Shown here piece by piece: positions 1 to 64,000 of a stretch of DNA of 64,000 nt. Made by a program: the position numbers and the translations under genes. The stretch comes from Rufibacter immobilis (GTDB lineage Bacteria; Bacteroidota; Bacteroidia; Cytophagales; Hymenobacteraceae). Below the pieces are notes generated by a model, which did not search any database, was not told the DNA's origin, and worked only from the letters and a program-made list of their open reading frames with translations. Positions within the stretch are counted from its first letter, which is position 1. The number at the start of each line of letters is the position of its first letter. The stretch spans positions 124,001-188,000 of the forward strand of contig NZ_RJJE01000001.1 in the NCBI RefSeq assembly GCF_003721565.1, read 5' to 3'.

Positions 1-200
1 AAAGATCCGTACTGGAGGTCATGGATCAGGTCTTCCAGCTTTTTCTGATGATCGGGGTCCAGGCTTTCCTCCCACGCCTCCTCCAGAAAAGGAGTGATGG
101 TATCGCCTAGTTCCACAATTTTCTGGTGTACGTGCGCCACCACTTCCGGGTCTTGGTCGTCCAGGAGGGAGATGAGGGCTTTTATTTCTTTATTGGTCAA
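1..200 (-). CDS. N-terminal part of a SirB1-like (transglutaminase-fold) protein, cut by the window edge
   Basis: The reverse strand reads through positions 200 to 1 without a stop. It begins LTNKEIKALISLLDDQDPEV and continues with a helical segment ending KLEDLIHDLQYG. This matches the helical N-terminus of the Bacteroidota SirB1/transglutaminase-like family, which typically starts with a KEIxALISLLDD motif. I place the start at a TTG (198-200) because the upstream in-frame sequence is AT-rich, has no ATG and does not look coding. The catalytic or TPR part lies outside the window, so function cannot be judged. It would be transcribed away from the carboxyltransferase gene behind it, with two palindromic repeats in between. 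Confidence 0.6.
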   Translation of the reverse strand, partial: MTNKEIKALISLLDDQDPEVVAHVHQKIVELGDTITPFLEEAWEESLDPDHQKKLEDLIHDLQYGS

Positions 201-321
201 GAGCTCGGGTTGAATTAAGAATTTAAAATTAGGAATTAAGAATTGAATCTGCCGCACGAAGTGGCAAAACTCCGCGGCAGCCCAACGCAACGCCTCTCTC
301 AAAGAACGTGATTGCAGGCAA

Positions 322-365
322 AAGCGTTTCGGGGCTGTTTTTGGAAAAACAGCCCCGAAACGCTT
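322..365. repeat. Palindromic repeat copy 1 (perfect, compensated variant)
   Basis: This is a 21-bp perfect inverted repeat with a GG spacer. The arm reads AAGCGTTTCGGGGC then TGTTTTT. Where most copies have TTTAGGGG it has TTTCGGGG, and the opposite arm has the matching CCCCGAAA, so an A:T pair has become C:G. The outer bases AA/TT also pair. Confidence 0.9.
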
Positions 366-443
366 CCAACGGTTCTTTCTATGCTTTGGCAGTAGGTTCT
401 GTTTGCCTCCCTTATCCATTCATGCACCAGCCGCACACCTTTC

Positions 444-482
444 TGTTTTTGGCCTGATTTTCAAAAAACGGCCCCTAAACGC
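444..482. repeat. Palindromic repeat copy 2 (decayed left arm)
   Basis: The right arm CGGCCCCTAAACGC is intact. The left arm reads GTTTTTGGCCTGATTTTC, as in other copies of the GTTTTGGCC sub-type (29411, 53949). It lies about 57 bp past the stop of the carboxyltransferase gene. Confidence 0.75.
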
Positions 483-539
483 ACGAGTGGAAATATTTTG
501 TACTGGAGCTGTGCCTGATTCTTACTTCCTATTTCTTCA

Positions 540-2168
540 TCATGTCTGGATCACGCCCACGTTGAAGGGTTTGGTGATGGGGGCGTGGTTGGCCGCCTCA
601 ATGCCCATGGAAATCACTTTGCGGGTTTCCAGCGGGTCAATGATGCCGTCTACCCACAGGCGGGCGGCGGCGTAATACGGACTCAGCTGCTCATTGTAGC
701 GGGCGGTGATTTTGTCCAGCAGTTCTTTCTCAGCTTCCGGGGTGATCTCTTCGCCTTTGGCTTTGAGAGAAGCCACCTGAATCTGCAACAAAGTCTTCGC
801 CGCCGAGGCGCCGCTCATTACCGCCAACTGCGCCGTGGGCCAGGCGTAGATGAGGCGCGGGTCATAGGCTTTCCCGCACATGGCGTAGTTGCCCGCGCCG
901 TAGCTGTTACCCACAATAATAGTAAACTTAGGCACCACAGAGTTGCTCATGGCGTTCACCAATTTGGCCCCGTCTTTAATGATGCCGCCGTGTTCGGCCT
1001 TACTGCCCACCATAAAACCGGACACGTCCTGTAAGAATAGGAGCGGAATCTTCTTCTGGTTGCAGTTCATGATGAACCGGGCTGCTTTGTCTGCACTGTC
1101 TGAGTAGATCACCCCGCCCATCTGCATCTCGCCTTTCTTGCTTTTCACAATCTTGCGCTGGTTGGCCACAATGCCCACGGCCCAACCGTCAATGCGCGCC
1201 AGGCCGCAAATCAGGCTCTGCCCGTAGAGGTCTTTGTAAGGCTCAAACTCAGAATTGTCCACCAGGCGCAGAATGATGTCCATCATGTCATAGGGCTTCA
1301 CACGGTCCTGCGGCAGAATCCCGTAAATCTCTTTGGGGTCTAGTTTGGGCTGCGCCGATGCCACGCGGTTGAAACCGGCTTTGGGAGTATCGCCCATTTT
1401 GTCGAAGATGTTCCGGATGTGGTCCAGACACTCCTGGTCAGTTTCAAACTTATAGTCCGTGACGCCGGAGATTTCTGAGTGGGTGGTGGCTCCGCCGAGG
1501 GTTTCGTTGTCAATGGTTTCCCCGATGGCCGCTTTCACCAGGTAAGAACCCGCCAAGAAAATGGAGCCGGTGCCCTCTACAATCATGGCCTCGTCGCTCA
1601 TAATGGGCAGATACGCGCCGCCCGCCACACAGGAACCCATGATGGCCGAAATCTGCACAATACCCTCACTGCTCATGATGGCGTTGTTCCGGAACATGCG
1701 CCCGAAATGCTCTTTGTCTGGGAAGATTTCGTCCTGCATGGGCAGAAACACGCCCGCGCTGTCTACCAGGTAAATGACCGGCAAGCGGTTTTCCAGGGCT
1801 ATTTCCTGGGCTCTAAGGTTTTTCTTGGCCGTGATGGGAAACCAGGCTCCGGCCTTTACCGTGGCATCATTGGCCACAATCATGCACTGCCGCCCTTTCA
1901 CGTAGCCAATACCCGCAATTACGCCGCCGCTGGGGCAGCCGCCGTATTCCTGGTACATGCCTTCGCCGGCAAAGGCGGCAATCTCCAGGAAATCAGAAGC
2001 ATCGTCTATCAAATATTGAATCCGTTCACGGGCGGTGAGTTTGCCTTTTTCGTGCTGCTTGGCAATGGCTTTCTCGCCACCGCCTAAGGCTACCTTGGCG
2101 TGTCTGGACTTGAGCTGAAAGCAAAGTTGTTTAAGGGCGTCTTCGTTCTTATTAAATTCAATATCCAT
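540..2168 (-). CDS. Acyl-CoA carboxylase, carboxyltransferase (beta) subunit, methylcrotonyl-CoA type
   Basis: The 542-residue protein has the two crotonase-fold halves of a biotin-dependent carboxyltransferase and the length normal for the family. The motifs IMSSEGIVQISAIMGSCVAGGAYLP and EGTGSIFLAGSYLVKAAIGE (split here by residues between them) are most like 3-methylcrotonyl-CoA carboxylase beta, which transfers CO2 from carboxybiotin to the acyl-CoA in leucine breakdown. Propionyl-CoA carboxylase beta is the main alternative. No biotin carboxylase or carrier subunit is adjacent, so the partner must be encoded elsewhere. A TATATTTG -7 element lies on its strand at 2261-2268, and a long palindrome covers the region just upstream of it (2281-2308), which may be an operator. 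Confidence 0.9.
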   Translation of the reverse strand: MDIEFNKNEDALKQLCFQLKSRHAKVALGGGEKAIAKQHEKGKLTARERIQYLIDDASDFLEIAAFAGEGMYQEYGGCPSGGVIAGIGYVKGRQCMIVANDATVKAGAWFPITAKKNLRAQEIALENRLPVIYLVDSAGVFLPMQDEIFPDKEHFGRMFRNNAIMSSEGIVQISAIMGSCVAGGAYLPIMSDEAMIVEGTGSIFLAGSYLVKAAIGETIDNETLGGATTHSEISGVTDYKFETDQECLDHIRNIFDKMGDTPKAGFNRVASAQPKLDPKEIYGILPQDRVKPYDMMDIILRLVDNSEFEPYKDLYGQSLICGLARIDGWAVGIVANQRKIVKSKKGEMQMGGVIYSDSADKAARFIMNCNQKKIPLLFLQDVSGFMVGSKAEHGGIIKDGAKLVNAMSNSVVPKFTIIVGNSYGAGNYAMCGKAYDPRLIYAWPTAQLAVMSGASAAKTLLQIQVASLKAKGEEITPEAEKELLDKITARYNEQLSPYYAAARLWVDGIIDPLETRKVISMGIEAANHAPITKPFNVGVIQT

Positions 2169-2260
2169 GGAAGTATGATGAGGGTTTGCGTGTACCCTAG
2201 CCTGATTGGATTTGATGGACTCTTCATCAGGTATTCACCGGCGCTAACCGGCGGGGCTTA

Positions 2261-2268
2261 CAAATATA
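2261..2268 (-). promoter_or_regulatory. -7 promoter element TATATTTG of the carboxyltransferase gene
   Basis: On the reverse strand this is an exact match to the Bacteroidota TAnnTTTG element. It predicts a leader of about 85 nt before the ATG at 2168. Confidence 0.55.
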
Positions 2269-2280
2269 GAAATTCCCGCA

Positions 2281-2308
2281 ACATTGCCTAACACTTGTTA
2301 GGCAATGT
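2281..2308. promoter_or_regulatory. 28-bp palindrome (12-bp arms) over the carboxyltransferase promoter: operator or terminator
   Basis: The arm ACATTGCCTAAC is followed by the spacer ACTT and its exact reverse complement. A T-rich run follows on the + strand only, where no gene ends, so a plain terminator role for the mlaD transcript (reverse strand) is not obvious. The palindrome starts 12 bp upstream of the TATATTTG box and covers the place of the -33 element. That position fits a repressor operator, for example for a TetR-type acyl-CoA sensor; this is inference. Confidence 0.6.
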
Positions 2309-2334
2309 TTTCTTTTCCTCAAACGGAAGAAACA

Positions 2335-2384
2335 AAAAAGCGTTTAGGGGCTGTTTTTGGAAAAACATCCCCTAAACGCTTTTT
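2335..2384. repeat. Palindromic repeat copy 3
   Basis: The core has one mismatch (GGGGC against ATCCCC). The palindrome continues outward as AAAAAGCG on the left and CGCTTTTT on the right. It lies 26 bp past the stop of the MCE gene. Confidence 0.9.
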
Positions 2385-2409
2385 AATTATAAAAGTGGTT
2401 TACCTAAGG

Positions 2410-3414
2410 CTACTGCTTCTGAACCGCACCGGCGTTTTCCACCCGCTCGGCGTTCCGCACTTTAGCCGCCTCTTTCACGTTTTTAGCTTCCTTCACTTTG
2501 GTACCGCCGCCAATGAGCGAGAAATGCACATACCGCTTAGGATTGGTGCGCAGATCAATCAAGAGATCATTGAGGCTGGCGCTGGAGGCGTTGAGGTTAC
2601 GGTAGAGGGAGTCGTCATGCATGAGTTTGCCCAGGCTGCCGTTGCTTTCATTGATGCGCTGCATGGTCAATTGCGCCTGCGCGATGGTACTGTCCAGGCC
2701 TCTGATGGCGCTGTTCATAGACTGCACATCTAAGGTGTCTGTAATGGTGTTCAGGTTACTAGCCAGGCGGCTGAACTTGGCCTCAGTGCCCCGCAAAGCG
2801 GCCGTTAACTGCGCCAGATTACCGGTAATTTCATTGATATTGCCTTGGTTGGCCAGCGCCACGGAGCGAAGGGCCTCTGAGGTTGCCTGGGCGTTCAATA
2901 GAATGGCCTGTATGCTTCTCTTCGCGTCTTTGTCCAGGAAGGCATTCAGGCGCTGCAAGGTGGTGTCAACGGTTCCCAGCACAGGCATAGCCCGCTGCGA
3001 AAGCATGTCTGTGATGCTGCGCTTCACAAACGGGATCAGGTGTTCTCCTCCTTTGTAGCGTACCCGGTTACGGCCCATGTACAATTCCACGGCTTTGCTA
3101 CCCAGTAAGTCTGAGCTCACAAGCATGGCCACGGTGGAGTCTCCCACGTCTATGTCTTTGTTGATGTCCAGGGTCACCAAAATTTTGTTGCCTTTCTTGG
3201 GCTCCAGCACCATTTCCTTCACCATGCCTACCCTAAAGCCATTGATCAAAACCGGATTGGAGGCCGCAAGTCCTTCTACCGTGTCATACGTCACATAGAA
3301 GGTACGGGTGGAAGAGAAGATATTACTTCCTTTTAGAAAGAGAAAGCCCACGTAGAGCGCCACTAGAGAGACAACCCCTAGCAGTGCTACTTTGAGTTCT
3401 TTGGAAAATTTCAC
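2410..3414 (-). CDS. MlaD-family (MCE domain) lipid transport protein
   Basis: The protein has 334 residues. An N-terminal membrane anchor (about residues 9-28, VALLGVVSLVALYVGFLFL) is followed by an MCE domain (about 37-115) with the typical FYVTYDTVEGLAASNPVLINGFRVG pattern broken over two strands. The rest is a long helical region rich in Leu, Asn and Ser heptads that could form the coiled barrel or needle of MlaD/PqiB-like proteins. Such proteins bind phospholipids and carry them between inner and outer membrane with an MlaE/MlaF ABC transporter, which is not in the window. The start lies 14 bp after the amidase stop, so the two are one operon. Confidence 0.85.
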   Translation of the reverse strand: MKFSKELKVALLGVVSLVALYVGFLFLKGSNIFSSTRTFYVTYDTVEGLAASNPVLINGFRVGMVKEMVLEPKKGNKILVTLDINKDIDVGDSTVAMLVSSDLLGSKAVELYMGRNRVRYKGGEHLIPFVKRSITDMLSQRAMPVLGTVDTTLQRLNAFLDKDAKRSIQAILLNAQATSEALRSVALANQGNINEITGNLAQLTAALRGTEAKFSRLASNLNTITDTLDVQSMNSAIRGLDSTIAQAQLTMQRINESNGSLGKLMHDDSLYRNLNASSASLNDLLIDLRTNPKRYVHFSLIGGGTKVKEAKNVKEAAKVRNAERVENAGAVQKQ

Positions 3415-3428
3415 GTAGATAGAATTAG

Positions 3429-4205
3429 TTAGTTCATGGCTTCCAGCTCTTGTTTGTACTCCTTGAAAGCCCGGTATATGCCTGATGCCATATACGATTG
3501 GTTGGATTTATCGTTGAGGAACTTCTCCTCCTGCGGATTGGTGAGGAAACCGATCTCAATCAAGGTGCTGGGCATGGCAGATTTCCAGAGCACCAGGAAC
3601 CCGGCCTGCTTTACGCCGCGGCTGGAGCGCCCTACCCGGGTCTTAAACTCTTTCTCCACCTTCTGGGCAAACCGCAGGCTGTTGTCTAAGTAAGCGCTCT
3701 GGTACAGGCTGAACAGAATATGGCTCTGCGGCGAATTAGGGTTAAAGCCGTTGTACTTTTTCTCGTAGTTCTCTTCCTGCAAGATTACCGAGTTTTCCCG
3801 CTTGGCCACCGCCAGGTTTCCGTTGGACGTGTGCAGCCCCATAGTGTAGGTTTCCGTCCCGAAGGCAGAGCTAGGCCCGGAGTTGCAGTGAATGGAAATG
3901 AAAAGATCGGCGTGGTTCTTATTGGCGATGCCTGCCCGGTCTATCAACTCCACAAACCGGTCGTCTTTGCGGGTATAGATTACTTTCACATCGGGCAGGT
4001 TATTCTCAATGTGCTCCCCAAGCTGCAAGGCCACTTTCAGCGCCACATCTTTCTCTTTGGCAGAGGCCCCGTGGCAGCCGGTGTCTTTCCCCCCGTGGCC
4101 GGCGTCAATGACCACCGTGCGTATTTTTACCTCCTTCCTGTCAAACGTAGTAAAAGAGCTGAAAAGCAGAAAAGCAAAAACGGTAAGCGAGACAATATTT
4201 TTCAC
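3429..4205 (-). CDS. N-acetylmuramoyl-L-alanine amidase (Amidase_3)
   Basis: The protein has 258 residues. A signal peptide (MKNIVSLTVFAFLLFSSFTT) precedes a zinc amidase domain of the AmiC/CwlM type. The metal ligands are visible as DAGHGGKDTG (His), the Glu in AKEKDVAL, and SIHCNSG (His); the catalytic Glu is in LIEIGFLTNPQEE. It cleaves the amide between MurNAc and the stem peptide during wall splitting and acts in the periplasm. It is the first gene of an operon with the MCE gene and diverges from lptD across a 67-bp spacer, so all three envelope genes share one control region. Confidence 0.9.
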   Translation of the reverse strand: MKNIVSLTVFAFLLFSSFTTFDRKEVKIRTVVIDAGHGGKDTGCHGASAKEKDVALKVALQLGEHIENNLPDVKVIYTRKDDRFVELIDRAGIANKNHADLFISIHCNSGPSSAFGTETYTMGLHTSNGNLAVAKRENSVILQEENYEKKYNGFNPNSPQSHILFSLYQSAYLDNSLRFAQKVEKEFKTRVGRSSRGVKQAGFLVLWKSAMPSTLIEIGFLTNPQEEKFLNDKSNQSYMASGIYRAFKEYKQELEAMN

Positions 4206-4234
4206 GAGATGCGTTAGTTAAAAGCTATTGTTAA

Positions 4235-4242
4235 TAACTTTG
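4235..4242 (+). promoter_or_regulatory. -7 element TAACTTTG of lptD
   Basis: This exact TAnnTTTG match lies in the amidase/lptD divergent spacer, 30 bp before the lptD start codon. That spacing supports the TTG start at 4273. Confidence 0.5.
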
Positions 4243-4272
4243 TCCTAGTTAACAAAATAACTAAAAGTTTAC

Positions 4273-6975
4273 TTGAATCCGAAGAGATCCCTCCAGTTTT
4301 TGGCTATCGCCCTTTTTTCTGTGATCGCCTTTTTTTCCGGCCCGGAGGGAAGCGCCCAGGTACGTCCCAGGCGGCAAGACGCCCCTACGGCTACTCGACC
4401 AGACACCCTTGTCGTCTCCCCCCCCACTGATACCGCTAACGCGCAACGCCGCGGCGATATTGAAACCACCATCAATTATAAGGCCAAAGATTCTATCCGG
4501 TATGATGCCGTGCAGCAGATCATGTACCTGTACGGCGATGCCCACATAGACTACGGCGAGATTGCCCTGGACGCAGCCTATATCCAGATCAACTGGAAAA
4601 CCAATATCATTGACGCCGAAGGCATGCTAGACTCTGCCGGGGTACTCCAGCAGAAACCCCTCTTCAAGAACGGGGCCGAGACTTACCAGGCGGAACGGAT
4701 GAGCTACAATTACAAGACCAAGAAAGGCCGCGTGCTTGGGGCCGTCACCACGCAGGGCGAAGGCTACATCCACGCCGAAACCATCAAGCGCGACAACGAG
4801 GGCAGCATTTACGGCCGCCACGCCCGCTACACCACCTGTGACCTGGAACACCCGCACTTTTACATAAAAGCCACCAAAATGAAGGTCATTCCTAATGACC
4901 GCGTGGTGGCCGGCCCCTTCCATTTAGTTTTCGCCGATGTGCCCACTCCCATTGGTTTACCGTTCGGGTTCTTCCCTTCGCCCCGCAAAAGAGGGTCCGG
5001 GATCATCATTCCCACGTTTGGCGAGTCTGCCCAACAAGGCTTTTACCTGCGCGAAGGTGGTTTCTACTGGGCCATGAACGACTACATGGACATGCGCATC
5101 ACCGGTGACATTTTCTCACTGGGCGGCTATGGACTAAGGGTTCAGTCTAACTATACCAAGCGCTATAAATTCAACGGTAATTTCTCGGTGAGCCATACCT
5201 TTATTAAGGCGAGCGAGAACATTGGCGCGGGCGCCACCACAGACCCCGTGTACAACTACCGTTCAGATTCCCGTGACATCTGGATTAGCTGGAGCCACTC
5301 CCCCATCACCAGACCGGGCAAGGGGCAGTTCTCCGCCAGCGTGAACGCCGGTAGCCAGTTTTATAACCAACGGAACTCCACCAGTCCGCAGAATGCGCTG
5401 TCGCCGGCGTTTAACTCCACGGTGTCTTACCGCAAGAGCAGCCCCAACTCACCTATCAATTACGCGGTCACTATCTCACAAAGCCAGACCACCAGAAACC
5501 AGTACAATGCCGAGGGTGAAGTAGTACCGGTGCAGCAAATGAGTTTCACGTTGCCGGATTTCAGCTTTGGGGTGGCCAGCCAGAGCCCTATTGAATGGTT
5601 TGGCGGCACCCTTACCGGGCGGTGGATTGAAGGCATCAGGATTGGGTATAACCTGAGCGCCCGCCAGTATGTCACCAACAGCCTCTCCACTGGTTCAGGC
5701 CTGGGCTATCCTTTTTCCAACAGGCAGGGCAGAGATACCATTGTGGCCATCAACGGTGGCAATTTGTCGCAGATCTTCCGGAACGCCCGCACCAGCATCA
5801 ACCATGACATTCCCATCACGCTGGGAACGCTCAGTCTCTTCAAGCATTTCAAGCTTACCCCCAGCGTAAGCTACAGCGAGAGCTGGTTCATGAAGAAATT
5901 TTCGTACCGCAACATACCGGGGTCTAACATGCTGGCGGTAGACACCACCAACGGCCTGCACCGTGCTTACCAGTACCAAGGCGGAATTTCCCTTACCACC
6001 AACTTGTACGGAACGGCCCAGATCAGAGGCAAGAAGGTAGAAGCCATTCGGCACACCATTACCCCTAACATCTCCTACAGTTTCCGCCCAGACTTCGGCC
6101 GGCCCGAATATGGTTTCTACCAGCGAGTGCAGCGCGACAGCCTGGGCAACACGCAGCTTCTCTCCCGGTTCCAGGGGCTGGAAGGCAACGTGCCGGGGCC
6201 GGGCCTGAGCAGCGCCATTTCCTTCTCCATCAACAACAACGTGGAGATGAAGGTAAAGACAGACAGTGCCGGAGTGTTCAAGAAAGTGAGCCTTATTGAC
6301 GCCTTTAACCTGGCAGGTTCCTACAACATGGCCGCAGACTCCTTTAAGCTCTCCAACATTAATGTGAACCTGTCTACCAAGCTGTTCAACAACGTAGGCG
6401 TTACTTTAAGCGGAAGCTTTGACCCATATCAGTATGTAAACGGCAGACGCGTCAACAGATACTTGGTGGAAGACGGAGGCTTTAGGCTAGCCCGCCTCAT
6501 GAACCTGAACTTTAACACCGGGTTTGAGTTTAACCAGAAGGCCCGCCAACAGCAAACCGAATCAGGGGCGGCAGCGCCCACCAACCTGCCTTCCCTGCAG
6601 CGCACACTCACCGCCGCCGACTACGTAGACTTCAACATTCCCTGGACCCTGTCTGTGGATTTAACATCTAACTTCACCCGTGACAACCTCACAGACCGCT
6701 TGGTGAACAACGCCACTTCTGCGGGTATCAACGGCTCCGTGACGCTTACAGACAAATGGGCGGTGAATTACACCACCAGCTATGACCTGAAGAACAGAAT
6801 CCTGAGCTATACCAACATAGGCATTACCAGAGACCTGCACTGCTGGCAGATGTCCATTGACTGGGTGCCGTTTGGGGTGCTGCAACGCTACTCCATCAAC
6901 ATCAACGCCAAATCTGCGCTCCTCAGAGACCTTCGCATCAGACGCAGCGAGAGCGCCACCGGCCGACCATTCTAA
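4273..6975 (+). CDS. lptD: LptD/OstA-like LPS-assembly outer-membrane protein
   Basis: The 900-residue protein starts with a TTG codon (MNPKRSLQFLAIALFSVIAFFSG) that gives a clean signal peptide. An OstA/LptA-like beta-jellyroll (about residues 55-190) carries the phrases YLYGDAHIDYGEIALDAAYI and KTKKGRVLGAVTTQGEGYIH. A C-terminal beta-barrel (about 230-900) of alternating aromatic strands follows. LptD inserts lipopolysaccharide into the outer leaflet together with LptE. The protein lacks the conserved periplasmic cysteine pairs of the E. coli protein, as Bacteroidota homologues commonly do. A strong hairpin terminator fused to a palindromic repeat follows the stop. Confidence 0.85.
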   Translation: MNPKRSLQFLAIALFSVIAFFSGPEGSAQVRPRRQDAPTATRPDTLVVSPPTDTANAQRRGDIETTINYKAKDSIRYDAVQQIMYLYGDAHIDYGEIALDAAYIQINWKTNIIDAEGMLDSAGVLQQKPLFKNGAETYQAERMSYNYKTKKGRVLGAVTTQGEGYIHAETIKRDNEGSIYGRHARYTTCDLEHPHFYIKATKMKVIPNDRVVAGPFHLVFADVPTPIGLPFGFFPSPRKRGSGIIIPTFGESAQQGFYLREGGFYWAMNDYMDMRITGDIFSLGGYGLRVQSNYTKRYKFNGNFSVSHTFIKASENIGAGATTDPVYNYRSDSRDIWISWSHSPITRPGKGQFSASVNAGSQFYNQRNSTSPQNALSPAFNSTVSYRKSSPNSPINYAVTISQSQTTRNQYNAEGEVVPVQQMSFTLPDFSFGVASQSPIEWFGGTLTGRWIEGIRIGYNLSARQYVTNSLSTGSGLGYPFSNRQGRDTIVAINGGNLSQIFRNARTSINHDIPITLGTLSLFKHFKLTPSVSYSESWFMKKFSYRNIPGSNMLAVDTTNGLHRAYQYQGGISLTTNLYGTAQIRGKKVEAIRHTITPNISYSFRPDFGRPEYGFYQRVQRDSLGNTQLLSRFQGLEGNVPGPGLSSAISFSINNNVEMKVKTDSAGVFKKVSLIDAFNLAGSYNMAADSFKLSNINVNLSTKLFNNVGVTLSGSFDPYQYVNGRRVNRYLVEDGGFRLARLMNLNFNTGFEFNQKARQQQTESGAAAPTNLPSLQRTLTAADYVDFNIPWTLSVDLTSNFTRDNLTDRLVNNATSAGINGSVTLTDKWAVNYTTSYDLKNRILSYTNIGITRDLHCWQMSIDWVPFGVLQRYSININAKSALLRDLRIRRSESATGRPF

Positions 6976-6994
6976 ACCTTTGACTCCCACAGCT

Positions 6995-7033
6995 AAACAG
7001 ACGGGCCACCTACTTTGGGTGGCCCGTCTGTTT
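6995..7033 (+). terminator. Intrinsic terminator of lptD
   Basis: A 16-bp perfect stem (AAACAGACGGGCCACC and its complement) has a 7-base loop. The T-run at its end is also the first part of the GTTTAGGGGC arm of the next palindromic repeat. Confidence 0.8.
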
Positions 7034-7064
7034 AGGGGCTCTTTTTCTGAAAACACGCCCAAAC
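7030..7064. repeat. Palindromic repeat copy 4, fused to the lptD terminator
   Basis: The left arm TGTTTAGGGGCTCTTTTTC is intact. The right arm is shortened to CACGCCCAAAC. Its first bases belong to the terminator stem. Confidence 0.75.
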
Positions 7065-7155
7065 TGGGAATGAGCGCTGGTATCCTGCGGGAAAGCATTT
7101 AACTTAACAGGCCATTTTTTGGGCTTTTATTCCGGTATTCTAATTTCTCACTCCT

Positions 7156-7163
7156 TACCTTTG
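7156..7163 (+). promoter_or_regulatory. -7 element TACCTTTG of panB
   Basis: This exact TAnnTTTG match ends 22 bp before the panB ATG. Confidence 0.55.
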
Positions 7164-7185
7164 CCCAAGCCTAAACAAATTTGAT

Positions 7186-8004
7186 ATGTCGGTTCACAAA
7201 AGCGAGGTAAAAATTGTTACCACCCACCAGCTGCACAGCATGAAACAGCGCGGCGAGAAAATCTCCATGCTCACCGCCTATGACTTCTCCATGGCTACCC
7301 TTCTGGATGCCGCCGGTACAGATGTGCTGCTGGTAGGCGACTCCGCCTCCAACGTGATGGCCGGTCATGACACCACGCTGCCCATCACCCTGGACCAGAT
7401 GATTTACCACGCCTCCTCTGTGGTGCGCGGCACCAAACGCGCGTTTGTGGTGGTAGACCTGCCTTTCGGTTCTTACCAGGGCAATTCCTCTGAGGCCTTG
7501 CGTTCGGCTATCAGAATCATGAAAGAGTCCGGTGCGCACGGCGTGAAGCTGGAAGGCGGCGTGGAGATCAAAGATTCCATCACGCGTATCTTAAGCGCCG
7601 GGGTACCGGTGATGGGCCATTTGGGCCTTACCCCGCAGTCTATCTATAAATTCGGGACGTACTCCGTGAGAGCCAAAGAGGAGGCCGAGGCCGAGAAACT
7701 ACTGGAAGACGCCCGTGTGTTGCAGGAGCTGGGGTGCTTTGCTATTGTGCTGGAGAAAATTCCTTCGTCATTGGCCAAGCGCGTGGCCGAGGAACTGCAG
7801 ATTCCCATCATCGGGATTGGGGCTGGTCCGCACGTAGACGGGCAGGTGCTAGTCATCCATGACCTTCTGGGCATCACCAAAGAGTTCAAACCCCGTTTCC
7901 TGCGCCGCTACGCCGAACTCCACGAGACCATCACCACGGCAGTGAGCAGCTACATCCGGGATGTGAAGTCACAGGATTTCCCCAGCCCCAATGAAGCTTA
8001 TTGA
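7186..8004 (+). CDS. panB: Ketopantoate hydroxymethyltransferase
   Basis: The 272-residue protein has the full length of PanB (3-methyl-2-oxobutanoate hydroxymethyltransferase). This enzyme moves a hydroxymethyl group from 5,10-methylene-THF to ketoisovalerate, the first committed step of pantothenate and CoA synthesis. Seen directly are [25 protein letters not shown] with the Mg-binding Asp, [16 protein letters not shown] and [14 protein letters not shown]. The ATG at 7186 follows a good promoter element. It is a single-gene unit closed by a long hairpin. Confidence 0.95.
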
Positions 8005-8010
8005 TTGTTT

Positions 8011-8066
8011 GGCAGTTCATTGCTGATTGCTTGTTGTACCCAAAAAGCAATTAGCAATGAACTGCC
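8011..8066 (+). terminator. Long hairpin terminator of panB
   Basis: Two 22-base arms (8011-8032 and 8045-8066) pair with a single G-T wobble around a 12-base loop. The start of the arm is GGCAGTTCATTGCTG. There is no clean T-run after the stem, so termination strength is uncertain. Confidence 0.65.
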
Positions 8067-8075
8067 AGCCAGTAG

Positions 8076-8113
8076 CCGTTTAGCGGCTCTTTTTCTGAAA
8101 ACACGCCTAAAAC
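8076..8113. repeat. Palindromic repeat copy 5, directly before a start codon
   Basis: The left arm GCCGTTTAGCGGCTCTTTTT is intact; the right arm is weaker (ACACGCCTAAAAC). It ends 3 bp before the ATG at 8117, so the hairpin would lie in the ribosome-binding region of the next mRNA. Confidence 0.8.
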
Positions 8114-8116
8114 ACC

Positions 8117-8800
8117 ATGCCCACCGTTCCGTTCCAAGTGCTTTATGAAGACAACCATGTGTTGGTGGTGAACAAGCCGAGCGGTGTGTTGGTGCAGGGC
8201 GACGAAACCGGCGATATTCCTCTCTCTGAGCTGGCCAAAGACTATCTGCGCGAGAAATACCAGAAGCCGGGCAACGTGTTTGTGGGCGTGGTGCACCGGC
8301 TAGACCGGCCCGTGAGTGGTGTAGTCCTACTGGCGAAAACCTCCAAAGCCCTCTCCAGATTAAACGAGCAGTTCCGGCTGCACAAAACCAAAAAGACGTA
8401 CTGGGCCCTTACCCAACGAGCCCCGCAGCCACAGGAAGGCACCCTGGTGCATTGGCTGGTGAAAGACGCCACCAGAAACGTCACCAAAGCCTTGACCGCA
8501 GAGAAACCGGGCAGCCAACGCGCCGAACTGAGCTACACCCTGCTTTCGGGGAGCCAGGGGAAATTCCTGGTAGAGGTACGCCCTGTCACCGGCCGGCCCC
8601 ACCAGATACGGGTCCAGCTCGCGTCTTTGAAATGCCCTATTTTAGGCGATGTAAAATACGGCGCCTCGGAGCCATTGCCCAACAAGAGCATTTGTCTGCA
8701 CGCCCGTGAGTTGGGCTTTGAACACCCTGTTTTGAAAACCTGGGTCACCGTACAGGCCCCGCCGCCCGCGCTTCCGGTTTGGCAGCCGTTCCAGCCGTAA
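8117..8800 (+). CDS. RluA-family pseudouridine synthase
   Basis: The 227-residue single-domain protein lacks the S4 RNA-binding domain, so it resembles the short RluA/TruC/RluC-like enzymes. It isomerises uridine to pseudouridine in rRNA or tRNA. The catalytic Asp is in VVHRLDRPVSGVVLLAKT; other family motifs are YEDNHVLVVNKPSGV at the N-terminus and GRPHQIRVQLAS near the C-terminus. Which RNA position it modifies cannot be told. Its start lies immediately behind a palindromic repeat. Confidence 0.88.
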   Translation: MPTVPFQVLYEDNHVLVVNKPSGVLVQGDETGDIPLSELAKDYLREKYQKPGNVFVGVVHRLDRPVSGVVLLAKTSKALSRLNEQFRLHKTKKTYWALTQRAPQPQEGTLVHWLVKDATRNVTKALTAEKPGSQRAELSYTLLSGSQGKFLVEVRPVTGRPHQIRVQLASLKCPILGDVKYGASEPLPNKSICLHARELGFEHPVLKTWVTVQAPPPALPVWQPFQP

Positions 8801-8850
8801 CCCTCTGCCTGACAGAAGCGCTAGAACGTTACAAGGCGCTGAGGAGGGCT

Positions 8851-8892
8851 GGTGTTTAGGGCCTTCTTTTCCAAAAACAGGCGCTAAACGCC
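8851..8892. repeat. Palindromic repeat copy 6
   Basis: The left arm GTGTTTAGGGCCTTCTTTT and the right arm CAGGCGCTAAACGC pair with several mismatches. It lies 50 bp past the pseudouridine synthase stop. Confidence 0.8.
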
Positions 8893-8964
8893 AGCCAAAG
8901 TTCCAAGCTGTTTTGCCTTTCCAAAAGATGATCTTCGTCATTTTGGCGCAATTTTCTCTTTTGC

Positions 8965-8998
8965 TTTTGCGAGGATTGCCCCTTGCGTTGTAGCTTTG
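8965..8998 (+). promoter_or_regulatory. Promoter of the desaturase gene (TTTTG and TAGCTTTG)
   Basis: A TTTTG at 8965-8969 and a TAGCTTTG at 8991-8998 are separated by 21 bp. This is the classical Bacteroidota -33/-7 layout and gives a leader of about 70 nt. Confidence 0.6.
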
Positions 8999-9076
8999 TG
9001 AACTTATTTATAGTGCGGCTGTTACATACACAGCTGCTTACTTGTAGCCCATACTTAATCGATTGCATCACCCAGC

Positions 9077-9811
9077 ATGATCATTCTTGTCTTTTTTGTA
9101 GCACACTGGTACTTGTCTCTGTTTGTGCAGACCTTTTACCTACACCGCTATGCGGCCCATAAAATGTTCACCATGAACGCTTTCTGGGAGAAGTTCTTTT
9201 TCCTGTTCACCTACATTAGCCAAGGGTCTTCTTTCCTTTCGCCGCGGGCGTACGCCATTTTGCACCGCATGCACCACGCTTTCTCAGACACCGCCCGCGA
9301 CCCGCACTCGCCGCACTTCTCCAGCAACGCCTTCACCATGATGTGGAAAACCAAGAACATCTACAATGACGTGCTGAAGCACCGCGTGGAGCCTGAGATG
9401 CGCTTTGACGGCAACTATCCGGTTTGGCGCCTGGTAGAAAGCATTGGCGACCATTGGATATCGCGCATTGCCTGGGGAACGTTCTACGTGGTCTTCTACA
9501 TCACCTTCGCCACGCAGTGGTGGATGTACCTGCTGTTGCCGGTGCACTTCCTGATGGGCCCTATCCATGGTGCCATTGTGAACTGGAGCGGCCACAAATA
9601 CGGCTATCAGAACTTTGACAACCATGACAAGTCCAAGAACTCGCTCTTCTTTGATTTCCTGACCGGCGGCGAGCTCTTCCAGAACAACCACCACAAACTG
9701 CCTAACCGCGTCAACTTCGGGGTGAAATGGTGGGAAGTGGACCCAACCTATCCCGTTATCTGGACCTTGGATAAAATAGGCATCATTAAGCTGAAAAAGG
9801 CCCGCGCCTAG
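9077..9811 (+). CDS. Membrane fatty-acid / acyl-CoA desaturase
   Basis: The 244-residue membrane protein has the histidine clusters of di-iron desaturases: HRYAAH near the first hydrophobic hairpin, HRMHHAFSD after it, and FQNNHHKLPN near the C-terminus. Hydrophobic segments lie at about residues 1-25, 40-60 and 130-165. The family inserts a cis double bond into acyl chains to adjust membrane fluidity. It is short for a stearoyl-CoA desaturase but normal for the bacterial short subgroup. It has its own promoter and ends in a bidirectional terminator shared with the convergent DUF418 gene. Confidence 0.85.
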   Translation: MIILVFFVAHWYLSLFVQTFYLHRYAAHKMFTMNAFWEKFFFLFTYISQGSSFLSPRAYAILHRMHHAFSDTARDPHSPHFSSNAFTMMWKTKNIYNDVLKHRVEPEMRFDGNYPVWRLVESIGDHWISRIAWGTFYVVFYITFATQWWMYLLLPVHFLMGPIHGAIVNWSGHKYGYQNFDNHDKSKNSLFFDFLTGGELFQNNHHKLPNRVNFGVKWWEVDPTYPVIWTLDKIGIIKLKKARA

Positions 9812-9826
9812 TTCTTGCATACAGAT

Positions 9827-9864
9827 AAGAAAGCCCCGGCAACAGAAACTGCCGGGGCTTTCTT
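9827..9864. terminator. Bidirectional terminator between desaturase and DUF418 genes
   Basis: A 15-bp perfect stem (AAGAAAGCCCCGGCA and its complement) with an 8-base loop is flanked by A-run and T-run. The stop of the reverse-strand gene lies inside the right arm. Confidence 0.85.
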
Positions 9865-11026
9865 ATGTACGGGCGGTAGTGAAATACCGGACCACCTTCT
9901 CCATAGGGCCCTGCCCAAACCGCCGGAGCCACCAGATTGAAACCAATACCTGAACCGTTACCAGCAACAGGTAACCCATCCAGAGAATTACCGGTGCCAC
10001 CTTCCCGTACAGCCCCCATCCATACCCATAGAAAACGAAGCTGAACAACAGATTCTGAGTCAGATAATGAGTGAGCGTCATTTTCCCGAATGGGGCCAAG
10101 GCCTCCAAGACCTTTTTACCAATCCCGGTTACGTACAAGGCCAGCGGCAAAACCAGCAGTAAGAGCACGTCTCCGGCATAGAATAAGGAAGAAAAGAATG
10201 CTTTGAGCAGATTCTCACCTAAAGGCCGCACCGCTTCTCCGCGGAGCCCGGTTACATGAATCAGGAATGCGGCCGATACCATGACCAAAACTCCCACACC
10301 TAAAACCAGATATACTCTGGATGGCTGCACATAGGCCCTGAATCTCTTTTTCTCCCCCACCAAATAACCCAGCAGAAGCCAGGCAAAGATCCTGAGTTGG
10401 TAAAACAACGCTTCCCAAGACCAGGCTTCTTTCCAGTACAACTCCATCCGCCTCTGGAACACCTCTCCAAAAGTTCCTTCCCTGAACACATCTGAGGTAG
10501 AAAGTTGCAAGGGCAAAGAAGCGTCTCCCAGCCCATGTGGCAAAAATACATCGGCAAAGCTCACCAGATAGAGTGCCACCACTAGATATATGCGCGCTGG
10601 GACGGATAAATGCCTCAAGGGCAACAGAAGCAGACTCATGAGTGCATACTGGTGCAATACATCGCCCTTCCAAATGAAAATTAGTTGAAGCACGCCCAAC
10701 GCCCCGAGCACCCAAGCCCGCTTCCAGAATGGCCGAACTCCTTTTGATTCCAGGGCCAGGGCCGCTGAGAGTCCAAACAGGAACGCGAACACGGGGAAAT
10801 ACTTCCCCCACAGAAATATGATAAAGAATGAAACGATGTAGTGATTCAAAGTTCCCGTGAAAGCTTGGGCATACGCCTCAATATGACCAGCCTCTGCGTT
10901 GAACACCATCAAATTGGCGGCCCCCACCCCTACCAGACTGAAGCCACGGAGAACATCCAGGGACAGTTCCCGCCGGGATGAAGAGAAAGCAGGTTCAGAA
11001 AGAGTGCCTGGAGAGACTTTTGTCAC
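9863..11026 (-). CDS. DUF418 (YeiB-like) membrane protein
   Basis: The protein has about 387 residues and eight or more hydrophobic segments. The family signature RRELSLDVLRGFSLVGVGAANLM (shown in two parts in the protein: heparan-acyltransferase-like LDVLRG followed by the first helix) lies at the N-terminus. The DUF418 domain fills the C-terminal half (GKMTLTHYLTQNLLFS). Members are thought to be membrane acyltransferase relatives or transport proteins; the substrate is unknown. I prefer the GTG start at 11026 because a TATTTTTG -7 element lies on its strand at about 11057-11064. An ATG at 11080 would lie upstream of that promoter and overlap the divergent gene. Confidence 0.8.
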   Translation of the reverse strand: MTKVSPGTLSEPAFSSSRRELSLDVLRGFSLVGVGAANLMVFNAEAGHIEAYAQAFTGTLNHYIVSFFIIFLWGKYFPVFAFLFGLSAALALESKGVRPFWKRAWVLGALGVLQLIFIWKGDVLHQYALMSLLLLPLRHLSVPARIYLVVALYLVSFADVFLPHGLGDASLPLQLSTSDVFREGTFGEVFQRRMELYWKEAWSWEALFYQLRIFAWLLLGYLVGEKKRFRAYVQPSRVYLVLGVGVLVMVSAAFLIHVTGLRGEAVRPLGENLLKAFFSSLFYAGDVLLLLVLPLALYVTGIGKKVLEALAPFGKMTLTHYLTQNLLFSFVFYGYGWGLYGKVAPVILWMGYLLLVTVQVLVSIWWLRRFGQGPMEKVVRYFTTART

Positions 11027-11056
11027 GGTTGCTTTTATTAATTTGCCGAAGTTCAC

Positions 11057-11064
11057 ACAAAAAT
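11057..11064 (-). promoter_or_regulatory. -7 element TATTTTTG of the DUF418 gene
   Basis: This TAnnTTTG match on the reverse strand abuts the ATG of the divergent gene at 11065. It supports a downstream GTG start for the DUF418 protein. Confidence 0.4.
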
Positions 11065-12744
11065 ATGGCATCCACCCCATTCTCCGTGCCCCGAAAGCAT
11101 TTCAAGACGTTTCTACTACTGTTTCTGCTCCTCGGGCTATACGTGGCTACCATAGAAATGCGTCCTGGGAGGCTGTATTTCCTTCTCACGTACCTGCTTT
11201 TCCAGGACAGTGTCCTGCACCTGCTGCTGTACCTGCTGGTATTCGCTTCTTCCCTGCTGGGACTGCTGGCCTTACTTTTCAACCGCAGCAAGAGCCTTTA
11301 CGCGGCAACACTGGTGTTGCTGTTCCCCTGCCTGCTCATTAGCCTCTCCTACCGGTTCATCAGTGGCTACAACTTTATGTACCCAGATGCGGTGCTGGCC
11401 TGGAACAACCTGAACCTGGCTGACACTGCCCTCCGAAATTACTTCTGGCAAATGTCGGCCGCCTTTCTGGCAGCCGCACTGCTCCTGGCCCTGGTGCACG
11501 GGATCAGAAAAAAGACACCATGGCGTACTGCCCCCACCAGCGGCTGGTTGGTTCTGTTAGTGGGGTTGGCGGCGTTCCTGCTACTCAAAAGAACCACCGG
11601 CATTGTAGATGATTATCCTGCCCTGTACCGGGTACCTATCACGCTTCTGGCCGCCGCCACTGATCAATTACCGCAACCTACCAGAAAGCCCGCTCCTGTT
11701 TCCCCGGTTGCCCCCGGTGTACGGCACCTCTTCCTGGTGGTAGACGAAAGCATTACCGCCACAGAACTCACGTTGCAGCAACCCAACCTCCAGACCACGC
11801 CCTTTCTCTACTCCCGGCGGGAACAGCTCCTTGATTTTGGCATAGCCAGCTCCTTCACCAACCAGAGCGGCGGCTCCAATATTGCCTTGATGAGCGGCAC
11901 CCGCCCTACCGAACTTCCAGACACGGCGTACCGCACCTTTTCCCGCACCAACATTTTCCAGTATGCCCAGAAAGCAGGTTACACCACCTACTACATAGAT
12001 GCCCAACTAGGCGGAAACGTGCTCCAGAATTTCATGACTCCCGAAGACCTGCGTTACATTGACCACGTGGAACGGCCCGGTGCCCAACACCCGGAGGAAC
12101 CTTACCACAACCGCGACATGCTGGTGGCAACCCGGTTGGCGCAGTTATCCAAAACGCCTGCTAAAGTGTTTGTGTACGTGGTAAAAGCCGGGGCGCACTG
12201 GCCTTACGCCCGTACCTACCCCGCAGAGTTGGCGCACTTCCAGCCGGTCCTCTCGCCGCGCAGTGTTTACAAAGACCGGGAACTCACCCTCAATACGTAC
12301 CACAATGCCCTGAGATGGACGGTAGATATGTTCTGGCAGAAATTGATGGGCGCTATTTCACCCACCGACAGCACCGTGGTGGTCTACACCTCAGACCACG
12401 GCCAGAATCTGAGCCAATCGGGCATTAGTATCACGCACGCCTCGGTGCATGAAACGTCTGCCCAGGAAGCCGCCGTGCCGCTCTGGATCTGGGATCCCGC
12501 CCGTCTCACCAGACTTTCGCCCGGGGCAACCACCAAACACCGCCACAGCCACGCCCATGTTTTCCCAACACTGCTTTCCCTACAGGGATATGCTCCGGCC
12601 TGGGTGCGGCAACAGTATGGGCCTTCGCTTTTAGACGCAGATGTTCCTTCCGCTCAGCGCTATTTTTTAGCCGGAGATCTGTTTGGCCGGGGTTCCCATA
12701 GCCTTCGGTCCTTCACCTATCCCTTTCCGGCCCTAGCCGATTGA
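11065..12744 (+). CDS. Membrane-bound alkaline-phosphatase-fold transferase (phosphoethanolamine transferase / sulfatase-like)
   Basis: The protein has 559 residues. Five N-terminal hydrophobic segments (about residues 12-180) are followed by a soluble sulfatase-fold domain (about 215-540). Seen directly are HLFLVVDESITATEL with the metal-binding Asp-Glu, the SGGSNIALMSGTRP nucleophile loop, and VVVYTSDHGQNLSQSG with the Asp-His metal pair. The layout is that of EptA/lipoteichoic-acid-synthase-like enzymes that move phosphoethanolamine or a similar phosphoalcohol onto lipid A or a glycan at the outer face of the inner membrane. The ATG at 11065 (MASTPFSVPRKHF) is chosen over an upstream start that would run through the divergent gene. 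A palindromic repeat begins one base after the stop codon. Confidence 0.8.
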   Translation: MASTPFSVPRKHFKTFLLLFLLLGLYVATIEMRPGRLYFLLTYLLFQDSVLHLLLYLLVFASSLLGLLALLFNRSKSLYAATLVLLFPCLLISLSYRFISGYNFMYPDAVLAWNNLNLADTALRNYFWQMSAAFLAAALLLALVHGIRKKTPWRTAPTSGWLVLLVGLAAFLLLKRTTGIVDDYPALYRVPITLLAAATDQLPQPTRKPAPVSPVAPGVRHLFLVVDESITATELTLQQPNLQTTPFLYSRREQLLDFGIASSFTNQSGGSNIALMSGTRPTELPDTAYRTFSRTNIFQYAQKAGYTTYYIDAQLGGNVLQNFMTPEDLRYIDHVERPGAQHPEEPYHNRDMLVATRLAQLSKTPAKVFVYVVKAGAHWPYARTYPAELAHFQPVLSPRSVYKDRELTLNTYHNALRWTVDMFWQKLMGAISPTDSTVVVYTSDHGQNLSQSGISITHASVHETSAQEAAVPLWIWDPARLTRLSPGATTKHRHSHAHVFPTLLSLQGYAPAWVRQQYGPSLLDADVPSAQRYFLAGDLFGRGSHSLRSFTYPFPALAD

Positions 12745-12790
12745 GGTGCGTTTAGGGGCCGTTTTTAGAAAAAGAGCCCCTAAACGCACC
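12745..12790. repeat. Palindromic repeat copy 7
   Basis: The arms GGTGCGTTTAGGGGC and GCCCCTAAACGCACC pair perfectly; the inner part has mismatches. It begins directly after the stop codon of the preceding gene. Confidence 0.9.
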
Positions 12791-12791
12791 A

Positions 12792-12810
12792 GGCAATGCA
12801 GCTCATTGCC
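12792..12810 (+). terminator. Small hairpin between repeat copy 7 and the rpsP promoter
   Basis: A 7-bp stem (GGCAATG/CATTGCC) with a 5-base loop is followed by an AT-rich run without consecutive T. It may be a weak terminator. Confidence 0.4.
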
Positions 12811-12840
12811 AAATTATTAGCACATTAAAAATAATTGCCG

Positions 12841-12848
12841 TACATTTG
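12841..12848 (+). promoter_or_regulatory. -7 element TACATTTG of the rpsP operon
   Basis: The element and following CACC have the form typical of strong Bacteroidota ribosomal-protein promoters. A small stem (GCCGG at 12858-12862 with CCGGC at 12870-12874) lies in the predicted leader. Confidence 0.6.
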
Positions 12849-12892
12849 CACCCCAATGCCGGACGGGTTCCGGCGCTTTAACAAACTTAGTT

Positions 12893-13450
12893 ATGCCTGT
12901 TAAAATCAGACTGGCCCGCAGAGGCCGCAAAAAAGCAGCTATGTACGACATCGTAGTAGCTGATTCTCGTTCACCACGTGATGGTCGTTTCATCGAGAAA
13001 TTGGGTACGTACAACCCACTTACCAACCCTGCCACTATCAACTTCAACGAAGACAAAGCGTTGGATTGGGTATTGAAAGGCGCTCAGCCAACTGACACCG
13101 TGAAAGCTATGCTTTCTTACACTGGTGTTATGTTCAGAAAACACTTACAGATTGGTGTATTGAAAGGTGCTGTTACTCAGGAGCAGGCAGATGCCCGTTA
13201 CGCTGAGTGGAAAGCCGCCAAAGAAGCCAAAATCACTGGAAAAGTTGCCAAATTAGGTTCAGACAAAGCCGCTAAGAGACAAGCTGCTCTGGAAGCTGAG
13301 GCTAAAGTGAACGCTGCCCGTGCTGAAGCGATCCGTTTGAAAAACACGCCTGAGCCGGCTGCTGAAGAAGCTCCTGCTGCTGAAGGTGATGCCACTGAAG
13401 GCGCCGCTGACGCTCCTGCTGCAGACGCAACCGAAGAAGCTCAAGCTTAA
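12893..13450 (+). CDS. rpsP: Ribosomal protein bS16
   Basis: The 185-residue protein begins with the bS16 core ([32 protein letters not shown], in full over residues 1-32) that packs in the 30S platform. The core of about 80 residues is followed by a roughly 100-residue extension made of a charged helical stretch and a low-complexity Ala/Glu/Pro tail. Bacteroidota bS16 proteins carry such tails; their role is unclear to me. It is the first gene of rpsP-rimM-trmD and is followed after 10 bp by rimM. Confidence 0.95.
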
Positions 13451-13460
13451 TTTTACTGCC

Positions 13461-14054
13461 ATGACGTTAGACGCATGCTTCCAATTGGGGTATATTGTGA
13501 AAACGCATGGCACCAAAGGCCAGGTAGTCGCGTTTTTTGACGTTGACTTTCCGGAAGAGTACGATGAATTGGAATCAGTTTTCCTGTTAATCAACGGGAA
13601 GCTGGTTCCTTTTTTCATTGACGACCTCAACCCGCAGGACAAAGGCCGCAGCATCATCAAGTTTGAGGATGTGAACTCCGTGCCGGAAGCCGAGAAACTG
13701 AAAGGCGTTTCGCTTTACCTTCCCCTGAACCAGTTGCCAGAGCTGGAGGAAGACCAGTTCTACTTCCATGAGGTGATTGGCTACACGGTGGTAGACCAGC
13801 AACTAGGCGAACTGGGCACGGTGCAGGCTTTCTTTGACCTGCCCAACCAGGATCTGCTGGCCATGGACTACCAAGGGCATGAGGTCCTGATTCCGGTACA
13901 GGATGAGATCATTTTGCGCTCCAGCAAAGAGGAACGCAAAATCTACGTGAACCTGCCCGAGGGCCTGCTGGAGGTATACACCCAGCCTTCTAACTGCCAA
14001 GTAGAGGAACCGCCCCTGGAAGGCGAGGAGGACGAAGACAATGACCCGGTTTGA
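13461..14054 (+). CDS. rimM: 16S rRNA processing protein RimM
   Basis: The 197-residue protein starts at the ATG 10 bp after rpsP ([20 protein letters not shown]), which matches the family N-terminus. A RimM beta-barrel (about 1-85) is followed by a PRC-barrel domain (about 95-175) with [12 protein letters not shown] and [12 protein letters not shown]. RimM binds bS19 and assists maturation of the 30S head. The tail is acidic. Its stop overlaps the trmD start by 14 bp, so translation of the two is probably coupled. Confidence 0.93.
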
Positions 14055-14730
14055 TATTATCACCTGCCAGCCCCACTTACTTACCGGCCCCTTTGACCAC
14101 TCCATTTTAAAGCGGGCGCAGGACAAAGGTCTGGTGGAAGTGCACCTGCACGACCTCCGGAAGTACGCCATCAACAAACACGGCCAGATTGACGACTACG
14201 CCTTTGGCGGGGGCGCCGGCATGGTTCTGATGGTGGAACCCATCGCCAAATGTATTAGGGAACTGCAGGCCCAGCGCACCTATGATGCGGTGATTTACAT
14301 GACCCCAGACGGCCAGACGCTGAACCAGCCCATGGCCAACCGGTTGTCTCTCCTGAAGAACATCATCATTCTGTGCGGCCACTACAAAGGCGTGGACCAA
14401 CGCGTGCGGGATATGTTCGTGACCCACGAGATCAGCATTGGGGATTACGTGCTGTCCGGTGGGGAACTGGCCGCCGCCGTGCTGGCAGACTCCCTCATCC
14501 GGCTCATCCCGGGGGTGTTGAACGATGAAAGCAGCGCCTTGTCAGACTCTTTCCAGGACAATCTGCTGGCTCCGCCGGTATACTCCCGTCCCGCTGACTT
14601 TGAAGGACATACGGTACCCGATATTCTGCTTTCCGGCAACACGCCTAAAGTGGAGGAGTGGCGGTTTGAACAAGCCGTGCAGCGCACCCACCAACTACGG
14701 CCTGATTTGCTGCGCGATGAAAAAAATTAG
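14041..14730 (+). CDS. trmD: tRNA (guanine-37-N1) methyltransferase
   Basis: The 229-residue SPOUT enzyme has the deep trefoil knot motifs [14 protein letters not shown] and [16 protein letters not shown], and the N-terminal FGGGAGMV. It methylates G37 of tRNAs that read CNN codons, using S-adenosylmethionine, and so prevents +1 frameshifting. It overlaps rimM. About 80 bp separate it from rplS, which has its own promoter in that gap, so rplS is probably only partly co-transcribed. Confidence 0.95.
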
Positions 14731-14763
14731 TAGTTGTTGATTTACAATTAGAAAAATAACGTC

Positions 14764-14771
14764 TATATTTG
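14764..14771 (+). promoter_or_regulatory. -7 element TATATTTG of rplS
   Basis: This exact match is followed by GCAC. A TTTA lies 19 bp upstream. It sits between trmD and rplS and supports the ATG at 14813 as the start. Confidence 0.6.
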
Positions 14772-14812
14772 CACTCCGAATTTTGCAGATAAATAGACAC
14801 TATATTATAGTC

Positions 14813-15166
14813 ATGAGCGATTTAATTAAATTAGTAGAGCAGGAATACGCTGAGAAACGCGCCTCAATCCCTGCTTTTGCTGCTGGCGACACCGTGAATA
14901 TTCACGTGAAAATCCGTGAGGGTAACAAAGAGCGTATCCAGCAATTCCAAGGCGTGGTATTGCAACGCAGAAACTCTGGTGCCAGCGAGACTTTCACTGT
15001 AAGAAAAGTGTCTAACCAAATCGGAACTGAGCGTATTTTCCCAGTTCTTTCTCCAAACATCGAGAAAATTGAGGTAATCCGCCGCGGTAAAGTTAGAAGA
15101 GCCCGTCTGTTCTACCTGAGAGGTCTTTCTGGTAAAGCCGCTCGTATCAAAGAAAAAAGAAGCTAA
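14813..15166 (+). CDS. rplS: Ribosomal protein bL19
   Basis: The 117-residue protein has the normal bL19 length and motifs ([23 protein letters not shown] over two strands, [23 protein letters not shown] split, and the basic C-terminus). It lies at the 30S-50S interface. The ATG at 14813 gives the family start [12 protein letters not shown]; a TTG ten codons earlier would add a meaningless extension and fall almost on the predicted transcription start. A strong terminator follows. Confidence 0.95.
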
Positions 15167-15205
15167 TTCCTTCCGGTTTAGTTTTTCCATAGTTTTAGTT
15201 CCAGG

Positions 15206-15233
15206 AAAGCCGATCTCCCACGAGATCGGCTTT
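15206..15233 (+). terminator. Intrinsic terminator of rplS
   Basis: A 12-bp perfect stem (AAAGCCGATCTC and complement) with a 4-base loop is followed by six T. Confidence 0.9.
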
Positions 15234-15287
15234 TTTGCTGTTTGCCTCTGGCATCTGCTCCGGCAAAACGCACATTCTCTTGATGTT

Positions 15288-15327
15288 GCGTTTAGAGCCT
15301 CTTTTTTGAAAAACAGCCCCTAAACAA
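15288..15327. repeat. Palindromic repeat copy 8
   Basis: The left arm GCGTTTAGAGCCTCTTTTTT and the right arm AACAGCCCCTAAACAA pair with a few mismatches. It lies between the rplS terminator and the SDR gene. Confidence 0.85.
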
Positions 15328-15408
15328 ACTATTGGTCTGCCGTTTCCCCGTTTGCCTTTTTATGCGTACACTTAGACGTTGAACCCAACTACAAGTAGAA
15401 CGAAGAAC

Positions 15409-16182
15409 ATGCAGAACAACCGCTGGAGTTTAGAGGGGCGCAAGGCGCTGGTGACCGGGGGTACCAAGGGAATTGGCGCTGCCATTGCCGAAGAACTCCT
15501 TTCCTTTGGAGCCGAAGTGCTCATTGTGGCCCGCAAAGAACTGGAGGTAAACCAAGCTGTGACCGACTGGCGCGCCCGCGGCCTCAACGCCTCCGGCATG
15601 GTGGCCGACGTGAGCCAGCCCGCCGACCGCCACAACCTGCTCCAACTGGTGGAAAACACCTGGGGCGCGCTGGACATTCTGGTGAACAACGTGGGCACCA
15701 ACATCCGGAAGAAAATAGGCGAGTACACGCCAGAAGAATACAACTACCTGTTGCAGACCAACCTCACCTCAGCGTTTGAGCTGTGCCGGCTCTCCTATCC
15801 ACTCCTGAAGCAGTCTGCGCAGGGCAATGTGGTGAATGTGTCTTCGGTGGCGGGGCTGGGGCACGTGCGCACGGGGGCTATCTACGGCATGACCAAAGCA
15901 GCGCTGGTGCAGCTCACGAAGAACCTGGCCGGTGAATGGGCGCCAGACGGCATACGGGTAAACTGCGTGGCTCCCTGGTACATCAGGACACCGCTGGCCG
16001 AACAGGTGCTGCAAAACCAGGAGTATCTGGAAAGCGTGCTCAGCCGCACCCCCACCCGCACCATTGGCAACCCCGAAGACTGTGCCGCCGCCGTGGCTTT
16101 CCTTTGCATGCCCGCCGCCGCCTACATCACCGGCCAGTGCATTGCCGTAGACGGAGGCATGAGCATCAACTTATTCGGGTAA
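15409..16182 (+). CDS. Short-chain dehydrogenase/reductase (SDR), tropinone-reductase-like
   Basis: The 257-residue classical SDR has the Rossmann glycine motif [12 protein letters not shown], the NNVG motif after strand 4, the catalytic Ser in VNVSSVAG, and the Tyr-x3-Lys pair in IYGMTKAAL. The C-terminus [15 protein letters not shown] is typical. It reduces or oxidises a carbonyl/alcohol with NAD(P)H. Sequence flavour is closest to plant and bacterial tropinone-reductase-like proteins, but the substrate is unknown. I chose the ATG at 15409 ([18 protein letters not shown]) over a TTG ten codons upstream. Confidence 0.85.
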
Positions 16183-16200
16183 CTTACCTTAAACACATAA

Positions 16201-16236
16201 AAAATCCTCCCCGGCTACAGAACCTGGGAGGATTTT
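16201..16236. terminator. Bidirectional terminator between SDR and ATP-grasp genes
   Basis: An 11-bp stem (AAAATCCTCCC with GGGAGGATTTT) surrounds a 14-base loop between convergent genes. Repeat copy 9 starts two bases later. Confidence 0.75.
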
Positions 16237-16237
16237 C

Positions 16238-16276
16238 TGTTTAGGGGCCATTTTCAGAAAAAGAGCCCCTAAACGC
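16238..16276. repeat. Palindromic repeat copy 9, next to a terminator
   Basis: The arms TGTTTAGGGGC and GCCCCTAAACG pair; the inner part (CATTTTCAGAAAAAGA) is imperfect. Confidence 0.88.
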
Positions 16277-16293
16277 GTTTTAGGATTATCCGC

Positions 16294-17163
16294 CTACATC
16301 AATTCCCGAAGCGCCTGGTAATAGTTCTCCAGGGCGGGCTCATGCGTGTGCAGGAACAGGAACGGCTCAATCAGCTCCAGTTCCATGAGTTGAAGTTCCT
16401 CCCCTACCGCCACGCCGTCTACGCGGGCATAGAGACAACCCCTGGCGAATTGGTCTACCAATTTCTGAGCCTGGGGCAGCAGGTGCGCCGGTGCGGGCTG
16501 CGGATGGATGGTCCCCCCAAAGAAATGCTGCACCCTAAAATCACCTGACTTGGCCGACTTAAGCAGACAGTGGCTGTACTTGCCGTTGAAGAACAGGAAA
16601 GACCACTCGCCCTCTTCCTGAATCTGGGGCATGAACGGCTGCACCAGAAAATCCTCATCGGCTAGCAGTTCCTCCAGTCTGGGCACCACCGCTTTCGCTT
16701 CGTCCTGGGTTACAATGAACGTATTCTTCGCGCCGCCGCTCACGCTGGGTTTTATGATCAGCTTTGTGGTACTGAACTGGGTGAAATAACCTTCCAAGTG
16801 CACGCGGGTTCCTTTTTTGAGCAGAGCGGTAGGCACTACGGGCAAACCGGCCTGGGCTACCTCCAAGAGGTAATGTTTGTCAGCGTTCCACCGGATGGTG
16901 GAGATGGGGTTGAGCGTGCGCAGGCCCAGCGCCTCTATGCGGTCCAGCCAAGCCCGGAAGGCAGGGAACTTGTCAAAGTAGTCCCAGGGAGATTTGAAGA
17001 GGGCCAGGTCATACTTTTCCCAGTTCACCGCCGGGTTGTCCCAGACTTCAGGGGTAATGTCCAGGCCTTTGGAGCTGAGGTATTGAATGAGCAGCCCGTC
17101 TTCAGCGCCGCTTAATGAGCCATAGCTAGTAATGGCGTCATAGGTTACTAATGCTAGTTTCAA
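16294..17163 (-). CDS. ATP-grasp ligase-like protein (RimK/glutathione-synthetase fold)
   Basis: The protein has about 289 residues. After a short N-terminal Rossmann-like domain it has an ATP-grasp domain with KLIIKPSVSGGAKNTF (ATP-binding Lys and glycine loop), DEDFLVQPFM, SFLFFNGKYSH and the metal-binding LMELELIEPFLF. Such enzymes join a carboxylate to an amine or thiol using ATP; the substrate is unknown. I place the start at a TTG (17161-17163, then KLALVTYDAITSYG), which gives the family N-terminus. Longer readings run into the neighbouring palindromic repeat and are not credible. Confidence 0.75.
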   Translation of the reverse strand: MKLALVTYDAITSYGSLSGAEDGLLIQYLSSKGLDITPEVWDNPAVNWEKYDLALFKSPWDYFDKFPAFRAWLDRIEALGLRTLNPISTIRWNADKHYLLEVAQAGLPVVPTALLKKGTRVHLEGYFTQFSTTKLIIKPSVSGGAKNTFIVTQDEAKAVVPRLEELLADEDFLVQPFMPQIQEEGEWSFLFFNGKYSHCLLKSAKSGDFRVQHFFGGTIHPQPAPAHLLPQAQKLVDQFARGCLYARVDGVAVGEELQLMELELIEPFLFLHTHEPALENYYQALRELM

Positions 17164-17249
17164 GGTATGGTGTAAATATGTTTTGAAAGCGTGGTCTGAA
17201 AAAGTAAAACCTCCCCTAGCCTTTCCAGGAGGGGCAACAGTGGGAAAGT

Positions 17250-17287
17250 CATTTAGGGGCAATTTTCAGAAAAACGGCCCCTAAACA
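17250..17287. repeat. Palindromic repeat copy 10
   Basis: The arms ATTTAGGGGC and GGCCCCTAAAC pair. The copy ends at the stop codon of the M20 gene on the reverse strand. Confidence 0.88.
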
Positions 17288-18616
17288 CTATTTTAAAGGA
17301 TTGTTCAGGTAATCAACGGCCAGGTTTGCCAAGGCACGCACGCCCAGTTTGAGGCCGCTTTCGTCAATGTAGAAATCTGGCGTGTGGTGCGAAGGGGCTT
17401 TGGCGGGATCTGCGCCTTTGGGCATGCCGCCCAGAAACAGGTACAGCCCCGGCACTTTTTGCTGGAAATAGGCATAGTCCTCGGCAATGGTCACGGGTTT
17501 GGTGAGTTTCACCTGGTTCTGGCCCGCCGTACGCTGGAGCGAGGGCAACATGTGGGCAGTGAGTGCCTCGTGGTTGTAGGTCACTGGCGTCATTTCCTGA
17601 ATAGAAACCTCGGCCGTGGCGCCGGCGCCCGTGGCGATGCTGGTGGCCGTCTGTTTCAGCCGTTCATGGATCTGCCGCTGCATGGGCACGTCCAGCGCCC
17701 TGATGGTGCCGATCATCTCCACCTGGCTAGGCACAATGTTGGCGCGCACGCCCCCGTTGATAGCCCCTACCGTCACAATGGCGGCGGCGTTGGTCACGTC
17801 TACCTGTCGGCTCACAATGGTCTGGAGGGCCGTCACAATATACGCCGAGGTCACCACCGGGTCTACGCCCAGCCACGGGGTACCACCGTGCGCCTGCTGC
17901 CCCTTCACCGTAATCTTGAAATTGTCTGAACTGGCCATCATGCCCTGTGGGCGATAGGTAATAGTGCCCACCTCCACATCTGACCTGATGTGCAGCCCGA
18001 AAATGGCGTCTACCCTGGGGTTCTCCAGCACCCCTTCCTGCACCATGAGTTTCGCGCCGCCTACCTGTCCGGGCGCCGATCCTTCCTCGGCGGGCTGGAA
18101 GATAAATTTCACGGTGCCTTTGAGGTCTTTCTTCATGCTGCTCAACACCTCGGCCACGCCCATGAGCATGGCCACGTGCGCATCGTGCCCGCAGGCGTGC
18201 ATCACCCCCACCTGCTGCCCCTCAAACGTGGTCTTGACCGTAGACGCGAAGGGCAGGTTGTGGGTATTGTTCTCCGTCACGGGCAGGGCATCCATATCGG
18301 CGCGGAGGGCCACCACCGGACCTGGCTGACCACCTTTCAGGATCCCGACCACACCGGTTCTGGCTACGCCCGTCTGTACTTCCAGCCCCAGCGCTTTCAG
18401 GTGTTTAGTTATTTTGGCGGCGGTTTTCACCTCATAGTTGCCCAGTTCAGGGTTTTGGTGCAGGTCGCGGCGCCACTGGATCACTTTGGGCTCCACCTTC
18501 CCGGCCAGTTGGTCTATCTGGGCATGGAGCTCCCCGCTTTGGGCGCGGCCCGAGGAGGAAAAACCGAGCACGGTTGCCAGCAGCAGCAGGAAAGAAGCAG
18601 TTTTAGGGGTATACAT
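17288..18616 (-). CDS. Secreted M20-family amidohydrolase / metallopeptidase (copy 1)
   Basis: The 442-residue protein has a signal peptide (MYTPKTASFLLLLATVLGFSSSGRAQ) and the M20D amidohydrolase fold of IAA-amino-acid hydrolases, hippuricases and N-acyl-amino-acid deacylases. Metal ligands are visible as MHACGHDAHVAMLMG (Cys-His), PAEEGSAPG (Glu) and FGLHIRSD (His), with the terminal His in SHHTPDFYIDE. It probably cleaves N-acyl or aminoacyl conjugates in the periplasm or outside the cell. The ATG at 18616 gives the signal peptide; the reading frame further upstream is the palindromic repeat. A close paralogue lies at 20824-22137. Confidence 0.88.
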   Translation of the reverse strand: MYTPKTASFLLLLATVLGFSSSGRAQSGELHAQIDQLAGKVEPKVIQWRRDLHQNPELGNYEVKTAAKITKHLKALGLEVQTGVARTGVVGILKGGQPGPVVALRADMDALPVTENNTHNLPFASTVKTTFEGQQVGVMHACGHDAHVAMLMGVAEVLSSMKKDLKGTVKFIFQPAEEGSAPGQVGGAKLMVQEGVLENPRVDAIFGLHIRSDVEVGTITYRPQGMMASSDNFKITVKGQQAHGGTPWLGVDPVVTSAYIVTALQTIVSRQVDVTNAAAIVTVGAINGGVRANIVPSQVEMIGTIRALDVPMQRQIHERLKQTATSIATGAGATAEVSIQEMTPVTYNHEALTAHMLPSLQRTAGQNQVKLTKPVTIAEDYAYFQQKVPGLYLFLGGMPKGADPAKAPSHHTPDFYIDESGLKLGVRALANLAVDYLNNPLK

Positions 18617-18621
18617 GTTCT

Positions 18622-18658
18622 GGTTTAGCGCCGATTTTGGAAAAACAGCCCCTAAACA
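18622..18658. repeat. Palindromic repeat copy 11, just upstream of the M20 start
   Basis: The left arm GGTTTAGCGCCGATTTTGG is divergent and the right arm AACAGCCCCTAAAC is intact. It ends 5 bp before the start codon of the M20 gene. Confidence 0.82.
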
Positions 18659-18772
18659 CAAAAATACACCGCCCAACCGGGAAAAGGAATTCTACAGCCA
18701 ACTCTCATTTCCATTGATGCTATGAACCTGCCGTTTGTCCAAAGCTTTCGCGCCTGCTTTGATAACGAAAAT

Positions 18773-18812
18773 GCGTTTAGCGGCCGTTTTTGGAAAAACA
18801 GCCCCTAAACGC
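18773..18812. repeat. Palindromic repeat copy 12
   Basis: The left arm GCGTTTAGCGGCCGTTTTT pairs with AAAAACAGCCCCTAAACGC with two mismatches. It lies 23 bp past the ThDP-enzyme stop. Confidence 0.9.
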
Positions 18813-18835
18813 TTCTCAGGAAATACGCTGCCTTG

Positions 18836-20617
18836 CTACTTGTCTTTTGCTTTCTCCACCTCAGATTTAAGCGGTTCTTCCAGGTGCTGCTGGGCGGCGG
18901 TATCGCCTTTGGCAATGGCCTCAGCGATGTTCTCCGCTGACTGCGCGGCCACCTGCGGCGTAATGGGCATGATCTCCGGATCTGTGACAGCATCTATGAC
19001 CACGGGGCGGTCTGCCTGTAAGGCGGCTTCCCAGGCGGCGTCAATCTGGTCGGGGCTTTCAATCCGGATGCCTTTCAGGCCGATGCTCTCGGCGTAGGCG
19101 GCGTAGTTGAAATCCGGTACCACCTGTGATTCATTGAATTTGGGGTTGCCTTCGTTCATGCGCTGCTCCCAGGTCACAAAGTTGAGGTCACGGTTGTTGA
19201 GCACCAGCACAATCAGGCGCGGGTCACTCCACTGGCGGTAGTATTTCTGGATGGTGAGCAGTTCTTCGGTGCTGCCCATCTGCATGGCCCCGTCGCCCAC
19301 AAAGGCCAGCGCCAGCCGGTCTGGGAACGCGAATTTGGCGGCAATGACGTAAGGTACGGCACAGCCCATAGTCGCCAAGGTACCCGACACCGAGAACTTC
19401 ATGCCCTCCCTGATTTTGAGGTACTGGGCAGTCCAGCTGGAGGAGGAACCGGAATCGGCGGCCAGGATAGCGTTTTCCGGGAGGCGCGGCGAAAGCTTCT
19501 GGAACACCAGCCTGGGGTTTACCGGGTTAGCCGGGTGCGTAGCCAGTTCGTCTAATTCTTTCCACCAGTTCCGGATGTTCTGCTCAATGGTTTGCCGCCA
19601 ACTGCGGTCTTCCTTGCGTTTCAGCAATGGAATCAACGCCCGCAGGGTTTCGGCGCTGTCGCCAATGAGCGGTACTTCCATGGGGTAGCGGATGCTGAGC
19701 ATGCGGCCGTCCAGGTCAATCTGCACGCCCCGCGCCTGGCCTTCCTTGGGCAGGAACTCGGCGTACGGGAAGCTGGAACCGATCATGAGCAGTGTATCGC
19801 AGTGGGCCATCATCTGGTGGCTGGCCTCCGTCCCGAAGAACCCGATGGCGCCCGTCACAAACGGCAGGTCGTCGGGTAGGGAGGCTTTGCCCAGATACGC
19901 TTTTGCCACCCCGGCACCTAACACCTCGGCTATCTGGGTTACTTCCTGGGCAGCGTCTTTGGCCCCGGCCCCAATGAGAATGGCTACTTTTTTACCGGCG
20001 TTGAGCACCTCGGCGGCTTTCTGCAGGTCTTCGTCGCGGGGCAGCACGCGCGGCGGCAGATAGCCGATGCCGGAGTGCACGGTGCCGTGGGCGTGCTTGG
20101 GCTCCTCATACTCCAGTTCCTGCACATCGCTGGGCAAGATGACGCAGGTCACGGTTCTCTGATCTTTGGCGATGCGGAAGGCGCGGTCTATGAGGTGGCG
20201 CACCTGGCTGGCGTCGGTGGCCATCTGGATAAACTCACTGGCCACGTCTTTGAACAAGGACATGAGGTCTACTTCCTGCTGGCTGTGCCCGCCCAAGGAA
20301 GTTCGGCCTTTCTGCCCTACCAGGGCCACCACCGGCTGATGGTCTAGTTTGGCGTCATACAACCCGTTGAGCAAATGGATGGCTCCGGGGCCCGAGGTAG
20401 CCAGGCAAACGCCCACCTCACCGGTGAATTTGGCGTGGGCGCAGGCCATGAGCGAGGCGATTTCCTCGTGCCGAACCTGAATATACTCCAGCTTTCCCTC
20501 GGCGCGGTCCAGCGCGCCCATCACGCCGTTGATACCGTCGCCGGGGTAGCCAAAAATACGCGTCACGCCCCACTGGCGCATTCTTTCCACTATAAAATCA
20601 CTGACCTGCTGTGGCAT
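18836..20617 (-). CDS. Thiamine-diphosphate-dependent enzyme (pyruvate oxidase / acetolactate synthase family)
   Basis: The 593-residue protein has the three ThDP-family domains. The N-terminal Pyr domain carries the activating Glu in YIQVRHEEIASLMA and TSGPGAIHLLNG. A central Rossmann-like domain (about 190-330) and a C-terminal PP domain follow, the latter with FVGDGAMQMGSTEELLTIQKY (Mg-ThDP motif) and NNRDLNFVTWEQ. It resembles PoxB-type pyruvate oxidases and uncharacterised thiamine-pyrophosphate-requiring proteins more than biosynthetic IlvB. No small subunit or partner is nearby. It sits between two M20 paralogues in the same direction, but repeats separate each, so an operon is unlikely. 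Confidence 0.82.
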   Translation of the reverse strand: MPQQVSDFIVERMRQWGVTRIFGYPGDGINGVMGALDRAEGKLEYIQVRHEEIASLMACAHAKFTGEVGVCLATSGPGAIHLLNGLYDAKLDHQPVVALVGQKGRTSLGGHSQQEVDLMSLFKDVASEFIQMATDASQVRHLIDRAFRIAKDQRTVTCVILPSDVQELEYEEPKHAHGTVHSGIGYLPPRVLPRDEDLQKAAEVLNAGKKVAILIGAGAKDAAQEVTQIAEVLGAGVAKAYLGKASLPDDLPFVTGAIGFFGTEASHQMMAHCDTLLMIGSSFPYAEFLPKEGQARGVQIDLDGRMLSIRYPMEVPLIGDSAETLRALIPLLKRKEDRSWRQTIEQNIRNWWKELDELATHPANPVNPRLVFQKLSPRLPENAILAADSGSSSSWTAQYLKIREGMKFSVSGTLATMGCAVPYVIAAKFAFPDRLALAFVGDGAMQMGSTEELLTIQKYYRQWSDPRLIVLVLNNRDLNFVTWEQRMNEGNPKFNESQVVPDFNYAAYAESIGLKGIRIESPDQIDAAWEAALQADRPVVIDAVTDPEIMPITPQVAAQSAENIAEAIAKGDTAAQQHLEEPLKSEVEKAKDK

Positions 20618-20635
20618 ATCTTTCTCGTTTAGATG

Positions 20636-20673
20636 TCGTTGCGAAAAACTGATTTAGAAAATCAACTCTAAAC
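20636..20673. repeat. Possible strongly decayed palindromic repeat
   Basis: CGTTTAGATGTCGTTGCG and the right-hand ATCAACTCTAAAC keep the outer GTTTAGA/TCTAAAC pairing and an A-rich centre. I am unsure it belongs to the family. Confidence 0.3.
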
Positions 20674-20732
20674 TGGTACGACCTCTGGTACAGATGGTTC
20701 TTGCAGGAGCCAGGCGGGCAGAAAAGCAGAAA

Positions 20733-20776
20733 GTGCGTTTAGCGGCTGTTCTTGGAAAAAGAGCCGCTAAACGCAC
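20733..20776. repeat. Palindromic repeat copy 13 (compensated variant)
   Basis: The arm GTGCGTTTAGCGGCT pairs perfectly with AGCCGCTAAACGCAC. Compared with the common GGGG/CCCC arm, one G:C pair has become C:G on both arms. Confidence 0.92.
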
Positions 20777-20823
20777 CGCAGGGAAACAGGTAGAAATAAG
20801 ATGTAGAATTGTCCCTACGTCCG

Positions 20824-22137
20824 TTATTCCAAGGGTGTATTCAGGTAGTCAAGGGTAAGGTAGGCCAGGGTGCGCACGCCCAGTTTCAGGCCGCTTTCAT
20901 CAATCATGAAGTCTGGGGTATGGTGCGCGGGAGTTTTGGTGGGGTCCTGTCCTTTGGGCATGCCACCCACGAAGATGAACAGCCCCGGCACTTTCTGCTG
21001 GTAAAACGCGAAGTCCTCGGCCCCGGTCACAGCTTTGGTGAGCAGCACGTTCGGCTTGCCGGCCACACGTTCCAGAGTAGGCACCATGTGGGCGGTGAGG
21101 GCCTCGTGGTTGTAGGTAACGGGGGTGTTTTTTACGATCTCCACTTCGGCGGTGGCCCCGGCGCTGGCGGCAATAAGGGTGGCGGTGCGGCGTAGTTTCT
21201 CATGGAGCTGGTTCTGCATGGTAGTGTCCAGCGCCCGAATGGTACCAATCATCTCCACTTCCTCCGGGATGATGTTGGAGCGCACCCCGCCGTGAATAGC
21301 ACCCACGGTAATTACGGCGGCGTCTTTGGTGAGCTCCATCTGGCGGCTCACAATGGTCTGAATACCGTTCACAATCTGCGCCGACACCACAATAGGATCA
21401 ACGCTGGCCCAGGGATACGCCCCGTGCGCCTGCCGGCCCTTCACGGTAATCTTGAAATTGTCTGAGCTGGCCATGGTGCCCTGCGGACGGTATTTCATGG
21501 TGCCCACCTCCGTGGCTGAGTTGATGTGCAACCCAAAGATGGCGTCTACCTTGGGGTTCTCCAGCACCCCCTCGTCCACCATCACATCGGCCCCGCCTTG
21601 TTCCCCGGCGGGAGCGCCTTCCTCGGCGGGCTGGAAGATGAATTTCACGGTGCCTTTGAGGTCTTTCTTGTGCTGGGCCAGAATTTCGGCGGCGGCCAGG
21701 AGCATGGCCATGTGCGTATCATGTCCGCAGGCGTGCATCACGCCCACCTGTTGGTTATTGAACGTGGTACGCACCTTGGAGGCGAAGGGCAGGCTGTTGC
21801 GCTCCGTCACGGGCAGGGCATCCATATCGGCGCGGAGGGCTACCACGGGGCCGGGCTGGCCGCCTTTGAGAATCCCTACCACGCCGGTTTTGGCCACGCC
21901 GGTTTTTACCTCAAAGCCCAGGCGCTTCAGGTGCTTGGCAATTTTCTCGGCGGTTTTGACTTCCCGGTTGCTGAGCTCGGGGTTCTGGTGGAAATCGCGG
22001 CGCCACTGGATCACCTTGGGTTCCAGTTGGTCGGCGAGTTGGTCTATCTGCCTGTACAGGTCGGGAGTCTGGGCCTGGGTTGTCTGCACCAACGCCAGCA
22101 GCGCCGCCGCCGAGGCCCACGTTTTGAGTGAATTCAT
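20824..22137 (-). CDS. Secreted M20-family amidohydrolase / metallopeptidase (copy 2)
   Basis: The 437-residue protein has a signal peptide (MNSLKTWASAAALLALVQTTQAQ) and the same M20D motifs as its neighbour: MHACGHDTHMAML, PAEEGAPAGEQGG, FGLHINSAT and AHHTPDFMIDE. The two proteins are alike over their whole length, and the DNA shares a 39-base identical run (18272-18310 with 21802-21840). They arose by duplication and may differ in substrate preference. It is divergent from the M1 peptidase gene, with a palindromic repeat between. Confidence 0.88.
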   Translation of the reverse strand: MNSLKTWASAAALLALVQTTQAQTPDLYRQIDQLADQLEPKVIQWRRDFHQNPELSNREVKTAEKIAKHLKRLGFEVKTGVAKTGVVGILKGGQPGPVVALRADMDALPVTERNSLPFASKVRTTFNNQQVGVMHACGHDTHMAMLLAAAEILAQHKKDLKGTVKFIFQPAEEGAPAGEQGGADVMVDEGVLENPKVDAIFGLHINSATEVGTMKYRPQGTMASSDNFKITVKGRQAHGAYPWASVDPIVVSAQIVNGIQTIVSRQMELTKDAAVITVGAIHGGVRSNIIPEEVEMIGTIRALDTTMQNQLHEKLRRTATLIAASAGATAEVEIVKNTPVTYNHEALTAHMVPTLERVAGKPNVLLTKAVTGAEDFAFYQQKVPGLFIFVGGMPKGQDPTKTPAHHTPDFMIDESGLKLGVRTLAYLTLDYLNTPLE

Positions 22138-22197
22138 AGAGGATAGCTTAAGATCAATTTCATTATGGAGGTAGAACTGAAAACCGATAGCCGTTTC

Positions 22198-22235
22198 CGT
22201 TTAGGGGCTCTTTTTCGAAAAACAGGCTCTAAACG
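22198..22235. repeat. Palindromic repeat copy 14, in a divergent spacer
   Basis: The left arm CCGTTTAGGGGCTCTTTTTC is intact, the right arm AACAGGCTCTAAACG nearly so. Apart from the decayed possible copy at 20636, it is the only clear copy placed between two start codons. Confidence 0.88.
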
Positions 22236-22353
22236 TCTAAAATAGGTTTTAGGCCGCATAAAACATAATACCCTCCCCATGGGCGCACCCACTACTAACC
22301 ACCGCCATGCCGCCGGAAAATCGTACTTTAGGAGAAAAATTTCACCTTTGGTA

Positions 22354-25311
22354 ATGCTGTATTCCCGCCTTCTGCTTGCGCTCGTGTTTCTGTTGCCGTC
22401 TGCCGTGTTCGCCCAGCAGGGCTATTGGCAGCAGGAAGTACACTACTCCATGGACGTAACCCTGGATGACCGCAGCCACACCCTTTCTGCCACCCAGCAG
22501 ATAGAATACGTGAACCACTCGCCGCAGGCGCTTCCGTTTCTGTACTTCCACCTGTGGCCCAACGCCTACCAAAACCGCCAGACTGCGTTTGCGAAGCAGC
22601 AGTTAGCCAACAACGACGCTGAATTCCATTTTGCCCCCCCAAAGGCGCGGGGACATATATCAGGACTGGATTTTAAGGTAAATGGCCAGCCGGTGAAGTG
22701 GGAACTGGACACCCAAAACCCAGACATCGCGAAGCTTACCCTCAACCAGCCATTGCCCCCGGGCGGGCGCATCACCATCAGTACTCCGTTCCAGGTGAAG
22801 TTGCCGGATTCTTTCTCCCGGCTAGGGCACGTGGGGCAGTCTTACCAGATCACGCAATGGTACCCCAAACCGGCGGTCTTTGACCAGCTAGGCTGGCACC
22901 CCATGCCGTACCTGGACCAGGGCGAGTTCTATTCTGAGTTCGGGTCTTTTGATGTGCGCATTACCCTGCCCGCCAACTATACCGTGGGCGCCACCGGCGA
23001 ATTACAGAACCAAGAGGAACAAAAACGTCTGGACAGCCTGGCCCAGCTCACCGCCGCCAAAAAAGAGTTTGACCCGCATGATCTGGCGTTCCCGCCCTCA
23101 AGCAAGGCCACCAAAACCCTGCACTACACCCAAGACCGCATCCATGATTTCGCGTGGTTCGCAGACAAGCGGTTCAACGTACTCAAGAGCCAGGTAACGC
23201 TGCCGTACTCCAAACGCCCAGTCACCACCTGGCTGCTGTTCACCAATCTGGATGCCGATGAGTGGGTCAAAAGTGTGCAGGACATCAACGATGCCGTGTA
23301 CTATTACTCGCTTTGGTTAGGCGATTACCCCTACGCCCACGCCACCGCCGTAGACGGAGCCCTGAGTGCGGGGGCGGGCATGGAATACCCCATGGTCACG
23401 GTCACGGAGCCGGAGGCCATTATCCATGAGGTGGGCCACAATTGGTTTTACGGCATTCTGGCCAGCAACGAACGCGCGCACCCCTGGCTAGACGAAGGCA
23501 TCAATTCTTACTATGAGACCCGGGTGAAAGCCCAGCGTACTCCCTACGCCGGCATGATCTCCAGCGAGGTAAATCAGAACAAACTGGGCCGTCTCTTAGG
23601 CGTAGCCGATTTGCCTCCGGCAGCCATTGATGCCCCCGCTTTTCTTTCGGCGGCCAGCCGAGGATTGGACCAGCCGGTCACGGCCCCGTCTGCGCAGTTC
23701 AGAAGCATGAACTACGGCACCGGCGTGTACCTCAAGACTGCGCAACTCTTCCTGTACCTGGAAAAGTACCTGGGCACCGCCCGCTATGACAGCGCCATGC
23801 AGGCGTATTACCGCCAGTGGCAGTTCCGGCACCCGGCCCCCCAAGATTTACAGACCGTGCTGGAGAAATCTACCGGAGAATCTTTAGCCTGGTTTTTCCA
23901 GGAGCTGTTGCCGTCCACCACGCTGCCAGACGCGCATCTGCAAAAGGTTAGGACCTCCGGCGAAATTACGCAGGCTACAGTGCGACAGACGGGAAAATTG
24001 GCGCTGCCGGTACAGGTGGCGGCGCTGAACGCCGAAGGCCAAACCCTGGAAGCCCACTGGACCCAGCCCGGCGCACGCGCGCAAACAATCACGTTCAAGG
24101 CCCGCGGCATAGATCGCGTAGTGCTGGACCCCGACTACGTTTTCCCGGAACTGGACCGCCGCGACAACCAATACCGCCTGGGCCGTCTCTTCCCAAAATC
24201 TGAGCCGCTGCACCTGCAACCGCTGCTGGGCGTGCCGCGCTCTGATAAACAGCAACTGTTCTACGCCCCGGCCCTGGGCTACAACACCACAGACGGCTTC
24301 CAGTTAGGCGCGGCCTTCTACAATTCATTTGTTACGGAACATAAACTGAACTACCTGGTCATGCCCTTGTACGGTTTTGGGAGCAGCCGCCTTACCGGCC
24401 TCGCCGATGTGCGGTTCAGGGTACTTCCGCAGGGCTTTCTGCGCAGGATAGAGCTGGGCGTACAGGGCCAGCGATTCGCCAATTTCCACACGCTGGCGCC
24501 CAGCCTCACGTTCCAGAACCGGCTGCACAACTCCACTACTCCCCGCCAGCAGCTCACGCTGGCCTGGCATTACGTGCAGGACGATCTGCTGCCCAACTTC
24601 CAGGCCCCGCGCCTGGCGTACCAGCTCGTTTCTAAAAATGCGGTGGGCGGTACTCAGGTTGATTTAGAGGTAACGCAATTCCGTTATAAGACCAAAGTTC
24701 AGGAAGGCGGCGTAACCCCGGCAACCGGAGCCACGGGCGACGCTTTGGTAGAGCAACGCTTCTCCCCCACCCGCATACGGCTGAGTCTGGAGAACTGGCA
24801 CCGGTACCAGGAAGACAAGGAGATCAGGGTGCGGGCCTTCGTGGGTTTCATGGCCGAGAATGTGGCCCAGAGCCCTTTTTATCTAGGCTTGGCCGGCAGT
24901 CCCGACTACCTTAAACAGACACCCTTCTTCAACCGAGCGGAAATCTTCACCTCGGCAAGCGGACCAGCGGCCATCCGGCAGACCGACCGCCAGGACGGCG
25001 GCTTCCGCAACGGGGTGCCGGTGGTGAGCCAGGAATGGATGGCCGCCCTCAACCTCACCGCTGATCTGCCCGTGACGCCCTTTGCCGTTTACCTGGATCT
25101 GGGCCGCGTGCAGGAAGTTGACAAACTGTTCTACGGCACGGGCCTCCAGTGGTCTTTCCTGAACAAAGCCATCCAGATTTACTTCCCCGTGGCGGGCAGC
25201 AATTACGCAGACTCTTTCCCCAGGAGCTTCAAAGACTTCCGGAACAGCATTAGGTACACCCTCAACCTAAAAGCAGTGAACCCATTCCGGCTCCTGGAGG
25301 AACTGCAATAA
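22354..25311 (+). CDS. Secreted M1-family zinc metallopeptidase
   Basis: The protein has 985 residues. The signal peptide MLYSRLLLALVFLLPSAVFAQQ fixes the ATG at 22354. The M1 N-terminal beta domain (about 25-230) is followed by the gluzincin domain with GAGMEYPM (the exopeptidase GxMEN loop) and the zinc site His358-Glu-x2-His362 with Glu381 18 residues later. Beyond about residue 560 comes a long region rich in aromatic beta strands that could be a beta-barrel or beta-sandwich domain, so it may be anchored at the outer membrane. M1 enzymes remove N-terminal residues from peptides. Confidence 0.88.
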   Translation: MLYSRLLLALVFLLPSAVFAQQGYWQQEVHYSMDVTLDDRSHTLSATQQIEYVNHSPQALPFLYFHLWPNAYQNRQTAFAKQQLANNDAEFHFAPPKARGHISGLDFKVNGQPVKWELDTQNPDIAKLTLNQPLPPGGRITISTPFQVKLPDSFSRLGHVGQSYQITQWYPKPAVFDQLGWHPMPYLDQGEFYSEFGSFDVRITLPANYTVGATGELQNQEEQKRLDSLAQLTAAKKEFDPHDLAFPPSSKATKTLHYTQDRIHDFAWFADKRFNVLKSQVTLPYSKRPVTTWLLFTNLDADEWVKSVQDINDAVYYYSLWLGDYPYAHATAVDGALSAGAGMEYPMVTVTEPEAIIHEVGHNWFYGILASNERAHPWLDEGINSYYETRVKAQRTPYAGMISSEVNQNKLGRLLGVADLPPAAIDAPAFLSAASRGLDQPVTAPSAQFRSMNYGTGVYLKTAQLFLYLEKYLGTARYDSAMQAYYRQWQFRHPAPQDLQTVLEKSTGESLAWFFQELLPSTTLPDAHLQKVRTSGEITQATVRQTGKLALPVQVAALNAEGQTLEAHWTQPGARAQTITFKARGIDRVVLDPDYVFPELDRRDNQYRLGRLFPKSEPLHLQPLLGVPRSDKQQLFYAPALGYNTTDGFQLGAAFYNSFVTEHKLNYLVMPLYGFGSSRLTGLADVRFRVLPQGFLRRIELGVQGQRFANFHTLAPSLTFQNRLHNSTTPRQQLTLAWHYVQDDLLPNFQAPRLAYQLVSKNAVGGTQVDLEVTQFRYKTKVQEGGVTPATGATGDALVEQRFSPTRIRLSLENWHRYQEDKEIRVRAFVGFMAENVAQSPFYLGLAGSPDYLKQTPFFNRAEIFTSASGPAAIRQTDRQDGGFRNGVPVVSQEWMAALNLTADLPVTPFAVYLDLGRVQEVDKLFYGTGLQWSFLNKAIQIYFPVAGSNYADSFPRSFKDFRNSIRYTLNLKAVNPFRLLEELQ

Positions 25312-25330
25312 GTTAAGGGCAAGGCCCACC

Positions 25331-25372
25331 GGCGTTTAGGGGCTCTTTTTGGAAAAACAGCCCCTAAACGCC
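25331..25372. repeat. Palindromic repeat copy 15
   Basis: The arms GGCGTTTAGGGGCTCTTTTT and AAAAACAGCCCCTAAACGCC pair except for one C-C mismatch. It lies 20 bp past the M1 gene. Confidence 0.93.
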
Positions 25373-25508
25373 AATTGCCGTTGTGGCGGTTGCGGAAGGC
25401 GCTTCTGCTGGCGAGATTGCGGTGGTTTGGTCAATTTTCTGGACATCCTGCCGTTTTTGGGCTATCTTACAGAAAAGCGAACAGCAACTACAATCTTTGG
25501 CAGAACCT

Positions 25509-26114
25509 ATGCATTCCCTCCTTCACAAGACCTGGCAGCTTTCTCTGCTCTTGCTGGCACTGGCTTGTTTCAGTTGCCAAACCGATTACCAAACCTTACC
25601 CGCCCTCTCAGAAACCAAACACTGGCAGGCGGTGGTGACCACGCCGTCGGGTTCTACGCAGCCCTTGGTGTATGACGCCACGGAGAAGGAGTTTGTGCCC
25701 CAGTTGGAGACCGGACAACCGCGTAAGCTGGAGTTTCTGCCGTACCCCGGCAATGAAGGGTTTATCCCGTCTACGCTGGTAGATTCTGCGCAGGGAAGGC
25801 CCGCGGCCCCGGTGCCCGTCATTATTCTCGGCAACCAAAAGGAGCCGGGCACCGTGCTGGAGATTCTGCCGGTGGGCGTGCTGGTGCTGGAGCGCGACGG
25901 AGAATTGCACCATCTGGTGGTGGCCGTGCCCGCCCGCCCCAGCGAACAAACCATCACCCCCAATTCCTTCAGTGATTTTTCTGGGCGCTACCCGGCGGTG
26001 AAGAAGATCTTGGAGCAATGGTACCTGCACCAGAACCCCAGACAACCCACGCGCCTGGCCGCCTGGAAAGACGAAACCTTCGCCGATCAGCTTATTCAGC
26101 AATGGGTGCAGTGA
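25509..26114 (+). CDS. Lipoprotein with an inorganic-pyrophosphatase fold but lost active site
   Basis: The 201-residue protein starts at the ATG 25509, giving a lipoprotein-type signal (MHSLLHKTWQLSLLLLALAC, Cys 20 or Cys 23 as the acylated residue). The phrases LPYPGNEGFIPSTLVD, PGTVLEILPVGVLVLERDGELHHLVVAVP (over two strands) follow the family I pyrophosphatase pattern YPxNYGFIPxT ... PGsxxxxrPVGvLxmxDxGexDxKxxAVP. However, the metal-binding DGDPxDVLV segment reads QGRPAAPVPVIIL, and the later Asp and Lys positions are also changed. I therefore expect no pyrophosphatase activity. The compartment is also unusual, since classical PPases are cytosolic. It may bind a phosphate-rich ligand or be structural. 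Confidence 0.75.
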   Translation: MHSLLHKTWQLSLLLLALACFSCQTDYQTLPALSETKHWQAVVTTPSGSTQPLVYDATEKEFVPQLETGQPRKLEFLPYPGNEGFIPSTLVDSAQGRPAAPVPVIILGNQKEPGTVLEILPVGVLVLERDGELHHLVVAVPARPSEQTITPNSFSDFSGRYPAVKKILEQWYLHQNPRQPTRLAAWKDETFADQLIQQWVQ

Positions 26115-26117
26115 GGC

Positions 26118-26161
26118 TTGCGTTTAGGGGCTCTTTTTCCGAAAACAGGCGCTAAACGCAA
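26118..26161. repeat. Palindromic repeat copy 16
   Basis: The arms TTGCGTTTAGGGGCTC and AGGCGCTAAACGCAA pair with one mismatch in the G-run. It begins 3 bp past the preceding stop. Confidence 0.9.
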
Positions 26162-26258
26162 ATCCCGCGGAGGCGGGCCATGCCCAAGCGGTTTTCCTAA
26201 AACCGGCACAATCCCTAACTTCGCTCTCAACAATAGAATTTGAACTAACCAAGAACGC

Positions 26259-27911
26259 ATGTTTCCTTCTATAAACCCTACCACTACCCAAGCCTGGGAG
26301 AAACTATCGCAGCATTACGCCCAGCTCAAAGACACGCACCTGAAAGATCTGTTCGCGCAGGATCCCACCCGTTTTGAGACCTTCAGCGTCACGTTTGAGA
26401 ACATCCTGCTGGACTACTCTAAGAACCGCATCACAGAGGAAACCCGCCAACTGCTGGTACAGCTGGCCCAGGAATGTGGCTTGCAGGATGCCATTGAGGC
26501 CATGTTCACCGGCGAGAAAATCAACTTCACGGAGAACCGCTCGGTGCTGCACGTGGCCCTGCGCAACCAGTCCAATACGCCCATTCTGGAAGACGGCCAG
26601 GATGTAATGCCCGAGGTGAACCGCGTGCTGGCGCAGGTAGAGCAATTCTCCAACGCCATCCTCAGCGGTGCCTGGAAAGGCTACACCGGACAGTCTATTG
26701 ACACCATTGTGAACATTGGCATTGGCGGTTCTGACCTGGGCCCGGTGATGGTGACGGAGGCGCTCAAAGCCTACCAGAAACCCAACATCACCACCTACTT
26801 TGTGTCTAACGTAGACGGCACGCACATTGCCGAGACGCTGAAAAAGATCAACCCAGAGACCACGCTGTTCATGATCGCCTCCAAGACGTTCACCACGCAG
26901 GAGACCATGACCAACGCCCACAGCGCGCGCAGCTGGTTCCTGGAGAACGCTCAGGACGAGGAGCACATCAAAAAGCACTTCGTGGCGCTGTCTACCAACG
27001 CCACGGCCGTGGCCGAGTTCGGGATTGACACGCAGAACATGTTTGCCTTCTGGGACTGGGTGGGGGGCCGTTACTCGCTGTGGTCGGCGATTGGTCTGTC
27101 TATTGCCTGCACCGTGGGCTACGAGAACTTCAAAGAACTGCTGGCCGGGGCACACGCCATGGACAACCACTTCCGGAAGGCACCACTGGAAGAGAACCTG
27201 CCGGTGATTCTGGCCTTGCTGGGCATCTGGTACAACAATTTCTTCGGGGCCGAAAGCCACGCGCTGCTGCCCTATGACCAGTACATGCACCGCTTTGCCG
27301 CCTACTTCCAGCAGGGCGACATGGAAAGTAATGGCAAGTACGTAGACCGCAACGGCCAGCCGGTGAACTACCAGACTGGTCCTATCATCTGGGGCGAACC
27401 GGGCACCAACGGGCAACACGCCTTCTACCAGCTCATCCACCAGGGCACCAAACTCATCCCCTGCGATTTCCTGGCCCCGGCCATCAGCCATAACCCCATC
27501 GGTGACCACCACCCTAAACTCATGGCCAACTTCTTCGCGCAGACCGAGGCCCTGATGAACGGCAAAGACGAAGCCCAGGTCATTGACGAGATGCACCGCC
27601 TGAGCTGCTCAGAGGAAGAGATCCAAACCCTGAAAGCGTTCAAGATTTTTGAAGGCAACCGCCCCACCAACTCCATCCTGTTCAAGCAACTGGACCCCAG
27701 AACCCTGGGCAGCCTTATTGCCATGTACGAGCACAAAATCTTCGTGCAGGGCGTGATCTGGAACGTCTACAGCTTTGACCAATGGGGCGTGGAACTGGGC
27801 AAGCAACTGGCCAAGAAGATCCTGCCGGAGCTTACCTCAGCAGAGGAAGTTACCAGCCATGACAGCTCTACCAACGGCCTGATCAATCAGTTCAAGGCGT
27901 TTAGGAAATAA
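26259..27911 (+). CDS. pgi: Glucose-6-phosphate isomerase
   Basis: The 550-residue enzyme interconverts glucose-6-phosphate and fructose-6-phosphate. It has the two SIS domains and both family signatures: [15 protein letters not shown] (phosphate loop), the [16 protein letters not shown] segment, [17 protein letters not shown], and [20 protein letters not shown] at the C-terminus. The catalytic Glu lies in the QGDMESNGK region and the ring-opening His in the [11 protein letters not shown] stretch. It is a single-gene unit with a strong terminator. A weak -7-like TAACTTCG occurs at 26216-26223. Confidence 0.96.
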
Positions 27912-27940
27912 GCGTTAAAAGTTGTAGATTTTACAGGTAG

Positions 27941-27984
27941 TTCATCCTGGTGATTTGTTCCTATGAACGAATCACCAGGATGAA
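27941..27984 (+). terminator. Intrinsic terminator of pgi
   Basis: A 20-bp stem with one G-T wobble (first bases TTCATCCTGGTGATT) and the loop CTAT is followed by TTTTTG. Confidence 0.88.
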
Positions 27985-28001
27985 TTTTTGTTTATGATCT
28001 A

Positions 28002-28692
28002 GTTAGCCAAAATTAAAATCATTAGATGAAAAAACGATAAGCATCATTTTAATAGGCATTTTCTTCTCATGTTCCGATTCAAAAGAGAATAATCAAGGTT
28101 CAGAGCCAAGTGCTGATGCAGTTGAAGATACGACAAACCGGACTTCATTAATCGTCTCTAGTAAACAGATAAATGAAGCTGAACAGACCAATCCGGCTAC
28201 GCCCATAGAACTTACTGATTTGAAAGGCAAAGCATTTGTGCTGGGAGGAGGAATCGACGGAAACGTTTGCGAAATAACAGAGGCATGCGATTGCTGCAAC
28301 GCAGACTTAATGTTCATATCAGAAAAGCTGTTTGTGTACGACAACCTATGCGAAGGGCATTACGTGAGAAAAGGAAACTACAAACTGAAAGGAAACCAGA
28401 TAACGTTGGAGTTTGAACCACAGTTAGTGAGTTATTATCATAATGAAGAAAGCGAAACCAATACCAATGTTCCAGAAAGAGTTTTAAAATCGGAGAACAA
28501 GCCAATCCCAAAGGAGACTTACACCATTGGCAAGTGCAAAGGATTTTTAATAATAACCAATAATATCAAAAGTGAAGATATTGCCTTTCCCGTCGGTATT
28601 CTAAAAGAGAGTTCTACAATGAAGGGAAAGATTGATATCCTTAAGCAAATTGGGGCCTGGAAACTGCTTGCATTAAAATAAATTTGGCTAAC
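28002..28692. repeat. 10-bp inverted repeat framing the frameshifted lipoprotein gene
   Basis: GTTAGCCAAA at 28002-28011 and its exact complement TTTGGCTAAC at 28683-28692 enclose just this gene. The right copy runs into AAGGTGCATAAGCC, which recalls one half of an integron attC site. I see no matching second half, so a decayed gene cassette is only a possibility. Confidence 0.35.
28026..28681 (+). pseudogene. Small lipoprotein gene with a one-base frameshift right after the start codon
   Basis: The ATG at 28026 is followed by six A and then a stop (MKKR*). With a seventh A the frame would read MKKTISIILIGIFFSCSDSK, a perfect lipoprotein signal with lipobox FFSC. It would run on unbroken through a Ser/Asn-rich linker into GKAFVLGGGIDGNVCEITEA and a C-terminus ending KQIGAWKLLALK. 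The mature part (about 200 residues, with cysteines CEITEACDCC) is not one I recognise. Either the gene is switched off by slippage in the A-tract, or the sequence has an error there. Base use is AT-richer than in its neighbours, suggesting transfer. Confidence 0.6.
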
Positions 28693-28829
28693 AAGGTGCA
28701 TAAGCCATGTTTACTTCTGGTGGAATCTGGAGAAATAAAACCTACACAGCACTAACTACATAACCCCTGCTCCAGCACATTGCCATCCCGCCATTTATAT
28801 TACATCAATATTCACCAATCTTATTATTC

Positions 28830-29369
28830 ATGAAATCCACAAAAGTTATTGCATTACTAATCCTTACAATAAGCTCCCTTTCTCTTGGCTGTACCGCTCC
28901 AGAGACTGAAGGCCAAAGCCAACTTAAACAATTAGTTTCCTCAGAATCAAATGAAAGGAAATTCCCTAGGCCTGTTGGGTATGTAAATGACTTTGAGAAT
29001 ATTCTAACCCCTGAGCAGGTTGAAGCGCTAAACAAGATACTTGTTGATTACAAGCAAAAAAGAACAAATGAGATAGCAGTAGTGACCGTACCTTCTATTG
29101 CGCCTTACTCAGATTTCGACGAGTATGCGTTGGAGTTGTCAAAAGAATGGGGCGTAGGAGAAAAAGGCAAGAATAATGGGCTAACCATTGTTTTCAGCAA
29201 GACATTAACCAGGGTAAGAATCTCCACCGGGCTTGGTACTGAAAAAATTCTCACAGATGAGGTATGCCAACGGGTTGTTGACCAGATTATGGTTCCTAAC
29301 TTCCAGAAAGGCAAATTATATGAGGGTATTTCCTTAGGCACGGCAGAACTGATCAAACTCTGGCAATAG
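28830..29369 (+). CDS. TPM-domain lipoprotein
   Basis: The 179-residue protein has a lipoprotein signal (MKSTKVIALLILTISSLSLGC, Cys 21) and one TPM domain (about 45-179). It contains GYVNDFENILTPEQVEALNK, IAVVTVPSIAPY, LSKEWGVGEKGKNNGLTIVF and VRISTGLGTEKILTD. TPM domains occur in Psb32/TLP18.3 proteins and in bacterial envelope proteins of unsettled role; some have acid phosphatase activity. It shares the AT-richer composition of the gene before it. No membrane segment follows the domain, unlike in many YgcG-type relatives. Confidence 0.85.
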   Translation: MKSTKVIALLILTISSLSLGCTAPETEGQSQLKQLVSSESNERKFPRPVGYVNDFENILTPEQVEALNKILVDYKQKRTNEIAVVTVPSIAPYSDFDEYALELSKEWGVGEKGKNNGLTIVFSKTLTRVRISTGLGTEKILTDEVCQRVVDQIMVPNFQKGKLYEGISLGTAELIKLWQ

Positions 29370-29410
29370 CAATGCAAAACACCACCAACCCCTAATCCCC
29401 CTTTGCGCCT

Positions 29411-29448
29411 GGTTTTGGCCAGATTCCGGAAAAAGAGCCGCTAAACGC
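29411..29448. repeat. Palindromic repeat copy 17 (GTTTTGGCC sub-type)
   Basis: The left arm GGTTTTGGCCAGATTCCGG matches copy 24. The right arm AGAGCCGCTAAACGC is intact. Confidence 0.8.
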
Positions 29449-29487
29449 TTTTTCTGTAAAACCTTCCGCGCAAGCGAAATCCCGCCT

Positions 29488-29495
29488 TACCTTTG
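29488..29495 (+). promoter_or_regulatory. -7 element TACCTTTG of the HAD phosphatase gene
   Basis: This exact TAnnTTTG match lies 24 bp before the ATG at 29520 and excludes a longer reading that would begin inside it. Confidence 0.55.
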
Positions 29496-29519
29496 GGCAA
29501 ACAAATTTCGTTTCGCTCC

Positions 29520-30344
29520 ATGACCATACGCGCCATTTGCACAGATATTGACGGCACCCTGCTCAACCGTGACCGCGAACTTTCTGCCAGAACCATTGCC
29601 GCCGTGCAGCGCCTGCCCAAAGACGTGCCGTTTATCTTGGCTTCTTCGCGCATGCCCAGCGCCATGCGCCACTTGCAGGAGCAACTGGGTATTCTGCACC
29701 ACCCGCTCATCTGCTTCAACGGCGGCTACGTGCTGCTGTATGAAGACAGCGCCCAAGCCCCTCAGGTACTGGACACCGTCCAGATTCCGGCTCCGGTCTG
29801 CGGGCGCATAGCCGAACTGGCCCAAGGCACCAGCATCCACGTGAGTCTCTACCAAGACGATGCCTGGCACGCGCCGCAGGAAGACGAGTGGACCGCCCGC
29901 GAAATCAGGAACACCAAGGTAATGCCCCATATCTGCACCATCACAGACGTGCTACAGGAATGGCAAAGTACCTCTACCGGCGCACACAAGGTCATGTGCA
30001 TGGGTCCCGAGGCGGAAATCCAGCGGCTGTGGGAAACACTTACCCAGGAGTACGGCAGCCAACTGCACGTTTACCGTTCCAAGAGCACGTACCTGGAGAT
30101 TGCGCCCAAAACCATTTCCAAGGCCACCGCGCTGGAGCTGCTCCTGCAACACCGCTATGATTTCGGGATGGAGGCGGTCATAGCCTTCGGCGATAATTAC
30201 AATGACATTGAGTTGCTGCAAGCGGTGGGGCTGGGCATAGCCGTGGGCAACGCGCGCGACGAGGTAAAGGCCGTGGCTCAGGAGGTAACCGCCCCCAGCG
30301 TAGAAGACGGCGTGGCCATCGCCATTGAGCAATACTGCCTCTAA
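29520..30344 (+). CDS. Cof-type HAD-superfamily phosphatase
   Basis: The 274-residue protein has all four HAD motifs: DIDGTLL (Asp nucleophile), the Ser in ILASSRMPSAM, the Lys in TISKATAL, and FGDNYNDIELL with the metal-binding Asp pair. The large alpha/beta cap of the Cof (type IIB) group lies at about residues 85-190. Such enzymes dephosphorylate sugar phosphates, flavins or pyridoxal phosphate; the substrate is not predictable. The ATG at 29520 gives MTIRAICTDIDGT. Confidence 0.9.
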   Translation: MTIRAICTDIDGTLLNRDRELSARTIAAVQRLPKDVPFILASSRMPSAMRHLQEQLGILHHPLICFNGGYVLLYEDSAQAPQVLDTVQIPAPVCGRIAELAQGTSIHVSLYQDDAWHAPQEDEWTAREIRNTKVMPHICTITDVLQEWQSTSTGAHKVMCMGPEAEIQRLWETLTQEYGSQLHVYRSKSTYLEIAPKTISKATALELLLQHRYDFGMEAVIAFGDNYNDIELLQAVGLGIAVGNARDEVKAVAQEVTAPSVEDGVAIAIEQYCL

Positions 30345-30428
30345 GGCGGGCGCTTTCCTCAAAGTAAGTGCGGTATCTTACTTGTCCCGTGCCGTTTGCG
30401 TATATAGCAGCATATTTAATGTACCCAC

Positions 30429-31283
30429 ATGAGAACCATCAAGAAAATCCATAAAGCCGAATATTCGCCCATCGCCGATCTGGTCACGTATTCGCCTTTG
30501 CCTTCGCGCAGCCTGCAGCAGATAGATCCGTTTCTGTTCCTCAACCACCACGGCCACCAGGTATACAAGCCCAATAACCGCGGACTTCCGTTCGGGCCGC
30601 ACCCGCACCGGGGCATGGAGACCGTGACCTTCATCCTGGAGGGCGACATCATGCACAAAGACTCAGGGGGCCACGAGAGCGTGATCACGGCAGGCGGCGT
30701 GCAGTGGATGACCGCGGGCCGGGGCCTCATCCATGCAGAGGTTTCTTCGTCTGAGTTCAAGAAAACGGGCGGGCCGCTGGAGATTCTGCAACTGTGGGTA
30801 AACCTGCCGGCCAAACTCAAAATGACCGAACCGCGCTATGAGGGCCTGCAAAAGGAAGACATTCCCAGCTTCACGCTAGACGAAGGGAAGGTCTCCGTAA
30901 ACCTGGTTTCGGGGAACTGGGAGGAACACACCGGCGCGTTTGAAACGCTGTCAGACATCATGCTCAGCACCGTGTACTTCCAGGCTGGCGGAAAGCTTAC
31001 GCTACAGGTACCCGCTGAGCGCAACCTCTTCTTCTATATTATCAAAGGCACCCTCACCGTGAACGGACAGGAAGTGCCGTTCAGGAATCTGGTGGAGTTC
31101 AACAATGACGCGCCAGAACTACAGATAGAGGCCTCAGAAGACAGCATCCTGCTCTTGGGGCACGCGATGCCGTTCAGGGAGCCGGTGGTGGCCCAAGGTC
31201 CCTTCGTGATGAACACCGAGGCCGAAATCTACCAGGCGTACCAAGATTATCAACAGGGCAAGTTCGGTTCCTGGAACCACTAA
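30429..31283 (+). CDS. Pirin-family protein
   Basis: The 284-residue bicupin has the N-terminal pirin metal site HPHRGMETVTFILEG and the later GLIHAEVSSSE (His and Glu ligands). A C-terminal pirin domain (about 185-284) contains NEREVPF-like strands and ILLLGHAMPFREPVV. Some bacterial pirins are quercetinases and others bind pyruvate dehydrogenase or act as redox sensors. The role here is open. Confidence 0.9.
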   Translation: MRTIKKIHKAEYSPIADLVTYSPLPSRSLQQIDPFLFLNHHGHQVYKPNNRGLPFGPHPHRGMETVTFILEGDIMHKDSGGHESVITAGGVQWMTAGRGLIHAEVSSSEFKKTGGPLEILQLWVNLPAKLKMTEPRYEGLQKEDIPSFTLDEGKVSVNLVSGNWEEHTGAFETLSDIMLSTVYFQAGGKLTLQVPAERNLFFYIIKGTLTVNGQEVPFRNLVEFNNDAPELQIEASEDSILLLGHAMPFREPVVAQGPFVMNTEAEIYQAYQDYQQGKFGSWNH

Positions 31284-31309
31284 GGAAAGAATAAAGATCA
31301 GAAGAAATC

Positions 31310-31349
31310 GCGTTTAGGGGTTGTTTTTGGAAAAAGAGCCCCTAAACGC
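31310..31349. repeat. Palindromic repeat copy 18
   Basis: The arms GCGTTTAGGGGTTGTTTTT and AAAAAGAGCCCCTAAACGC pair with two mismatches. It lies between the convergent pirin and bestrophin genes. Confidence 0.92.
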
Positions 31350-31377
31350 AATTTTGTTTTTTTATGGCGGCCGCGGT

Positions 31378-32298
31378 CTAATCCAGGATAAACTTCTTCC
31401 TGGGCCGGAGCGCAGGCGGAATCTCCTGCCCAACCATTTCCAGCAACGAGGCCTCAATGGTCTGACTGATGGCGTTCAGGGCCAAGTCATTCGGCTCCGT
31501 GCCGAAGGGTTCCTCAATTTCGGTCACAATGGAATCCAGGGCCATGAAGGTGTAGGCCACAAACACCACTATGAGCGGGGTCATCCAGCCAATGCTGTCC
31601 ACCAGACCAAACGGCAACAGGAAACAGTAGAGGTACACCGTGCGGTGCAGCAACACGCTGTAGGTATACGGAATGGGCGTGCTGGCAATGCGCTCGCAGC
31701 CTCCCACAATATTGGAGAGCTGGTTCAGGTTGTGGTCAAAGGCGGCCTGGGTGATGGAATCTATTTTTCCGGTTTCTTTACCGGTCTGCACCCAATGCCC
31801 CATCTCCCTCAAGAGCAGAATAGGTTTGAATCTGGCGTTCTGCAATTGCTGCACCAAGTCTGGCGGGAGCAACCGCCTGAAATCTTCCTGCGGATCTGTC
31901 TTTCGGAGTTGGTGCTTGAGGGCGTAGGTAAAGGCGATGAGCAGGCGCACAAACACCAGCACTTCCCGTGAGCCTGCCGTGTACCCCGACATGGTAATGG
32001 CTTGCCGGGTGAGGGAGCGGGTGTCAATGAGCAGGGCGCCCCAGAGCTTTCGGCCCTCCCAGAAACGGTCATAGCTGGCGCTGTTCCGGAAACCCAGGAA
32101 AATGGCCAGCGCCACGCCCAGCAAGGTAAAGGCCGCCGGGTTCAACGGAATCTTGTATTCAAACAGTTTCCCCTGCACGTACACCACGCCCACAGAAACC
32201 AGGAACAGCGCGCCCAGCCGGGGCAGAATGGCCGGTAACACAGAGCCCTTCCAGACGAAGAGCATTTTAAACCAGTTCTCTCTTTCTCTTACAATCAT
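31378..32298 (-). CDS. Bestrophin-family channel protein
   Basis: The protein has about 306 residues. The ATG at 32298 gives MIVRERENWFKMLFVWKGSVL, the usual family start. Hydrophobic segments at about 22-42, 50-68 and two near 205-260 and the motif FRNSASYDRFWEGRKLWGALL are typical of bacterial bestrophins. These form pentameric ion channels in the inner membrane; some conduct cations rather than chloride. The conserved late motif MALDSIVTEIEEPFGTEPNDL is present. Confidence 0.9.
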   Translation of the reverse strand: MIVRERENWFKMLFVWKGSVLPAILPRLGALFLVSVGVVYVQGKLFEYKIPLNPAAFTLLGVALAIFLGFRNSASYDRFWEGRKLWGALLIDTRSLTRQAITMSGYTAGSREVLVFVRLLIAFTYALKHQLRKTDPQEDFRRLLPPDLVQQLQNARFKPILLLREMGHWVQTGKETGKIDSITQAAFDHNLNQLSNIVGGCERIASTPIPYTYSVLLHRTVYLYCFLLPFGLVDSIGWMTPLIVVFVAYTFMALDSIVTEIEEPFGTEPNDLALNAISQTIEASLLEMVGQEIPPALRPRKKFILD

Positions 32299-32412
32299 TG
32301 CACAACTGCTACGGTGTTTTCTCCCAGGCAGGTTGCCCACCCGCAAAGGTACGGGCGCCGGTTACAAGTCAAAAGCAAATGGTCTCCCCTCTCCCGTGCC
32401 TCCGGCTGTTGC

Positions 32413-32458
32413 CTGCCGTTTAGGGGCTCTTTTTCCAAAAACAGCCCCTAAACGGCAG
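32413..32458. repeat. Palindromic repeat copy 19 (variant outer stem, shared with a terminator)
   Basis: The arms CTGCCGTTTAGGGGCTC and CAGCCCCTAAACGGCAG pair. The outer bases are CTGCC/GGCAG where other copies have GCG/CGC, so the flanks changed together. The right arm overlaps the terminator at 32451-32490 by 8 bp. Confidence 0.93.
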
Positions 32459-32490
32459 CGCCCGGTGTTGGTGCACCGGGCGCTGCCGTT
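32451..32490 (-). terminator. Terminator of the coiled-coil protein gene
   Basis: A 17-bp perfect stem (32451-32467 with 32474-32490) surrounds a 6-base loop. On the reverse strand it follows the gene at 32513, and its 3' arm is also the first part of repeat copy 19. Confidence 0.8.
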
Positions 32491-32512
32491 ATTTCCTCCA
32501 ATGGTTTAACGG

Positions 32513-33271
32513 CTACTTAACTTTATCGGCTTTGGCTTTGACAAGCTCCACGGCACGACGCATGTTCTGTACCTGTAGCCGGGCGGCTTCCTGCTGTTTC
32601 AGGTTGGTTTCCACTTCTTTGTTCAGTTGTTCCAGCTCCTGGGCATTGGCCACCAAAGCCGCCTCCAGTTCCAGTTTCCGCTGGTGGTTTTTGGCAATTC
32701 TGGTCTGGATCTCATTAGCCTGGCGCACCACCCGGTCTTCCTCCAGTTGGGAGTTGACCACTACTTTCTCGGCGTCCGCTACCTGCTGCTGAATGTCCTG
32801 GAGGTACATGCTGCGGGCGAACTGCTGCAACAGCGCCTCAGCCCGGGCCCACTCCTGGGCGGTCTCTTTCTTACTCACATAAGCATTTCCCATGTCTAAA
32901 GACCACCACACCATGGTTCCTCCCTGGGCGGCTTCCACTTTGGAGACAATGCGTAAGGGCTTACTGCTGATGGTGTCCATCTTGCCACTTTCCACGGTAT
33001 AAATCCCCTTAGACGCCAAGGCTTTGGGGGTAGGCAGAAGGGAAGGACCTTTGACCGCGCCGCCAGACTTTTCCTTCAGATACGAAGCCCACGCCTTCTC
33101 CACCGCTTTGCTGTCTGAGGGAACCATGATGCGTTGGCCTTTGCGGGTAATGCCGTTCACCTCCACCTCGATTTCCTCCACCTGCGGGCTCTGCGCCCAG
33201 GCAGAAGCGCTTACCCCCAGAAAAATAAGCAGCGCCAGGCCCGCAATGATCTTTGTATAGTTTCCTTTCAT
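32513..33271 (-). CDS. Secreted protein with C-terminal coiled coil, unknown function
   Basis: The 252-residue protein starts at the ATG 33271 and has a signal peptide (MKGNYTKIIAGLALLIFLGVSASAWAQ). The middle part (about 40-135) is a compact domain with VWWSLDMGNAYVS. From about residue 140 to the end it is strongly helical and charged, rich in Ala, Gln, Glu and Lys in heptads, and so probably a coiled coil. I do not recognise the family. A GGAAGGAGAA stretch just before the ATG looks like a Shine-Dalgarno sequence, unusual in this window, and a TAAATTTG -7 element lies at 33340-33347. Confidence 0.7.
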   Translation of the reverse strand: MKGNYTKIIAGLALLIFLGVSASAWAQSPQVEEIEVEVNGITRKGQRIMVPSDSKAVEKAWASYLKEKSGGAVKGPSLLPTPKALASKGIYTVESGKMDTISSKPLRIVSKVEAAQGGTMVWWSLDMGNAYVSKKETAQEWARAEALLQQFARSMYLQDIQQQVADAEKVVVNSQLEEDRVVRQANEIQTRIAKNHQRKLELEAALVANAQELEQLNKEVETNLKQQEAARLQVQNMRRAVELVKAKADKVK

Positions 33272-33339
33272 GTTTCTCCTTCCCTTGATTTGTCTTGATG
33301 AAATACTGGAATAGCAGCCCAGGACACCCTGCGCCCTCA

Positions 33340-33347
33340 CAAATTTA
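33340..33347 (-). promoter_or_regulatory. -7 element TAAATTTG of the coiled-coil protein gene
   Basis: This TAnnTTTG match on the reverse strand lies about 70 bp before the ATG at 33271. Confidence 0.45.
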
Positions 33348-33415
33348 AACGGCCCCGCCATAGTTTAAAAGAAGCAAATCAAAACTAAATTGCCTCCATT
33401 CCTGTTTTCAGAGCT

Positions 33416-33823
33416 ATGAACGTGACCGTCTGCCGAAAAGAAAATTTCAATGCTGCCCACCGGCTCCACAACCCCCACTGGACCGAGGAGGAGAACCAAC
33501 GGGTCTTCGGGCTGTGCAACAACCCCCATTATCACGGCCATAACTATGACCTGGTGGTAAAGCTCACCGGCCCCGTAGACGAGGAAACCGGCTATGTCTA
33601 TGACATGAAAAAGCTGAGTCTTCTGATAAAAGCGGAAATTTTAGATAAATTTGACCACAAAAACCTGAATTTGGACACTGAGGAGTTTCAACAGCTTAAC
33701 CCCACCGCCGAGAATATCGCCGTAGTCATCTGGCAGCGCCTGCGCCCTCACCTCCCGGAAGACTTTGCATTGTCCGTCACTTTATTTGAAACCGAACGAA
33801 ATTTTGTTGAATACCATGGATAG
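33416..33823 (+). CDS. 6-pyruvoyl-tetrahydropterin synthase (PTPS-II type)
   Basis: The 135-residue enzyme of the PTPS/QueD family has the zinc ligands in FNAAHRLHNP and HYHGHNYD, and the catalytic Cys in GLCNNPHYHGH. The spacing is Cys-x5-HGH, as in animal PTPS, whereas QueD for queuosine has Cys-x3-HGH. Other motifs (FDHKNLNLD, TAENIAVVIW, FETERNFVEY) also look like the eukaryotic enzyme. I therefore favour conversion of dihydroneopterin triphosphate to 6-pyruvoyl-tetrahydropterin on the way to a tetrahydrobiopterin-like cofactor. It overlaps folE, which makes its substrate, by 8 bp. Confidence 0.85.
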   Translation: MNVTVCRKENFNAAHRLHNPHWTEEENQRVFGLCNNPHYHGHNYDLVVKLTGPVDEETGYVYDMKKLSLLIKAEILDKFDHKNLNLDTEEFQQLNPTAENIAVVIWQRLRPHLPEDFALSVTLFETERNFVEYHG

Positions 33824-34481
33824 AAGGGATTGGAACGAGGAAGATCCCGAAGAAGAGCATTTGGCTGGTTCTTTAGACACGCCTCTGCGCCCAGACGCGT
33901 TTGACCTCACTGATGAGCAGAAGATAAACGGCATTGAGCACCACTTCCGGGAGATCATGCAACTGCTGGGCCTGGACCTGGAAGACGATAGCCTCAAAGG
34001 CACACCGCGCCGGGTGGCTAAAATGTACGTGAAGGAGATTTTTGACGGACTTAACCCAGAGAACCGGCCTAACGCCCGCCTGTTTGAGAACAAATACGGG
34101 TACCGCCAGATGCTGGTGGAGCGAGACATCACCTTATATTCTAGCTGCGAGCACCATTTTGTGCCCATCATTGGCAAAGCCCACGTGGCCTATATCCCCA
34201 ATGAGCACGTGATCGGGTTGTCTAAACTAAACCGTATTGTGCAGTACTATGGCCGCCGCCCGCAGGTGCAGGAACGCCTCACCCGCCAGATTGCCCAGGA
34301 ACTGCGCGATGTGCTCAAGACCGAGAACGTAGCCGTCTACATTGAGGCCGACCACCTGTGCGTGATGAGCCGCGGCGTGAACGATGTGAGCAGCAGCACC
34401 ATCACCTCTGAGTACTCCGGCTTGTTTGAGCAGGAAGCGTACCGACTGGAGTTTTTGCAGGCCATCCGGCACCATAAATAA
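33816..34481 (+). CDS. folE: GTP cyclohydrolase I
   Basis: The 221-residue enzyme opens and rearranges GTP to 7,8-dihydroneopterin triphosphate. The zinc ligands are in YSSCEHHFVP (Cys and His) and DHLCVMSRGV (Cys). HVIGLSKLNRIV and SSSTITSEYSG complete the active site. The N-terminal 35 residues are acidic and variable. The start is the ATG at 33816, inside the end of the PTPS gene, so the two are translationally coupled. Together they supply pterins for biopterin-type cofactors as well as folate. Confidence 0.94.
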   Translation: MDRRDWNEEDPEEEHLAGSLDTPLRPDAFDLTDEQKINGIEHHFREIMQLLGLDLEDDSLKGTPRRVAKMYVKEIFDGLNPENRPNARLFENKYGYRQMLVERDITLYSSCEHHFVPIIGKAHVAYIPNEHVIGLSKLNRIVQYYGRRPQVQERLTRQIAQELRDVLKTENVAVYIEADHLCVMSRGVNDVSSSTITSEYSGLFEQEAYRLEFLQAIRHHK

Positions 34482-34626
34482 CCTAAAAGAGGAATAGGCA
34501 TAAAGATGAATTTTTCAGGCGAACGCTGTGTTTCCATTTTCGCTAGTCTTAAAAAGAGTGACTGCCTTACCAACCCGGTACATTCCCGTATAAGTTGGTC
34601 TGAGCCTAGACTGTAGAGAACGCAAC

Positions 34627-35541
34627 ATGTCAGAAAAGATACTGATTGCCGGGGGTACCGGTTTAGTGGGAACACGTTTGTCAGAGATGCTGATTGACAG
34701 CGGTTATGAGGTGGGCCACCTCAGCCGTACCCCTAACAAGTACGCTCGTTACAAAACCTTTAAGTGGGACTTAGAAAAAGGTCTTATTGACGAAAACGCC
34801 ATTAGGTACGCTGACTATGTCATTAACCTGGCGGGCACCAGCGTAGCCGGCGAGAAATGGTCGGCGGCGCGCAAAAGCCAGATCCTGAGCAGCCGCATCA
34901 AGTCCACGAACCTGCTCTGCCACTATCTGGAGAAAACGCCTAATCATGTGAAGGGCTTTCTGGCTTCCTCGGCGGTGGGCATCTACGGCAACTCCGGTGA
35001 CCGGCTCATGACCGAAGAAAGCAGCTACGGCTCAGATTTCCTGGCCGAAGTATGCAAACAATGGGAGCAGGCTTCGTGGCAAGTGCATAACCTGGGCATC
35101 AGGACCGTTATCTTCCGGATTGGCATTGTGTTGAGCAACAAAGGAGGCGCCCTCCCTCAAATAGCCAAACCCGTGAAAATGATGGCGGGCGCTCCCTTGG
35201 GCTCCGGCAAGCAGTTTATGTCCTGGATTCACATTGACGACTTGTGCCGCCTGTTTATCAGGGCCATGGAAGACCGCCAGATACAGGGAGTGTACAACGC
35301 CGTAGCGCCGCACCCAGCCTCTAACGAGGAACTGACCAGAACACTTGCCAAAGTCATGCACCGGCCCATGGTCTTCCCCAATATTCCGGCCATTGGCTTG
35401 AAATTAGTCTTAGGCGAAATGAGTGAGGTAGTGTTGGGTGGCTCCCGCGTAAGTGCCACCAAAGTACTGCAAACGGGTTTCACTTTTGAGTACAACCACC
35501 TGCAAGAGGCCCTGGAGTCACTCTATGACAAAAACAGCTGA
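34627..35541 (+). CDS. TIGR01777-family NAD(P)-dependent epimerase-like protein
   Basis: The 304-residue protein is an extended SDR with the N-terminal glycine motif IAGGTGLVGTRLSEML. The family phrases VINLAGTSVAGEKWSAARK and SSAVGIYGNSGD are followed by a C-terminal DUF1731 domain (about 250-300) ending in FTFEYNHLQEALESLY. Relatives include E. coli YfcH and plant SulA-like proteins; the reaction is unknown. Confidence 0.9.
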   Translation: MSEKILIAGGTGLVGTRLSEMLIDSGYEVGHLSRTPNKYARYKTFKWDLEKGLIDENAIRYADYVINLAGTSVAGEKWSAARKSQILSSRIKSTNLLCHYLEKTPNHVKGFLASSAVGIYGNSGDRLMTEESSYGSDFLAEVCKQWEQASWQVHNLGIRTVIFRIGIVLSNKGGALPQIAKPVKMMAGAPLGSGKQFMSWIHIDDLCRLFIRAMEDRQIQGVYNAVAPHPASNEELTRTLAKVMHRPMVFPNIPAIGLKLVLGEMSEVVLGGSRVSATKVLQTGFTFEYNHLQEALESLYDKNS

Positions 35542-35599
35542 CAGCGCCAAAACAAGAACGCCCGTTACCAAGTAGCGGGCGTTCTTGTTTTGGCGCTGT
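35541..35599. terminator. Very strong hairpin: 24-bp perfect stem that shares an arm with repeat copy 20
   Basis: Arms 35541-35564 and 35576-35599 are exactly complementary around an 11-base loop. The left arm begins ACAGCGCCAAAACAAG. The right arm contains the left arm of the next palindromic repeat (GTTTTGGCGCTGT), so two hairpins compete for the same bases. Confidence 0.9.
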
Positions 35600-35624
35600 T
35601 TTTGGAAAATAAGCCGCTAAACGC
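35587..35624. repeat. Palindromic repeat copy 20, sharing its left arm with a terminator
   Basis: The left arm GTTTTGGCGCTGTTTTTGG and the right arm AAGCCGCTAAACGCC pair with a few mismatches. Confidence 0.88.
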
Positions 35625-36665
35625 CTCTCCACCCTCCTTGGTTACCTATCCTTCTCTAAAGGGCTTTCTTCCCAGCCCAAGATTCCGAGGCTATGGCATT
35701 CCCCCTTCCGCTGGTTTTGGGCAAAACCAGCGGAAGATGACTACTCACTAATAAGTATTTTATTAAGCCAAACGTGATGTTAAGCACTTTTCCTGAGGCT
35801 TTCTCTGTTCATGGCTCAATTAAATAAGTCAATATTTTATTAAATATATAACATCATAGTACTTTCAATAGCTACAATTAAAAATTGCCTTCACATAGAG
35901 TGCATTAATTGCCAATATTTAAACTATGTTTATTTATTATTATATTTTTTTGATTTAGATCTGGATTGATTTAATTTAGTAGTTGCATTAGAAGAAGTAG
36001 CTAAGCAAAGACAAGTACAAAAATAGAATAAACCTAATATAAAGATCTGCCGGTATTGCTGCTATTAATAAGGCAAGGATAGCTGAAAATGAATGAGTCC
36101 TTCACATAATTCATTAGTCAAAATGAAAAGCTTTTACCCCTTCTAACCTTAACATATTAGTTCAGCAAGGCGTTAGCAACACTCTAAAACACTCTCAATA
36201 AGCGCCTTTCACAGCTCCCCACTCCAGAATTTTGCTTTTGCTGTGTCTATGGAAGAACAAGAACGTTGAGGTTATCTGGTTCTGTTACCTTAACATTACC
36301 CATACGTTATAGCTAAGTAAAATTAAATATTCTCAGGACTAAAGTTCATTTTTTACAAACCAAATCAACTAGTTTCAACGTATCTACTTCGCTCACCCTT
36401 AGCAACACCATAATAAATATCAATTTAAACATATATAGATCTGGAGTGTTCTCTGGATAGAACCTGAAAAAGAATCCATAGGCAGACCATTAGAGTTCAA
36501 TGCAACTTTACTGATCTGTCTGAGCAGGCTTCTTTCAAGAATGATTTCTGGTAACGTAGCCGCGTGCGTCAATGCGTCTACCATCTCTTTTGATAATGTG
36601 CTGCATGAACATAAGAACAGCTGCGTCCAGCAAAAAAAGACTAGGCTGTTATTAATCTCGGAATT
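35625..36665. other. Long AT-rich non-coding gap before the signalling and polysaccharide region
   Basis: I see no credible gene in about 1 kb. A perfect 14-bp stem with a GGGC loop (35705-35718 with 35723-35736, arm CTTCCGCTGGTTTT) lies near the left end and has no T-run. The rest is AT-rich with many stops in all frames. A short inverted repeat GTTCT...AGAAC sits near 36449-36464. It may hold a long leader or regulatory region of the kinase gene, or be a scar of past insertion. Confidence 0.5.
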
Positions 36666-38537
36666 ATGGAAAAATCAGTATTACCCCCTGATTACCGCTC
36701 AACTCCCCTTTTGGCATCTATGGTAGTGCAGATGAAACAATGGCTTACCTATCAGTTCTGTCAGTTGCAAAAAGGATCTTTGAAGGAGCTTTTCTTCCAT
36801 ACACCCGTCCCCCACTACTTACTCCCGGAAGAAACCGGAACTCAAGACTTGAACTTTTATAGTTCTGTTCCAAAGGAACGTACCCATTCACCCAGCCATA
36901 AATACACTCCCGTAGATATGCCTGGCGGATTACTTGCAGGCAACTGGGGGCTTATTTCCCCAATAGGAACAGCCCATATCCCTGCGCAACCAATTGGCCT
37001 GTGGCAACTCACCGCAGATCTTCTCAAAGCAGGAAGTTGGGAATACAACGTGCAAACAGATCACTTTTTAAGTACAGACAATCTCCCCTCTCTTTTCAAG
37101 GCGCCATCAAAATCTTTCAACAGTTTCTCAACGATAATAAATTTGTTACGGGAAGAAGATCAGAAGAGCCTGAGAGAACACTGGGAGCTGGCGGTGGCCT
37201 ACGGCGCTACATTTGACCAAACAGTACGCCTAGCCGACCACACAGCCACAGAGGTGTGGCTGCAGATGAAAGCTAAGCCTGTTTTCAAAGACACTGCGCT
37301 TTTGAAGGTTGTTGGCACTGTACAAGATGTTTCTGAGCATGTGCACCAAGAACAGCAATTAATCCGCGCTAAAACCAGCGCAGAGGAAGCCACCAGAGCT
37401 AAAACGGAATTTGTCTCCCTCATCAGCCATGAGATAAGAACTCCCATCAACGCCATCATTGGCCTTACGCACCTGTTGCTGCAGGAGGAAAAAGCAGGGC
37501 AGGAAAACCGGAATCTACAGAGCATCAATTTTTCGGCGCAAAGTCTGCTTTCGCTCATTAATAACACCTTGGAGTACTCCAGAATAGACATGGGCAAGGT
37601 AGAGCTGGAGCAAGTGAACTTCAACCTGAAAGACCTCCTGAAGAACATCTACCAATCCTTGGCCCTGAGAGCCGCAGAAAAGCAACTTGCTTTTGACTTG
37701 ATCCTTGATCCGCATCTTCCGCAGGAGATCACCGGTGACTCCGCAAGACTGACGCAGATCATCAACAACCTCACCAGCAACGCCCTTAAGTTCACCAAGC
37801 AAGGGCGGGTCAGTATCTCAGCGGAGGTGCTCTATCAGTCAGACAAGGACTGCGTGCTTCAGTTTGCTATTTCAGATACCGGTATAGGCATCCATCCAGA
37901 CCAGCAGGAGCAAATCTTTGAGAATTTTGTGCAGGCCAATGCGTCCATCCATCGGCATTACGGCGGAACCGGGCTTGGCCTGGCCATCACCAAGCAGTTG
38001 GTGGAGCTTCAGAAAGGCACTGTAAAGGTAGAAAGCACGCCAGGCAAAGGCTCTGTGTTTACTGTGAAGCTACGGTATCTGAAGGAACAGGCCCCTGCCG
38101 TGAAAGCGGTACCCGCCACCGCTCAAGCCCAAGACCCCAACAGCCTGAAGGAAGCAAGGGTTTTGGTGGTGGAAGACAATGAATTCAACCAGATGGTGGT
38201 AAGCCAATTGCTGGCGGGCTGGCAGGCCACCGCTGAACTGGCCGAAAACGGTTTGGTGGCCTTGGAGAAACTCAAAGACAAAGCCTATGACATAATTCTC
38301 ATGGACCTCCACATGCCCTTCATGAACGGTTATGATGCCATGGCTGAAATCAGGAAACTGGGCCTAAAGATACCCATTGTGGCCTTAACCGCTACCGTGG
38401 GCCAGGAGGAGAAGTTGAGAATTGCAGCCGTTGGTGCCAATGATTATTTGGCTAAACCTTTCAGCCCGCAGCAGTTGTACCAGAAGCTCTCAAAACACCT
38501 GCAACTGCTGGAGGAGAAAACGGTGGTTATGGTGTAA
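36666..38537 (+). CDS. Hybrid sensor histidine kinase with receiver domain
   Basis: The 623-residue protein has no clear membrane segment. A PAS-like sensor (about 105-225, [23 protein letters not shown]) is followed by HisKA with the phospho-acceptor His255 in [12 protein letters not shown]. The HATPase domain shows the N box [21 protein letters not shown] and [15 protein letters not shown]-terminal receiver (about 495-615) has the acidic VVEDNEFN, phospho-acceptor Asp547 in ILMDLHMP and Lys in YLAKPFSP. Phosphate would pass His to Asp and then to an Hpt protein; an Hpt-containing protein lies two genes downstream. Confidence 0.92.
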
Positions 38538-38542
38538 GTCAT

Positions 38543-38588
38543 TTTGCGTTTAGGGGCTGTTTTTTCAAAAAGAGCCCCTAAACGCAAA
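38543..38588. repeat. Palindromic repeat copy 21
   Basis: The arms TTTGCGTTTAGGGGCT and AGCCCCTAAACGCAAA pair perfectly. It lies 5 bp past the kinase stop. Confidence 0.93.
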
Positions 38589-38640
38589 CCTACTGCATCC
38601 TCACTGAATATGCCTTGTAACGGAAGAATACCTACTTCCC

Positions 38641-40086
38641 ATGAGCAGAGATAGAGACCGGTCACCTGCTTCTTTTCGCCCACCCTTACCAGATGAAACT
38701 ATGGTAGAATCTTCCCCCACAGCCCGTACCAAAATCTTCGTACTGGAAGACGACCCTTGGTATTCGCAGTTTCTCACGTACCACCTTTCGCTCAACCCAG
38801 ACCATGACGTGGAGGTTTTCACCAGCGTAGAGGAGTTCCTGCAGCGCTTACCGGAAGCCCCCAACATTGTCACCCTGGACTATTGCCTCCCGGAACATTC
38901 CGGCGAAGCGGTGTTGGGCAAGATCATGGAAGTAAGCCCTGCGTCTTACACCATTATTGTGTCTGGGCAGGAAGACATCGGCAAAGCCGTGAATCTCATA
39001 AAGCTAGGTGCCTATGATTACGTGGCCAAAAACGGCGACACCAAAGAGCGCCTCTGGAGCATTGTGGAGAAGATAAAGCACAACACCAGCCTAAAGCAGG
39101 TAATTGAGGAGCTGCGGCAGGAGGTAAAGCAGAAATACAGCCTGGGCAATGAACTGGTAGGCACCTCCCCCGCCATGCAGAAAGTTTTCAATCTGGTAGA
39201 AAAAGCGGCTTCCAGCAACATCAACGTAACCATCACCGGCGAGACCGGAACCGGCAAAGAACTCATTGCCAAGGCTGTTCACCAGCACTCAGACCGGGCC
39301 AAGAAACGGTTTGTGGCCGTCAACATCTCGGCCATTCCCAGAGAACTGCTGGAAAGCGAGTTGTTTGGATATGAGAAGGGTGCTTTCACGGGGGCCGTAA
39401 GTCAGCGCATAGGTAAGTTTGAGGAGGCGAACGGTGGCATCCTTTTTCTGGATGAGATTGGCGAAATGGACATTCTGTTGCAGTCCAAACTGCTCAGGGT
39501 GCTGCAGGAGCGCGAGGTTACCCGCATTGGTTCCAATGAGACCATACCGGTAGACGTGCGCCTGCTAACCGCCACCAACAAGAACCTGCTGGAGGAGGTT
39601 CGCAAAGGCAACTTCCGGGAGGACCTGTATTACCGGTTGCTGGGGATTCAGATTCATCTGCCTCCTTTGCGCGAGCGCGAGAACGATGCCCTGCTCATTG
39701 CCAACAAACTGCTGAAAGAATTCTGCCTCCAGAACCAATTGCCTGCCAAAAGCTTTTCGGCCGAAGCCCTGCGGGCGATACGCCGTTACCCTTTCCCGGG
39801 CAACATACGGGAACTGAAGGCAGTGGTGGAAATGGCGGCCGTTCTCTCAGACAAAGAAACCATTACGCCAGAAGACATTCACCTCCAGGAAGCACAGCCT
39901 ATTGATTCAAATGAGGAAAAGACTCTGGATGAGTACATCGCAGACATTGTGCAGCGCTACCTGATCAGGTATAACTACAACGTGGTGCACGTAGCGGACA
40001 AGCTCAAAATTGGCAAGTCTACCATCTACCGGATGATCAGGAAAAAGGAAGTGACCATTCACAAGCTGGAACCTACCTATCCTTAA
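38641..40086 (+). CDS. Sigma-54-dependent response regulator (NtrC family)
   Basis: The 481-residue protein has a receiver (about 28-145; Asp80 in [10 protein letters not shown], Lys in YVAKNG). A sigma-54 AAA+ domain follows with Walker A GETGTGKE (200-207), the sigma-54 contact loop GAFTGA (248-253) and Walker [16 protein letters not shown]-terminal Fis-type helix-turn-helix ([19 protein letters not shown]) ends the protein. It should activate sigma-54 promoters when phosphorylated, and is the natural output of the kinase before it. A sigma-54-like promoter lies upstream of the glycoside hydrolase at 58674-61826. Confidence 0.93.
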
Positions 40087-40123
40087 CCCAAGCGCTTGGC
40101 TGCTCCCTTGCAGTTGTGGGGTC

Positions 40124-40165
40124 TGCGTTTAGGGGCTCTTTTTGGAAAAACGGCTCCTAAACGCA
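40124..40165. repeat. Palindromic repeat copy 22
   Basis: The arms TGCGTTTAGGGGCTCTTTTT and CGGCTCCTAAACGCA pair with two mismatches. It lies about 40 bp past the response-regulator stop; a 12-bp palindrome CCAAGCGCTTGG (40088-40099) precedes it. Confidence 0.9.
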
Positions 40166-40256
40166 AACTACCCCAACAATCACCCATTACTTTCAACAGC
40201 AATCCAATTACCAGTACAGTAACGCAGTCATTGATCTCCCAAAGAACAGGCTCTCC

Positions 40257-41192
40257 ATGATAAAGCTCCTAAGTATCCTCTTTGAGGTTACTCCTCACCC
40301 CATGTATGTGAAAGACGCGAAGGGAAGATTTGTGATTGTGAACAGGGCCTTCGCGCATTTATTTGGTCTTACGCCAGAAGCAATCATTGAGAAAGGTGTT
40401 CTGGAAGAAGATTATTCACTGGAGCGGGACCTAGGCCTTCTGAACGCCCATGAAGTTGCTTCTCTTGAGGAATACTATAAAACCGCCACCGGTGCTGGCG
40501 CCTGGTTCCAAACCACCAAGAAAGTATTTATTGGTCCGGAGGGGGAAAAATACCTGTTGTCTATCTCTGGGGAGATCACAGCCTGTAAAACAGCCCTTCA
40601 GAAAAGCCAGGAGCATGCCCAGCTACAGCAAGAACAAGTGGACCAAATACGCCAATATTTCCTCAATTATATCAAAGCCACCCAAGAACTCTTGCCCTTG
40701 TTATTATCTGTTCCCCTTACCCCGGCACAGGAAAAAAGCCTTAGGGCTCTTAACTCCCTTTCAGGTAAAATGGAGGCCGAGCTTGCCGCTCTTGTCTCCC
40801 CTCCAGTGGCAGAAGACATGTCCCCAACACAAGAGCTTCAGCCTTCACCCCCAGAACCTATACTCTATGATTTCTCTTGCTTGGGCAATATTGCGGAAGA
40901 TGCTGTTTTTATTCAGAAGATGCAGCGTTTGTTCATAGACATTGTGCCTGAGCAACTTACCACCCTCACAACGTCTGTGGCTAAAAGAGATTGGAAGGAA
41001 ACAGCCACCATTGCTCATAAGCTGAAGTCAACGTACGCCAATATAAAAATAACTGAGGCTACTACCGCCATGAAAAAGATTGAGGAAAACGCCACCACCA
41101 GAAAAGACCTGGAGCAGATTCCTACTTTGCTGCAGCACGCCCGCGACATCACAGATAGAGTGGTGGCTATTTTCACGCGGGAACTTGGCTAA
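40257..41192 (+). CDS. PAS-Hpt phosphotransfer protein
   Basis: The 311-residue protein has an N-terminal PAS domain (about 1-110: PHPMYVKDAKGRFVIVNRAFAHLF), then a coiled coil (about 110-145) and a Pro-rich linker. A C-terminal Hpt domain (about 205-310) has the phospho-acceptor His254 in TIAHKLKSTYANI. There is no kinase domain, so it should only accept and pass on phosphate, with the PAS domain perhaps gating it. It fits as the intermediate between the hybrid kinase and the nearby receivers. PAS plus Hpt without a kinase core is an uncommon architecture. Confidence 0.85.
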   Translation: MIKLLSILFEVTPHPMYVKDAKGRFVIVNRAFAHLFGLTPEAIIEKGVLEEDYSLERDLGLLNAHEVASLEEYYKTATGAGAWFQTTKKVFIGPEGEKYLLSISGEITACKTALQKSQEHAQLQQEQVDQIRQYFLNYIKATQELLPLLLSVPLTPAQEKSLRALNSLSGKMEAELAALVSPPVAEDMSPTQELQPSPPEPILYDFSCLGNIAEDAVFIQKMQRLFIDIVPEQLTTLTTSVAKRDWKETATIAHKLKSTYANIKITEATTAMKKIEENATTRKDLEQIPTLLQHARDITDRVVAIFTRELG

Positions 41193-41515
41193 GCGTGTTT
41201 TCTCCTTCGTCTACCACACGTCCTGTGTTCGGAAAAGGCTCTCCTCATTCCAGCATTCCTTTAAAAAGTAAAGCTCAATCGATTTCCCAATATGAACTAG
41301 TTTGTTTCATTCTGGGAAACCATGGCTAGAAAGGCGGCTCTCCTTCCAGGCTAGAATTGCATATAAATAGCTCCTATTCGCTTCCAGGCATCATTTTAAA
41401 ATATCTGACAGCTAATGATGCGTTTGGCACACTTTTCCCCTTATATAAACCAAGTTATTATAAATATGAGATAACTAATAACATATTCCTATTCCTCTTT
41501 TTACCATTCCCCTAT
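41193..41515. other. AT-rich leader of the polysaccharide operon
   Basis: No gene is seen. TGGCAC at 41425-41430 matches a sigma-54 -24 box, but the -12 GC reads CC, so the promoter call is weak. The 80 bp before the ATG at 41516 are very AT-rich. Confidence 0.4.
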
Positions 41516-41893
41516 ATGAAAAAAAGATTACTCGTGATTGATGATGAACCCTCTATTGGCCTCATTCTGGAGCATTTCTTTTCCAAAGAATATGAAGTGG
41601 TAGTAAAGAAAAACGGACAGGAGGCTATGCTATGGCTACAGGAAGGGAACCTTACCGACTGTATTGTGGCCGATCTGGAAATGCCCTTCATGAATGGCTT
41701 AGAATTCATTAAGATTCTACGGGTAAGTTCCCTTTTAAAAGACATTCCGCTCATCATGCTATCTGGCAAAGACGAAACCAGAGACAAAATCCAATGCCTG
41801 CGGTTAGGAGCAGATGATTACATGGTTAAGCCGTTCAATCCTGAGGAACTTGACCTGCGCATCAAAAATATGGTAAAGAAGATCAACCTCTAA
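41516..41893 (+). CDS. Single-domain response regulator
   Basis: The 125-residue protein is only a receiver domain. It has the acidic pair in VIDDEPS, Asp53 in IVADLEMPFMNG, Ser in IMLSGKDE and Lys105 in YMVKPFNP. The ATG at 41516 gives the standard start MKKRLLVIDDE. Without an output domain it must act by protein contact, as CheY and Spo0F do. It lies 12 bp before the priming sugar transferase, whose own N-terminus is receiver-like, and so opens the polysaccharide operon. Confidence 0.92.
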   Translation: MKKRLLVIDDEPSIGLILEHFFSKEYEVVVKKNGQEAMLWLQEGNLTDCIVADLEMPFMNGLEFIKILRVSSLLKDIPLIMLSGKDETRDKIQCLRLGADDYMVKPFNPEELDLRIKNMVKKINL

Positions 41894-41905
41894 GCAGGGA
41901 GCGCC

Positions 41906-43072
41906 ATGAAAAGAAAATTACTTTATCTCTCGGCAGATGCGCAGGAAGCCAAGCTCTTCCAAGCGCAATGTGAGGAAGCGCTGGAAATTATCCATTTTAA
42001 CAACCCTAAGCGGCTTCTCGCATGGCTAGACAAAGGCGAGGTTATCCACGGTATTCTGAACTCCGCTGGCCTTGCCTCGCCGTTGGGTCTCAACCTCATC
42101 AAGTTACTTAGGCAGGAAAAACAGGTGAACGTGCCCGTCTTCTGGATTCTGAACACTAATGCTTCACCCAAGCTGAAAGCCTTGCTCATCGCTGCTGGCA
42201 CTACTGATATCTTCTACCAAACCCCAGCCAAAGAACAGATTCTGCACCGCCTGAACAGCACCTCGGCGCTAAATGAATTCATCCCTCCAGTGCCGGCACC
42301 TAAAGTGTATACTAATAAGATGGCCGTAGGCAAGAGAGTCTTTGACATTGTCTTTGCCTCCCTAGCGTTGTTTTGCCTGGCACCCTTATTCCTGCTAATT
42401 GGGGTTCTGATAAAGCTTGAGTCTAAGGGTCCTATTTTCTACTATTCTTACCGCGTGGGCACCGGCTACAAAATCTTCAAGTTCTGGAAACTGCGTTCCA
42501 TGCGGCAAGATGCAGACCAGTTGCTTTCTTCCATGAAAGACCTGAACCAGTACAGAACAACCCAGCAAGAAGCCCCAAGCCAGAGTTTGGCACTTTGTGC
42601 CAGCTGCATCAGACAGGGCACCGGCTGCCAGCATAAGCTCTATGACGCCCAAGGCCAGATGATCTGCGAAAACCAGTTCCAGATCATGCGGAAGAATGAA
42701 AGTGGTTCGGCCTTCATCAAGATTGCCAACGACCCCAGAATTACCAGAATTGGCAGATTCATCAGGAACACCAGCATAGATGAGCTCCCACAGCTCTACA
42801 ATGTTTTACGTGGCGATATGTCTATTGTAGGCAATAGGCCGCTCCCCCTCTATGAAGCCGAAAGACTTACCACAGATCAGTCTGCGTCAAGGTTTATGGC
42901 TCCGGCCGGAATTACAGGATTATGGCAAGTGAGCAGAAGAGGCAAAGAAGACATGTCAGAAGAAGAGCGCAAAGCCCTTGATGTTGAGTATGCCCAAAGC
43001 TTTTCCTTTAAAAAAGACATGGAGATCATCCTGAAAACGATTCCGGCGCTGTACCAAAAAGAAAACGTGTAA
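41906..43072 (+). CDS. Priming sugar-phosphate transferase with N-terminal pseudo-receiver and Cys cluster
   Basis: The protein has 388 residues. Residues 1-115 follow the alternating pattern of a receiver domain, but the Asp position reads HGILNSAGL and the Lys position YQTPAKEQ, so it cannot be phosphorylated normally. A membrane helix (about 143-170) and the monotopic phosphoglycosyl transferase domain follow, with RVFDIVFASLAL, KFWKLRSMRQDA, DELPQLYNVLRGDMSIVGNRP (over two parts) and ITGLWQVSRRG. It would attach the first sugar phosphate to undecaprenyl phosphate. An insertion at 205-260 has four cysteines, C231-x2-C234-x6-C241-x12-C254, which may bind a metal. It overlaps the next gene by one base. 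Confidence 0.85.
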   Translation: MKRKLLYLSADAQEAKLFQAQCEEALEIIHFNNPKRLLAWLDKGEVIHGILNSAGLASPLGLNLIKLLRQEKQVNVPVFWILNTNASPKLKALLIAAGTTDIFYQTPAKEQILHRLNSTSALNEFIPPVPAPKVYTNKMAVGKRVFDIVFASLALFCLAPLFLLIGVLIKLESKGPIFYYSYRVGTGYKIFKFWKLRSMRQDADQLLSSMKDLNQYRTTQQEAPSQSLALCASCIRQGTGCQHKLYDAQGQMICENQFQIMRKNESGSAFIKIANDPRITRIGRFIRNTSIDELPQLYNVLRGDMSIVGNRPLPLYEAERLTTDQSASRFMAPAGITGLWQVSRRGKEDMSEEERKALDVEYAQSFSFKKDMEIILKTIPALYQKENV

Positions 43073-43818
43073 TGAGAAAATATACTTTACTCTTCCTCTT
43101 CTTCTTTCAGGTTACCTGGGGCTTTGGACAGACAAAATCCCAGCCGAACAGCACCTGGCAGACAACCTTCTTCAATTCTCCCAATACTATTCTTCCTCTT
43201 CTGATTGATGCCGCCCTTACTCATTCGGCCGCGCTGGAGATCAATGACGCAGAGAAAGAGATTGCGAATAAAAACATTCTTCTGGCCCGCAAAAAGCTCA
43301 TGAACGGCTTAGCCTTAAACACGGGGTACGGGTACGGCACTATGCTCAATTACATAGACGGCGCTCAGGAAGTCAACCAGATCAATGCCTTCAATCTGCC
43401 TGCCAGAGCCCAGTACAACGTGGGGTTGAGATTCACTCTGTCTTTAGGCGAACTGGGCAGCAGAAGACATGAAATAGGCAAAGAGCAACTACTGCTTAAG
43501 CAGGCGGAAGCGGCCCGCAAAGTAGGGGAAAAGGAGGTACGGAAAATTGTGATTGAACAGTACCAAAGAATATTATTAGCTAAAACCGAACTAGAACACT
43601 ACCAAGACGCCCTGCAAACGGCAAGCGTGAACAAACAGATTGCCAACAAGCGGTTCACGGAAGGTGATCTACAGGTAGATGAGCAAATGGCGGCCTTAGA
43701 CTTCCATAGCAAAGCTTCACTGGCCGTAACACAGGCTAAAAACAAGTATCAGACAGAACTCTATCTGTTAGAAGAGATCATTGGCATGCCTATACAAAAC
43801 TTAATCAAGACGCCATGA
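43072..43818 (+). CDS. Half-size TolC-like outer-membrane protein
   Basis: The 248-residue protein has a signal peptide (MRKYTLLFLFFFQVTWGFG). One TolC-type helical hairpin and one strand pair follow: ALTHSAALEINDAEKEIANKNILLARKKL, then the strands YNVGLRFTLSLGELGSRRHE and a long helix to EEIIGMPIQNL. Normal TolC proteins have two such repeats and over 400 residues. It may oligomerise to twice the usual number of subunits or have another role. No Wza-type export lipoprotein is in the operon, so it is a candidate exit duct for the polymer. It overlaps its neighbours at both ends. Confidence 0.75.
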   Translation: MRKYTLLFLFFFQVTWGFGQTKSQPNSTWQTTFFNSPNTILPLLIDAALTHSAALEINDAEKEIANKNILLARKKLMNGLALNTGYGYGTMLNYIDGAQEVNQINAFNLPARAQYNVGLRFTLSLGELGSRRHEIGKEQLLLKQAEAARKVGEKEVRKIVIEQYQRILLAKTELEHYQDALQTASVNKQIANKRFTEGDLQVDEQMAALDFHSKASLAVTQAKNKYQTELYLLEEIIGMPIQNLIKTP

Positions 43819-46025
43819 GAATAAAGCAATTCTACAAGTTAATGAAACGGAACTGGCTGTTGTTGATCACAATTCCCCTCACCACCGCAGCTTCTATCTA
43901 TTTCTTTACCAGAAACCAAGACCAGAAATATGTGTCAGACACGGTGCTGTACACTGGTATCACGTCTGGGTATAAGATTGACGGGGGCAATAATAAAGCC
44001 GGGGGTTGGAACACAGACGAGATTGCTTTCGGGAACCTCATGTCGCTCATCAACTCCAGGAAGATGAAGGAAGAGGTTGGCCTGCGCCTGCTGGCGTCAC
44101 ACCTCATGCTAAAACAGCATGACCCTGCGGTATTGACCTTTAAATCTTACCAAACCTTACAGCAAATTGTGCCTGCAACGCTTAAGAAACAGCTGGTGAG
44201 CAATACCCTTGAAGAAACTACCCGCAACGTGTTCCAGCACTACAAACGCAACACCAGCAACTCCATCTATAGAATTGTAAACCCCACCAAGACAGACCCT
44301 ATCCATTCAGCCTATTCCATAGCCGCTTTGTCTGAGATTTCCCCAAACAGAATTGGGCAGAGTGACTTGATCAAAATAGAATACAACTCTACCGACCCTA
44401 GCGTTTGCCGGCAAACGTTGGAACTGTTAACCCAGGTACTTACCAAGAAGCACAAGGAGTTGTTCTCAGTGCAGAACGAGGCAGTGATCGGCTACTTTGA
44501 CTCTGCCACCCGTGAGGCATACAATAAATTGCAGGCCGCTGAGAGAAAATTGTTTGAGTTTAACAAGAGCAATAACATAGTAGACTATGACCAGCAAATA
44601 GTAACCTCTACAGAGGAAAATCAACTGGCCGTTGAAAGACGGAATGAATTGGAGATGCAATATGCCGCCGCCAGTTCTGCCCTCAAAGCCAGAGAGCAAT
44701 TCCTGAAGAAACGAAACGCCTCTAACCTGCAAAGCCAGGAAATTGTGCGGCTCAGAAACCAACTCTCAGCGGTCAACTCCCAGATAGCAGAGTTGGAAAT
44801 GGCCAGTACCGTCCTCCCAGAAAGTGCCCCCAGATTGGCCCGCCTGAAACAGGAGGCCGAAACCATTACCGGCAAGATCAATGAAACTATTAACAGTTAT
44901 TACGGCAGCAGCAATTCTATTCAGGGGGTGCCGGTGAAAGACCTATTAAACGACTATGCCAAGAACGCTGCACAGGTAGAAGAACTGCGGAGCCAGCTCA
45001 ACCTAATGCGCAAACAGCAGAGCAGCTCCAGCGGGAAATACAACAGTCTTGTACCGCTGAGCGCAGACATACGCAAGATAAAACGTGAGGTAGAAGTAGC
45101 CGAACAGGAGTATATCTCTCAGGTAGAGGGGCTGAAGCAAAGCAAACTCTCACAGCAGAATGTGAACATGGCTTCTCAGCTCAAAGTGGTGGACCCTCCC
45201 TACACGCCCAAAGATCCAGAAACCACAAAGCTGATACTGCTGATCATGTTTGGCATGTGCAGTTCATTCTTTGTGGTAGCCGGCTGCATTGTTACTTCCA
45301 GTCTGCTGAACGAATCTTTGACAGAGCCTGCCAAGGTAGTGAAGGTGACCTCCTTCCCAGTAATAGGATCTCTTCCGTTGCTCAGCAATTCAAAAGCAAA
45401 CCAATACATTGACGTGAAGAAAGCCGAAGACCATCTCACCCGGCAGCTTCTGCTCAGGCTTCAGCAAAAACAGAATCCGCACACCCCTTTTGTGATTGGC
45501 GTGCTCAGCAGTCACTCGGGTGAGGGCAAGACCTCTGTGTCCAATACTCTTACCATGAACCTGAATGAGCTGGGAATAGACACTCTCTGCCTTCTCCCCG
45601 ATGATGAAGACCACCAAAAGTTCACCAGTTCTTACAGCAGTTATTATTCGCCCTTACAAGCTTTAACGCCTAATAATCCTTTCACACTGCTAGATGGGGT
45701 AGAAGTCTTTAAGCATTCTGTGATCATCATAGAATTTCCGGCACTACTGGAAACCATTTACCCTACGTCCCTCCTGCAGCACCTTGACCTGATCCTGCTC
45801 ACCATTAAGGCTAACCGCAACTGGAAAGACGCGGACCGCGATGTATATGACAGCATAAAGGGAGTCACCAAAGCTCCCATTGAGGTTGTATTGAATGGAG
45901 TCATCCCACGCCATGTAGAGGACTTTGTAGGCATGCAAGTGAAGAAGAACAGAGGAGACAAACCTCTACAGTTGCCCCAAAGCACCACAGACTATCCTAA
46001 AAAACAGGAGCTGCTTGAGTCTTAG
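43815..46025 (+). CDS. Wzc/GumC-like chain-length copolymerase with degenerate kinase domain
   Basis: The 736-residue protein has membrane helices at about 13-32 and 475-497, a Wzz-type periplasmic region with long coiled coils (about 215-460), and the proline-rich VVDPPYTPKDP before the second helix. The C-terminal cytoplasmic domain keeps a Walker A, SSHSGEGKTS (about 566-575). However, Walker A' reads LLPDDEDH, Walker B reads VIIIEFPA instead of IDxPP, and there is no C-terminal Tyr cluster. It probably sets chain length and spans the periplasm, but is unlikely to be an active tyrosine kinase. Confidence 0.87.
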   Translation: MRIKQFYKLMKRNWLLLITIPLTTAASIYFFTRNQDQKYVSDTVLYTGITSGYKIDGGNNKAGGWNTDEIAFGNLMSLINSRKMKEEVGLRLLASHLMLKQHDPAVLTFKSYQTLQQIVPATLKKQLVSNTLEETTRNVFQHYKRNTSNSIYRIVNPTKTDPIHSAYSIAALSEISPNRIGQSDLIKIEYNSTDPSVCRQTLELLTQVLTKKHKELFSVQNEAVIGYFDSATREAYNKLQAAERKLFEFNKSNNIVDYDQQIVTSTEENQLAVERRNELEMQYAAASSALKAREQFLKKRNASNLQSQEIVRLRNQLSAVNSQIAELEMASTVLPESAPRLARLKQEAETITGKINETINSYYGSSNSIQGVPVKDLLNDYAKNAAQVEELRSQLNLMRKQQSSSSGKYNSLVPLSADIRKIKREVEVAEQEYISQVEGLKQSKLSQQNVNMASQLKVVDPPYTPKDPETTKLILLIMFGMCSSFFVVAGCIVTSSLLNESLTEPAKVVKVTSFPVIGSLPLLSNSKANQYIDVKKAEDHLTRQLLLRLQQKQNPHTPFVIGVLSSHSGEGKTSVSNTLTMNLNELGIDTLCLLPDDEDHQKFTSSYSSYYSPLQALTPNNPFTLLDGVEVFKHSVIIIEFPALLETIYPTSLLQHLDLILLTIKANRNWKDADRDVYDSIKGVTKAPIEVVLNGVIPRHVEDFVGMQVKKNRGDKPLQLPQSTTDYPKKQELLES

Positions 46026-46066
46026 AACTCATACTGCACATTTCTATTCCAGCACAGACCCCACGT

Positions 46067-47509
46067 ATGCACGAGTTCATCTCTACCTCTGCCTCCAGAA
46101 CCAGAAGCCTGGCATTGCCCTTGGGTATACTTGCCGCTATTGGTATAGGTTGGCTTACCGCTACCAATGGTTTTCAGGTACCCGGGCTCTTGATGGCACT
46201 CTTCCTAACCGTTGTGTACATAGCCTTAGTAATGACCAGGCCCAAGCTGGGCTTAGTCTCTACAATTACCTATTGCTTTGTGCTGTTTATACTGGTGAGG
46301 GAGTCTAAGGGAATACCTTTCGGGTTGGGAATTGATGCTTTGCTTCTGATCTCCTGCGTGTCTGTATTGCTTACCCGCACCAGAGGGTATATCTGGAATA
46401 GAGTGAACAATGACTTATGCCTTCTGGCGCTAATCTGGTTTGGGATAACGGTTCTGGAGCTAGCCAACCCTGCCGGAGCGAGTGTCATGGGTTGGCTTCA
46501 GGAAATGAGAAGTTCAGCATTGTACTGGCTTCTGATCACTCCTTTGGTCTTCATCTTATTCCGCCAAAAGAGTGACTTAAATCTCTTCCTGTTTCTTGTC
46601 TTGGCGTTGTCTGTGTTAGCTGCCCTGAACGGCGCCAAACAGGTGCATCTTGGCCTCTCGCCGGGTGAGCAATGGTTTCTAGACCAGGGAGCCGCCAAAA
46701 CCCACGTGCTTTTCGGGAAGCTCAGGACTTTCTCCTTTTACAGCGATGCCGGGCAGTTTGGAGCCTCTCAGGCGCACATTGGCTTGGTGGCGCTCATCCT
46801 TGCTTTTGGGCCTTTCAAATGGTGGAAAAAAGGATTGCTGCTAGTGGCGGCAGGTATTCTGTTTTATGGGATGCTGGTTTCTGGCACCCGGGGTGCTTTG
46901 TTTGCCTTAGTAGTTGGAGTAGCCGTGGCGCTGTTCTTAAGCAAAAGCATCAAGACATTGATCTTGGGCACGGCACTGGTTTTAACAGGCTTGTATGGTC
47001 TTAAGTATACCCAGATAGGGAACCAGCACTACGAGATAAGGCGCCTCAGGTCTTCTCTGAACCCAGAAGATGCGTCATTGAATGTACGGTTCCAAAACCA
47101 GAAAATACTGCGGGAGTACCTGAGTTCACGCCCGTTTGGAGGTGGTGTGGGAGTTATTGGGCACTTTGGCCGCCTGCACAACGCAGACAAATACCTTTCC
47201 ACCATTCCGCCAGACAGTTATTGGGTTAAAGTATGGGCCATGTACGGCATTGTAGGGTTCATGATCTGGATAGGCATGGTGATGTACATCCTAGGCAAGT
47301 GTTGTGGCATTGTCTGGGGCATCCAAAACAAGAGCCTTAAAACCAAGCTCATTGCCCTCACCGCTGGGTCAGCGGGCATCATCATCTGCAGTTACGGCAA
47401 TGAGGTGATCAATAACATGCCTTCTTCCATCATAGTGTATGCATCATGGGCTTTGGTTTTTATGAGCCCCAGACTAGACAACGAAACGCAACCAGACTCA
47501 GATGAATAG
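46067..47509 (+). CDS. Wzy / O-antigen-ligase-like polymerase
   Basis: The 480-residue membrane protein has about 11-12 hydrophobic segments and a large periplasmic loop (about 320-400). The loop carries VRFQNQKILREYLSSRPFGGGVGVIGHFG (in two parts), typical of the Wzy_C family, after the GTRGALFALVVG motif. It would polymerise lipid-linked repeat units at the periplasmic face. It ends with an 8-bp overlap with the next glycosyltransferase. Confidence 0.88.
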   Translation: MHEFISTSASRTRSLALPLGILAAIGIGWLTATNGFQVPGLLMALFLTVVYIALVMTRPKLGLVSTITYCFVLFILVRESKGIPFGLGIDALLLISCVSVLLTRTRGYIWNRVNNDLCLLALIWFGITVLELANPAGASVMGWLQEMRSSALYWLLITPLVFILFRQKSDLNLFLFLVLALSVLAALNGAKQVHLGLSPGEQWFLDQGAAKTHVLFGKLRTFSFYSDAGQFGASQAHIGLVALILAFGPFKWWKKGLLLVAAGILFYGMLVSGTRGALFALVVGVAVALFLSKSIKTLILGTALVLTGLYGLKYTQIGNQHYEIRRLRSSLNPEDASLNVRFQNQKILREYLSSRPFGGGVGVIGHFGRLHNADKYLSTIPPDSYWVKVWAMYGIVGFMIWIGMVMYILGKCCGIVWGIQNKSLKTKLIALTAGSAGIIICSYGNEVINNMPSSIIVYASWALVFMSPRLDNETQPDSDE

Positions 47510-48449
47510 CCCCTTAGTCTCAATTATTTCTGTGAACTATAACCAGGTGGGAGTTACGCTGGAAATGCTGACCTCCCTACGGGCAATCAGCTACCATAAC
47601 ATAGAGATCATCATTGTAGACAATGCCTCTACTGGCGCAGATGTGCACGTCATCAAAGAATCCTTCCCGGAAGTAACCCTTATTAGATCTGAAGTGAATT
47701 TGGGTTTTGCGGGAGGCAATAATCTTGGAATTGCGCAGGCTAAAGGAAAATACCTCCTCTTCCTGAACAATGACACTGAGGTGCACCCTGGCTTTCTGGA
47801 ACCGTTGGTACGCTTGTTTGAGACAACCCCTGATGCGGGAGTGGCTTCGCCCAAAATTCTGTATCACGGCACCAATGCTTTGATACAATACGCCGGTTCC
47901 AAGGGAATCAACCCCTGGACGGGCAGAAGCATCACCATCGGTCATCTGGAAAAAGACAATGGACAGCACAATACCTCCAGTCTTACCCAATTGGCAGACG
48001 GTGCGGCCATGATGGTACCCATGCGGGTAGTGCAGCAGGTGGGCCTCATGCCTGAACTTTACTTCCTGTACTATGAAGAACTGGACTGGTGCGAAAGCAT
48101 TAAGCGCGCCGGGTTTACCTGCCATTATGTGGCAGACTCATCCATCTTCCATAAAGAATCTGTTTCGGTGGGCAAGCAGTCTGTGTTAAAGACATACTAC
48201 ATGAACCGTAACCGTCTGCTCTTCCTGAGAAGGAACAGCAAGGGTGGTCCTTTCTGGACCAGTGCCTGCATTTTCCTACTGGCCGCGGTTCCTAAAAAGA
48301 TGGTGAGCCACGGCTTTCAACTGCAAGGGAAACACCTTCGGGCGCTTTTTAGGGGCTTGTGGTGGAACTTGAACAACAAAGAAGTGCATGGCATGCGCTA
48401 TTTGAAAACCTCTACCCAATGCATTACCAAAGAATATTCCACCAATTAA
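47502..48449 (+). CDS. Family 2 glycosyltransferase (rhamnosyltransferase-like)
   Basis: The 315-residue GT-A protein has SIISVNYNQVGVTLEML, the nucleotide-binding IIVDNASTGAD, FLNNDTEVHPGFL (the DxD-like position) and LYYEELDWCESIKRAG. It adds a sugar, often rhamnose in this subgroup, to the lipid-linked repeat unit on the cytoplasmic side. Its start overlaps wzy by 8 bp. Confidence 0.9.
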   Translation: MNSPLVSIISVNYNQVGVTLEMLTSLRAISYHNIEIIIVDNASTGADVHVIKESFPEVTLIRSEVNLGFAGGNNLGIAQAKGKYLLFLNNDTEVHPGFLEPLVRLFETTPDAGVASPKILYHGTNALIQYAGSKGINPWTGRSITIGHLEKDNGQHNTSSLTQLADGAAMMVPMRVVQQVGLMPELYFLYYEELDWCESIKRAGFTCHYVADSSIFHKESVSVGKQSVLKTYYMNRNRLLFLRRNSKGGPFWTSACIFLLAAVPKKMVSHGFQLQGKHLRALFRGLWWNLNNKEVHGMRYLKTSTQCITKEYSTN

Positions 48450-48502
48450 ATCAAATTAGCCCAGCTCACTGTTTGGCTTCTTTTTAGTGATATAACCTTC
48501 TC

Positions 48503-49705
48503 ATGACTGTACTACTTACTTTGATTCAGGCAGTGTTTTATGGATTGGCCATTTATCTGGCCTGGAACTGTTGCTACCTGCTCTTTTTTGCGGTGGCGGG
48601 CTTGAGAAAGATTAAACCAATTCAACAGGAACCGGCTGTTTACAGAAAGATATGTGTCCTGATTCCTGCTTACCGTGAAAGTGCGGTGATCCTGGAAACC
48701 AGCAAAGCCGCATTGCACCACTATTATCACGGAACGTTTGACGTATTTGTCATTGCCGATGGATTGGACCCAGAAACCATTGTAAAGCTGCAGGCCCAGT
48801 ACGCGAACGTGATACAAGTAAGCTTTGACCGAAGCACCAAGGGCAAAGCATTATTAGCGGCCATGCAGGAATTGTCTGCCCATTCTTATGACATAGCGGT
48901 TGTGCTGGACGTGGATAATATCATGGGCATCAACTTCCTGAACGAAGTAAACAGGGCCTTTGACGCAGGTTACAGCGTGGTACAAGCCCACCGTACGGCT
49001 AAGAACACAGGAACGTCTTTTGCTTTTCTGGATGCCTGCAACGAGGAAATCAATAACCATATCTACCGCAAAGGTCATTTTGCCATAGGCCTTTCCGCAG
49101 CATTGATTGGCTCAGGGATGGCGTTTGACTTCGCTTATTTCAAACGCCTTTTGGAAGGCATAGGGGAAACCGTGGGCGAAGACAAGGAACTGGACTTCAG
49201 GATAGCCAAAGACCAGGTGAAGATCTGCTACCTTGACCAGGTCTACGTGTATGACGAAAAAATAGAAACGGCCCAAGTCTTTACGCAACAAAGAACCCGC
49301 TGGATTGCCGCCCAGGTAGAATTCATGAAGAAGTTCGCCCTAGAGGGTTTCCGGCAGTTACTGCAGCACGGCAACCTGGAGTTCTTCAATAAGACGCTCC
49401 AGGCATTCCTGGTCCCCAGAATGCTGTTGATAGGAATTCTTTGCCTGCTTTTCCTCCAGTCCTGGGTGAACCCGTACGGTCTGCCCCCGGTGTTCTGGGG
49501 AGTGTTGCTGGCTATGTTGGCAACGGCGCTCCTGCTTTCATTACCGGCCAGGCTGTACCAGGATAAGAGATTTCTGAAAGCGGTTCTCCGTTTGCCTTAC
49601 GCGCTGTTCTGCATGTGCCTGGCACTGCTCAGGATCAAGAAGGCCAAAAAATCATTTTTACCTACTCCGCATAAAGCAGCTACTTCTCCTGCCATCATAA
49701 ACTAA
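48503..49705 (+). CDS. Membrane-anchored family 2 glycosyltransferase
   Basis: The 400-residue protein has an N-terminal helix (about 5-32), a GT-A domain and two or three C-terminal helices (about 310-375). Catalytic motifs are LIPAYRES, FVIADGLDP, VLDVDNIM (DxD), VGEDKELDFR (general base) and QQRTRWIAAQ (QxxRW). This layout resembles processive or polyisoprenyl-linked GT2 enzymes such as cellulose- and hyaluronan-synthase relatives. Confidence 0.88.
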   Translation: MTVLLTLIQAVFYGLAIYLAWNCCYLLFFAVAGLRKIKPIQQEPAVYRKICVLIPAYRESAVILETSKAALHHYYHGTFDVFVIADGLDPETIVKLQAQYANVIQVSFDRSTKGKALLAAMQELSAHSYDIAVVLDVDNIMGINFLNEVNRAFDAGYSVVQAHRTAKNTGTSFAFLDACNEEINNHIYRKGHFAIGLSAALIGSGMAFDFAYFKRLLEGIGETVGEDKELDFRIAKDQVKICYLDQVYVYDEKIETAQVFTQQRTRWIAAQVEFMKKFALEGFRQLLQHGNLEFFNKTLQAFLVPRMLLIGILCLLFLQSWVNPYGLPPVFWGVLLAMLATALLLSLPARLYQDKRFLKAVLRLPYALFCMCLALLRIKKAKKSFLPTPHKAATSPAIIN

Positions 49706-49710
49706 GACCT

Positions 49711-49803
49711 ATGCCACTAGAAATCATAGCCCTTCCTGCTTTTATCTGCCTGGCCATTGGCTTTATACTAGGTTTAAAAAAGGGTAAAAAAACCAACTCA
49801 TAA
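49711..49803 (+). CDS. 30-residue single-pass membrane peptide in the polysaccharide operon
   Basis: The frame from the ATG at 49711 to the TAA at 49801-49803 starts MPLEIIALPAFICLAIGFIL. It is one hydrophobic helix followed by a positively charged tail, GLKKGKKTNS. It lies 5 bp after one glycosyltransferase and 10 bp before the next, in the same direction, which is the packing of a real operon member. The positive-inside rule puts the C-terminus in the cytoplasm. It could steady one of the flanking membrane enzymes; no family is recognised. Confidence 0.6.
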   Translation: MPLEIIALPAFICLAIGFILGLKKGKKTNS

Positions 49804-49813
49804 TTCCATATCT

Positions 49814-50992
49814 ATGCACTTGGTAGAAGTTTTTTTCTGGATTGCTTTTATAGTTGTGTTTTACACCTATCTGGGCTACGGGCTTGTGGTGTGGATCATG
49901 TCTAAACTGGTACGCTCTGCCCCACCGGTAGAAGCTGCCGCTTTTGAGCCGGACGTGACCTTGGTAGTGCCCGCCTACAATGAAGCCAGCATCATGGAAA
50001 GTAAAATCCAGGATTGCCTTTCTCTGGAGTACCCTTCAGAGAAACTTCAGATCATGTTCATCACCGATGGCTCTACCGATCATTCGGGCGAAATACTGAG
50101 CCGATATCCGCAGGTCAGGCATCTGCATATTCCTGCCCGGGGCGGAAAAGCAATGGCCGAAAACCGCGCCATTGAACACATAGACACCCCTTACGTGATC
50201 TTCACCGATTGTAACACCTACTTAAACCCGCAGGCGGTGCGTGAAATAGTGAAACACTACCAAGATCCTACAGTAGGGGCGGTGTCTGGCGAGAAAAAGA
50301 TCTTCTCCCTTGCCTCTGCTTCCGGCGCCGGCGAAGGACTCTACTGGAAATACGAATCGTTCCTGAAGAAATGTGACTCCAAGGTGCATAGCCTCATGGG
50401 CGCCGCCGGGGAATTGGTTTCCTTCCGGACGGACCTGTTCCAGCCTCTGGAGAAAGACACCATTCTGGATGACTTTATCCAGTCGCTGCGCATTGTGGAG
50501 AAAGGCTACAAAGTAGTGTATGAACCCAACGCGTTTGCCTCTGAAGCCCCTTCGGCCTCCATTGCCGAGGAGATGAAACGCAAGGTGAGAATCTGTGCTG
50601 GCGGTTGGCAGTCTATGGTACGGCTCAAATCTCTGCTGAACCCGCTTCGGCAGCCGTTGGTCACGTTCCTGTACGTGTCGCACCGGGTGCTGCGCTGGAG
50701 CCTCACCCCGCTTTTGCTGGCCTTGCTGCTCCCGCTCAATCTGGCCTTAGCCCTGTCTTACGGCGGGTTCTACACCATCTTCTTAGCGTTGCAGGTGCTG
50801 TTTTACGCCGCCGCCTGGGGCGGCTGGCTTGCCGAGGAGAGAGGAAAAAAGATAAAGCCGCTTCTGGTGCCCCTCTACTTCACCATGATGAATGTGGCCG
50901 TTTTTGCGGGCTTCTTCCGCTACCTCCGGAACAACCAACCTGCCGCCTGGGACAAAGCGGAGCGCACAGTGCTCTCCTATACGTCAAGCTAG
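49814..50992 (+). CDS. Membrane family 2 glycosyltransferase
   Basis: The 392-residue protein has an N-terminal helix (about 6-30), a GT-A domain and C-terminal helices (about 290-365). Motifs are LVVPAYNEASIM, FITDGSTDHSG, VIFTDCNTYLN (DxD variant), the acceptor-region Asp-Asp in TILDDFIQS, and RKVRICAGGWQSM in the QxxRW position. It resembles the large group of bacterial membrane GT2 enzymes. It is the last gene before repeat copy 23. Confidence 0.88.
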   Translation: MHLVEVFFWIAFIVVFYTYLGYGLVVWIMSKLVRSAPPVEAAAFEPDVTLVVPAYNEASIMESKIQDCLSLEYPSEKLQIMFITDGSTDHSGEILSRYPQVRHLHIPARGGKAMAENRAIEHIDTPYVIFTDCNTYLNPQAVREIVKHYQDPTVGAVSGEKKIFSLASASGAGEGLYWKYESFLKKCDSKVHSLMGAAGELVSFRTDLFQPLEKDTILDDFIQSLRIVEKGYKVVYEPNAFASEAPSASIAEEMKRKVRICAGGWQSMVRLKSLLNPLRQPLVTFLYVSHRVLRWSLTPLLLALLLPLNLALALSYGGFYTIFLALQVLFYAAAWGGWLAEERGKKIKPLLVPLYFTMMNVAVFAGFFRYLRNNQPAAWDKAERTVLSYTSS

Positions 50993-51002
50993 TAGTAACG
51001 CT

Positions 51003-51050
51003 GTTTGCGTTTAGGGGCTGTTTTTGGAAAAACGGCCCCTAAACGCAAAC
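51003..51050. repeat. Palindromic repeat copy 23
   Basis: The arms GTTTGCGTTTAGGGGC and GCCCCTAAACGCAAAC pair perfectly over their outer 16 bp. It is the only copy inside the polysaccharide gene series (41.5-53.9 kb). Confidence 0.95.
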
Positions 51051-51087
51051 CATTAATTTAACTAAAACAGCACCTTAACTTATCTAC

Positions 51088-52305
51088 ATGAACTTTGTTT
51101 TCGTAAGCCTGCAGCGCATTAACACAGACCGGGATTCTACGTCTACCTGTCTGGCCAAAGAGTTAGCGAAAACTCATAAGGTGCTGTACGTGAATTCGCC
51201 CATTGACCGCAGAACGCTATTCTCTTCTGAACAGGACGAATATACGCGGGCGCACATTGCCGCCATCAAGGCGAAAAAGCCGCCATTAAGCCAAATAAAG
51301 CCCAACCTGTGGGTCCTGAACCCTACGCAGGTGATTGAGTCCATCAACTGGATTCCGTTCACGTCCGTTTTCTCGTCCTTCAACCGGCTTAACAACCAGC
51401 GTTTTGCCAAAGACATCCGGGACGCGCTTAACCGCCTGGGGTTTGACCACTTTATCCTGATCAATGACAAAGACATCTTCAGAAGCTTCTACCTCAAAGA
51501 GCTGCTCAAGCCGGACAAATACGTGTACCTGGACCGCGATTACACCGTGGGCATGGACTATTGGAAGAGGCACGGTGCCGAGCTGGAACCCAAATTGATG
51601 GCGAAAGCTGATGCCGTGGTCTGTAATTCGTTTGATTTCACCAAACGCGCCCAACGCTATAACCCCAACAGCTTTTACATTGGCAACGGCTTTGATGTGA
51701 AGCAGTATGACAGCAGCAAAAGCAAAAAAAAACCTACTGAGCTTCAGCACCTCACCGGCCCTGTGATTGGCTACGTGGGTGCGCTCATCACCCTTAGATT
51801 AGACCTGAACCTGATGCTAGAAATGGCCAAGGCCAAACCCCAATGGAACTTCGTGCTGATTGGTTGGGAAGACGCGCCGTTCCAGCAGAGCGAACTGCAC
51901 CGGCTACCCAACGTGCTCTTCCTGGGCAAAAAGTACACCTCTGAGGTGCCCGCCTATTTGGAGCATTTTGACGTCTGCATTAATCCGCAGCTCTTAAACG
52001 AGATCACCAGAGGCAATTTTCCGCTCAAAGTGGTGGAGTACCTGGCTTTGGGCAAACCGGTGGTAGCCACCTCTACCAACACCATGCAGGAAATCTTCGG
52101 GCAGCATACTTACTTGGCCACAGACCCGGCTTCATTTTTAGCCCAGATAGAAAAGGCGCTGGAGGAAGACAATGCCGCTGAGAGGGAAAGGAGGATTCAG
52201 TTTGCCGGGAACTTCAGCTGGGAGAACGTGGCCAATACCTTATTGGAATATATTCTGCCGGCGAAAGCGGCACAACCCGCTGCGGCTTTATCTCTCATCC
52301 CGTAA
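51088..52305 (+). CDS. Family 4-like glycosyltransferase
   Basis: The 405-residue protein has the two Rossmann domains of GT-B enzymes. The first has FVFVSLQRINTDRDSTSTCLA; the second has GPVIGYVGALITLRLDLNLM, FVLIGWEDAPF, LGKKYTSEVPAYLEHFDVCINP (over two strands) and the donor-binding FPLKVVEYLALGKPVVATST. It transfers a nucleotide-activated sugar in the cytoplasm. Confidence 0.88.
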   Translation: MNFVFVSLQRINTDRDSTSTCLAKELAKTHKVLYVNSPIDRRTLFSSEQDEYTRAHIAAIKAKKPPLSQIKPNLWVLNPTQVIESINWIPFTSVFSSFNRLNNQRFAKDIRDALNRLGFDHFILINDKDIFRSFYLKELLKPDKYVYLDRDYTVGMDYWKRHGAELEPKLMAKADAVVCNSFDFTKRAQRYNPNSFYIGNGFDVKQYDSSKSKKKPTELQHLTGPVIGYVGALITLRLDLNLMLEMAKAKPQWNFVLIGWEDAPFQQSELHRLPNVLFLGKKYTSEVPAYLEHFDVCINPQLLNEITRGNFPLKVVEYLALGKPVVATSTNTMQEIFGQHTYLATDPASFLAQIEKALEEDNAAERERRIQFAGNFSWENVANTLLEYILPAKAAQPAAALSLIP

Positions 52306-52315
52306 ACATCTGCCC

Positions 52316-53878
52316 ATGCCCTCCCCGCCAGACACCTTGATTCCACCTGCCCCAGACGTACCCCTGGCAACGCCTGAGCAGGCCGTTGATAAGTGGTTTG
52401 ACACCCGCCATCTCAAAGGTGATCTGAAAAACCGGTCGGTGCAGGGAGGCTTCAACACTATTGGCGGGCAGGCAGTTTCTTTCCTGATGAACATTTGCTC
52501 TACGGTGATTCTGGCCCGCCTGCTCTCCCCAGATGATTATGGTCTGGTGGCTATGGTTACGGCCATTACCGGTTTCATCACCATCTTCAAAGACTTGGGC
52601 TTGTCTGCCGCCATTGTCCAGCGGGAGAAGATAGACCAGCAGCAGGTGAGCTCAGTCTTCTGGCTGAACCTGCTCATCAGTTTCGGGATTGCGGTGGTGG
52701 TGGCTTTGCTGGCCCCCGTACTGGTTTATTTCTACCAAGAGGAACGGCTTTTCTCCATTACGCTCGTGTTTGCGGGAAGCATCTTTATCACCGGCCTTTC
52801 GTTGCAGCACAACGCGCTCATGCAGCGGCAGATGAAGTTTGCGGTTCTGTCATTGATCCAGATTGCCTCCACCGCCGGCAGTTTGCTGACCGGTATTCTG
52901 TTGGCCTGGGGAGGATACGGGTATTGGGCGCTGGTGGCCACCATGGTACTGACTCCGGTATTCTCTACTATTGCCCTGTGGAGCGTTTGCAGTTGGCGAC
53001 CTTCAGTGGCCAGACAAAGCCCAGACCTTGGCTCCTTCCTCAAATTTGGAGCCGGCATCACGGGGTTTGACCTGGTGAACTACTTTTCCAGGAACATGGA
53101 CAACGTGTTGATTGGCAAGTTCATTGGTGCTGCCGCTCTGGGGCTTTACTCCAAATCTTATCAACTGCTCATGCTGCCCATCACCCAATTGCGCAATCCG
53201 CTGAACGCGGTGGCACTGCCGGTGCTAAGTAGCCTTCAGACGGAGAAAGAGAAATTCAGGAGTTACTACCAACGGTACCTGTTCACGCTGGCGTTTTTTT
53301 CCATGCCTCTGGTGGTGGGACTAGGCGTTTACTCCGAAGAACTTATTCTGCTGGTGCTGGGCGAACAATGGGCGGCGGCGGCCTACATCTTCAAACTATT
53401 GGCTATTTCGGCGTTTATACAGCCTATTGCCGGTACCCAGGGCTTAATACTGATTACCACGGGGCAGGTGAGAAGATATTTTCTGTACGGCATTTACAAC
53501 GCCATATGTATCACTGCCGGCTTTGCCGTAGGAATTTATTGGGGCGTGGCAGGCGTGGCCATTGCGTACGCCATTGTCACGTATCTCTTGCTTTTCCCGC
53601 TGCTGCGCTTCTGCCTCCAGGGTTCTCCAGTATCGGTGAGCAGCTTCTTCCGGGAGATTGCTTTTCCGGGGGGGTTCTCTCTCCTGAGCGGCGCGGCCAT
53701 GCTGGTCTACAAAATCTACCTGGGTCACTTGCCATCTCTGCTGCTCTGCCTGGTAGGCGCGTTTACTGGGGCCACCGTGTACATACTTCTATGGCAGAGC
53801 ACGCGCACCAGCCGTGAGCGGTTTCAGCAAATCCTGGAAATTAAGACGATGCTGTTCAAGAGAATAATCAAAAAATGA
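52316..53878 (+). CDS. Wzx-type polysaccharide flippase
   Basis: The 520-residue protein begins at the ATG 10 bp after the preceding stop, with a Pro-rich cytoplasmic N-terminus (about 1-40). About 14 hydrophobic segments of the MATE-like flippase fold follow. QGGFNTIGGQAVSFLMNICSTVILARLLSPDDYG (in parts) is the typical family start, and GLSAAIVQREKIDQQQVSSVFW the WzxC-type loop. It would move the lipid-linked repeat unit across the inner membrane for Wzy. It ends the operon. Confidence 0.9.
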   Translation: MPSPPDTLIPPAPDVPLATPEQAVDKWFDTRHLKGDLKNRSVQGGFNTIGGQAVSFLMNICSTVILARLLSPDDYGLVAMVTAITGFITIFKDLGLSAAIVQREKIDQQQVSSVFWLNLLISFGIAVVVALLAPVLVYFYQEERLFSITLVFAGSIFITGLSLQHNALMQRQMKFAVLSLIQIASTAGSLLTGILLAWGGYGYWALVATMVLTPVFSTIALWSVCSWRPSVARQSPDLGSFLKFGAGITGFDLVNYFSRNMDNVLIGKFIGAAALGLYSKSYQLLMLPITQLRNPLNAVALPVLSSLQTEKEKFRSYYQRYLFTLAFFSMPLVVGLGVYSEELILLVLGEQWAAAAYIFKLLAISAFIQPIAGTQGLILITTGQVRRYFLYGIYNAICITAGFAVGIYWGVAGVAIAYAIVTYLLLFPLLRFCLQGSPVSVSSFFREIAFPGGFSLLSGAAMLVYKIYLGHLPSLLLCLVGAFTGATVYILLWQSTRTSRERFQQILEIKTMLFKRIIKK

Positions 53879-53948
53879 GGTTCTGACTCTGCCAGAGCGG
53901 AGAGCAATGTAGAGAAATTCTCAAAAAAGGAGCTCTTGACGTATTTCT

Positions 53949-53987
53949 GGTTTAGGCCAGATTTGAGAAAAAGAGCCGCTAAACGCC
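53949..53987. repeat. Palindromic repeat copy 24 (GTTTTGGCC sub-type)
   Basis: The left arm GGTTTAGGCCAGATTTGAG is divergent, the right arm AGAGCCGCTAAACGCC intact. Confidence 0.8.
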
Positions 53988-54078
53988 AATTTATTGGCGC
54001 TTCGTGTTTTAGCTTACCAGAATAGCAGGTGATTGATTCTTCTCCCTATGACACACCTTTTCCCAGGACAACCACATT

Positions 54079-54118
54079 GCGTTTAGGGGCTATTTTTCCA
54101 AAAATAGCCCCTAAACGC
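54079..54118. repeat. Palindromic repeat copy 25 (perfect, compensated variant)
   Basis: The arm GCGTTTAGGGGCTATTTTT is followed by CC and its exact complement. The G:C pair below the T-run of the common arm is A:T here on both sides. Confidence 0.95.
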
Positions 54119-54160
54119 AGGAAGGCTCCTATTGGTAATTCTAACCGTCTACTTAAAACT

Positions 54161-56290
54161 TTATTTTACGTTTGGGGCGGCTGTGACAAAGATGGGGGTT
54201 TCAGAGAGGGTTACGGTTAGTTTCCCGTTTCCGGTTTTCTGGCGCTGAACCGTCAATGTGTTGCGCCCAACGGTTGGGGTGAAAATCTGGGCTTCAGGGG
54301 CGGCAAGAGACAAGGCGTATTGACCTGTGCGGCCGGTTTCATCCGGAATCCAGCAGGCGTACATGATCTGGCCTTTAGGGCTGCGGTATTGGTCTACACG
54401 GGGGTCTTCGCTGAGCCTTTCCACTGGCACGTACTCTCCGAAGCGTTCCCTTACCTGTTGCAGGAACTGGGCCGCCGGCCTGAGCTCATAGGTATTTCGT
54501 TCCACGTGCCCGCTGGTCATGTATTGCCGCGTGTTGGTGCTGGAACCGCTGCCATCGTCATAGAGTTGGTAGAAGTACAGGCCAGACAGACCGGCCATGG
54601 CGTATTCCAGGGAACTGCGCAGAATCCAGTCGGCCTGCACCGTGAATTTGTCTTTCCCTTTGATTTCTCTGGTGCCCTGGGTGAGGCTGTTCCAGTCATA
54701 GCCGGTCTCTGTGATGATGATAGGTTTACCGCCCATGAGTTCCTGGTTTATCCGGTGGAAATCTAACAGCCCCTTGGGGGCTTTTGACAATTCCGGAGCC
54801 ACCCCTACCCTTTCGCCCTTGGCGTATTGCTCTCCCGCGAAGTTATTGTTGTAGGCGTGGTAATTGACTTCATCAAAACAGAGGTTCACTTGGCCGTTGG
54901 GCAGATAGCCCCGGTTCTTCTTGCACCAATCCACCAGGCCTTGGTAGAACCCCGGCCTAGACGAGGCGATGCCACCGCAGACCACCAACATATCTGGATC
55001 TGCCTGTTTTACGCCCACTCCCGGACCCAACGTGCCTTTGTGGCCGTCATAGAACGCGCTGAGGTACGCGGCGTATTCATCTGGGCTTTGGTTGGCCTGC
55101 CGGCCTTTCCAGTAGCGGTCAGGTTCATTGTTGGCTTCTATCTTATCTACCAGTCCCAGCCCTATCTTCTTCTCGTTGGCCGGGTCGGCTGTCCAGCGGG
55201 TACCGGTATAGACCTGCACCAGTTTAGGGTTCAGCTTTTTGTTTTTGCCGTACCGGGCCGCGAATTGGAAGGCCGCCTTCGCCACTTGGCTGTAGGTCTC
55301 CGGCTTGCCTTTGTCTGCGTTGTAGCGCACATTGAAGTAGTTTGTCTCTCCGTTTTCTACCGTGGTATATTCAGGCTTGTAGGGCATGGGTGCGTTTTCA
55401 TGGCTCCTGATGGCTTTGGGATAGGTCTCCTGCATCCAGACGGGGATGTCTTTGAAACACACCAATACTTCTTTCCCGTTGGCTTTGTGCCGGGCATAAA
55501 TTTCGTCTAGTTTCCAGCTGCCGTGGTGGGTGGGGTTAAAGGTAAATTTCCCCTCCTGGGTTTCCACCAGCTGCCAGTCCAGGTAGTCGCGCACCAAAAA
55601 ATAGGGGTGCAGGGCGGCTATTTTCTTCTGAAGTACCGCAGGGTCTTTGTCTTGGAGATTATAAGGATAGGCATTGATGCCCAGCATCCTTTTGAGCGGA
55701 TGCGCCGGTTTCTTGTATGCCGCCACCGCATAAGGGGTATAGGTCCCGTAGAACTTGATCTCGTCTGGCAGACGAACGCCTTTCTTTTTCCGGAGCACCA
55801 GAGCGCTTACTTTCAGAGGTGCGGCAAGCCGATGTTCCTGCCAAACCCTATATTTTTCGCCCGTGAAATCAGGGCCTTTTACTTCCCGGCCGGTTTGCCG
55901 CTCAATAAAGTAGGTTTCTATCTTGTTGTCCGGGCCCAACGAGCCGTCTCCGTCATACAAACTGATGGCGTTCAGCTCTACGTCCATCTGCTCCGGAAAC
56001 GGGAGCACCACCTCAGACACTGGCAGCATCTCCAGGCCGTACCCGAGGTGCACCTGCTCATTCACCACTTTGTTAAACAAGCCTTCCAGATTCTGGTTGC
56101 TTTTGTCTTTGTGGTAGCCCCAGTACGCCTGGTAAGGAATCTCACCCTCCCGTCTGTTAGGGCCCACCGCCCGTGGCGTCTCCCCTTTTCCAGACGAAGC
56201 TCCCCTAAATCCATCAGAAGCCTGCTTGGCAATGGTAAAGGAACTCACCAGCAAAACCCCTATCAAAATCCTCTTGCCAAACTTGTTCAT
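54161..56290 (-). CDS. Secreted clan GH-A-like glycoside hydrolase
   Basis: The 709-residue protein has a signal peptide (MNKFGKRILIGVLLVSSFTIA). A discoidin-like beta domain (about 50-185; LPDEIKFYGTY) precedes a TIM barrel (about 200-600). Likely catalytic residues are Glu389 in DKIEANNEPDRYW (Asn-Glu, acid/base) and Glu528 in IIITETGYDWNS (nucleophile), 139 apart, as in retaining clan GH-A enzymes such as GH39 and GH5. A small C-terminal beta domain ends the protein. It is a close paralogue of 58674-61826 but lacks the sorting domain. Sitting beside the polysaccharide operon, it may trim or release the polymer. Confidence 0.8.
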   Translation of the reverse strand: MNKFGKRILIGVLLVSSFTIAKQASDGFRGASSGKGETPRAVGPNRREGEIPYQAYWGYHKDKSNQNLEGLFNKVVNEQVHLGYGLEMLPVSEVVLPFPEQMDVELNAISLYDGDGSLGPDNKIETYFIERQTGREVKGPDFTGEKYRVWQEHRLAAPLKVSALVLRKKKGVRLPDEIKFYGTYTPYAVAAYKKPAHPLKRMLGINAYPYNLQDKDPAVLQKKIAALHPYFLVRDYLDWQLVETQEGKFTFNPTHHGSWKLDEIYARHKANGKEVLVCFKDIPVWMQETYPKAIRSHENAPMPYKPEYTTVENGETNYFNVRYNADKGKPETYSQVAKAAFQFAARYGKNKKLNPKLVQVYTGTRWTADPANEKKIGLGLVDKIEANNEPDRYWKGRQANQSPDEYAAYLSAFYDGHKGTLGPGVGVKQADPDMLVVCGGIASSRPGFYQGLVDWCKKNRGYLPNGQVNLCFDEVNYHAYNNNFAGEQYAKGERVGVAPELSKAPKGLLDFHRINQELMGGKPIIITETGYDWNSLTQGTREIKGKDKFTVQADWILRSSLEYAMAGLSGLYFYQLYDDGSGSSTNTRQYMTSGHVERNTYELRPAAQFLQQVRERFGEYVPVERLSEDPRVDQYRSPKGQIMYACWIPDETGRTGQYALSLAAPEAQIFTPTVGRNTLTVQRQKTGNGKLTVTLSETPIFVTAAPNVK

Positions 56291-56396
56291 ATGAATTACC
56301 TGTTACTGATAGGAAATACTACCGCGCCGCGCTCTGGTGGCAAGGAAACCCGAAGCTGCTCGTCGGGCTCCATCAAAACTCACTTGCTCCTCTTCT

Positions 56397-56434
56397 GGTT
56401 TGGCGGTGTTTTTGGAAAAAGAGCCGCTAAACGC
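56397..56434. repeat. Palindromic repeat copy 26
   Basis: The left arm GGTTTGGCGGTGTTTTTGG and the right arm AGAGCCGCTAAACGC pair partly (GGCGG with CCGC). Confidence 0.85.
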
Positions 56435-56474
56435 AGCGTCTATGGTTCATTTTACCAGAGCCTGTTTTCCCTTC

Positions 56475-58106
56475 TCACGTCATTGTAACCGTTTCTCTCC
56501 TGCACGCAAGAACTTCTTTCAGGTGGTCGGCCAGCATTAAAGACTGCGCCACCACCGTTACCGTGGGGTTAGCGTGCCCGCCCGTAGGAAACGTGGAGGC
56601 ACCCGCCACAAACAGGTTGTCTACTCCAAACACTTTGGCGTTTCGGTCTACCACCCCTTTCTCCGGGATGTCTGCCATTCTGGTAGTGCCCATGTGGTGT
56701 GCGTATGAATTGAAACTGCGGAACCTCTCCCTCAGATAAGCCCTAAAGCCTTCTTCCGAGTATCGTATCTCCCCCAGCTTCTTTTCCCTGTATCTATCGG
56801 CGAACAGGTTATGCGCTTTCACCAGTGATTCCACGTCACATTCTTTGAAGGCAATCTGGATGTCTACCCTGGGCATGCCAAACGCGTCTAGCTGCTTTTT
56901 GGCAAGTGTGATTCTGCTCTCCCGGTTAGGTACTTGCTCCGCAGAAAAGAACAGACCCCAGTATTTACTCTTCTTAGAGGGCAGCATGGCCGGAAGCCCC
57001 AAGTTGTAGAGTCGTTCCAACCTAGGGGGAATGCTGCTCATGCGCTGAATCTCTTTCCTGAGGAATTGGCGCAGCCCGGTTACCTCAGAGAGATGCTTGG
57101 CTGCGGCATACACCGCCGAAGAAATCAAGCCTTTTTCTGTGTTGGTACTGGTAGGGTAAGAAAGGTAGAAGATGGTGTTCAGGAGTTCTAGGTCTTCCTG
57201 GGTTTGCTCAGGAACCCACCACCGGCGCCGGCAGAAAATGCCTTGGCTGTCTTTCTCATAGTTAAACAGAATTTTGTCCCGGCACACCGGATTTACCTGC
57301 AGGTAAGTACCCGTGATATGGGTCATGTAATACCGGCCCACGTTGTCATGCTGGTTGCCAATGCCGGTGGGGAAATAATTGTTCCTTGATGCCAGCAACA
57401 GCCGCGGGTTTTCTATTCCGCCGGAGGCGAGCACGTATTTGCCCGCCGTAATTTGAATAGTGGAAGTGCCCGCCGCCACAAGCAAACTGCTTATTTTCTC
57501 TCCACCATGCTGCATTTGCAGAGACACCGCGTGGCTGTCTAGCAGCACTGTAATGGCAGAGCTCTGTTCTAACTGCTCTTTGTAGGCTTTCGCGAAATTG
57601 ATAGGCGTGCTGTATCGCTCCAGGCTGTTTGAGACAAAGGCGTACGAGTCAAAACCGGGAATGATTTCTTTCTGCCGGGCAGGAAATACCTCATGGGCAT
57701 TGAACTTAAAAAAGCCTATCTGGCAAATACCGCAGGACCTCTCAAAATAGGGCAGCATTTCTTCATAGGCAATGGGCCACTCACTTTCTGGCACCCAAGG
57801 CCTGTATCTGAAATCTATAGGATCAAACGGAACACAACGCCCTGCCCACACCGCTGAACCACCCCCAAACTGCCTGCGTCGCATTCTTTCGGGCGGCTCA
57901 TGGGACCCGGGCGGCGAGACTTCTCCCTTGTATAGATCTCTATTGATACAGGTTTGCCTCCAGTCTCCACCCGCTACCAACACCACTTTATAGTTGGAAG
58001 ACACAAAGCCCAAAGCCACCGAAATAGCGGCAGGCCCGCCTCCAATAATGCAGAGGTCAGCAGAGATTTCCTGCCCATGAATGAGGTGTTCTTTTGATAC
58101 GATCAT
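56475..58106 (-). CDS. GMC-family FAD oxidoreductase
   Basis: The 543-residue protein has the N-terminal FAD motif CIIGGGPAAISVALGF, RRRQFGGGSAVWAGRCVPFD, YVLASGGIENPRLLLAS, and the C-terminal GMC part. That part has the active-site His in YAHHMGTTRM and the His/Asn pair in GGHANPTVTVVAQSLMLAD. The family oxidises alcohols and sugars. There is no signal peptide, so it is cytoplasmic or membrane-associated. Lying between two paralogous glycoside hydrolases, it may oxidise a sugar or a lipid-linked intermediate of the polymer; that is inference. Confidence 0.87.
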   Translation of the reverse strand: MIVSKEHLIHGQEISADLCIIGGGPAAISVALGFVSSNYKVVLVAGGDWRQTCINRDLYKGEVSPPGSHEPPERMRRRQFGGGSAVWAGRCVPFDPIDFRYRPWVPESEWPIAYEEMLPYFERSCGICQIGFFKFNAHEVFPARQKEIIPGFDSYAFVSNSLERYSTPINFAKAYKEQLEQSSAITVLLDSHAVSLQMQHGGEKISSLLVAAGTSTIQITAGKYVLASGGIENPRLLLASRNNYFPTGIGNQHDNVGRYYMTHITGTYLQVNPVCRDKILFNYEKDSQGIFCRRRWWVPEQTQEDLELLNTIFYLSYPTSTNTEKGLISSAVYAAAKHLSEVTGLRQFLRKEIQRMSSIPPRLERLYNLGLPAMLPSKKSKYWGLFFSAEQVPNRESRITLAKKQLDAFGMPRVDIQIAFKECDVESLVKAHNLFADRYREKKLGEIRYSEEGFRAYLRERFRSFNSYAHHMGTTRMADIPEKGVVDRNAKVFGVDNLFVAGASTFPTGGHANPTVTVVAQSLMLADHLKEVLACRRETVTMT

Positions 58107-58673
58107 TAGCAGTATGAGTACATAGCTCTGGAATATTCATTCAACAAGCAGAAAATTCTCTCTCTTGACCTCTTCCTCCCAAGCTCAGACATCTTCCTGA
58201 AGTTGGCACGGCCCCAACGCTACTAATTGATTTGCTTGATGGTATGCTTGGTTACAAGTAATTGAATTGGTAAATGCTTTTTTAGGAGTGATTATATCTA
58301 GTTCTATAGTAGAAAAAGCAACTAGCCGCTGCGCAAGAACCTGATGAACAATAAATAAGCCAGTTGCTTCCCCCAGACAAAAAAATATGAATATTTATTA
58401 TAAATTTATTAAATTTTTAATAAAAAGATCTCTATAGCAATTGAGGCCCCTACGGTAAAGCCTAATTTTCTAAAATTCATAACTGTCAGTCTCTACTCCT
58501 TTTCCACAATCGCTTACTCTTTTCCCAAAAAGGCACTGTATTTCTCTATTTGGCACGCCAAGAAGTAACTCAAAGCTACTGTTTGGCTTTATCTGAATTA
58601 TTCGTTTCACTCATAAACAGAACTGCGTTTACCTCTCAGAAAAAGTACTTCCCAGCTTTATCCCCGGAGCGGG
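58107..58673. other. AT-rich gap upstream of the GMC gene
   Basis: No gene is seen. Two short symmetric motifs are present: TTGGCACGCCAA at 58550-58561 and an AT-only inverted repeat (TTTATTAAA, then TTTTAATAAA) at 58405-58424. Either could be a regulator site or a weak terminator for the hydrolase gene that ends at 58674. Confidence 0.4.
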
Positions 58674-61600
58674 TTAGTTCATGAGCAGAACTTTTTGGGT
58701 GAGCGTGGTTTTACCTGTAGTTAAGCGGGCAATGTACACACCATTGGCCAAGCCTATTGCGTTCAGTTGCGCTGTTTGGGTTACACCACCTTCTATCTTT
58801 CCTACAAAAAGGCGCTTCACTACTCTTCCCTGCCCATCATACAGATCCAGTACAGCCTCACCGTCTTCCTCCAGCATAAACTCTAAAGTAGCCTGCTGCG
58901 CGAATGGATTAGGATATACAGCCAAGCGGTTAGACTGGGGTGTCTCCATCTGGATCTCACTGGACTTGGTAGCCGAAACCAGTAGTTTACCGGCAGCCTC
59001 TACAAACAGCGGCGTCTCCGTCAAGGTCAAGGTGATTTTACCGGAATTAGTCTTCATACGCTTCACCGCCATCGCTTCTTTCCCTATTTGCAGGGTGTAC
59101 ACGTTGGCAGAGTCGGTGCCCAGGTTGAGGGTATAATCGCTGCGTCTGTCTTTCTCGTCCGGAATCCAGCAAGCGAACATGGCCTTCCCGCCATTGTCGC
59201 GGTATTTGTCTACTCTAGGGTCATTGCTCAAACGCTCCACGGGCACAAAATCCCCGAACTGTTTCCCCACTTGGCCAATGTAATCGGCGGCCGGACGACG
59301 TTTGAAGGTATTACGCTCTACGTGGCCGCTGGTCATGTATTGGGTAGTGTTGGAGCTGGAGCCACTGCCATCGTCATACAACTGGTAGAAGTACAGGCCA
59401 GACAAACCAGACATGGCATACTCCAGTGAACTGCGCAGAATCCAATCGCCCTGCACTGCAAATTTATCTTTGCTTCCAATCACTTTGGTACCCTGGGTGG
59501 CGCTGTTCCAGTCATACCCCGTCTCTGTGATGATGATAGGCAAGCCTCCAATAAACTCTTTGTTCACCTGGTGGAACTTGTAAATGTTAGAGGGAGCCAC
59601 AGAAAGTTCTGGCGCCACCCCAACCCGAGGTCCTCCGGCATACTGGTCACCCCCTTGGTTATTGTTATAGGCGTGGTAGTTGATCTCGTCAAAGCACAGG
59701 TTCACCCGTCCGTCTGGCAGATAGCCCCGGTTCTTCTTGCACCAGTCCACTATGCCTTGGTAGAAAGCAGTTTTAGTAGAGGCAATACCACCGCAGACTA
59801 CAATCATGTTCGGATCGGCTTGTTTTACTCCTACATCAGCTCCCAAGGTTCCCATGTGTCCGTCATAGAAGGCGCTGAGGTAAGCAGCGTATTCATCGCT
59901 GTTCTGGTACGCCTGACGGCCTTTCCAGTAGCGGTCTGCCTCATTGTTGGCTTCCATCTTATCTACCAGGTCCAATCCAATCTGCACCTTGTTGGCTGGC
60001 GCGCCGGCATACTGCACTTTGGAAGTCACTTTCACCAGTGCCGGGTTCACACTAGTATTAGCCCCATAGCGGGCTGCAAACTGAAACGCCAGTTTTGCAA
60101 CTTTGAGATACGTGGCTGGCTTCAGTTTATCAGCGTCATATTGGGCGTTGAAATAATTAGTAGTTCCGCCGGAAACGGTGGTGTAGGTGCTTTTATACGG
60201 CATGGGAGCATTTTCTTCCGACTGAATTGCCGCCGGATAAGTACTCTTCAACCATTCCGGGATGTTCTTAAGGCACACCAATACTTCTTTGCCATTGGCC
60301 TTGTGGCGGGCATAGATTTCATCTAACGGCCAGGTACCTTTCAAAGTGGGGCTGAAGCCATATTCTCCCTCAGAAGTTTCCAAAATACCCCAGTCTACAT
60401 AGTCTCTCACCAGATGATACGGAGCAATGGCCGCTGTTCTCTTCTTCTGCACATCAGCTTCTTTGCTGTAGTTATCATAGGGATACGTATTAATTCCCAA
60501 TAAGCGTTTCAGGGCATAGGCGGGCTTCACATACGTGGGCGCGGCATACGTTTTATACTTGCCGTAGAACTTGATCTCATCTGGCAAACGGGCCCCTTTC
60601 TTTTTCCGGAGGACTACGGCACTCACTTTTACCGGTGTGCCAAGGGTATGGTCTAGCCATTTGTTGTACTCACTGCCTGTATAATCTGGCCCTTTGATTT
60701 CTTTGCCGGTGCCTCTTTCAATGAAGATAGTACCCAGGGTAGCATCAGAGGAAAGTGATCCCTCGCCGTCATAAAAGCTGATACGCTGCAGTTCTACCTC
60801 CATCTGGTCTGGAAAACTGAGTACAATGTCAGATTCAGTGAGCATCTCAGAGAAGCCCATGTGCACATTCTCCTTCACCACTTCGTTGAACAATGCCTCC
60901 ATGTTCTGGGTGCTGTTGTCTTTGTGGTACCCCCAGTAGGCTTTGTAGGGGATATCGCCTTGTACTACTGTTCCGGTGCCTGGAGCGGGTGCTGGGGCTG
61001 GGGCCGGAGCGGGTGCTGGTGTTGGCTCTGTAACAGCGGCCGCTTCCACTACCTGGGTTCTAGTCACATTGCTGGCGGCGGTGAAATTATTCCCAGCGGC
61101 CTGTGCGGCAGTAATGTTTGCGTTTCCGGCGGCTATGATGGTAGCTTCCCAACCTTTGGAAGTGTTAGCCACAGTTACAACGGCTTTATTGGAGGACGTG
61201 AACGTAATAGGGGTAGCAGTGTTGGTGCTGGTGGCCTTTAACACGAAGGGAGCATCTCCCACTTTTCTGGCAGGAAGCGCGTTGAACGTGATCACGGCCT
61301 GCTGCGGAGCAGGTGAAGGCGCAGGAGCCGGCGGTGCAGTGGTAGTTCCTGCCTGGCCGTATATTTTCACCTTCTGCGGAATGTTGTTCCCGTACTTCCG
61401 GATGATGATAGCCTCTGCCGTTACCGGAGCACTGGGTTTTAAATCTACCCATTTCAGGTACTCTTTCCCGTCAAAAGTGCCAATCAAAACCTTTTCAGAT
61501 CCGTTTTGGGCATAGACATACGCCGGATTGGTAGTGAAGGTGCCCTGATGATCATACAAGGAAACTCTGGTTACGGTGCTCTTGCTCTCCAGCGCAAGCA

Positions 61601-61826
61601 CTACCTCTACATACTGGTTGTTGTTGGCCGCCCAGACACTTTTCACCAGATTAGATAAGTTCTCATCTAACCAGGGGGAGTAATCTTGCCCGGTATTGAT
61701 ACTTGGTTTGATAGAGACAACCTTCAAAGCAGACTCTGCGATTACCTGTGACACAGCCGCTATCGTGACCAGGCACGAGACAGCCAGCAAAAGGAAATTA
61801 ATTAACTTAGATTTTAAGGGGTACAT
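58674..61826 (-). CDS. Large secreted glycoside hydrolase with type IX sorting domain
   Basis: The 1050-residue protein has a signal peptide (about 1-28) and a first discoidin-like domain (about 32-155). A Pro-Ala linker, an Ig-like domain (about 178-262, ITFTSSNKAVVTVAN), and a second Pro-Ala repeat linker (60965-61030) follow. The last part matches the 709-residue paralogue: discoidin-like domain, then a TIM barrel with Glu in DKMEANNEADRYW and Glu in IIITETGYDWNS. The C-terminus (about 965-1050; LAVYPNPFAQQATLEF, GQGRVVKR, GVYIARLTTG) is a T9SS type A sorting domain, so it is exported by T9SS and probably fixed to the cell surface. A sigma-54-like promoter lies upstream. Confidence 0.87.
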   Translation of the reverse strand: MYPLKSKLINFLLLAVSCLVTIAAVSQVIAESALKVVSIKPSINTGQDYSPWLDENLSNLVKSVWAANNNQYVEVVLALESKSTVTRVSLYDHQGTFTTNPAYVYAQNGSEKVLIGTFDGKEYLKWVDLKPSAPVTAEAIIIRKYGNNIPQKVKIYGQAGTTTAPPAPAPSPAPQQAVITFNALPARKVGDAPFVLKATSTNTATPITFTSSNKAVVTVANTSKGWEATIIAAGNANITAAQAAGNNFTAASNVTRTQVVEAAAVTEPTPAPAPAPAPAPAPGTGTVVQGDIPYKAYWGYHKDNSTQNMEALFNEVVKENVHMGFSEMLTESDIVLSFPDQMEVELQRISFYDGEGSLSSDATLGTIFIERGTGKEIKGPDYTGSEYNKWLDHTLGTPVKVSAVVLRKKKGARLPDEIKFYGKYKTYAAPTYVKPAYALKRLLGINTYPYDNYSKEADVQKKRTAAIAPYHLVRDYVDWGILETSEGEYGFSPTLKGTWPLDEIYARHKANGKEVLVCLKNIPEWLKSTYPAAIQSEENAPMPYKSTYTTVSGGTTNYFNAQYDADKLKPATYLKVAKLAFQFAARYGANTSVNPALVKVTSKVQYAGAPANKVQIGLDLVDKMEANNEADRYWKGRQAYQNSDEYAAYLSAFYDGHMGTLGADVGVKQADPNMIVVCGGIASTKTAFYQGIVDWCKKNRGYLPDGRVNLCFDEINYHAYNNNQGGDQYAGGPRVGVAPELSVAPSNIYKFHQVNKEFIGGLPIIITETGYDWNSATQGTKVIGSKDKFAVQGDWILRSSLEYAMSGLSGLYFYQLYDDGSGSSSNTTQYMTSGHVERNTFKRRPAADYIGQVGKQFGDFVPVERLSNDPRVDKYRDNGGKAMFACWIPDEKDRRSDYTLNLGTDSANVYTLQIGKEAMAVKRMKTNSGKITLTLTETPLFVEAAGKLLVSATKSSEIQMETPQSNRLAVYPNPFAQQATLEFMLEEDGEAVLDLYDGQGRVVKRLFVGKIEGGVTQTAQLNAIGLANGVYIARLTTGKTTLTQKVLLMN

Positions 61827-61906
61827 TATACTAAAAGCTATAAAACAATTGATAAAAGGCTAGAGACACAAGGAAACGCAGATGAACCTGCATGAAAGAA
61901 ATGGAA

Positions 61907-61923
61907 AGCTCTTTCACTGCCAG
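61907..61923 (-). promoter_or_regulatory. Sigma-54-like promoter of the large hydrolase
   Basis: On the reverse strand the sequence is TGGCAGTGAAAGAGCT. The GG and GC pairs have the exact -24/-12 spacing (10 bp between them), although the -12 box reads GAGC, not TTGC. It would give a leader of about 70 nt. Confidence 0.4.
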
Positions 61924-62003
61924 AAAACCATTTCTAAAACAGAAATACCTTTTCTTTTAAAGCAAATTTGAGAGCAGATCAATCCTTAGATACTTGCATT
62001 ACC

Positions 62004-62017
62004 TGTGACGCATCACA
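62004..62017. promoter_or_regulatory. TGTGA-N4-TCACA palindrome, possible activator site
   Basis: This 14-bp symmetric site lies at the distance where sigma-54 activators usually bind. It also resembles a Crp/Fnr site, but with a 4-bp rather than 6-bp spacer. Confidence 0.35.
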
Positions 62018-62631
62018 AGCTTATACACAAGCTAAAGATTAAGACAAAAGAAGGGATCAATCCAGCATTATTCCTATCACATTCCAACACACAAAATTCA
62101 ACCACGCTTTTTAATTATATTAAGATATACACAAACCGCAAGGTCTTTAGTTCATTACATTGTTATTCATTTTCAATGCATTAAAACCTCAACAGGCATA
62201 TCATACACAAAGCTAGACAATTTATTTTTTACTTTACAAGCTTTAAAAGCATAATTAATTCACTCTAAATAAAATACACAATTTTTATACTTTTCTAACA
62301 ATTACCCAGTTACAAATTCCCAAAATGGGAAAAATTAACAAGCTATTAACGCTGTATAATTCTACTTTATACTCAATTTCCAGACTTCATTGAATACATT
62401 GTCAATTTCAGCTATGTCTAACCTCACAATTACTATTAAAACTATATATTTAGAAAAGGTAGGCAGTATATTTCCATCATATCACTACCTCACCCAATCA
62501 TCAGCTATGAACTAAAATAAGTATGTAGAAAGGCATCGTTGTTTAACTAGAATAACACCCCTCAAAGGGCAAACTGTACCAGCAACCGGCTCATCTATCC
62601 ATTGTCTCACTTCCAAGCGGTACAAACACAG

Positions 62632-62672
62632 AGAACCCTCCCCCTTATTCTGTGAACAAAGAGGAGGGTTCT
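62632..62672 (-). terminator. Terminator downstream of the penicillin-binding protein gene
   Basis: A 10-bp stem (AGAACCCTCC with GGAGGGTTCT) has a loop of about 21 bases. On the reverse strand it follows the PBP gene, but only after repeat copy 27, so the order is gene, repeat, hairpin. Confidence 0.55.
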
Positions 62673-62710
62673 GTTTTGGGCTTAATTTTGGAAAAAGGGC
62701 CGCTAAACGC
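62672..62710. repeat. Palindromic repeat copy 27, touching the PBP stop codon
   Basis: The left arm TGTTTTGGGCTTAATTTTGG is divergent, the right arm GGGCCGCTAAACGC intact. It ends at the base before the reverse-strand stop codon. Confidence 0.82.
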
Positions 62711-64000
62711 CTAAAACTGTGAGGAGACGCTGTCGTTCATTTGCTCCAGCATGGTGTCTACGGCCGTTGAATCGGTTACTTTAGGTCTACGTGGCACTAC
62801 CGTAATACAATTGTACGGCTTCTTGATCTTTACCGCCGGCTTAGGGAACGTACCGAGCTTGATGCCCAGGTCTGGGTCACGGTACACTTTCTCCATGAAC
62901 CGCCCAAAGATGGGCAGTGCCGTTTTAGAGCCCTCGCCGGTGGCCGAGGTCCGGAAGTGGATGCTTCGGTCTTCGCCGCCTACCCACACGCCGGTCACCA
63001 GATCTTTGGTTACGCCCATGTACCAGCCGTCTGAGTGGTTAGAGGTAGTACCGGTCTTGCCGCCAATCTGGTTGCCTTTCTTCCAGAGGTCGTATTCCCA
63101 GAGGGCCTGTGAGGTACCGCCGGGTTCTTCCATGGTTCCTTTGAGCATGTGCACCATCAGAAAGGCGGTTTCTTCGGTAATAACCCGTTTCTGCTGCGGA
63201 TTGAACTGTTCTATAATGTTCCCGTTGCGGTCTTCAATGCGCATCACCAATATAGGTTTGTTCAGGAAACCGTTGTTCACAAAAGTGCTGTAGGCGTTCA
63301 CCATCTCGTAGATGCTCACGTCTGAAGACCCCAACCCAATGGATGGCACGGCCTCAATGGGGCTGGTGATGCCTAGGCGGCGGGCAAACTTCCGGACGGT
63401 CTCCGGTCCTATGGCCTCCGTCAATTGGGCGGTCACGGTATTGATGGACCGGCCCATGGCGTGGCGCAAGGTCATCTGTCGACCGGAGATGGAGTGGTCT
63501 GCGTTATGGGGCGTCCACTCCATCGGCTTGCCGTTCTCCACGTATTTGATGGTGACCCGCTGGTCCTGGATTTTGTCACAGGGCGAGTAGCCTCCGTCAA
63601 TGGCGGCGGCGTACACAAAGGGCTTAAACGTAGAACCGGGCTGGCGCTTGGCTTGCTTCACGTGGTCATACTTGAAGTTCTCATAGTCAATACCGCCCAC
63701 CCAGGCTTTGATGTGCCCCGTGAAAGGATCCATGGTCATCATGCCGGCGCGCAGGAATTTCTTGTAGTACCGCAGGGAGTCCATGGAACTCATGGTCATT
63801 TCCTGGGGGCCTTTCCAGCTGAAGACGGTCATCTTCTTAGGCGTGTTCAGTTCACGGATAATGGCGGCTTCGTCGTTTCCGTATTTGTTTTTGAGCGACT
63901 GATACACGCCGGTACGCTTGATGGCGCTTTCTATGAACCCCGGAATTTCCTTGTCCTTGTCATCTACCCAAGGGTTGCGGCCGCGCCAGTGGCTGTCAAA
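62711..64000 (-). CDS. Class A penicillin-binding protein (PBP1A-like), C-terminal part
   Basis: The frame stays open to the window edge, so the N-terminal glycosyltransferase domain lies outside. The visible 429 residues start FDSHWRGRNPWVDDKDK and contain the transpeptidase domain with its three motifs: GSTFKPF (Ser nucleophile and Lys), GRSINTVTAQL (SxN) and IGGKTGTTSNHSDGW (KTG). It cross-links peptidoglycan in the periplasm. The C-terminus is short and Pro/Lys-rich. A GTG at 63905-63907 is an internal codon, not a start. Confidence 0.93.
   Translation of the reverse strand, partial: FDSHWRGRNPWVDDKDKEIPGFIESAIKRTGVYQSLKNKYGNDEAAIIRELNTPKKMTVFSWKGPQEMTMSSMDSLRYYKKFLRAGMMTMDPFTGHIKAWVGGIDYENFKYDHVKQAKRQPGSTFKPFVYAAAIDGGYSPCDKIQDQRVTIKYVENGKPMEWTPHNADHSISGRQMTLRHAMGRSINTVTAQLTEAIGPETVRKFARRLGITSPIEAVPSIGLGSSDVSIYEMVNAYSTFVNNGFLNKPILVMRIEDRNGNIIEQFNPQQKRVITEETAFLMVHMLKGTMEEPGGTSQALWEYDLWKKGNQIGGKTGTTSNHSDGWYMGVTKDLVTGVWVGGEDRSIHFRTSATGEGSKTALPIFGRFMEKVYRDPDLGIKLGTFPKPAVKIKKPYNCITVVPRRPKVTDSTAVDTMLEQMNDSVSSQF

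Follow-up and report, generated by a model that had tools for sequence, protein, structure and literature searches.

A long predicted terminator stem running into the arm of an abutting palindromic repeat behind an epimerase-family gene of Rufibacter immobilis

The end of an epimerase-family gene in Rufibacter immobilis is followed by three segments, A, B, and C, of which B appears able to pair with either of its neighbors. The question raised by this arrangement is whether it forms two mutually exclusive strong hairpins with the geometry of an attenuator, or reflects a terminator that grew out of a repeat, the two options that a sequence-only reading had put forward. The window analyzed here is a stretch of 64,000 nucleotides (G000:C8:124001-188000), part of a 4.77-Mb genome, and the features of the locus are the following.

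34627-35541, plus strand: epimerase-family gene (Pfam Epimerase and DUF1731), from the open reading frame listing and Pfam
35541-35564, plus strand: segment A, 5' arm of the putative terminator stem, exact reverse complement of 35576-35599
35565-35575, plus strand: top of the hairpin, with extra pairs including one G-U and a 3-nt loop, from the fold
35576-35599, plus strand: segment B, 3' arm of the putative terminator stem, from the complementarity to A and the fold
35585-35624, plus strand: degenerate copy of a genus-specific palindromic repeat, from a sequence profile and a covariance model
35599-35603, plus strand: T-run behind the full stem, read from the sequence
35610-35624, plus strand: segment C, which forms the right arm of the degenerate copy above and is complementary to B at 8 of 12 positions

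The epimerase-family gene, which was matched in 29 of the 29 relatives searched, ends with the stop codon TGA at 35539-35541, and the last base of this codon is the first base of segment A (ACAGCGCCAAAACAAGAACGCCCG). A and B pair perfectly, as had been claimed, in a stem of 24 bp, or of 28-29 bp if the pairs at the top are counted. The region, 121 nt in all, folds with a free energy of −56.6 kcal/mol, and comparison with dinucleotide shuffles gives z = −8.3. The first of the five T at the stem end is paired with A35541, and a second T-run, GTTTT at 35587-35591, lies inside the stem. Both features by which an intrinsic terminator is recognized are found, a stable GC-containing hairpin after the gene end and a T-run immediately behind the stem (35599-35603), and from them we infer that transcription would terminate at the A-B hairpin. 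No open reading frame of at least 80 aa was found over about 1 kb on the 3' side of the hairpin, and the first plus-strand gene beyond it, at 36666, encodes a histidine kinase.

Two observations concern the surroundings of the locus. A further near-perfect hairpin without a T-run, CTTCCGCTGGTTTTG-GG-CAAAACCAGCGGAAG, lies about 80 nt downstream (35705-35736) and matches the repeat covariance model weakly. On a larger scale, about 27 kb (window positions 35625-62660, with kinase, polysaccharide, and glycosyltransferase genes) lie between the epimerase gene and a convergent transpeptidase gene at 62711-63907, and in the congener G008 the epimerase and transpeptidase genes are only about 106 bp apart; both boundaries of this segment have a terminator-like stem and a repeat, the right one at about 62636-62711.

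The two pairings of B differ greatly in strength. B-C by itself folds at −8.4 kcal/mol, and even with the A arm forbidden to pair the region reaches only −15.2 kcal/mol, versus −52.1 kcal/mol for A-B. In the plus-strand RNA, both arms of A-B have been made by the time transcription reaches C, and in the minus-strand RNA the same A-B stem dominates. The energy gap, together with the early formation of A-B on one strand and its dominance on the other, therefore leaves one strong hairpin, and the notion of two strong hairpins excluding each other is not borne out. A canonical repeat copy folds at about −30 kcal/mol, and since B-C is much weaker, the copy at 35585-35624 is a decayed one. The B-C pairing very probably has no regulatory part in the RNA of the epimerase gene.

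The final 12-14 bases of B are the left arm of the palindromic repeat, and the claim that B uses an arm of a repeat copy holds: the overlapping copy at 35585-35624 is genuine, with 41.8 bits in a covariance model whose training set included it, and it is also found by the sequence profile. The description of B and C as the two arms of a palindromic repeat was thus right as to the copy and wrong as to the pairing, which extends to only 8 of 12 positions. About 26 copies were found in the window, the designation of this one as copy 20 being the numbering of the sequence-only reading itself.

The consensus of the repeat, about 40 bp long, is GCGTTTAGGGGCTGTTTTTGGAAAAACAGCCCCTAAACGC. Genome statistics for the repeat were taken from an 840-kb sample, in which nhmmer found 329 copies, one per about 2.6 kb, corresponding by extrapolation to roughly 1,900 copies per genome; a strict palindrome pattern gave 1,101 matches genome-wide. 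Of the 484 intergenic regions of at least 60 bp delimited with a simple ORF caller, 256 contain a copy, and repeat density is highest between convergent genes and lowest between divergent genes. With the covariance model, every one of the 16 Rufibacter-group genomes gave 134-150 matches (only 150 candidates were scored per genome, and one palindrome may be matched on either strand), the 13 other genera searched gave 0-2, and 200 kb from two genomes of other genera gave none. We found no description of this genus-wide family in a literature search of limited coverage, and as far as that search shows it is undescribed.

Within G000, the genome of the window, the repeat arms vary almost independently and their pairing is hardly above the expectation for independence, and this speaks against a general selection for an RNA hairpin. 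Selection acting on the repeat as RNA was accordingly rejected and no conserved fold is claimed, the strong covariation across relatives being biased by the fact that most relative rows were picked for being palindromic. A separate set of 168 asymmetric copies in the 840 kb has a well-conserved right arm, AAAAAGAGCCGCTAAACGC, and a variable left arm resembling the GTTTTGGGCC form of the congeners; these copies look as if they had been half-converted.

The orthologous gene end in relatives bears on the order in which terminator and repeat were acquired. In 11 of 15 congener orthologs the stop codon is followed, at a distance of 7-25 nt, by a stem of 15-26 pairs that exceeds in length the stems of all 30 shuffles made for it; no long hairpin was found at this gene end in 4 of the 15 congeners or in three family members outside the genus. 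The stem sequences differ from one another. The 5' arm in G002 has AAAACAAGAA in common with the locus, without the CAGCGCC part of the A arm, and this shared piece is short enough that it could be a coincidence. A repeat or repeat-like remnant stands closely behind the stem in G003, G007, G008, G010, and G015, and none was detected closely behind it in G004, G011, and G014. Since the hairpin is kept in congeners with and without the repeat, it is the more constant of the two, and the repeat was likely added later; likewise, because some congeners without a detected repeat keep a terminator there, the terminator is unlikely to derive from the repeat. The proposal that the terminator grew out of the repeat is therefore probably wrong as to origin. 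It survives in another form, in that the outer arms of the stem extend into the adjoining repeat arm, a layout that recurs in the genome. We also observed that a diverged repeat is often present in the same intergenic region of congeners (the orthologous regions of G002, G008, G010, and G011), which suggests either old sites homogenized within species or repeated insertion.

Given the stem and where it lies, the hairpins seen in relatives, the repeat identified beside it, the gap in energy, and the recurrent mirrored extensions, we consider A-B very likely to be an intrinsic terminator that has fused with the arm of the repeat next to it. The hairpin would be the Rho-independent terminator of the epimerase gene and may work in both directions, because the hairpin of G008 stands between two convergent genes. 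A repeat copy abuts its 3' side, and its left arm contributes the T-run and the stem base. The outer part of the 5' arm is an exact mirror of that left arm and most likely arose when the nascent strand switched template at the hairpin (quasipalindrome perfection). In quasipalindrome template-switch mutation, as outlined in PMC7202029 and PMC3820800, imperfect inverted-repeat arms become perfect or extended.

The genome contains further structures of this kind. Among 41 stems that abut repeats in the 840 kb, four extend at least 8 pairs into the repeat arm versus 0.55 expected from swapping repeat cores (at most 3 in 500 swaps), a statistic that rests on 4 cases; the extension at A-B, of 14 pairs, is the longest of the 41. 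A similar layout is found at L003, L004, L006, and C8:393673-393736. An initial ("up-arm") test of the overlap of stems with repeat arms, whose null kept the A/T-run pairing, gave no excess. The repeats themselves show the same tendency, with at least 8 mirrored flanking pairs at 44 of 159 symmetric copies versus 1.1 expected. In the sampled genomes, 100 kb hold about 0-4 stems whose pairing runs on for at least 5 pairs behind their own T-run; such stems are found also without the repeat, including in two genera that lack it. Because stems that pass their T-run keep recurring, as do repeats whose unique flanks are mirrored, outward mirroring appears plausible as a process, and if driven by template switching it would explain extensions, T-run-passing stems, and mirrored flanks together. 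For the A-arm extension itself, we put a template-switch origin at about even chances.

Separately, four terminator-like hairpins of G000 without a repeat have stems in which pairing goes on behind the T-run, through unique DNA that is perfectly mirrored (C8:396244-396327, C8:66609-66670, C10:3751-3822, and C8:396802-396863).

A serious rival, for terminators alone, is that the stem of the same terminator was lengthened stepwise, with strong or bidirectional termination as the selected trait, and not by template switching, for which we see a real chance, though one clearly short of even. The position of the G008 hairpin between convergent genes fits such selection, as does the abundance of long terminator-like stems in G000, but pairs beyond the T-run lie outside the terminated RNA and should not aid termination in that direction, and mirrored flanks are frequent also where a repeat has neither a T-run nor an A-run at the base of its stem (28 of the 44). 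We regard it as improbable that segment A is what remains of another, older copy of the repeat that lost its left half, leaving the terminator enclosed by two repeat arms: A does resemble the right repeat arm, and the order arm-terminator-arm is seen at C8:393673-393736, but A starts on the stop codon and the preceding coding end, ..GACAAAAACAGCTGA, is conserved in congeners as coding, so there is no room for the left half. An attenuator-like switch, with A-B as terminator and B-C as antiterminator controlling read-through into downstream genes, can point to a segment B with some complementarity to both A and C but is very unlikely indeed, because no open reading frame of at least 80 aa follows for about 1 kb, B-C is weak, not of comparable stability, and forms later than A-B, the hairpin starts on a stop codon and not ahead of a regulated gene in the same transcript, C is missing from some orthologs that keep the hairpin, and no Rfam family comes near its gathering score (the hairpin matches MIR7510, threonine leader, and SpF43, tried as known RNA families, are all far below theirs).

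The fused terminator and repeat arm are thus mostly ordinary, a terminator adjoining a repeat, and modest in themselves. More tentatively, and with less than even confidence, we propose that the genus carries palindromes of about 40 bp (in G000 perhaps about 1,900 copies, in about half of the intergenic regions) and that hairpins grow outward by mirroring their flanks; if this is true, repeat arms become built into terminators, and the A-B locus is one product of such growth. The repeat family and the mirrored flanks are more interesting than the locus and merit their own study. One genus with many mirrored-flank hairpins would make it possible to test whether template switching at hairpins shapes terminators over evolution.

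Among known systems, Neisserial DNA uptake sequences occur as inverted pairs in terminators. The Rufibacter repeat resembles them as an abundant genome-wide repeat built into terminator stems but differs in that its unit is a palindrome of about 40 bp of which the left arm alone enters the stem.

REP elements are defined by GTAG- and CGTC-tagged palindromes (PMC3733652). The Rufibacter repeat is like them a short, high-copy, mostly intergenic palindrome, with 292 of 328 placed copies outside predicted ORFs, but its consensus is untagged, neither GTAG nor CGTC being present in GCGTTTAGGGGCTGTTTTTGGAAAAACAGCCCCTAAACGC, and a transposase link is not established: the genome has one Y1_Tnp (RAYT-like) gene (G000:C1:452724-452942), such genes are present also in genera without the repeat, and the congener G006 has the repeat and no Y1_Tnp match.

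With quasipalindrome mutation, as described in PMC7202029 and PMC3820800, the A-B locus shares the perfection or extension of the arms, which here is deduced from sequence patterns. With intrinsic terminators it shares a GC-containing stem right after the stop codon followed by a T-run, and a hairpin kept at the site in most congeners; it differs from ordinary ones in its unusually long stem, which continues pairing past an internal T-run into an interspersed repeat.
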